From a virus: a stretch of 21,412 nt of DNA. The notes beneath the pieces were generated by a model that saw nothing but the letters and a program-made list of their open reading frames with translations, was not told the DNA's origin and made no database searches. The DNA lies in IMG/VR virus record IMGVR_UViG_3300030382_000762, positions 1 to 21,412 of that record; one strand, written 5' to 3'. The position numbers and the translations under genes were made by a program. Of this stretch, positions 1 through 21,412 are shown one piece after another (position 1 is the first letter of the stretch; every line of letters begins with the position of its first letter).

Positions 1-1
1 A

Positions 2-1075
2 ACAGAAAATGCGGGAAAAATTTTGCTCAGTTTTACAGACCAAATGGCAGACCATCCGAGTCTAATTCCTATTCCTATAGATGGCAGAAACGAGCAATTT
101 TTAAATCTTAACAAACAAATACAAGAAGAAATATTTACGGCTCATTCTATTGTTAGCCCTATGTTATTTGGCATAAAAGATAATACAGGTCTTGGTAGTA
201 ATGCTGACGAATTAAGAACTGCTAGCGAATTATATCAGAATCTTCAGGTAGATACAGAACAAGACATTTTAGAAGATGTATTTAATGAATTAATTAATTT
301 TAATGGTCTTCCTAAGTGTTTAAAGATACAAAAAATAGAGCCAGTAGGTAAGCCGTTAAGTGAAAGCGTAATGGTAGGAGTTATGACAACAGATGAAATA
401 AGAGAAAAGGTAGGGCTCCCAAAATTAGAGGCTGGACAAGAGATACAACTTAAAAGCCAAGAGGAAGATATGATTTTTTCACAACTTAAAGATATAGGTT
501 ATAATGCCGATAATTTAGAAGTTTTAGAAACAATAGTAAACCCTATAACTTGTATAGCAGATGCGGAAAAATTTGAAGCTGAAATAAAAGAAAAATATGT
601 TAATGTTTTAACCGAGTTAGAGAAAAGCATACTTGCGCTTTTAATTAAGAATGCGACAATGCCTAATACTGAAATTATAAAAGCGTTAGATATAACACCA
701 ACAGAAGCGCAACAATCGGTAGCGAGTTTACAAGATAAAGGTGCTTTGAATAATGATTTTCAACCAACAGAACAAGGAAAGCAAACTATTCAAGTTCCGC
801 AAGAAGAAATTTTTATAGTTTATAGATACCAATTAAGACACGACGCTCCGAAACTAAAAGGAAAAGAAAGCAGACCATTTTGTCAACAAATGCTTAGATT
901 AAACAGAAGATATACACTAGACCAATTAAAGATGTTAAAAAATGATTTTGATATGTCTGGGCTAGATATTTTTCAGCGTAGGGGTGGCTGGTATAACAAC
1001 CCAAGATTAAAAAAGACTACGCCTTGGTGTCGCCATATCTGGAGCCAAGAAGTGGTTAGAATTCAAAAACAATAA
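2..1075 (+). CDS. Phage portal protein, C-terminal part (5' truncated)
   Basis: The reading frame is open from base 2, so the true start lies before the window; 357 residues are visible. The first 110 or so residues, with the segments AHSIVSPMLFGI and TGLGSNADELRTA, look like the C-terminal half of portal proteins from Bacteroidota phages, which form the dodecameric ring through which DNA enters the head. Residues about 202-258 resemble a small winged-helix domain. The last 85 residues carry RPFC (Cys294), an RRGGW segment and PWCRHIW (Cys343), a Cys/His-rich tail known from phage head proteins of the minor-capsid (SPP1 gp7-like) kind and from portal fusions. The next gene starts 3 bases after the stop, in keeping with a head-to-connector operon. 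Portal identity is by remembered family features; the role of the C-terminal domain is inferred. Confidence 0.75.
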   Translation, partial: TENAGKILLSFTDQMADHPSLIPIPIDGRNEQFLNLNKQIQEEIFTAHSIVSPMLFGIKDNTGLGSNADELRTASELYQNLQVDTEQDILEDVFNELINFNGLPKCLKIQKIEPVGKPLSESVMVGVMTTDEIREKVGLPKLEAGQEIQLKSQEEDMIFSQLKDIGYNADNLEVLETIVNPITCIADAEKFEAEIKEKYVNVLTELEKSILALLIKNATMPNTEIIKALDITPTEAQQSVASLQDKGALNNDFQPTEQGKQTIQVPQEEIFIVYRYQLRHDAPKLKGKESRPFCQQMLRLNRRYTLDQLKMLKNDFDMSGLDIFQRRGGWYNNPRLKKTTPWCRHIWSQEVVRIQKQ

Positions 1076-1078
1076 ATT

Positions 1079-1609
1079 ATGGCAGTATTATTTATTTCAG
1101 AAAGTTATCTTAAAAACAATACAGTAGTAGACGATAACGTAGACCAAAGATTAATCATACCTTCAATTACAACAGTTCAGGATATGCACTTACACCCTGT
1201 GCTTGGGACGCCTTTATATGAAGATTTACAAGCGAAAATAATTGCTTCAACTTTAAACGGTGATGAAGTTACTTTAATTAATGATTATATTTCAAAAATG
1301 TTATTACAATGGACTATGTTTGAATTAACAATGAGTATGTTATATAAGTTCAGAAATAAAAGCGTAGCAACGAAGCGTAGTGATAATTCTAACCCTATAG
1401 ATTACCAAGATTTACAATTTTTAAGAGACGACTGGAAAAATAAAGCTGAATTTTACGATAAAAGATTAATAAATCATTTAATAGACAATAAAAGTTTATT
1501 TCCTAAATATACAGAATCTAGTGATGACTTAAACGCTAAAAAGTCTGCATATACAACAAGTTTTTATTTAGGAAGTTCTTATGATTGTTGGACAAATAAA
1601 TACAAATGA
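1079..1609 (+). CDS. Head-tail connector-like protein
   Basis: This 176-residue protein starts VLFISESYLKNNT and contains the segment HLHPVLGTPLYEDL followed by helix-rich sequence. That pattern (start, 'L...LG..LY..L', helical bundle) is typical of head-completion or connector proteins found directly after the portal in Bacteroidota phages. These proteins dock on the portal ring and bridge it to the tail. It lies 3 bases after the portal stop, and its TGA overlaps the next ATG (ATGA). The family placement comes from context and general resemblance, not from a catalytic motif. The end of the protein, rich in Tyr and Ser, shows no recognisable feature. Confidence 0.55.
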   Translation: MAVLFISESYLKNNTVVDDNVDQRLIIPSITTVQDMHLHPVLGTPLYEDLQAKIIASTLNGDEVTLINDYISKMLLQWTMFELTMSMLYKFRNKSVATKRSDNSNPIDYQDLQFLRDDWKNKAEFYDKRLINHLIDNKSLFPKYTESSDDLNAKKSAYTTSFYLGSSYDCWTNKYK

Positions 1610-2076
1610 AATTAACCTACAACCAAATAATAAGAGAATTAAATAACTTCGCTGATGCTCATTTAGAAATTGAGACTTTTGGCAGTGGAAACCTCTGGGA
1701 AGTTGTGCAACATAATCAAATAGGGAACTTTCAATACCCTTTGTTATGGATAGTAGATAAACCAGCTACAGTGGGTGATAATGTCTTTACTTGGAACTTC
1801 CAAGCTATTTATATTGATATCGTTAGGAAAGACGAAAGCAACGAAAATGATGTAAAAAGCGACGCTGTTCAAGTTTTAATTGACTTAATAGCTTATCTAG
1901 AGCAACAAAGCGGAACTAGTGCTATAGGCGTTAATTGGAATCAGGTTCAACTTGTAAGAGGTGGGACTGTAGAGATGTTTAGCGAGAAATTTGAAGATGA
2001 TTTAAGCGGTGCAAATATTTCTTTGGGCTTAAAAATACCTCAAGTATATGACGAATGTGTAATCCCTAAAACTTAA
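1606..2076 (+). CDS. Tail-completion / neck protein candidate
   Basis: The 156-residue protein has an N-terminal helix (residues 3-20) and then alternating strands, including FQYPLLWIVDKPA and FTWNFQAIYIDIV, then a helix and C-terminal strands. This mixed alpha/beta layout, and the place right after a connector gene, fit tail-terminator or neck proteins that close the head-tail joint in siphophages. It overlaps the preceding gene by 4 bases and is followed after 3 bases by the LamG gene. There is no signal peptide or membrane segment. No catalytic residues are expected or seen. The exact role is inferred from gene order. Confidence 0.45.
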   Translation: MKLTYNQIIRELNNFADAHLEIETFGSGNLWEVVQHNQIGNFQYPLLWIVDKPATVGDNVFTWNFQAIYIDIVRKDESNENDVKSDAVQVLIDLIAYLEQQSGTSAIGVNWNQVQLVRGGTVEMFSEKFEDDLSGANISLGLKIPQVYDECVIPKT

Positions 2077-2079
2077 AAT

Positions 2080-2871
2080 ATGCCGATACTATTTAATCCA
2101 GGAAAGAAAAAAGGAATTTTTATGGTGCCTTCAGGTGGTACAAAAAGTCCTACGCCTCCAGCTCCTTCTTTTACAAATACTAAGTCTTTAGAATTTGATG
2201 GAGTTGATGACTTTGTGTCTATTTATGATGGCGCTTCAGGAAGTGGACCTATTCAATTTGCTGCTGGAGATGATTTTTCAGTAAGTGCTTGGATTAAAAC
2301 TACAAGCGCTAGCGCAACAAATCAAATAGTATCATTTAGAGGAACAGCATTTATATGGTTTAGTACGTTTAAATCAGGCGCAAACATTAGATTACTAATT
2401 TCTTTAAGAGATAATAGTAGTAATACTTATTATTTAGCCAGTTATAATAATGCTTCAGGATGGATTGCTTCTGACACTTGGACAAATGTTATGTGTACTA
2501 GAAATGGAACTTCAAAAGATGTTAATCTTTACATAAACGGAGTAGCAGCACAAACAACAGGAACAGATACAACTTCAGATAACTTTACATCTTATGATAA
2601 ATTAAGTATTGGTAATGACAATTACAGTGGTGGTCGTTATTGGTTTGATGGTGGGATGGATGAAGTGGCTATTTATAGTAGCGACCAAAGCGCAAACGCT
2701 GCGACAATATATAACTCAGGAACTCCAACTGATTTAAGTTTATTAAGCCCTGTTGCTTACTGGAGAATGGGAGATGATGCCAGCTATCCTACAATTCCAG
2801 ACCAGATTGCAAGTGCTGATGGAACTATGACTAATATGGTTGTGGGAGATATAGTAACAAATGTTCCTTAA
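2080..2871 (+). CDS. LamG / concanavalin A-like fold protein, probable virion adhesin
   Basis: The 263-residue protein begins with a short Pro-rich stretch (residues about 20-31, TPPAPSFTN). Residues about 33-215 form a LamG (laminin G-like jelly-roll) domain: SLEFDGVDDFVSI, FSVSAWIKT, VNLYINGV and MDEVAIYSS are the recurring strand signatures. The tail ends in AYWRMGDD, typical of the same domain. LamG domains bind glycans or proteins. In phage structural operons they usually decorate capsid, tail or fibre and may help attach to polysaccharide. No signal peptide is present, so it is not a host-type secreted enzyme, and no glycosidase catalytic pair is evident. The domain call is firm; location on the virion is inferred from position between neck and lysis genes. 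Confidence 0.75.
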   Translation: MPILFNPGKKKGIFMVPSGGTKSPTPPAPSFTNTKSLEFDGVDDFVSIYDGASGSGPIQFAAGDDFSVSAWIKTTSASATNQIVSFRGTAFIWFSTFKSGANIRLLISLRDNSSNTYYLASYNNASGWIASDTWTNVMCTRNGTSKDVNLYINGVAAQTTGTDTTSDNFTSYDKLSIGNDNYSGGRYWFDGGMDEVAIYSSDQSANAATIYNSGTPTDLSLLSPVAYWRMGDDASYPTIPDQIASADGTMTNMVVGDIVTNVP

Positions 2872-2881
2872 AAATTAAAAT

Positions 2882-3133
2882 ATGAAAGCAGCAGAAATTT
2901 ACAGCATTATAAAGATTGAAGATTTAGATTTAATTAATTTTAATGAAGTTTTTGAAACGTCAAAAAAAACAATACGAAAAAGTTTAAACGAGGAAAAGTT
3001 TGTAATTAAGTATAATATTATTCCTAGTTTTATAGCTAGTGGAGAAGTTGACCCTTTAGAGGTTTTAAATCATTCAGAATGTTTAATTTTAATGCAAACT
3101 ACAGAATGGACAGAGCCAATGCCAGTAGAATGA
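2882..3133 (+). CDS. Small conserved-looking phage protein, function unknown
   Basis: An 83-residue acidic protein with no membrane segment. Its sequence suggests a helix (residues 15-35), a central strand pair around FVIKYNIIPSF, and a C-terminal stretch ending in TEWTEPMPVE. I do not recognise a family with a known role. It sits 10 bases after the LamG gene, and its TGA overlaps by 4 bases with the ATG of a small membrane peptide (3130), so it belongs to the late operon. It could be a chaperone or decoration partner of the LamG protein, but nothing in the sequence shows this. Confidence 0.6.
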   Translation: MKAAEIYSIIKIEDLDLINFNEVFETSKKTIRKSLNEEKFVIKYNIIPSFIASGEVDPLEVLNHSECLILMQTTEWTEPMPVE

Positions 3134-3210
3134 TAGATATAATTTTAGAATGTCAAATAATATTACTTACTTTAATTATTTTTAAGTATTTTAGCGAAAA
3201 ATGGAAATAA
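3130..3210 (+). CDS. 26-residue single-span membrane peptide
   Basis: A short frame (MIDIILECQIILLTLIIF, then KYFSEKWK) starts at an ATGA overlap with the preceding stop. Its own stop lies 10 bases inside the next gene (start 3201). It fills an otherwise unused 67-base gap, is almost wholly a hydrophobic helix with a positively charged C-terminal end, and belongs to the lysis block. These points favour a real small holin- or antiholin-like peptide over chance, but with 26 residues in AT-rich DNA chance cannot be excluded. Confidence 0.4.
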   Translation: MIDIILECQIILLTLIIFKYFSEKWK

Positions 3211-3557
3211 AAGATTATATATATTTTGGAGGTGTTTTAGTTGCGGTTCTTTCTAGTTGGTTTAAGATTAAACTTGAAACAGAAAAGCAAGAAGAAAAGA
3301 TAATTAATTTAGCTATGACAGTAACAAAGCACGAAAAAGAAATAAAGTCAGTAGAGAAAGAAGCGAGGCAAGGAAGAAACGAGATATATAAAAATTTTGA
3401 AGTAAACCTTAAATCTAATAACGAGGTTTTTTCTAAACAATTTAAAGGCATAGATACAGAAATAAGAGGTTTACAACAGTCTTTTAATGCTATTAATTTA
3501 AGCATTCAAGACTTAACGACTAAAATGGAATTATTAATTAATAAACTAGAATTATAA
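3201..3557 (+). CDS. Membrane-anchored coiled-coil protein (lysis block)
   Basis: The 118-residue protein has one hydrophobic segment at residues about 6-22 (YIYFGGVLVAVLSSWF). A long charged helical region follows (residues 25-118), with heptad-like spacing of Ile, Leu and Val, predicted to be a coiled coil. N-terminal anchor plus coiled coil is a shape seen among phage lysis-cassette accessory proteins (holin regulators, i-spanins, XhlA-like). The gene lies just before a two-span holin candidate and the cell-wall enzyme. No catalytic motif is present. Role in lysis is inferred from context only. Confidence 0.5.
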   Translation: MEIKDYIYFGGVLVAVLSSWFKIKLETEKQEEKIINLAMTVTKHEKEIKSVEKEARQGRNEIYKNFEVNLKSNNEVFSKQFKGIDTEIRGLQQSFNAINLSIQDLTTKMELLINKLEL

Positions 3558-3562
3558 AAAAG

Positions 3563-3778
3563 ATGAAAAAATTTATAAGTGATTTATTTAGAGAGAAAAC
3601 TGGCGGGAAGATTTCAAGTAAGAAATTTTACGGTAATATATTTTTATTACTTTGTGCTATTACTTTTGTAGTTGATGGTTTAAAGTTTTATGATGTATCA
3701 GCAGATTTATTTAACCCAACTTTAGTAGCTGGGTGTACTTTAATAGGGCTTAGAACTATTGGGGGAATGTTTAAATAA
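3563..3778 (+). CDS. Putative holin (two membrane spans)
   Basis: A 71-residue protein with a basic N-terminus (MKKFISDLFREKTGGKISSKKFYG), a first hydrophobic span at residues about 25-41, a short polar turn (FYDVSADLF) and a second span at about 50-66, ending GGMFK. Two spans, small size, a charged N-terminal end and a place directly before the peptidoglycan-acting gene fit a class II holin, which would open the inner membrane at the end of infection. Its TAA overlaps the next ATG (TAATG), so the two genes are translationally coupled. Small two-span proteins have several functions, so the call rests on position. Confidence 0.55.
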   Translation: MKKFISDLFREKTGGKISSKKFYGNIFLLLCAITFVVDGLKFYDVSADLFNPTLVAGCTLIGLRTIGGMFK

Positions 3779-4332
3779 TGAAAGTAAGTTACGATAATAT
3801 ACAACATTTATACGCTAAGAATGGTTATAGATTCTATGACAAAGGGAACTTTAACGTTAATATCTTTGCTATAAGAAGGCAATTAAACACAAATGAATTT
3901 GATGACATTATAGGAATAGCATATAAAAATGATTTTGACTTTGTGGAGATATTTAAAGCAACGACAGACCCTGGCAAATATTGGCTAAAAAAACCTATGA
4001 ATAGAAAAGGAACTGCAATTTTAGTAGAGGGGCAATATAAGTATAAACTAGGATTACACAAAGGAAAAGAAGCATTAGTACAAAAGGGTCCAGTAAAAGT
4101 ATTTAGAGACAACAACAAAGATGAAAACCACGATAAAGGGTACATTCAAGAAGGCTTTTTTGGTATTAACATACATAGAGCTGGAAAAGATTCAAAGCAA
4201 ATTGATAAGTGGTCGGCTGGGTGCCAAGTCTTTGCAGTAGAAAGTCAGTTTCAAAGATTTATAGATATAATTAAAAGAAGTGAAAAGATATACGGCAATA
4301 GCTTTACTTATACTCTTTTTGAGCAGTTGTAG
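3778..4332 (+). CDS. L,D-transpeptidase (YkuD)-like cell-wall enzyme, possible endolysin
   Basis: A 184-residue protein whose C-terminal half carries the pattern GINIHRAG (His133) followed 16 residues later by DKWSAGCQ (Ser146, Gly148, Cys149). This matches the catalytic His / SxGC arrangement of L,D-transpeptidase-fold enzymes. The upstream LGLHKG (residues 91-96) fits an active-site strand of that fold. Cellular family members join meso-diaminopimelate cross-links through the cysteine; a phage enzyme placed after a holin candidate more likely cuts or remodels peptidoglycan during lysis. There is no signal peptide, so export would depend on the holin. Its 3' end overlaps the lipoprotein gene by 53 bases in another frame. 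The fold is fairly secure; lytic use is inferred. Confidence 0.6.
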   Translation: MKVSYDNIQHLYAKNGYRFYDKGNFNVNIFAIRRQLNTNEFDDIIGIAYKNDFDFVEIFKATTDPGKYWLKKPMNRKGTAILVEGQYKYKLGLHKGKEALVQKGPVKVFRDNNKDENHDKGYIQEGFFGINIHRAGKDSKQIDKWSAGCQVFAVESQFQRFIDIIKRSEKIYGNSFTYTLFEQL

Positions 4333-4708
4333 TCCTCAAAAGAGGCTTCAAAGATTGCTTAAAAAAAACCCTCAATTAATAGAACTTGACACTATTAGAG
4401 TTATAGATACTGTTATAATAGATAATTACACTTATGATACCATTACAAACATACATTTACACGATAGCACTACAGTTATTAATAATGAAAAAGTTATTTT
4501 AAAATACTTCTATGACACACTTACAAGGGAAATATGGCACGAAGTCGAGTGCCTTGGCGATACGGTTATTAAGGAGACGGTCGTACAAGTTGAAAAGGTC
4601 GTTTATAAGCAGCTTACGTGGTGGGAGCAATATAGAACAATCATTTTAATATTATCTTTGATTGTAGGCATTCTAATTGTTTTAAAAAAATTAGGTAAGT
4701 TGATATAA
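4280..4708 (+). CDS. Lipoprotein with C-terminal membrane span: unimolecular spanin candidate
   Basis: This 142-residue protein starts at GTG inside the preceding gene. It has a lipoprotein signal peptide (residues 1-16) ending in the lipobox LSSC (Cys17). A polar, strand-rich middle region (about 30-110) is built of DTI/DTV repeats. A C-terminal transmembrane helix spans residues about 120-135, followed by basic residues (KKLGK). A lipid-anchored N-terminus in the outer membrane plus a C-terminal inner-membrane span is the defining architecture of u-spanins such as T1 gp11, which join outer and inner membranes in the last step of lysis. The 53-base nesting within the cell-wall enzyme gene recalls overlapping spanin genes. 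Its TAA shares one base with the next ATG. Confidence 0.65.
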   Translation: MKRYTAIALLILFLSSCSPQKRLQRLLKKNPQLIELDTIRVIDTVIIDNYTYDTITNIHLHDSTTVINNEKVILKYFYDTLTREIWHEVECLGDTVIKETVVQVEKVVYKQLTWWEQYRTIILILSLIVGILIVLKKLGKLI

Positions 4709-6045
4709 TGGGGAGGAAAAAAGGCTTTAGAAAAAAGAACAGTATTTATGCTACTTTAGAGACTTTAATTCCAGTTATAGAAGATTTTATAATAAAGGGT
4801 CATCATACTACAACAACTATATTTAAACAATTAGAATTAGAGGGCTATTTAGTTAAATTATATAATCAAGGATATAAAGGAGATTCAATAAGAAGAAGCA
4901 TAAACAATTTTATAAAAGATAAGAATTTAATTGTAAAAAATGCTCCAAGTTATGCTCTAACGACTGCAAAAGAAAATACAAAATGGGAGGAAGATTACGA
5001 AAACGGAACGGCTTCATTTGATTACTCAGGATTAAAGAAAATACAAACAGAAGAAGATTTAATAAAGTTTGCTAAAATAGATACTACAAAATGGAAAGCA
5101 GTAAAACAAACTGCTAATAAATGGGGCGAAAATTACCAAATAAAAGTAATATTTGAAAGTGTAGAAAAAGGATTAAAAGAAGAGGAAGCATACGAACAGG
5201 CAAAAGAGATATTAAAGAAACATCTTAAAGGAAGAAAAAAAATATCTAATAAGAAAAAACTAACTACAAAGATAGGTGTTATACCGTTAGCAGATTTTCA
5301 CATAGGAGCATACATAAGGGGTTTAATTAAAACGCCAGATTTTGACATAGACAGAATAACTGATATGTTAGATGAAATTGCAGACACTATTAATTCTTTA
5401 AATTATTCAGAAGTTCATATATCTATCTTAGGAGACATTATAGAAAGTTTTACAGGCACAAATCATCCTTCAACGTGGAAAGAGTTAATGTATAAAGGCT
5501 ACGGCTCTAATATCATAATAATGGCCTATGAGTTGTTATTGTCGTTTTTTAAAAAGATAGTTAATTTACATTCTATTTATTTAGTTTCAGGAAACCACGA
5601 TAGGATTACTTCAAGCAGTAAAGAAGACACCAAGGGCGAAGTAGTAGAGTTAATTTCTTATTTTTTAAATAAAGAATTAGATGTTAATATTAAATATAAT
5701 CCTATTTTAATTACTGAAATAATAGATAACATTTGCTATATCTTTACACACGGACACCATAATTTTACAAAAAAGAACATAGAGCAGACTATCTGGAAAT
5801 ATGGAAAACAAAAATATTTTAATTTAGTTCTTCAAGGACACTGGCATTCTAGAAAAAGCAAAGTTCCTGTAATTAAAATGGAAACTATTCACTCAGATTC
5901 TGGAGATTATAGAGGTATAACGTGCCCTAGTATTTTTACTGGGAATTTCTACGCTGAAACTTCAGGCTTTACATCTTCTGCTGGGTTTCTAATCATTCAA
6001 AATAAGCACAACAAACCCGCTGTTTTCGATATTCCTTTAATTTAA
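4708..6045 (+). CDS. Calcineurin-like metallophosphoesterase with N-terminal basic/helical domain
   Basis: A 445-residue protein. Residues 1-180 are basic and helical, with a winged-helix-like section (about 12-85) and a Lys-rich stretch (170-188). Residues 189-440 form the metallophosphoesterase domain with all core metal ligands: D196 and H198 (ADFHIG), D243 (LGDIIE), N296/H297/D298 (SGNHD), H348 (FTHGH) and H378/H380 (GHWH). Such enzymes are two-metal phosphodiesterases or phosphatases. The putative DNA-binding N-terminus suggests a nucleic acid substrate, perhaps a nuclease like the Mre11/SbcD branch. It starts at the stop of the spanin candidate and is the last gene before the early promoter region. 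The substrate is not known. Confidence 0.75.
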   Translation: MGRKKGFRKKNSIYATLETLIPVIEDFIIKGHHTTTTIFKQLELEGYLVKLYNQGYKGDSIRRSINNFIKDKNLIVKNAPSYALTTAKENTKWEEDYENGTASFDYSGLKKIQTEEDLIKFAKIDTTKWKAVKQTANKWGENYQIKVIFESVEKGLKEEEAYEQAKEILKKHLKGRKKISNKKKLTTKIGVIPLADFHIGAYIRGLIKTPDFDIDRITDMLDEIADTINSLNYSEVHISILGDIIESFTGTNHPSTWKELMYKGYGSNIIIMAYELLLSFFKKIVNLHSIYLVSGNHDRITSSSKEDTKGEVVELISYFLNKELDVNIKYNPILITEIIDNICYIFTHGHHNFTKKNIEQTIWKYGKQKYFNLVLQGHWHSRKSKVPVIKMETIHSDSGDYRGITCPSIFTGNFYAETSGFTSSAGFLIIQNKHNKPAVFDIPLI

Positions 6046-6196
6046 ACAAAAAAAATACTTTTCTAAAGTGTTCATTTTCAAGCGTTTACAAAAAAAGTGT
6101 AAAATAAATAAAAAATAAGTGTAAAAAAATTTGCTATATTAAAATTTTGTATTAATTTTGGTCTTACAAATCAATTATTAATTAAAATAAAACAAA
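6046..6196 (+). promoter_or_regulatory. Early-region intergenic regulatory segment
   Basis: This 151-base gene-free stretch divides the late and early blocks. It holds a short hairpin candidate (ACTTT 6057-6061 with AAAGT 6065-6069). The word AAGTGTAAAA occurs twice, at 6095-6104 and 6117-6126, 22 bases or two helical turns apart. An inverted pair TTTACA (6085-6090) / TGTAAA (6098-6103) is also present. The repeats lie just upstream of a good promoter and could be a repressor or activator site. No strong terminator was seen for the upstream operon. Confidence 0.5.
6130..6160 (+). promoter_or_regulatory. Bacteroidota-type promoter for the early operon
   Basis: TTTG at 6130-6133 and TAATTTTG at 6153-6160 match the -33 (TTTG) and -7 (TAnnTTTG) boxes of the main sigma factor of Bacteroidota, with 19 bases between them, the usual spacing. 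Transcription would start near 6164-6168, about 30 bases before the first early gene (6197). It is the only place in the window where both boxes were found together outside genes. Confidence 0.65.
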
Positions 6197-6415
6197 ATGA
6201 AAACAACAACTAAAAGATTTAAAATGTTAAATCAAATTAAAGAAGGAAGAAAAATAGCTGCTAAACAAATGTTAGATAAATTCATTTGTAAAGGAGAATT
6301 ATTAGTAAAATTAAATAAAATAGCAAAAGAAGGATATTACATCGAAAATGGTAATTTAATCACTTTAGTAAATTCTAGTAAATTAAAAAGAAATATATCT
6401 TTTTGCAAAATATAA
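6197..6415 (+). CDS. Small basic early protein, function unknown
   Basis: A 72-residue, Lys-rich protein, the first gene after the early promoter. The sequence is helical to about residue 45 (NQIKEGRKIAAKQMLDKFICKGELLVKLNKIAKEG, in pieces) and then has a short strand pair (YYIENGNLITLV). It starts with MKTTTKRF after an A-rich leader (AAAATAAAACAAA), as do several genes here. Small basic first early proteins of phages often act on host transcription or replication, but no family is recognised and that role is only a possibility. Confidence 0.55.
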   Translation: MKTTTKRFKMLNQIKEGRKIAAKQMLDKFICKGELLVKLNKIAKEGYYIENGNLITLVNSSKLKRNISFCKI

Positions 6416-6419
6416 AAAA

Positions 6420-6554
6420 ATGAAAACAACAACGCAATTTAAGATTAAACAAGTATGGGGTTCGTGGGAAGTTTACCAATTTAATGGAATGACTTACACT
6501 TACTATGCTAAATTTGAAACAAAAAATGAAGCATTAAAATTTATAAAAAAATAA
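6420..6554 (+). CDS. 44-residue early protein
   Basis: A short frame starting MKTTTQFKIKQVWGSWEVYQ and ending FETKNEALKFIKK, 4 bases after the previous stop. The sequence reads as a three-strand sheet followed by a helix, with aromatic residues spaced as in small beta-alpha phage proteins, and the start has the same MKTTT beginning as the gene before it. Coding is supported by its ordered amino-acid pattern and the A-rich leader. Function unknown. Confidence 0.55.
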   Translation: MKTTTQFKIKQVWGSWEVYQFNGMTYTYYAKFETKNEALKFIKK

Positions 6555-6557
6555 AAC

Positions 6558-6677
6558 AGAAGGAGAGAAAACTAACCCTTTGCGAACTGATGAAGGCAAA
6601 GTATAAAAAATAAAATCAGTTGAAAAAATACGTTGAAAAAACAAAAGTGAATACAAAAAAAACTCTCCTTCTTTTTT
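6558..6677 (+). ncRNA. Candidate structured RNA: closing stem, H-type pseudoknot, U-run
   Basis: This gene-free stretch can form a 10-pair perfect stem AGAAGGAGAG (6558-6567) with CTCTCCTTCT (6663-6672), followed by a run of T to 6677. Inside lies a hairpin CTTTGC (6578-6583) / GCAAAG (6596-6601). Its loop word AACTGAT (6585-6591) is perfectly complementary to ATCAGTT (6615-6621), making an H-type pseudoknot with a one-base first loop and an A-rich 13-base last loop (6602-6614). The last part before the closing stem is A-rich and holds a direct repeat GTTGAAAAAA (6619-6628, 6632-6641). The stem plus U-run could end an independent RNA; it could also be a regulated leader of the gene at 6695. 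No known RNA family was recognised. Confidence 0.5.
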
Positions 6678-6694
6678 ACTAAAAACAAAACAAA

Positions 6695-6895
6695 ATGAAA
6701 ACAATCTACATACACGATACAACGACACTATGGGCAGAAAATGGAGAAGTTCATATAGAAACTTGTAATGGAGATTTATTAGTTTTTAGAGCAGAAGCAT
6801 TATTTAATGATTTACCTGCCTTAGCAACCTTTTGCTTAAAAGAAATTGAAGGAAATAAAAAGAATATATTAAAAGAATTAAAAGAATTAAAATGA
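6695..6895 (+). CDS. Small early protein, function unknown
   Basis: A 66-residue protein with two or three strands at the N-terminus (TIYIHDTTTLWAENGEVHI) and a C-terminal helix rich in Lys, Glu and Leu. It begins 18 bases after the U-run of the structured RNA candidate and follows the conserved ACTAAAAACAAAACAAA leader. Its TGA overlaps the ATG of the Cys-rich gene (ATGA), so the two are likely co-translated. No family recognised. Confidence 0.55.
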   Translation: MKTIYIHDTTTLWAENGEVHIETCNGDLLVFRAEALFNDLPALATFCLKEIEGNKKNILKELKELK

Positions 6896-7065
6896 GAGAT
6901 AAATACGATAAATTTAACCCTGAAAACCAAGAGCAAGATTGCGATTATTGTAAAAAATGTGATAGTCCAATGTGGGATGACTGGAATGATGAGCCAGTAG
7001 ATTATTGTCCTTCTTGTGATGAATGTCAAGACTGTAAAGAATTAGAATGTAAATGTATAAACTAA
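6892..7065 (+). CDS. Cys-rich small zinc-binding protein candidate
   Basis: A 57-residue, very acidic protein with nine cysteines, eight of them in spaced pairs: CDYCKKC (18, 21, 24), CPSCDEC (40, 43, 46) and CQDC/CKC near the end. Paired CxxC knuckles suggest one or two zinc-ribbon-like sites. It starts at an ATGA overlap with the gene before. Zinc-ribbon peptides of this size in phages are often protein- or nucleic acid-binding regulators; which applies here is not shown. Coding is well supported because such ordered cysteine spacing is unlikely by chance. Confidence 0.6.
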   Translation: MRDKYDKFNPENQEQDCDYCKKCDSPMWDDWNDEPVDYCPSCDECQDCKELECKCIN

Positions 7066-7076
7066 AAACAAATAAA

Positions 7077-7307
7077 ATGAAAACAAAAAATAAGATGAAT
7101 AATAACGTAGATATAGAAGAAGACATAGATATAACTCAAACAAGTATAGCAATAACAAGCCTTTGCTCAGTATTAAATATTATACAAAACAATAGAAATG
7201 ATGAAGTTAAATTCTATAAATATATATTTAGAGCAAAAGAACTGCAAAGGCGTCTTTATGAAATGGAATCGGAGTTAAAGAAACAATTAAGAAATATTAA
7301 TAACTAA
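7077..7307 (+). CDS. Small helical early protein, function unknown
   Basis: A 76-residue protein starting at 7077, where ATGAAAAC follows the conserved leader AAAAACAAATAAA. An earlier in-frame ATG at 7053 lies inside the preceding gene and lacks the leader, so it was not chosen. The sequence has an acidic start (VDIEEDIDI), a hydrophobic helix (SIAITSLCSVLNII) and a long charged helix (AKELQRRLYEMESELKKQL) that may form a coiled coil. No family recognised. Confidence 0.55.
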   Translation: MKTKNKMNNNVDIEEDIDITQTSIAITSLCSVLNIIQNNRNDEVKFYKYIFRAKELQRRLYEMESELKKQLRNINN

Positions 7308-7319
7308 AAAACAAATAAA

Positions 7320-7670
7320 ATGAAAACACAAATCAAAACAATCAACATTAAAGGCAAAGATTACATTACTGTAAACGAACGCTTAAAGGCATTTAGAGAG
7401 CTATACAAGAGTTTTAGCCTAACAAGTGAAATAACACACCTAAACGAGAATGGAGTAATTATAAGAGCAAGTATTAAAGATGATAAGGGCGTAGAATTAG
7501 CTTCAGGAATAGCACACGAAGTAAAAGGTTCTAGCTTTATTAACAAGACTTCTTTTATAGAGAACTGCGAGACATCAGCTTGGGGGCGTGCTTTAGGAAA
7601 CTTAGGAATTGGAATTGATGCCTCAGTAGCGAGTGCTGATGAAGTTATTAATGCTATAAACAATCAATAA
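7320..7670 (+). CDS. Single-strand annealing recombinase-like protein (ERF / Rad52-like)
   Basis: A 116-residue protein with the pattern DYITVNERLKAF (residues 14-25), a strand-rich centre and the segment ENCETSAWGRALGNLGIG (81-98). That segment fits the conserved 'E.T.A.GRAL..LGIG' region of phage annealing proteins of the ERF/Sak3/Rad52-like group. These bind single-stranded DNA and pair complementary strands. At 116 residues it is short for the group, so it may be a core-only form. An exonuclease of the type that works with such proteins is encoded about 600 bases downstream (8272). The leader is again ACTAAAAAACAAATAAA. Confidence 0.6.
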   Translation: MKTQIKTINIKGKDYITVNERLKAFRELYKSFSLTSEITHLNENGVIIRASIKDDKGVELASGIAHEVKGSSFINKTSFIENCETSAWGRALGNLGIGIDASVASADEVINAINNQ

Positions 7671-7694
7671 ATAAACAACTAAAAAAAAAACAAA

Positions 7695-7904
7695 ATGAAA
7701 ACAAATGTAAAAACTCCAGACAATATTTGGAAGGAATATTCAGACAAACAAAATGCAGATTATTTAAAACTTTATAAGGAAACAAACAGAGTAAAAGCTG
7801 ATACTCAAATATTAGTGCATAAAGTAGAAATTGCATTAATGAGCGAAAGACCTATTAAAGCAAAAGAATTATTAAAAGAAATAACTAAAATAAATAAATT
7901 ATGA
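7695..7904 (+). CDS. Small early protein, function unknown
   Basis: A 69-residue helical protein (NIWKEYSDKQNADYLKLYKE, then KVEIALMSERPIKAKELLKEI). It follows the A-rich leader and overlaps the next gene by 4 bases (ATGA). It sits between the annealing protein and a winged-helix protein in the recombination block. No family or catalytic motif recognised. Confidence 0.55.
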   Translation: MKTNVKTPDNIWKEYSDKQNADYLKLYKETNRVKADTQILVHKVEIALMSERPIKAKELLKEITKINKL

Positions 7905-8275
7905 AAGCAAGAACAAAACAATACATTAAGAATGTAAAAAACGGCTTTTTAAAAAGCAATAACGAAAAGGTATTACACTGGATCAAACACAACCCTATGA
8001 CTACAGTTTATGAATTAAGACAAACAGGTATAAGCCATCAGACTTTAACAAGTAGAATTTCACACCTTCAAGACTTAGGATTAATTAAAGTTGTAGGAAA
8101 TTGTAATATAGAAGGTAAACATTATTCGCAATACGAAGCAGTCTTAGATTCTGAAATGGTAGAACATTATAGAAACTCTAGAGAACAAGAAAAAGTCCTT
8201 ACGTGGCTTAAAAAAGGTCAAGAATTAAACATTAGAGAAGATTTAAAAGTAGTATTAGAAAATTATATAGTATGA
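7901..8275 (+). CDS. Winged-helix DNA-binding protein
   Basis: A 124-residue protein. Residues about 22-75 form a winged helix-turn-helix: KVLHWIKHNPMTTVYELRQ, then TGISHQTLTSRISHLQDLGLIKVVG, ending in a beta wing. This is the pattern of MarR/ArsR-type and phage regulatory winged helices. The rest (100-124) is a short helical end (EQEKVLTWLKKGQEL). Overlaps of 4 bases with both neighbours place it in the recombination operon. It may act as a regulator or a replication accessory, but its binding site cannot be told from the sequence; the nearby palindrome 8977-8988 is one candidate. Confidence 0.6.
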   Translation: MKARTKQYIKNVKNGFLKSNNEKVLHWIKHNPMTTVYELRQTGISHQTLTSRISHLQDLGLIKVVGNCNIEGKHYSQYEAVLDSEMVEHYRNSREQEKVLTWLKKGQELNIREDLKVVLENYIV

Positions 8276-8955
8276 AAAAGAGATTAAGTTATTCGGCATT
8301 AAGTGCCTTTGGTAAAAGCCCTAATCATTTACTTAGATACTGGAGTAAGAAATTTGAGCCAACATCTGCTATGATGTTAGGAAGTTTAATACATAAAATA
8401 ATTCTAGAGCCTGATGATTTCGATAACGACTACGCAGTATTTGAAGGAACACGAAGGGGCAAAGTCTGGGAGGGTTTTAAAACTGAAAATGAAGGCAAAG
8501 AGTTAGTGACTATAAAAGAATATGACATAGCTAATTATGTAGTTGAGCAATCAAAAAATAATAAGACTTTTATGGACTTATTAATGAGAACAAGCCAAAC
8601 AGAAAAATTAATTACTTGGAAGTCTCAAGGAATAGAATTTAAAGGTTTTGTTGATATGGTAGGAGATACTTTTATAGCTGATATAAAAACAACTGTAGAC
8701 GCTGGAGATAAGTTTCAAAGAGATATAACCTATAATGATTACAAAATGCAAGCAGCTATGTATCTTGAGTGTTTTCCTGATAAAGATTTTTACATTATAG
8801 CAATAGAAAAGTCTGGAGCGTTTAACGTTCAGGTTTATAAATTTAGTAATAGTATGCTTTTACAAGGAAGAAATAAGTATATAAATTTAACAGAAAAGTA
8901 TAAAGAATGGAACGGAGAAAAAGAGAGTTATTATGATGGAATTATTGAGATATAA
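8272..8955 (+). CDS. PD-(D/E)XK phage exonuclease (RecE / DUF3799-like)
   Basis: A 227-residue nuclease. It opens LSYSALSAFGKSPNHL, typical of the family, followed by MLGSLIHKIILEP (His41), FKGFVDMVGD (Asp128), IADIKTT (Asp137, Lys139) and DYKMQAAMYLE (Gln160, Tyr164). These are the His, Asp, D-x-K and QxxxY positions of the RecE/lambda-exonuclease/Cas4-type active site, all intact. Such enzymes degrade one strand of duplex ends, giving single-stranded DNA for the annealing protein encoded at 7320. It starts at a 4-base overlap and is the last gene before the repeat-rich segment. Confidence 0.8.
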   Translation: MKKRLSYSALSAFGKSPNHLLRYWSKKFEPTSAMMLGSLIHKIILEPDDFDNDYAVFEGTRRGKVWEGFKTENEGKELVTIKEYDIANYVVEQSKNNKTFMDLLMRTSQTEKLITWKSQGIEFKGFVDMVGDTFIADIKTTVDAGDKFQRDITYNDYKMQAAMYLECFPDKDFYIIAIEKSGAFNVQVYKFSNSMLLQGRNKYINLTEKYKEWNGEKESYYDGIIEI

Positions 8956-8988
8956 ACTTGTATTTACTTGTATTTACTTGTATACAAG
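8956..8988. repeat. Triple direct repeat ending in a 12-base palindrome
   Basis: ACTTGTATTT (8956-8965), ACTTGTATTT (8966-8975) and ACTTGTATAC (8976-8985) lie head to tail with a 10-base period. The third unit is completed by AAG to give the perfect palindrome CTTGTATACAAG (8977-8988); a partial inverted half-site ATACAA follows at 8992-8997. One-turn spacing plus dyad symmetry is typical of operator or initiator sites. Confidence 0.6.
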
Positions 8989-9006
8989 ATTATACAACAT
9001 TTAAAA

Positions 9007-9120
9007 CGTGTGTGCTGCGTGTGTGAAACGTGTGAGTTTCGTGGGTTTTCGTGTCAGTTTCGTAGACTTACAGAGGTAGGCGTAGTAAAAGGCGTAGTAA
9101 AGCGTAGTGAATAGCGTAGT
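9007..9120. repeat. Helically phased CGT-unit array (iteron-like)
   Basis: CGT followed by G or A occurs at 9007, 9018, 9029, 9040, 9050, 9061, 9081, 9093, 9103 and 9115, with steps of 11, 11, 11, 10, 11, 20, 12, 10 and 12 bases. The left units read CGTG (often CGTGTG); the right four read GCGTAGT (9080-9086, 9092-9098, 9102-9108, 9114-9120). The stretch is much richer in G and T than its surroundings. Regular one-turn spacing places all units on one DNA face, as in iteron origins or cooperative operator arrays. Confidence 0.55.
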
Positions 9121-9179
9121 AAATAAAATAAGATGAAAGAAAAGATAATGCAATATAAATTTTTTAGAGACAATTTTGA

Positions 9180-9224
9180 GTTCCAAAAGGAACAAGCCTC
9201 AAGCGAACAGGCTTTTAAGTTCGC
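9180..9224 (+). promoter_or_regulatory. Hairpin and H-type pseudoknot in the SSB gene leader
   Basis: A perfect hairpin GTTCC-AAAA-GGAAC (9180-9193) is followed at once by stem AAGCCT (9194-9199) / AGGCTT (9209-9214). The stem's loop word GCGAAC (9203-9208) is perfectly complementary to GTTCGC (9219-9224), giving an H-type pseudoknot with loops CAA and TTAA. A purely A/C stretch (9225-9240) then leads to the ATG at 9241. Position and shape recall the pseudoknot in the T4 gene 32 leader, where SSB represses its own translation. Confidence 0.5.
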
Positions 9225-9240
9225 ACAAAAAAAACAAACA

Positions 9241-9504
9241 ATGGAAAAGAATAAAATTTTCGCAGATGGTTTTATATTTAAAAGACCAGACAACACACCT
9301 GACTTTATAGTAGGTAAAATGAGTGTTAAAGTAGATGAAGCAATAAAATTCTTAAAAACCCATACAAAAAATGGCTGGGTAAATATGGGAATTAAAAGGG
9401 CTAAATCAGGTAAGTTTTATATGGAGTTAGATACTTGGGAGCCTAAACAACAGACAGTAAAAGAAGGTAATGGGTTTGAAGATTCTAATGATTTACCATT
9501 TTAA
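9241..9504 (+). CDS. Single-stranded DNA-binding-like protein
   Basis: An 87-residue protein from ATG 9241: strand-rich, with KIFADGFIFKRPDNTPDFIVG, a helix (DEAIKFLKT) and strands WVNMGIKRAKSGKFYMELDTWEP. It ends in the acidic tail FEDSNDLPF, whose acidic residues and final Pro-Phe are the hallmark of SSB tails that recruit replication and repair partners. An in-frame ATG at 9133 would add 36 residues. I prefer 9241 because it follows an A-rich leader (ACAAAAAAAACAAACA), the core domain starts there, and the extra part coincides with the pseudoknot. It lies between recombination and replication genes. Function is inferred from tail and context; the fold is not proven. Confidence 0.6.
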   Translation: MEKNKIFADGFIFKRPDNTPDFIVGKMSVKVDEAIKFLKTHTKNGWVNMGIKRAKSGKFYMELDTWEPKQQTVKEGNGFEDSNDLPF

Positions 9505-9505
9505 T

Positions 9506-9745
9506 ATGAAAGAAGTTATTAAAGCCCTCTTAATTGAGGGTACTTCATTAAAGGATATTAGTAAGAAACTAGGTATGCCGATAAAAGACGTAAATAATAT
9601 AATCTTTGAAGTATGGGAAACTGAAAAAATAGTAGAAGATAATAAGATTTATAGCAGCTCAGAAGACTATTTATTAAATGGAGATAAAACAACATACAAG
9701 GATCTAAGTCCTTCAGAAAAGAAAATATATAATAATTTAAAATAA
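9506..9745 (+). CDS. Small helix-turn-helix protein
   Basis: A 79-residue protein starting MKEVIKALLIEG at 9506, one base after the SSB stop; an earlier in-frame ATG at 9470 lies inside the SSB gene and is less likely. Residues 6-30 (ALLIEGTSLKDISKKLGMPIKDVNNII) form a clear helix-turn-helix of the sigma-region-4/transposase type. The rest is charged and helical. It could be a transcription factor for the middle genes or a DNA-binding accessory to SSB. No family name can be given. Confidence 0.55.
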   Translation: MKEVIKALLIEGTSLKDISKKLGMPIKDVNNIIFEVWETEKIVEDNKIYSSSEDYLLNGDKTTYKDLSPSEKKIYNNLK

Positions 9746-9750
9746 ACAAA

Positions 9751-10881
9751 ATGAAAAAAATAAAATTAATAATAAAAGAAAAATTAAAAGATTTGAATTT
9801 TGATGAAAAAGTGAATTTTACAAATGAATTAAAATTTTTTTTACACGAAAACAGCCCTTTTAAAAATGAGCCTGTAGATTTTGTAAAATGGGTAAAAAGT
9901 GATGAAATAGTAGCAAACGATTATAATCCAAATAAAGTAGCCCCTCCAGAAATGGAACTTTTGGAAGTTTCTATAATGAATGATGGCTATACGCAACCTA
10001 TAGTTACTTGGAATAATTTTGAAAAAGATAAAATTGAGGTTATTGATGGATTTCATAGAAATAGAGTTGGTAAAGAATCTAAAATTATTAACAAAAGAAT
10101 AAAAGGTTATTTACCTGTTGTAAATATAAGAAAAGAACAGTCAAGCAAAAATGATAGAATAGCTTCAACAATAAGACATAATAGAGCAAGAGGTAAACAT
10201 CAAGTTGATGCAATGAGCGAAATAGTAATAGAATTAAAAAACAGGAATTGGAGTAATAAAAGAATATCTAAACAATTAGGAATGGATGAAGAAGAAGTTT
10301 TAAGACTATGTCAAGTTTCAGGATTAGAGCATTTATTTTCTGATAAAGATTTTAATAGAGCGTGGATTTCAGAAGAATCAAACGAAAATTATATCCCTAC
10401 TCACGATAAATTATTGCCTTTAGAAATTGCTCAATATCGTGCTGGAAACACAAATGACCCTAATAGAATTTTTCATACATTTGATAAGTGGGAGTGCTAT
10501 CCGTCTGGTTTTTATGAAAACTCTATTAAAGATAAAAGTCACGAAGAATGTGAGGCAATTTTTATAGATGTATTAACTAATAAAGTAAGATTTGCTAATG
10601 CTTTAAATGGAGTAATATCTAATTGGAAATATTCTTGTGAACATTATTTAACTAATGTAAGTATGAATAGAATAGCGTGGTTAGGACAAGCGTCTGTTTG
10701 TTATGACAGTGGCGTTCCTTCAAAATATTCAGGTGCTTGGTTTAAAATAGATGAAAAGGAAAGGAAAATAGCTAATGAAATAGCTTTAAAGTATCTAAAT
10801 ATATGGCTGTTAAATAACAAAATGCCAGAAGTTGAAATGAATAGCGCTTTAAATATTGGAAAACAAATAGAATTATATTAA
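9751..10881 (+). CDS. ParB-like nuclease-domain protein (IbrB-like)
   Basis: A 376-residue protein. Residues about 43-150 form a ParB/Srx-type domain: VKSDEIVANDYNPNKV, a helix with SIMNDGYTQPIV, then VIDGFHRNRVG (98-107, the counterpart of the 'GERR' nucleotide-binding box) and IRHNRARGKHQVD (141-153). Residues 165-192 are a helix-turn-helix (NWSNKRISKQLGMDEEEV). The remainder (200-376) is unique to this kind of protein. ParB-fold proteins bind CTP or ATP and DNA. It lies 2 bases before a PP-loop gene; a ParB-like/PP-loop tandem is the layout of the IbrB/IbrA pair, known from E. coli prophage regions as regulators. Its role in a phage is unknown. Confidence 0.65.
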   Translation: MKKIKLIIKEKLKDLNFDEKVNFTNELKFFLHENSPFKNEPVDFVKWVKSDEIVANDYNPNKVAPPEMELLEVSIMNDGYTQPIVTWNNFEKDKIEVIDGFHRNRVGKESKIINKRIKGYLPVVNIRKEQSSKNDRIASTIRHNRARGKHQVDAMSEIVIELKNRNWSNKRISKQLGMDEEEVLRLCQVSGLEHLFSDKDFNRAWISEESNENYIPTHDKLLPLEIAQYRAGNTNDPNRIFHTFDKWECYPSGFYENSIKDKSHEECEAIFIDVLTNKVRFANALNGVISNWKYSCEHYLTNVSMNRIAWLGQASVCYDSGVPSKYSGAWFKIDEKERKIANEIALKYLNIWLLNNKMPEVEMNSALNIGKQIELY

Positions 10882-10883
10882 TT

Positions 10884-12092
10884 ATGAGTAAAAAAAGAGA
10901 ATTAAATATATCAGTTTTGGACGCTTCAAGAAGTAGAATTAGTAGAATTTTTGATGACTTTGAGAGAATTTATATAAGTTTTAGCGGTGGTAAAGATTCA
11001 ACTGTTATGACGCATTTAGTTTTAGATGAAGCGAAAAAAAGAAATAAAAAAGTAGGTTTATTAATTATTGATTTAGAAGCGCAATATAATTCAACAATTG
11101 AACATATAGAAGAAATAATTGAAATGTATTCAGAGCAAATAGAATTACACTGGTTTTGTGGCGAATTGCTTTTGAGAAATGCAGTATCTGATTTTGAGCC
11201 TAAATGGATTTGTTGGGATGAAAGTAAGAAAGATTTATGGGTAAGAAATAAACCTAAATTAGCTAGTGATTTATCTCAATATGATTTTTATGTTCCTAAA
11301 ATGGAATTTGAAGAATTGATGGTTATATTTGGAGAATGGTATTCTCAAGAAAAAAAATGTGCTGCTTTTATAGGTATTCGTTCTGATGAAAGTTTACATA
11401 GATATAGAGCAATAACATCTGAAAAAAAGGGATTAATTCATAAAAATTATAAATGGACTACTAAATTAAATAAAAATTTATATAATGTTTATCCTATTTA
11501 TGATTGGAGAACAGAAGATATTTGGATCTTTCATTTAAAAAACAATCATTTACCTCATAATAAAGTATATGATTTAATGACTAAGGCTGGGGTTAAATTT
11601 GGAGACCAAAGACTTTGCCAACCTTATGGAGATGACCAGAAAAAAGGATTATGGCTTTATCATATTTTAGAACCAATGACTTGGTATAAATTAATAAATA
11701 GAGTAAGCGGTGTTAATTCTGGTGCTTTATATGTTAAAGAACGTGGTAGTATTAATGGAAATACTTTTATTGATAAGCCTAAAAATCATACTTGGCAAAG
11801 TTATACGAATTTTTTATTAAAATCTTTACCTAAAAAAACCCAAAATAATTATAAGCAAAGATTTGAAAAATTTATAGCTGGATGGCTTCAAAGAGGTTAT
11901 AAAACTATACCAGATGAAGCCCCTCATATATTAGAGGTTAAATGTTGGGCTCCTTCTTGGAAACGTATGACAAGATGTATATTAAGAAATGATTATTATT
12001 GTAAAGGTCTTGGACAAACGCAACCTAAATCAGAAGCCTATGAAAAATATAAATCCATAAAACTTAAAAGAAAAATTGAAGCAGAACTTTAA
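10884..12092 (+). CDS. PP-loop (PAPS-reductase-like) protein, IbrA-like
   Basis: A 402-residue protein with an intact PP-loop ATP-pyrophosphatase motif FSGGKDST (33-40). It also has LLIIDLEAQYN (59-69), FIGIRSDESLHR (162-173) and VYPIYDWRTEDIW (202-214), matching the nucleotide- and substrate-binding segments of PAPS reductase relatives. A long C-terminal part (about 240-400) with Cys245, Cys354, Cys365 and Cys373 fits the DUF3440/IbrA group. PP-loop enzymes adenylate a substrate, often for sulfur transfer (tRNA thiolation, DNA phosphorothioation by DndC). It follows the ParB-like gene after 2 bases, so the two are one unit. Chemistry and target here are not known; true PAPS reduction is unlikely in a replication block. 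Confidence 0.7.
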   Translation: MSKKRELNISVLDASRSRISRIFDDFERIYISFSGGKDSTVMTHLVLDEAKKRNKKVGLLIIDLEAQYNSTIEHIEEIIEMYSEQIELHWFCGELLLRNAVSDFEPKWICWDESKKDLWVRNKPKLASDLSQYDFYVPKMEFEELMVIFGEWYSQEKKCAAFIGIRSDESLHRYRAITSEKKGLIHKNYKWTTKLNKNLYNVYPIYDWRTEDIWIFHLKNNHLPHNKVYDLMTKAGVKFGDQRLCQPYGDDQKKGLWLYHILEPMTWYKLINRVSGVNSGALYVKERGSINGNTFIDKPKNHTWQSYTNFLLKSLPKKTQNNYKQRFEKFIAGWLQRGYKTIPDEAPHILEVKCWAPSWKRMTRCILRNDYYCKGLGQTQPKSEAYEKYKSIKLKRKIEAEL

Positions 12093-12118
12093 ATATATAA
12101 TAACTAAAACTAAATAAA

Positions 12119-12289
12119 ATGAATAGAGAAATAATAAACACCAGAATAGAAATGCTAAAGGAAGAAATGAGACTTTTGAAATTAAATAAATATAAAAATG
12201 GTTTAACTGTAGGCTATCAAATGAGCCAAGCAATAAAAGAATACATTGATAAACACGATTTAAAAGACTTAAAAAAAGCTATTAATTAA
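12119..12289 (+). CDS. Small helical protein, 56 residues
   Basis: The frame starts MNREIINTRIEMLKEEMRLL and ends KHDLKDLKKAIN. It is preceded by ACTAAAACTAAATAAA, the same kind of leader as on the early genes. The sequence is mostly charged helix with a short turn (KYKNGLTVGYQMS). It stands alone between the IbrA-like gene and the leader of the replication genes. Function unknown. Confidence 0.5.
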   Translation: MNREIINTRIEMLKEEMRLLKLNKYKNGLTVGYQMSQAIKEYIDKHDLKDLKKAIN

Positions 12290-12299
12290 AAAAAAGTAT

Positions 12300-12316
12300 T
12301 ATATTTGCAGTGCAAA
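12300..12316 (+). promoter_or_regulatory. -7 box with overlapping palindrome
   Basis: TATATTTG (12300-12307) matches the Bacteroidota -7 box TAnnTTTG. A -33 TTTG is not evident at the proper spacing, so the promoter is tentative. The last four bases are part of a perfect odd-centred palindrome TTTGCA-G-TGCAAA (12304-12316), which would lie over the transcription start and could be a repressor site. Confidence 0.4.
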
Positions 12317-12420
12317 CACAAATCAAAGAAGCAAGATAATGATTAACATATTAGCCCAATACAACGAATTATAGGATACTTGCTCCTGTTTGCAAATTTG
12401 TTTGAGGGCTTTTCTTTTTT
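12311..12420 (+). ncRNA. Structured leader or small RNA before the replication genes
   Basis: The segment can fold into nested stems: TGCAAAC (12311-12317) with GTTTGCA (12388-12394), AGCAAG (12330-12335) with CTTGCT (12379-12384) and ATAAT (12336-12340) with ATTAT (12368-12372). The apical loop holds AGCCC (12353-12357), complementary to GGGCT (12406-12410), which precedes a T-rich run (12411-12420). The GGGCT pairing would form a pseudoknot or terminator-like stem. An 11-codon frame (MINILAQYNEL, 12339-12374) lies inside it. It may be an attenuating leader for the gene at 12429 or a separate small RNA. Confidence 0.4.
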
Positions 12421-12428
12421 TATATATT

Positions 12429-13007
12429 ATGAGTAAAAAATCATTTATACTTCATTTAGATAGCTTAGATGTTATTGATGAATTAAACGACCAGCAAATA
12501 GCTGAGTTATTTAAAGCGATTATAGATTTTCAAAAAACTGGCAAAACTAATTTAAAAGGTTTAATGAAAGTTGTCTTTATTCCATTTAAAAATCAGTTTT
12601 TAAGAGACCAAAATAAATATAAATCTAAATGCGAAACTAACAAAATTAACGGCTCTAAAGGAGGTAGACCAAAGAAAACCAAAGATAACCCAGATAAACC
12701 CAAAATAACCCAACGGTTAAATAATAAACCCAAAAAACCCTATAATGATAGTGATAGTGATAATGATAGTAAGAATGATAGTGTAAGTGATAATAAGAAT
12801 GATAATGTTAATAAACAAGAAATACTTAAAATGACTGGCAAAAGTATTGAAGAAGTTTTACAATCAGATTTTAGTATTGAAGATAAACATAAAATACTTA
12901 CAATAAGAATGATGAGGGTAAGTAATTATAATCTTAATGATAAAGAGAAATATAAAAGTTGTCTAAATACTGTAAAGAAAAGATACTTAAATACTAACTT
13001 ACTTTAA
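12429..13007 (+). CDS. DUF6291-like replication-region protein
   Basis: A 192-residue protein from ATG 12429 (MSKKSFILHLDSLDVIDEL). An upstream in-frame ATG at 12390 lies in the structured leader and would add 13 hydrophobic residues, so it was rejected. Residues 1-75 match the DUF6291 pattern: SFILHLDSLDVIDELNDQQIAELFKAI, then a basic KINGSKGGRPKK. Residues about 100-135 are a low-complexity Asn/Asp/Ser linker from GATAGT-type repeats (12744-12815). A C-terminal helical part follows. Members occur before replicative helicases in Bacteroidota phages, where they may act as initiators or helicase loaders, but this is inference from position. Confidence 0.6.
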   Translation: MSKKSFILHLDSLDVIDELNDQQIAELFKAIIDFQKTGKTNLKGLMKVVFIPFKNQFLRDQNKYKSKCETNKINGSKGGRPKKTKDNPDKPKITQRLNNKPKKPYNDSDSDNDSKNDSVSDNKNDNVNKQEILKMTGKSIEEVLQSDFSIEDKHKILTIRMMRVSNYNLNDKEKYKSCLNTVKKRYLNTNLL

Positions 13008-13122
13008 TTAAATACAACATATTAGCCTTTTATATAGGCAAATGGTTTGATTTAAGACACTTATACAATAAAATGATATATACACATAGAAAAAATATTA
13101 AAACCCTTTAAAACGCTTTAAA
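13008..13122 (+). other. Intergenic gap before the helicase gene
   Basis: The 115 bases hold only weak signals: a short GCCT (13025-13028) / AGGC (13036-13039) pair, a 12-codon frame from 13073 and the repeated word CTTTAAAA just before the helicase start. No promoter or terminator was recognised. Confidence 0.3.
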
Positions 13123-14070
13123 ATGATACTAGAAAAAGGTTATGGACAAGAATATTTATTCGACTTCCACGAGGGTAAGATTAAAAACGGTTTAGGAATA
13201 GGAACAAATCTAGATACAAACTTAGTATTTAAAAAAGGACAGTTTGTGATGATTAATGGCCTTGACAACGTAGGAAAAACAGCTTGGATACTTTGGTATT
13301 ATTTAGTTCTATCTTTAAAATACGATTTAAAGTTTTGCATTTGGAGTGGAGAAAATAGACCAGGACAACAAAAAAGAGACTTAATTCAAATGCTAACAGG
13401 AATGCAATTTAAAAACATTTTTAAAGGAGATATTATAAAACTATTAAACAGAATAGATAATAATTTTATGTTTATAAATAATGCTTTACTTTACAATCAT
13501 AAAGACTTATTAAAAATATTTAAAAACTCTAAAGCTGATGCTTGTTTAATCGACCCATTCACAGGGCTAAACCACGATAGACGAGTTAATCAATTTGAGC
13601 GTAATTATCAAATGTGTAACGATATAAGAGAACACTGCAACAAAACTGGACAAACTATTTATATAAATTCGCACCCTCAGACAGAAGCAGCTAGAAGGGT
13701 TTATCCTCTAGACAACGAACTTGCTGGACACGTGCAGCCTCCAAAAAAGAGCGACACAGAAGGCGGACAAGTTTTTGCCAATAGATGCGATGACTTCATT
13801 ACGATACACAGATTAGTTTCACACCCTGAGCAGTGGACTAAAACACAAATACACGTTAGGAAAGTTAAGGATACGGAGACAGGCGGAACTCCAACTTATT
13901 ACGACCAGCCTATTTTATTTGACTACAATAGAGGTTTAGGTTTTATAAGCGACAAAGATGCCTTAGAAGGTTTAAGAGTAGTTTGTAAAAATGATTTAGA
14001 TGAATTAATGAAAGACCAAAAAGCACCAGAAAATTACTATGATACAGAAAAAAAAGAAGAATGGAAATAA
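13123..14070 (+). CDS. Replicative DNA helicase, DnaB/RecA-type ATPase
   Basis: A 315-residue ATPase. It shows Walker A GLDNVGKT (46-53), a following strand-and-glutamate segment FCIWSGENRP (71-80), Walker B ADACLIDPF (138-146) and a later strand ending in a polar sensor YINSHPQTEAARR (180-192). FITIHRLV and QIHVRKVKD continue the core. This matches the C-terminal ATPase domain of DnaB-like phage helicases, which unwind DNA at the fork as a hexamer; the N-terminal primase-binding domain of DnaB is absent. It overlaps the next gene by 10 bases. A recombinase role (RecA-like) is possible but less likely next to a DUF6291-like gene. Confidence 0.7.
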   Translation: MILEKGYGQEYLFDFHEGKIKNGLGIGTNLDTNLVFKKGQFVMINGLDNVGKTAWILWYYLVLSLKYDLKFCIWSGENRPGQQKRDLIQMLTGMQFKNIFKGDIIKLLNRIDNNFMFINNALLYNHKDLLKIFKNSKADACLIDPFTGLNHDRRVNQFERNYQMCNDIREHCNKTGQTIYINSHPQTEAARRVYPLDNELAGHVQPPKKSDTEGGQVFANRCDDFITIHRLVSHPEQWTKTQIHVRKVKDTETGGTPTYYDQPILFDYNRGLGFISDKDALEGLRVVCKNDLDELMKDQKAPENYYDTEKKEEWK

Positions 14071-14342
14071 TACAACAAATAGACATAAGAAATGAATTTA
14101 CAATTTTAATACACCAGACTATTGAAAGCATTAAAAATCGTAAAGGAGAAAGCAAAGAAAAAGGACTAGAAGCATTAGATAGAATGAATAATATGATTAA
14201 TTTAGTTAGATATTTAGACGAATTTAATGGAGAACTAATAAACGAAAATAGAGACATAAAGCTGCTTTATTCAAAACAGAAATTAGAAATTATTTCACTA
14301 GAAAAACAAGTTAAGAAACTAATAAGAATAAACGAGTTTTGA
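14061..14342 (+). CDS. Coiled-coil protein, function unknown
   Basis: A 93-residue, fully helical, charged protein. Residues 60-90 (NGELINENRDIKLLYSKQKL and on to LEKQVKKLI) have heptad-like hydrophobic spacing. It starts within the helicase gene and its stop overlaps a TTG-started membrane peptide. It may be a helicase partner, but only position suggests it. Confidence 0.5.
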   Translation: MEIIQQIDIRNEFTILIHQTIESIKNRKGESKEKGLEALDRMNNMINLVRYLDEFNGELINENRDIKLLYSKQKLEIISLEKQVKKLIRINEF

Positions 14343-14485
14343 TATATTTAATAATTATATGCTGCTTAATGATCTTCATAATGGGATTATGTGTTGGTAT
14401 TATTATAGCTAAAGAAAGAAATTATACATACAGAGAAAAGAAAAAAAAGGTAAAAAAATATTGGCTTTACGAAGATAAAAACTAA
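14339..14485 (+). CDS. 48-residue single-span membrane protein
   Basis: The frame runs from TTG at 14339, overlapping the previous TGA, through a strongly hydrophobic segment (IYLIIICCLMIFIMGLCVG and on) to a basic helix (YREKKKKVKKYW). An ATG at 14369 would leave 38 residues with a shorter span. One span plus a basic cytoplasmic tail and a tight overlap with the gene before suggest a real gene. Function unknown. Confidence 0.4.
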   Translation: MIYLIIICCLMIFIMGLCVGIIIAKERNYTYREKKKKVKKYWLYEDKN

Positions 14486-14490
14486 AAAAA

Positions 14491-14553
14491 ATGATTACAA
14501 TTATAGGACTGTTTATATTAGGAATGTTAATAATTTACAAATGGATGGAGTAG
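14491..14553 (+). CDS. 20-residue hydrophobic peptide
   Basis: ATG at 14491 follows the TAA of the membrane protein by 5 bases and an A-rich leader. The peptide MITIIGLFILGMLIIYKWME is a bare transmembrane helix. A second hydrophobic frame overlaps it from 14541 (35 residues, to 14648, reading into the NinG-like gene). Either may be expressed; neither is secure. Confidence 0.25.
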   Translation: MITIIGLFILGMLIIYKWME

Positions 14554-14583
14554 TTATTATATTTTTATTAATTTTATTAAGAT

Positions 14584-14979
14584 ATGAAAAAGAAGTTAAA
14601 GAAAAAATCTATAAGCAAATTAAAAAAAGAATTAGATGCTGTTTTTAGCAAATACATAAGGCATAAATATTCTAAGAATGGTTATGTTTCTTGTTATACT
14701 TGTGGTGTATCTAAACCTATCAAAGAAATGCAAAATGGACACTTCCAGTCTAGAAAGCATTTAAACACAAGATGGGATGAAGACAACTGCAGACCTCAGG
14801 ATGTCGGCTGTAATGTCTTTAAATATGGGGAGCAATACAAGTTCGGAGAGAAATTAAAAAAAGAAGGAGTAGATGTAGAAGCCTTAATATTTAAGTCAAG
14901 ACAATTACAGAAGTTTAATAATGTAGAATTACAAGAAATGATTATAGAATATAAAGCTAAATTAAATGAGTTACTATGA
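14584..14979 (+). CDS. ninG: NinG/Rap-like recombination protein
   Basis: A 131-residue protein. After a Lys-rich helix it has CYTC (Cys37, Cys40), NGHFQSRKHLNTRWDEDN (51-68) and RPQDVGCNVFKYGEQ (70-84). This order (CxxC, 'GHF.SR...RW.E.N', 'C N....G') is that of the lambda NinG (Rap) family, a structure-specific nuclease acting on recombination intermediates, with an HNH-like zinc-binding core. The usual 'Q C . . C N' here has a single Cys76, a small variation. Its stop overlaps the methyltransferase ATG (ATGA). Confidence 0.75.
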   Translation: MKKKLKKKSISKLKKELDAVFSKYIRHKYSKNGYVSCYTCGVSKPIKEMQNGHFQSRKHLNTRWDEDNCRPQDVGCNVFKYGEQYKFGEKLKKEGVDVEALIFKSRQLQKFNNVELQEMIIEYKAKLNELL

Positions 14980-15767
14980 TAAATAAAATATACAATGAAG
15001 ATTGTTTAGAAACTATGAGCAGAATGGAAGATGATTTTATAGACTTAACAGTAACTTCACCTCCGTATGATGATTTAAGAACTTATAATGGATATTCGTT
15101 TGATTTTGAAAGTATAACAAAAGAACTTTACAGAGTTACAAAAGAAGGAGGTGTAGTTGTTTGGGTTGTAGGAGACGCAACTATAAAAGGTAGCGAATCA
15201 GGAACAAGTTTTAAACAAGCATTGTATTTTAAAGAAATAGGGTTTAATTTACACGACACTATGATTTACCAAAAAACAGGAACTCCTTACCCTTCTAAAG
15301 TAAGATATAATCAAACATTTGAATATATGTTTGTTTTTTCAAAAGGAAAACCTAAAACTTTTAACCCTATAATGAAAAAAAACATTACCGCTGGAGCTGT
15401 AAGGCATTCTAGAAAGTTCAGAAATAAAGATGGTGAAATGTCACCTTCTTTTAATGGTAAGCCTGTTAATGAGTTTGGGATTGAAAATAATATTTGGAAA
15501 ATAAAAAATGGAATGAATAAATCTACAAAAGACAAGATAGCTTTTAAACATCCTGCTATTTTTCCAGAAGAATTAGTAGATAAACATATTAAAACCTGGA
15601 GTAATGAAGGGGGTTTAATTTACGATTGTTTTATAGGTTCTGGAACTACTGCAAAAATGAGTATAATAAATAAAAGAAATTATACTGGGAGTGAAATAAG
15701 TAAAGAATATTTTGATGCTGCAATAAAAAGAATTAATCAACATAAACAACAATTAAGATTATGGTAA
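14976..15767 (+). CDS. DNA (adenine-N6 or cytosine-N4) methyltransferase, orphan
   Basis: A 263-residue enzyme with the catalytic motif TSPPYDD (27-33) near the N-terminus and the AdoMet-binding motif DCFIGSGTT (217-225) near the C-terminus, followed by GSEISKEYF. This beta-class order is intact, and KHPAIFPEELV (191-201) is the usual motif before the AdoMet site. The enzyme would transfer a methyl group to an amino group of a base in a short site; SPPY leaves N4-cytosine or N6-adenine open. No restriction enzyme gene is nearby, so a protective or regulatory role on phage DNA is likely. It overlaps both neighbours (4 bases upstream, 7 downstream). Confidence 0.8.
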   Translation: MINKIYNEDCLETMSRMEDDFIDLTVTSPPYDDLRTYNGYSFDFESITKELYRVTKEGGVVVWVVGDATIKGSESGTSFKQALYFKEIGFNLHDTMIYQKTGTPYPSKVRYNQTFEYMFVFSKGKPKTFNPIMKKNITAGAVRHSRKFRNKDGEMSPSFNGKPVNEFGIENNIWKIKNGMNKSTKDKIAFKHPAIFPEELVDKHIKTWSNEGGLIYDCFIGSGTTAKMSIINKRNYTGSEISKEYFDAAIKRINQHKQQLRLW

Positions 15768-16108
15768 AAACAATAGAAAATATAACAAATATTATATTAC
15801 AGTATAATGAAATTGAAATTGATAAAACAAACGGCTTTTATTTGAATGAGATGTTGAAAGATTTAACTACAAACTTATTCTACTTAGAAACAATAAGAAG
15901 TAAACATCATTTGCACTTTGAAAAGATTATTCATACTGAAGTCTCAAAAGGTAAAAGCGTAGCTAGAGCAACTAATAAAGCTAATGTAGAAGTTCCTGAA
16001 ATATACCACTTAAGAAGATTAATGACTGCTGGTTATCGTGTAGCTGATGCAATACGAACTAACATATCATTCTTGAAAAGTGAATTAAATAATATAAAAA
16101 GTGATTAA
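15761..16108 (+). CDS. Phage protein of unknown function
   Basis: A 115-residue, mainly helical protein. It has an acidic N-terminal half and the segment GKSVARATNKANVEVPEIYHLR (in pieces) followed by RRLMTAGYRVADAIRTNISFL. The basic helical end could contact DNA, and it overlaps the methyltransferase gene by 7 bases. I know of no defined function. Confidence 0.5.
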   Translation: MVKTIENITNIILQYNEIEIDKTNGFYLNEMLKDLTTNLFYLETIRSKHHLHFEKIIHTEVSKGKSVARATNKANVEVPEIYHLRRLMTAGYRVADAIRTNISFLKSELNNIKSD

Positions 16109-16118
16109 AAAAATATAC

Positions 16119-16126
16119 TATATTTG
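16119..16126 (+). promoter_or_regulatory. -7 box just before the sigma-like gene
   Basis: TATATTTG (16119-16126), followed by CA, matches the Bacteroidota -7 box and is the same 10-mer TATATTTGCA seen at 12300-12309. No TTTG was found at the -33 position. Transcription would start about 4-8 bases further on, at or beside the GTG start (16132), implying a leaderless or nearly leaderless mRNA. Confidence 0.4.
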
Positions 16127-16131
16127 CAAAA

Positions 16132-16617
16132 GTGAAAACTAAAGAAATAAAAGAACTAAGCACCTACATAGAGAATATTGGAAAACATTATACAGTTCCA
16201 TATCTAGATGACTATGTACAAGAAGTTCTGTTTATTATTTACGAAAGAGGTATTACTTTTATTAACGAATTAAAAAGAAAAGATAAATTATATAACTTTG
16301 CATACAAGGTAAGCGTATATCAAATATTATCTAAGAATGGAAACTATTATAAAAAATATATTAAGCCAAGATTTAACGAAGAATTAAAAGAGATAAAAAA
16401 CGAAAAGAATTTAAAATTTGATTTAAAAAAGTTTAGAGAAATTGAAAACAATTTAAAAGGAGCTAATAAAAAACTGTTTCAAGAATTATTAAAGACAAAA
16501 AACAAGTCTGAGATAGCAAAGAAAAGTAAAATACATTATACATCTTTATTAAAAATGATAGACAAAATGGAAGAAGCAATAAGAAATAAACATCAATTAA
16601 ATGAATTTTATGATTAA
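16132..16617 (+). CDS. Sigma-factor-like helix-turn-helix regulator
   Basis: A 161-residue protein starting at GTG 16132. Residues 25-40 (LDDYVQEVLFIIYERG) recall the region 2 signature 'D.VQE.F..iye' of sigma-70-type factors; LYNFAYKVSVYQIL (53-66) continues it. After a Lys-rich linker, residues 115-150 (LFQELLKTKNKSEIAKKSKIHYTSLLKMIDKM, in pieces) form a region-4-like helix-turn-helix. Such proteins in Bacteroidota phages may direct RNA polymerase to late promoters. It lies just upstream of the packaging genes and has its own -7 box, in keeping with a late-gene switch. Region 2 is divergent, so it may be an antiterminator or plain activator instead. Confidence 0.5.
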   Translation: MKTKEIKELSTYIENIGKHYTVPYLDDYVQEVLFIIYERGITFINELKRKDKLYNFAYKVSVYQILSKNGNYYKKYIKPRFNEELKEIKNEKNLKFDLKKFREIENNLKGANKKLFQELLKTKNKSEIAKKSKIHYTSLLKMIDKMEEAIRNKHQLNEFYD

Positions 16618-16849
16618 AGATTTTGAATTTATAATATTAATTATTACATTTACAACAACTTATGTAGATTATATAAATTCTAAGTTTGGGATTAAGTATG
16701 ACAAGAAGCCTTTTAATTGTGCTTTTTGTCTGACAGTTTGGAGTAGCTTAGCAGTATATTTTTTAAGCCTGTTTAATATTATAGACTGTTCTGCATTAGT
16801 TTTAGTTGCACCGTTATTATTAAGAATTATAGAAAGAAGATTATTATGA
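16601..16849 (+). CDS. Membrane protein with CxxC motif
   Basis: An 82-residue protein with a first span at about 8-23 (FEFIILIITFTTTYV), a polar part with KPFNCAFCLTVW (Cys40, Cys43) and one or two further spans at 47-60 and 63-76, ending in basic residues (RIIERRLL). An alternative ATG at 16610 removes three residues. The CxxC next to a span resembles small integral proteins of the DUF1360 type, which have no agreed function. It overlaps the sigma-like gene by 17 bases. A second holin is possible but unlikely so far from the lysis block. Confidence 0.45.
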   Translation: MNFMIKDFEFIILIITFTTTYVDYINSKFGIKYDKKPFNCAFCLTVWSSLAVYFLSLFNIIDCSALVLVAPLLLRIIERRLL

Positions 16850-17193
16850 CAATAAAAGAAGTAATAGAAATTTATAGAAAATCAAAAACACTACCTAGAA
16901 AGTGTCATTTGAATTGGTTAAAAGAAAACTTTAATCCTATACTCTACGACATAGACAAAAGCCTTAACATTAACTGGGGTTGTCAAACTTGCTCTAGAAA
17001 TTATTTAAGTATGATTTCAAGATATTTAGAAGAGTTAGAAATAAAACAAGCAGAAGCAGACGAAGCAGCAGAAAGAGCAGCTATGCAAGATATGATAAAC
17101 GAACAAGAAAATAATGCAAAGAAAGCGAGAAAGAAAGTTGCAAAGAATGGAAAAGCAAAAGGGAAGAGTAATAAGAAAACTATTAAAAGTTGA
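16846..17193 (+). CDS. Small packaging-region protein with CxxC and Lys-rich tail
   Basis: A 115-residue protein. The N-terminal 65 residues are helical and hold GCQTCSRNYLSMISRYL (Cys46, Cys49). Then come an acidic Ala/Glu-rich helix (70-95) and a strongly basic tail (KKARKKVAKNGKAKGKSNKK, 93-112). The charge-split tail suggests a DNA-binding end. It is the first of three genes running into terminase. I do not recognise its family. Confidence 0.5.
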   Translation: MTIKEVIEIYRKSKTLPRKCHLNWLKENFNPILYDIDKSLNINWGCQTCSRNYLSMISRYLEELEIKQAEADEAAERAAMQDMINEQENNAKKARKKVAKNGKAKGKSNKKTIKS

Positions 17194-17323
17194 TGAAGTA
17201 GGACTATATGAAATTACTTTATTAAATGATAAGGTAATTAAAATAAAAGATATAAACGGCTGCAAAGTAAAAAACAATGAAGTAATACTAGACTATGTCG
17301 AAACTAACAGTAAAGCAAAATAA
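17147..17323 (+). CDS. Small basic beta-rich protein, function unknown
   Basis: A frame that bridges the gap between two genes: from ATG 17147 (MEKQKGRVIRKLLKV) it gives 58 residues; an earlier in-frame ATG at 17114 would give 69 but lies deeper in the preceding gene. The sequence VGLYEITLLNDKVIKIKDINGCKVK (in pieces) has the strand pattern of a small beta-barrel. It overlaps both neighbours (47 and 29 bases), so it was kept as probable rather than certain. Confidence 0.4.
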   Translation: MEKQKGRVIRKLLKVDEVGLYEITLLNDKVIKIKDINGCKVKNNEVILDYVETNSKAK

Positions 17324-17753
17324 ATTCTGTGAAGTATATGCAAATACTAGCTGCCCTTCTAAAGCATACAAAGCAGCCTATGATATAAGTCCAACTACTA
17401 AAATGAGTTCTATTAGTGTTAATGCTTCTAAGTTATTACAAAAGACTAATATAGCACTAAGAATCAAAGAGTTAAAGGATCAACTAGCTGCAAAGCATTT
17501 TGTTACTAGAGTAGATATAGCTAATGGTTACTTAGAAATAATAAACGCTTGGAAGGGTTTAATGACATTAGCAAGTCAAGACAAACTAACAAAAGAACAA
17601 ACACAAAAATTCTATTTACTTAAAGAGATGGTTAAGGGTTCAGACTATAGAGGCGCATTTGATAGCTTAGCTAGAATGTATGGACTTAATGAGCCTGATA
17701 AGATAGACATACGCCAAGAGATAGTAAACATTAGCATAAATCTAGGCGAATGA
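17295..17753 (+). CDS. terS: Terminase small subunit
   Basis: A 152-residue protein. It opens LTVKQNKFCEVYANTSCPSKAYKAAY, the standard start of Terminase_2 (XtmA-like) small subunits, whose helix-turn-helix (about 5-50) recognises the packaging site on phage DNA. SVNASKLLQKTNIALRIKEL continues the family pattern, and the C-terminal part (70-150) would form the oligomerising ring. It overlaps the large-subunit gene by 4 bases (ATGA), the expected order. The nearby DNA may include a pac or cos site, but none could be picked out. Confidence 0.75.
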   Translation: MSKLTVKQNKFCEVYANTSCPSKAYKAAYDISPTTKMSSISVNASKLLQKTNIALRIKELKDQLAAKHFVTRVDIANGYLEIINAWKGLMTLASQDKLTKEQTQKFYLLKEMVKGSDYRGAFDSLARMYGLNEPDKIDIRQEIVNISINLGE

Positions 17754-19054
17754 ATGTAGAGCCTAAATTCACAACTAAACAAAAACAAGCATTAAAGTAT
17801 TTAGTAGACAATAAAACAAACGAAGTATTATTTGGTGGTGCTGCTGGTGGTGGTAAGTCTTGGATTGGTGTAAGCTGGTTAATAGTACAATGTTTTAAAT
17901 ATCCAAAGGTAAGATATTTAATGGGGCGTAGTAAACTGGACGCACTAAAGAAAACAACCTTAAACACGTTCTTTGAAGTTTGTAATGAATGGGAGTTAAA
18001 AGCAGACACGCACTATAAGTTTAATGCTAGTAGTAATGTAATAACCTTTTACAACGGTTCTGAAATACTATTAAAAGATTTGTTCTTATATCCTTCTGAC
18101 AGAAACTTTGATAGCTTAGGAAGTCTTGAAATAACAGGAGCGTTTATTGACGAAGCAAATCAAATAACAGAAAAGGCTAAAAATATAGTAATGTCTAGGA
18201 TTAGATATAAACTAGATGAATATCAATTAGTTCCTAAGTTATTAATGACTTGTAATCCAGCTAAGAACTGGGTTTATACTGATTACTATAAGAAGTCAAA
18301 AGACGGCACATTAGAAGGGTATAAAAAGTTTATACAGTCATTAGTTGATGATAATGATTATATTTCTAAACATTATGCAGAACAATTATCTAAATTAGAC
18401 GAAGTAAGTAAACAAAGGTTATTATTTGGTAATTGGGAGTACGATATAAACTCAGATAACTTAATAGACTATGACAGTATTTTATTAATGTTTGATAATA
18501 CAGGAATAGAAGGAGATAAATATATTACTTGTGATGTTGCTAGATTAGGTAATGACAAAAGCGTAGTAATGCTTTGGAATGGCTTACAAGTGGAATTAAT
18601 AAAGTCATTCGATAAGAACACAATAACAGAATTAGCTAACTACATAAAAGAATTACAAGTTAAGCATAGAGTAAACCTCAAAAACATTATAGCAGATTCT
18701 GACGGTGTAGGTGGTGGGCTTGCTGATATATTAAGATGTGTTAATTTTATAAACAACGCTAGGCCTTTTAATAATGAGAACTACCAGAACTTAAAGACTC
18801 AATGCTATTATAAGCTATCAGATTTAATTAATAAAGCACAAATAGGAGTTACTGCAACTATGCAAGAAAAGAATAAGCTAATAGAAGAACTAGAGCAAGT
18901 AAGAGCAAAGGATATAGACAAAGATACAAAGTTAAAATTAATTCCTAAAGATATAGTAAAAACAATAATAGGAAGAAGCCCTGATTATTCGGATTGCTTA
19001 ATGATGAGAATGTATTTTGAATTTAACAAAAGAGGCTTTTATTCAATTAGGTAA
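17750..19054 (+). CDS. terL: Terminase large subunit
   Basis: A 434-residue packaging motor. The N-terminal ATPase has Walker A FGGAAGGGKS (28-37), Walker B GAFIDEA (130-136, with Asp134 and Glu135) and the coupling motif LLMTCNP (164-170). The C-terminal nuclease has acidic metal ligands at Asp262 (TCDVARLG), Asp316 (IADSDGVGGG) and Asp412/Asp415 (PDYSDCLM). These match TerL proteins that translocate DNA into the head and cut concatemers. Length and motifs are complete, so the gene is intact. It overlaps terS by 4 bases, and a chaperone-like gene, not portal, follows 28 bases later. Confidence 0.9.
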   Translation: MNVEPKFTTKQKQALKYLVDNKTNEVLFGGAAGGGKSWIGVSWLIVQCFKYPKVRYLMGRSKLDALKKTTLNTFFEVCNEWELKADTHYKFNASSNVITFYNGSEILLKDLFLYPSDRNFDSLGSLEITGAFIDEANQITEKAKNIVMSRIRYKLDEYQLVPKLLMTCNPAKNWVYTDYYKKSKDGTLEGYKKFIQSLVDDNDYISKHYAEQLSKLDEVSKQRLLFGNWEYDINSDNLIDYDSILLMFDNTGIEGDKYITCDVARLGNDKSVVMLWNGLQVELIKSFDKNTITELANYIKELQVKHRVNLKNIIADSDGVGGGLADILRCVNFINNARPFNNENYQNLKTQCYYKLSDLINKAQIGVTATMQEKNKLIEELEQVRAKDIDKDTKLKLIPKDIVKTIIGRSPDYSDCLMMRMYFEFNKRGFYSIR

Positions 19055-19082
19055 AAACTCAAATAAAAAACATATATTAAAT

Positions 19083-19712
19083 ATGGACGTAACAATACCA
19101 ACAAGCTGGAAAGATATAAACATAGACACTTATATTAAATTAGTTCCTGTATTAGAAACTGAGCAAGAGCCTATTACAAGAATCATAAATATACTATGCG
19201 TATTGACTGGAAAGAAAAGGGAAGAAATAAGAGAAATACAACTAACTGATTATCATAAGATAATGGAGAAAATGGAATTTTTACAATATGAAGTTCCAAC
19301 AAAGTTAGACAGTAGAATATTAAATTTTAATGGTAATTATTATGAGTTTAAACTTAATGCAGAAAATCTTTTGTTTGGGGAGTACATAAATGCTATGGAG
19401 ATATTAAACTCTAAAAGTGAAAATGCAGTAATAGATAACTTAGATAAAATACTAGCAAGCATTTGCAGACCAGTAGAAAAGAAGCTAGGTAAATGGAAGG
19501 AAAAGAAAATGACAAGTAAGTTATTACAAGAAACAATTAAAGTCTTTAGAGAACAGATGAGTATAGCAGAGGCTTATCCAATTGCGGTTTTTTTTTGCAA
19601 TCACTCGCACGACTTAATGAAAGATATAAAAACTTCTTTGATAACTCAGGCAGCGGAGATGGCTCAGGAAGTGGAGATGGCTTTAGCGACAGATGGGGAT
19701 GGTGGTGTATAA
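19083..19712 (+). CDS. Tail assembly chaperone-like protein, unshifted product (G-like)
   Basis: A 209-residue protein from ATG 19083 (MDVTIPTSWKDINIDTYIKL); an upstream in-frame ATG at 19017 lies inside terL and is not needed. The opening 'IP.SW.DI....Y..L' with a following segment TRIINILCVLTGKKREEI is typical of small phage proteins before tail genes. Its 3' part overlaps a -1 frame that continues 140 bases past its stop, joined at a T-run. In siphophages such pairs (lambda G/GT) are tail assembly chaperones that organise the tape-measure protein during tail building. Assignment rests on the frameshift layout and position. Confidence 0.6.
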   Translation: MDVTIPTSWKDINIDTYIKLVPVLETEQEPITRIINILCVLTGKKREEIREIQLTDYHKIMEKMEFLQYEVPTKLDSRILNFNGNYYEFKLNAENLLFGEYINAMEILNSKSENAVIDNLDKILASICRPVEKKLGKWKEKKMTSKLLQETIKVFREQMSIAEAYPIAVFFCNHSHDLMKDIKTSLITQAAEMAQEVEMALATDGDGGV

Positions 19713-19852
19713 TCGATGCCTTGACGAATTCAAGAGTTGATAAGTGGGAGATTGTCACTAAGTGGAACGTAATACATGGTTTGAATATTTGTTCATACTA
19801 TAAAGATAAACAAAGAAAAGAAAAAATAGAACTAGATAAAATTGGCAGATAA
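19083..19852 (+). CDS. Tail assembly chaperone-like -1 frameshift product (GT-like)
   Basis: If ribosomes slip back one base on T TTT TTT (19589-19595), the first 171 residues join an 85-residue extension (LQSLARLNERYKNFFDN, then a Gly/Ser/Asp linker, then DRWGWWCIIDALTNSRVDKW and on to KIGR), 256 residues in all. The extension has no good start codon of its own (its frame opens at the T-run), a normal amino-acid make-up and a Gly-rich linker like that between G and T parts in other phages. The linker comes from an 18-base tandem duplication (19645-19662, 19663-19680). Its stop at 19850-19852 overlaps the next gene. Confidence 0.6.
19589..19595 (+). promoter_or_regulatory. -1 ribosomal frameshift site T TTT TTT
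   Basis: Nine T bases (19588-19596) include the heptamer T TTT TTT in the phase X XXY YYZ relative to the frame from 19083 (codons 19590-19592 and 19593-19595). A single-base slip back enters the frame that is open to 19852. No clear downstream hairpin was found by eye. Confidence 0.6.
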
Positions 19853-20426
19853 TAGTTTACATAAGAATCTATTAGTTGGAGGTTTTGAAGGACCATCTGA
19901 AGAAATAGTTGATAAGCCTAAATCATTTGCTGACGTTATGAATAATCTAGGAATTAGATTAAAAGATGAAACATTAAAACAAATTACTTCTGGGAATGCT
20001 ATACAAGGGAGAAGTGAAAGTTTAACAGTTTCGGGAGATTTAGAACAGGGCTTTAGATTTCACTGGGACGTATTTGGAAATACTGTAGTAGGTGAAGTTT
20101 TTATGGTAGATTATTATGACCATATAAATAAGGGTATATCAGGAAGTGAAACAATAAGAGATACTCCATATAGCTGGGATAATGTTAAATTTCCTGCTAT
20201 GCAAAAATTAACTGAATGGGCAGATGCTAGAAATTTATCTGATTTTTTATCACCTATTAGAAAATCTATGATAAAAAAGGGAGTATTAGGCAGAGGATAT
20301 TTTGATAGAGTAATAGAAAATACAGAGAAAGGAGAAATACACAACCTATTAATTCAAGATTTAAAAAGTGCTGGACAATTAGGCTTACTGAAAAATATAA
20401 AGAAACAAATGGAAGGAAAAAAATAA
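19842..20426 (+). CDS. Probable virion protein, function unknown
   Basis: A 194-residue protein that appears to start at TTG 19842 (LADNSLHKNLLVGG), 11 bases before the stop of the frameshift extension; no ATG lies near in this frame. It holds LTVSGDLEQGFRFHWDVFGN, DTPYSWDNVKFPAMQKLTEWA and a helical basic C-terminal end. A strand-rich core after a helical start, set between the chaperone-like gene and a tail-type gene, suggests a tail or neck component of the HK97-gp10 kind. No catalytic residues were seen. Confidence 0.5.
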   Translation: MADNSLHKNLLVGGFEGPSEEIVDKPKSFADVMNNLGIRLKDETLKQITSGNAIQGRSESLTVSGDLEQGFRFHWDVFGNTVVGEVFMVDYYDHINKGISGSETIRDTPYSWDNVKFPAMQKLTEWADARNLSDFLSPIRKSMIKKGVLGRGYFDRVIENTEKGEIHNLLIQDLKSAGQLGLLKNIKKQMEGKK

Positions 20427-20429
20427 ATA

Positions 20430-21412
20430 ATGGCAATAACAGGAATAACATACGAACCCCAAGACTATAGAACGGTTTACAATCCTATTGAGTATGTGGC
20501 AACTTCAAATAAAACATCTGAAGATAGGTTTAAGTACATAGTAGAAGTATATGACGGAGCTACAAAGATAGGCACGTTAAAAATACCAGCAGACCCTTTG
20601 TTATATGGTAGAGCAGACGTTCAAGGAATAATGGAAAGTTATCTAACTAAGAATCTAGGAACTATAAATACAGCAGCTACAGGCGTAGCATTTGAAGATT
20701 GTAATAACTCATATAAAGAATTTACTATAAAATTTGGAGAGGAATATGAAGTATTAGGAGTATTAACTGTATTTATGACACCAGCTTATGATACTACATT
20801 AATTACTTTTAATGGGTGTTTACCTAATTATAGAGATGCTTTAAATTTTGTAGATTATCAAGTAGCAAACAAGTATTTAGATTATGTAGATAATTCAGCT
20901 ACAAGAAAATTTTTAACAAACGCAGCAATTGGAAGTAAGGGCAAAGGTCAAAAGGTAGAATTAACAGATAAAGGTTTTACTTATCTTTTAAACGATCACG
21001 CTTCAGATCCAATAACAGGATATGATATATCTACTTATAACAGTTCTGGAGTTATAATTGCAATTCATCAAATTAATAATACAATAGGAGCAGCAGCAAA
21101 GAAAATGCTTTTAATACCTACAGCGCCAGACAGTATTAATAATATAGATACTGCGACATATATAACAGGCGCACCAGCACAGCCTTTAATAACTTCAAGC
21201 GTAGCGGATTATTCAATTACTTTAAGGGGTGTAGGAGCAGCTTCAGAGACTATGTGGTTTACTGTAGATTCTGAATGTAGATATGAAGTAAGAAGATTAG
21301 AGTTCTTAAATTCATTAGGAGGTTTTGATACATTTAATTTTACTAAGGTTTCCAGAAAATCAGAAACAATTGAAAGAAAGTTTTATAAACAAAATGCTGA
21401 TAATATGGTAAG
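20430..21412 (+). CDS. Tail-type structural protein, 3' truncated
   Basis: The frame opens with MAITGITYEPQDYRTVYNPI at 20430 and is still open at the window end, giving 327 visible residues. It is strand-rich, with YIVEVYDGATKIGTLKIPAD, and a later segment MWFTVDSECRYEVRRLEFLNSLGGFDTFNFTKVSRK that resembles tail-associated structural proteins in Bacteroidota phages (the 'W/FLN.LGG.D.FNF' pattern). Codon use is like its neighbours. It follows the preceding gene by 3 bases. Its exact place (baseplate, distal tail or collar) cannot be told from this part. Confidence 0.55.
   Translation, partial: MAITGITYEPQDYRTVYNPIEYVATSNKTSEDRFKYIVEVYDGATKIGTLKIPADPLLYGRADVQGIMESYLTKNLGTINTAATGVAFEDCNNSYKEFTIKFGEEYEVLGVLTVFMTPAYDTTLITFNGCLPNYRDALNFVDYQVANKYLDYVDNSATRKFLTNAAIGSKGKGQKVELTDKGFTYLLNDHASDPITGYDISTYNSSGVIIAIHQINNTIGAAAKKMLLIPTAPDSINNIDTATYITGAPAQPLITSSVADYSITLRGVGAASETMWFTVDSECRYEVRRLEFLNSLGGFDTFNFTKVSRKSETIERKFYKQNADNMV

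Follow-up and report, generated by a model that had tools for sequence, protein, structure and literature searches.

A candidate cis-acting intercistronic RNA with a predicted stem-closed pseudoknot in the early region of a phage genome

What is the nature of the approximately 127 bases that separate two small early genes (a 44-aa ORF at 6420-6554 and a 66-aa ORF at 6695-6895) in the virus record IMGVR_UViG_3300030382_000762? This IMG/VR record, possibly a fragment, consists of 21,412 bases and was analysed at its full length (hereafter, the window). An initial annotation had described these bases as a compact structured RNA that could either be a free phage RNA or serve the gene at 6695 as a riboswitch-like leader. 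The gene content of the window is tailed-phage-like, including the terminase large subunit (17750-19054), a phosphoesterase (4708-6045) and a PDDEXK-like protein (8272-8955); in addition, a ParB_N-like gene (under the Pfam cut-off) adjoins a PAPS-reductase/DUF3440 gene at 9751-12092. The best named relatives of the phosphoesterase are found in phages of Cellulophaga (42% identity, 63% of the query), Olleya and Tenacibaculum, and the gene starts of the window have A-rich leaders without Shine-Dalgarno sequences, as is described for Bacteroidetes genes in a part of PMC6847099. Because of these two features, the host of the phage is likely a member of Bacteroidota.

The features of the element are listed in Table 1. 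All three stems described initially are exact reverse complements (6558-6567/6663-6672, 6578-6583/6596-6601 and 6585-6591/6615-6621), and the A-rich crossing loop (10 of 13 bases at 6602-6614) and the terminal U-run (six T at 6672-6677, the first of which belongs to the closing stem) were also confirmed. The order of the pseudoknot is that of the classical H-type, except for a 4-nt L2 (6592-6595); two interleaved stems, a short L1 (1 nt, 6584) and a crossing L3 (13 nt) are present as sequence complementarity only. The 10-pair closing stem was exact but had been drawn too short, as it extends outwards to 6552-6567/6663-6678 with 15 of the 16 positions paired. The closing helix has an A-tract/stem/U-tract shape with 5 G+C among the 10 perfect pairs, encloses a 95-nt loop and ends 16 bases upstream of the ATG at 6695. 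The description of the region as gene-free holds in that no plus-strand ORF of at least 50 aa crosses the element, but one plus-strand frame is codon-like (with two stops). The 44-aa ORF falls below the 50-aa limit of the ORF list, and a mechanical 64-aa GTG ORF is present on the minus strand over the element.

Table 1. Features of the intercistronic element and of the adjoining genes
Feature	Positions	Strand	Description
44-aa ORF	6420..6554	+	MKTTTQFKIKQVWGSWEVYQFNGMTYTYYAKFETKNEALKFIKK; stop codon TAA 6552-6554 inside outer closing stem; from translation
Closing stem, 5' arm	6552..6567	+	10 perfect pairs 6558-6567 plus 5 A-U pairs; C-U mismatch at 6557
Pseudoknot stem S1, 5' strand	6578..6583	+	CUUUGC; exact complement check
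Pseudoknot stem S2, 5' strand	6585..6591	+	AACUGAU; exact complement check
Pseudoknot stem S1, 3' strand	6596..6601	+	GCAAAG; exact complement check
Crossing loop L3, A-rich	6602..6614	+	13 nt, 10/13 A
Pseudoknot stem S2, 3' strand	6615..6621	+	AUCAGUU; exact complement check
A-rich linker up to closing stem	6622..6662	+	41 nt, without strong structure
Closing stem, 3' arm, and U-run	6663..6678	+	U-run 6672-6677
A-rich leader and start of next gene	6679..6703	+	one of 7 window copies of AAACAAAATGAAAACA (<=2 mismatches)
66-aa ORF, downstream of element	6695..6895	+	in 3 related records without the RNA

The nested minimum free energy (MFE) of 6550-6690 is -23.1 kcal/mol (z -4.7), and none of 200 shuffled sequences folded as well; the minus strand gave a z of -3.2, again with 0 of 200 shuffles as good. 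Among the 853 plus-strand windows of 130 nt, the element ranks second in folding z; the lowest value (-4.8) was obtained at 9201-9330, inside the ORF at 9133-9504. When the gap 6555-6694 was taken without the outermost pairs, its z was -3.05, rank 43 in 190 gaps of AT-rich loci. The MFE fold of 6550-6690 retains the closing stem and the 7-pair S2 but not the 6-pair S1, whereas the centroid fold retains the closing stem and S1. This split is as expected if both inner stems are strong, since a nested model has to choose between them. In the MFE fold of the 356-nt context, the closing stem and S2 persist and the start codon at 6695 is unpaired. The 44-nt pseudoknot core alone, folded as a nested structure, is less distinctive (z -1.6, 13 of 200 shuffles as good). 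With stacking energies of -9.4 (S1) and -10.8 kcal/mol (S2) and a pseudoknot penalty of approximately 10-11, we estimate by hand that the pseudoknot core would reach roughly -9, whereas its best nested fold gives -5.7.

The initial assertion that such pairings are unlikely by chance is borne out inasmuch as the fold exceeds shuffled sequences, with descriptors set after the element had been seen. Because the descriptors follow the element and the site had been picked among many, the following figures are not clean probabilities: the 6+7 pseudoknot arose in 1 of 20000 shuffles of the inner loop, and a 10-bp stem at the same distance in 62 of 20000 segment shuffles (in none with at least 5 G+C), while in whole-window shuffles of one strand the pseudoknot alone was present in 2115 of 5000. 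A 10-bp closing stem accompanied it in 28 of these 5000 shuffles and in none of them when four or more G+C were required in that stem; a looser run with a closing stem of 9 gave the combination in 3 of 200. The architecture with a closing stem of at least 9 and a 6+7 pseudoknot was absent from both strands of 83 loci (686 kb). Under looser rules (5+6 pseudoknot, closing stem of 8 with 3 G+C, A-rich L3), the window contained the sole instance among 135 AT-rich loci of mixed origin, partly overlapping (1.03 Mb, both strands). Few others came up in a less strict search for closing stems with a T-run behind them.

The statement that the RNA belongs to no known family holds as far as Rfam 15 goes, with 0 gathering-score matches in the whole window. 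At E<=10, the only match was to RF01100 (PK-BYV), the nearest Rfam model, which has the same stem order, a 1-nt L1 and an A-rich L3. The match covers the full length of the 40-position model (6576-6619; E 0.057 in a 161-base search); its 18.7 bits, however, are far under the gathering score of 50, and RF01100 represents a plant-virus 3' end. The likeness is therefore one of common topology and not of kinship.

Searches at the DNA level were equally negative. A 701-base blastn query against phages yielded three weak matches (best E 0.7), a 126-base query against phages yielded none, and the plasmid search with the element DNA yielded none. In IMG/VR, exact patterns of the element matched once, within an ORF of locus L004, and a gapped core pattern did not match; the 16-nt core was found in 94 stretches, of which 14 extend S1 by at least two pairs or contain part of S2 and not one does both, and the closing-stem pattern was found in 10 stretches. 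The covariance model R1 reaches only close kin because it was built from one sequence (two overlapping stretches). With this model, 90 of the 104 pattern-matched loci (14 of the 94 core loci being left out) gave nothing at E<=3, and the window plus 87 loci gave 17 other matches at E<=10 (best 22 bits), 7 of which were inspected and all 7 overlap ORFs. Among 50 whole records, R1 matched at E<=1 in 11 (best 22.2 bits; the best one was aligned), and a single match in 395 Bacteroidia-class genomes (34 bits) lies inside a 443-aa ORF with several closing-arm pairs broken. A 136-base blastn query against 395 genomes of the phylum found short matches in 77 genomes (best 28 bases); five of eight such loci viewed are mostly A-rich runs with the stems in none, and the match in L218 lies within an ORF. 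Thus, the covariance-model search suggested by the initial annotation, run as R1 over these sequence sets together with the DNA searches, provided no homologue to align for covariation, and the matches inspected lacked this structure.

Several known RNA classes resemble the element in part. Type III toxin-antitoxin RNAs (ToxI-like) consist of tandem repeats accompanied by a ToxN-like gene. They share with the element a pseudoknotted RNA adjoining a small gene, but an antitoxin RNA of this type was rejected here, as there are no tandem repeats and no toxin family among the four neighbouring small ORFs. Defence-related neighbours were likewise rejected. The L17 downstream element and the manA and wcaG leader RNAs, as presented in parts of PMC2864571, are structured RNAs beside coding regions that may be cis-regulatory, like the element, and manA and wcaG are stated there to occur in phages; in contrast to the element, for which no member was found, each has many members, and none has an Rfam match in the window. 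The STAXI motif, as far as the same parts of PMC2864571 describe it, is similar in being mainly a pseudoknot and in lying near DNA-handling genes, but it is repeated two or three times, whereas a single copy is present here with neither a tandem repeat of that size nor an Rfam match.

Other candidate RNAs were found in related loci. Five hammerhead-like motifs are present in four loci (CTGATGA at L038:675, L050:494, L065:1905, L070:717 and L070:1954, plus strand). Their stems I, II and III differ in sequence yet still pair, and the stem II pair adjoining the core is A-A or T-T. In hammerheads, this pair is usually G-C. Rfam did not call the motifs in L038, L050 and L070 at the gathering score, nor that in L050 at E<=0.5. 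Hammerheads in phage intergenic regions have previously been described in parts of PMC3088659. The hammerhead core consists of CUGAUGA together with stem II and GAAA. The element itself contains CUGAUGA at 6587-6593, but a hammerhead was rejected there because the core-plus-stems scan that found these five was negative in the window, which also lacks an Rfam match.

A second candidate is a two-member intercistronic RNA (L073:958-1033 and L067:4754-4829; shared core AACTNNGCNGTTATACTTTGT), which is stem-closed and lies directly downstream of a phrog_11717-type gene (7320-type protein; for relatives of this protein, the best 80 of 461 loci were used). In these two sequences only, 4 of the 10 closing-stem pairs are changed on both sides in a trimmed alignment, and a separate RNAalifold run also gave four such pairs. 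This RNA has no Rfam match, and its covariance model (R2) found only L073 and L067 among 92 sources and none in 395 genomes. Kinship with the element was rejected, as the best R2 score in 6500-6720 with filters off was 7.3 bits, compared with 93-94.5 for the members; a 10-mer, CAAAGTATAA, is common to the element and to this RNA on the opposite strand and has 13 occurrences in the loci scanned. In L073 and L067, these unrelated RNAs, which covary and are closed by a stem, lie after a stop codon and before the A-rich leader of the next gene, so that stem-closed intercistronic RNAs do occur in this phage group. In addition, two gaps with similar stem-rich sequence (L055:2740-2894 and L063:3252-3398), with GTTAATACTATTAG within a G+C-rich stem, perhaps represent one more RNA family.

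The neighbourhood of the element appears to be built of small-gene cassettes, and the gene content around it varies among close relatives. The sequence AAACAAAATGAAAACA (<=2 mismatches) occurs seven times in the window, every time at a gene start, compared with 0.33 copies expected, and 0 of 100 shuffles reached seven. These leaders are located at 6190, 6413, 6688, 7070, 7313, 7688 and 9744. Being nearly identical, they are candidate recombination points between cassettes. The leader of ORF 6197 aligns with the leader of the 66-aa gene in L007; therefore, the window has approximately 0.5 kb extra (ORF 6197, ORF 6420 and the RNA) between two such leaders, and recombination between leaders would be a simple explanation for this segment. 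The 44-aa ORF has a codon score of 12.9 over 44 codons (0.29 per codon), within the range of the window's genes, but no relative of it was detected in Pfam, PHROGs, NCBIfam or PADLOC, nor in phage records, IMG/VR patterns or 395 Bacteroidia genomes.

The explanation that we favour, tentatively, is that the element may be the structured 3' part of the 44-aa cassette (which starts at 6413-6420) and may act in cis on the early mRNA, as an attenuator or a nuclease barrier. The RNA would be co-transcribed with the early operon; S1 and S2 would stack, with the A-rich L3 lying in the shallow groove of S1, and the pseudoknot would bring the two ends of the 95-nt loop close to each other, allowing the closing helix to form beside the U-run. 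Acting in cis, this helix would then either terminate part of the transcription or block 3'-5' exonucleases, and the output of the upstream ORFs (6197 and 6420) would be set apart from that of 6695 onwards. The exact stems, the low MFE z, the chance controls with a single instance in 135 loci, the persistence of the closing stem and S2 in the 356-nt fold, the A-tract/stem/U-tract, the cassette borders, the stem-closed RNAs of L073 and L067 and the hand-estimated energy of the core all argue for a cis-acting element. In contrast, the failure to find a homologue, the codon-like frame, the likeness of 6596-6610 to a gene-end/leader junction and the middling rank as a plain gap (43 of 190) count against it. 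The element shares with intrinsic terminators an A-tract, a stem with 5 G+C in 10 perfect pairs and six U, but these terminators consist of a short-loop, G+C-rich hairpin followed by a U-run, whereas the 95-nt loop here holds a pseudoknot and places the element outside the class; a terminator scan with loops of 3-8 found no terminator-like site in 5900-7400.

A less probable but possible alternative is that the fold is fortuitous and marks a decayed gene junction, in which cassette shuffling would have left behind the end portion of a gene since lost (frame 6556-6606, ending in ...TEGEKTNPLRTDEGKV and a stop) followed by a ruined leader (6607-6625). The codon-like frame of the element scores +13.8 over 41 codons, compared with -7.7 and -7.2 for the other frames, a best-frame score that was reached by 13 of 2000 shuffles; per codon, it scores 0.34 against an off-frame 99th percentile of 0.17, as trained on the window's own genes. 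Moreover, 6596-6610 is identical at 14 of 15 positions to the gene-end/leader junction at 6405-6419, with the TAA of the frame at 6604 followed by leader-like sequence, and the variable gene content at the site would fit such a history. However, a gene remnant of this kind leaves the stems unexplained, as well as the rarity of their combination in the whole-window shuffles and in the AT-rich loci. The codon-like frame (6556-6693, plus strand) also has two stops and no start (no ATG), and it has no relative in the loci compared.

It is rather unlikely that the element is a free phage RNA acting in trans on host or phage targets, with a 3' end at the U-run (approximately 6677) and a 5' end near 6552-6558 that is either native or produced by processing. 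The compact closed fold with its U-run would suit such an RNA, as would a downstream start that is not visibly occluded in the 356-nt fold. However, because the 44-aa ORF has its stop codon within the 5' arm, a free RNA would need excision from the mRNA or a transcription start inside the gene, and promoter-like sites in 5900-7400 (sigma-70 type only) are no commoner than in shuffles (10 versus 9.6). The lack of any homologue found also argues against it.

We consider it improbable that the 44-aa protein has a cognate partner in the stem-closed pseudoknot RNA, the two forming a swappable cassette at the head of the early operon, inserted through leader recombination, in which the RNA would be a docking site or regulator of the protein. 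If this reading were true, neither partner would be covered by a known family.

The initial suggestion of a riboswitch-like leader for the 66-aa gene at 6695 is very improbable, even though the element lies directly upstream of this gene with its U-run 17 nt before the start codon. The RNA has no counterpart in any of the three records found with the 66-aa gene (L085-L087, on the contigs of L005-L007). On the L007 contig (L088), a promoter region (TTGCAC, 17 nt, TATAAT by eye) leads straight into the 66-aa gene, and on the L005 and L006 contigs (L089 and L091) a different small ORF lies between the promoter region and this gene; other genes follow the phosphoesterase in L092-L094, and L090 stops there. 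On the cassette view, the RNA would be part of the 44-aa ORF's cassette and would not go with the following gene, a second argument against a leader. Furthermore, no switch is visible in the sequence because the three stems are mutually compatible; no competing pairing was seen by eye, and the start codon is left unpaired in the 356-nt fold. No Rfam riboswitch was matched either.

Finally, -1 frameshifting was rejected. The slippery heptamer A AAA AAA (6545-6551) is in frame and is followed by the stop, a 6-nt spacer and the closing stem, at a fitting distance to 6558; a shift there would add 20 residues to the 44-aa protein. The added stretch, however, does not score as codon-like (-4.6 for 20 codons), and 38 genes contain 12 in-frame A AAA AAA heptamers, of which one other likewise lies 9 nt short of a gene end.

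Without a homologue, the element is a candidate only, and its role is unproven. If the fold is real, the early operon of this phage would contain an orphan RNA between its cistrons, outside all Rfam models, at a place where the small genes vary from one close relative to the next. In combination with the hammerhead-like motifs and the two-member RNA that covaries, it would then hint that these phages equip their small-gene cassettes with RNAs that shape the mRNA.

Follow-up and report, generated by a model that had tools for sequence, protein, structure and literature searches.

The window, i.e. the whole stretch of 21,412 nucleotides that was analysed, stems from an IMG/VR virus record. A gene for a small SSB-like protein lies within it, preceded by a probable leader with a predicted pseudoknot and by two genes of probable recombination functions. 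The features are as follows:

7320-7670, plus strand: probable relative of Erf/Sak-type annealing proteins (phrog_11717, without a Pfam match)
8272-8955, plus strand: PDDEXK exonuclease (DUF3799, RecE-like), which precedes the leader here and in many relatives
9133-9240, plus strand: in-frame open stretch 5' of 9241, probably leader and not an N-terminal extension
9180-9193, plus strand: 5' hairpin GTTCC-AAAA-GGAAC, adjoining the pseudoknot, invariant in the four sister leaders and formed in the minimum-energy fold
9194-9199, plus strand: 5' strand of pseudoknot stem S1, AAGCCT, partner of 9209-9214
9200-9202, plus strand: loop L1, CAA, 3 nt (C9200 is T in L022/L023)
9203-9208, plus strand: 5' strand of pseudoknot stem S2, GCGAAC, partner of 9219-9224, invariant in the sisters
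9209-9214, plus strand: 3' strand of S1, AGGCTT (C9212 is T in L022/L023, pairing kept)
9215-9218, plus strand: loop L3, TTAA, 4 nt
9219-9224, plus strand: 3' strand of S2, GTTCGC, ending 16 nt 5' of the ATG
9225-9240, plus strand: A/C-only spacer ACAAAAAAAACAAACA with the ribosome-binding region, followed by ATG 9241
9241-9504, plus strand: SSB-like gene, 87 aa, C-terminal tip DLPF, with ATG 9241 as the most probable start

The hairpin, both stems, the A/C-only stretch and the ATG had been placed by a preliminary description of this DNA, and their coordinates proved exact to the base. Between 8951 and 9123, 5' of the leader, the window is rich in repeats, with three ACTTGTATTT units accompanied by an inverted copy and four GCGTAGTAAA-like units. 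This stretch is long in the window and in L017, is only about 35 nt long in L002 and L022, and possibly represents iterons or an operator. Further downstream (9751-12092), a ParB-like protein is followed by a PAPS-reductase/DUF3440 protein, a pair that we take to be reminiscent of IbrB/IbrA.

Homologues of the 87-aa protein were collected in two alignment-based scans, which contributed the best 80 of 270 and the best 80 of 397 relatives, the second scan being anchored on a member of the leader class A described below. Approximately 150 leaders of homologous SSB-like genes were obtained. The family has no match in Pfam or PHROG, and no credible relative was found among solved structures. AlphaFold2 modelled the protein with a mean pLDDT of 58, too weakly to assign the OB fold of an SSB. 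Two features typical of SSBs were found in the sequences and their surroundings: 118 of the 120 homologues listed end in [LIVMST]-P-[FW], an acidic tip of the bacterial SSB type, and the gene is placed in a recombination/replication operon. In L072 and L102, this operon runs from a Sak-type annealing protein (PF06378) via the DUF3799 exonuclease and the SSB to a BT4734-like/DUF5906 protein, with SSAP_Sak taking the place of the 7320-7670 protein. Among named phages, the family was found in one uncultured record only (MW202828), without the pseudoknot. Two loci in metagenome-assembled genomes (MAGs) belong to Bacteroidota (L105, L107) and a third to a MAG labelled Aliivibrio; the two former suggest that the hosts are probably Bacteroidota.

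The reading frame of the gene is open from an upstream ATG at 9133 in all four sister leaders. If 9133-9240 were a coding N-terminal extension, the complementarity within it would be a by-product of codons. The sisters are too alike for the open frame to mean much, and the extension is absent from all listed homologues outside the four sisters, which start at a Met matching 9241. The 9133 frame also differs among the sisters by one silent and five amino-acid-changing codons, opposite to the SSB core with five silent codons and one altered codon (small numbers in both cases), and the sister changes in the leader keep the base pairs. Conservation of the amino acids from 9133 over the pairs, which the preliminary description had named as the outcome that would speak against a leader structure, was thus not observed. 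Translation from 9133 is disfavoured by these comparisons, and a coding extension is very improbable.

The pseudoknot of the window is of the H-type, contains Watson-Crick pairs exclusively and has no L2. It was evaluated by an H-type pseudoknot search with Turner-like stacking and a crude loop penalty on its own scale. The 110-nt window leader scored -18.4, which was equalled by one of 6000 dinucleotide shuffles. Nested folding of the leader gave -14.0 kcal/mol (z -3.5); this fold contains the 5' hairpin and S2 and leaves out S1, the crossing helix. As the same search detected approx. four equally strong sites elsewhere in the 21-kb window (both strands), energy alone is no proof of the leader pseudoknot. 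The claim is carried by its position and by conservation in the family.

The window leader recurs in four other contigs only, and these sisters are nearly identical. Four distinct sequences (window, L002/L016, L017/L021 and L022/L023) differ at a handful of bases. Two of the changes lie inside the pseudoknot, namely C9200T in L1 and C9212T, which converts a G-C into a G-U pair. Leader DNA similarity in named phages was limited to chance matches. The proteins encoded 3' of the shared leader are of two types: the window and L002 encode SSB1, and L021 and L022 encode another SSB-like protein of 80-85 aa (MENKKIYCGSG...DDLPF). The latter protein, located at 3478-3825 (minus strand) in L017 and at 3001-3363 in L022, also ends in DLPF, and its predicted structure was likewise too weak for use. 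No homology between it and SSB1 was detectable by profile comparison with only two sequences on one side. The leader variants are not tied to the protein type and the two are reassorted among the sister phages, a pattern that suggests recombination within the leader. An unchanged leader with a swapped protein is compatible with recognition of its shape by any SSB, or with a reader other than an SSB; for a reader that is one specific SSB, the presence of a shared leader before two non-homologous proteins needs explaining.

Strong pseudoknots were frequent in front of the homologous genes. In the first set, collected from the window's own protein, scores of ≤-18 were reached by 22 of 58 distinct SSB leaders compared to 4 of 347 leaders of other genes at the same loci, and p≤0.005 by 21/58 compared to 6/347. 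With both scans pooled, a strong pseudoknot was present in 53 of 98 distinct leaders (Fisher p 2e-36, a value that overstates independence among related leaders); this fraction is not a prevalence, because the second scan started from a member of class A. The distance to the gene is nearly fixed: a spacing of 16-24 nt between the pseudoknot 3' end and the AUG was found for 85 of 90 significant pseudoknots, but for only 3 of 32 controls, and it is 16 nt in the window. The spacers of the relatives are A-rich with approx. 2% G, and UUAAA occurs in 32-62% of classes A and B. From -16 to +30, these SSB mRNAs are slightly more structured than controls, not less.

No pseudoknot was found in 32 of the 120 rows. 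Among such homologues are twelve with a 1-nt overlap with the annealing-protein gene and six with a short leader; by eye, at least five of the six short leaders contain promoter-like sequence. A Bacteroidota-type promoter (TTTG, ~20 nt, TAnnTTTG) lies in the last 70 nt before the SSB start in L003, L010, L085, L093 and L105, which have no pseudoknot. In all of these except L010, it is overlapped by a varying inverted repeat (GGGAC/GTCCC, GGAAC/GTTCC, GAGAC/GTCTC) that is possibly a DNA operator. A promoter reading of window positions 9171-9178 (CAATTTTG; TAATTTTG in L002 and L021) was rejected, since no matching -33 element was visible by eye. Other elements were seen near the leaders. tRNA-like genes end just 5' of the pseudoknot in L060 (2811-2904), L121 (1089-1175), L129 (2830-2920) and L173 (2842-2915), and T-arm-like words occupy that place in 14 loci; cleavage at the 3' end of the tRNA could make the pseudoknot the 5' terminus of the SSB mRNA. 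A hairpin GTGTCTTyrAAGACAC is located 5' of or at the leader, up to 160 nt before the SSB start, in L110, L126, L128, L138, L157 and 17 other loci.

The pseudoknots fall into several architectures. Class A comprises 51 of 120 distinct proteins and is characterised by an S1 of 8-12 bp, an S2 of 7 bp, an A-rich spacer and the conserved loop words YUYA, RGG and, before the S2 3' strand, AAYAGA. When 44 class A leaders were aligned by sequence only, changes on both sides were found in 19 of 19 pairs, and S2 was 100% paired. Altogether, 182 cells were changed on both sides compared to 52 in shuffles, and the covariation was 0.683, compared to 0.260 in shuffled alignments and at most 0.21 with the partners slid. 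As pairing had helped to choose the class A rows, the selection was repeated by the loop motif alone; a 7-bp partner was then present in 44 of 46 leaders, with 4.2 expected. The class B pseudoknots (25) overlap a short reading frame located 5' of the gene. This class had 50 cells changed on both sides vs 18, and a covariation of 0.372 vs 0.179. Its S1 covaries strongly and its S2 varies little, which is partly due to the use of GTTCC/TGGARC as the selection word. Class C (5 distinct) is compact and shows two compensatory changes in S2. Individual pseudoknots of their own were found in L013, L063, L097 and L106. In L015 and L098, the pseudoknot is embedded in the annealing-protein gene, at its coding end and ~40-75 nt 5' of the SSB gene; it combines AGGCGG/CCGCCT with GTACTCA/TGAGTAC, occurs in a covarying variant as well and is 37 nt away from the SSB start. 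The window leader is a compact form on a long tree branch, which is not class A by sequence and whose nearest kin outside the sisters is uncertain. Compensatory changes in related leaders, which the preliminary description had proposed as a check, were thus obtained for class A, for S1 of class B and, in two instances, for S2 of class C; the window's own stems showed none among four near-identical leaders, too few to establish covariation there.

In all class A loci, the covariance model of this class matched at the SSB leader. When applied to 32 whole phage records, it gave one strong match per record, at the SSB leader, and the sole other match was marginal (E=0.08). The only strong extra copy was a second class A pseudoknot in L129 (2672-2750), which precedes a reading frame of 13 codons and may be an orphan leader that stayed behind when a gene was lost. 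A match at 13318-13392 of the window (E 0.02) is situated within a coding gene and was taken as chance. Among 295 genomes from the class to which a Sphingobacteriales MAG belongs, the model matched none, an uninformative outcome.

Pairs in S1 of class A comprised 109 G-U but only 9 A-C cells, so it is the mRNA-sense strand that folds. This weighs against an element acting as folded single-stranded DNA, for example in loading SSB or primase. Such a role would suit the location in a replication/recombination region beside the SSB gene and has a precedent in STAXI, for whose pseudoknots action as folded ssDNA was considered (PMC2864571). The spacing tied to the start codon and the single, non-tandem copy argue against it too, and we regard it as hardly likely. 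From the sequence comparisons, class A is almost certainly a cis-regulatory RNA of some kind, and the same is highly likely for the leader of the window. Judging from the spacing to the AUG, the pseudoknot, which is conserved although it evolves fast, very probably acts on translation.

The question is then what reads it. Conserved loop words could be the recognition bases of another trans factor that adjusts the SSB level, either an RNA-binding protein of host or phage origin or, in the case of a riboswitch, a small molecule. These words are, however, not common to classes A, B, C and the window, there is one target gene per phage, and no Rfam covariance model, and hence no riboswitch, matched at the leader even with lax thresholds; this alternative appears improbable. 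Somewhat better placed, but still unlikely, is a cis element for translation or stability that works without SSB by keeping the ribosome-loading region open, by providing a standby site or by shielding a processed mRNA 5' end. The fixed distance to the AUG and the G-poor spacer fit such an element, and one leader before two different SSB-like proteins agrees with reading by a factor distinct from the protein. It would, however, be expected before other abundant phage proteins, whereas whole phage records have class A at the SSB gene alone and few control genes are preceded by a strong pseudoknot.

The gene specificity and the precedent of T4 and RB69 point instead to autogenous repression by the SSB in the manner of gp32, to which we assign a probability of roughly 0.55. 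The H-type pseudoknot ends about 20 nt 5' of the start codon, with the ribosome-binding region held by the A-rich, G-poor spacer. As long as single-stranded DNA is plentiful, it would titrate the SSB and the SSB mRNA would be translated. Excess SSB would dock on the pseudoknot, spread along the adjacent single-stranded spacer and block the ribosome. Selection would maintain shape and AUG spacing, not the sequence. More tentatively, and at somewhat less than even odds, a large group of uncultured phages may keep an SSB operator in this way, in several unrelated architectures, some of which overlap upstream coding sequence, as a shape-recognised module swapped between non-homologous SSB-like proteins.

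Leader pseudoknots of SSB genes are already known as a kind; what is new here is the protein family together with the sequences, architectures and spacing of the RNA. No published description of these leader pseudoknots was found in a search of mostly open-access literature. Autogenous control of an SSB through a pseudoknot is a textbook case, for which descriptions were found from T4-like phages only. Gene 32 of T4, T2 and RB69 has an autogenous translational operator consisting of an H-type leader pseudoknot followed by A-rich RNA of low structure over the ribosome-binding site; relatives retain its function despite divergent sequences, and some, such as RB49, lack the pseudoknot (PMC535899, PMC3014915). 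The phage SSB leaders described here likewise contain an H-type pseudoknot followed by an A-rich spacer, diverge in sequence and include relatives without a pseudoknot. They differ in that the gap between pseudoknot and AUG is 16-24 nt, compared to ~40 nt in T4, and in that they have no counterpart of the unstructured, A+U-rich stretch with UUAAA repeats (>40 nt) 3' of the T4 pseudoknot. The RNA sequences are different and of several architectures, the phages probably infect Bacteroidota, and the SSB-like protein (~90 aa, with the bacterial-SSB-type DLPF tip) is not detectably related to gp32. Binding of the leader by the SSB-like protein is putative. Of the preliminary interpretation, a conserved leader pseudoknot at an SSB-like gene unrelated to gp32 is upheld by covariation, fixed AUG spacing and one copy per phage (two in L129); the resemblance to T4 is one of logic only. 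Gene 43 of T4 and RB69 is another case of autogenous translational control of a replication protein via leader structure (PMC3014915), with a hairpin operator and a polymerase in place of a pseudoknot and an SSB. STAXI (RF01728), a tandem array of two or three pseudoknot units in Enterobacteriales, is often found near Ssb and other DNA-handling genes (PMC2864571). The pseudoknots of the present family share the proximity to Ssb, but are single, keep a fixed distance to the AUG and have no Rfam match.

The leaders thus constitute an independent, apparently widespread set of SSB-leader pseudoknots in a protein family unnamed in databases. The choice of its own mRNA by the SSB has been called unclear in the T4 literature (PMC535899), and natural variants, including two proteins behind one leader, bear on how a sequence-blind ssDNA-binding protein makes it. 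If true, a shape-read, module-swapped SSB operator would represent convergence with the gp32 control of T4.
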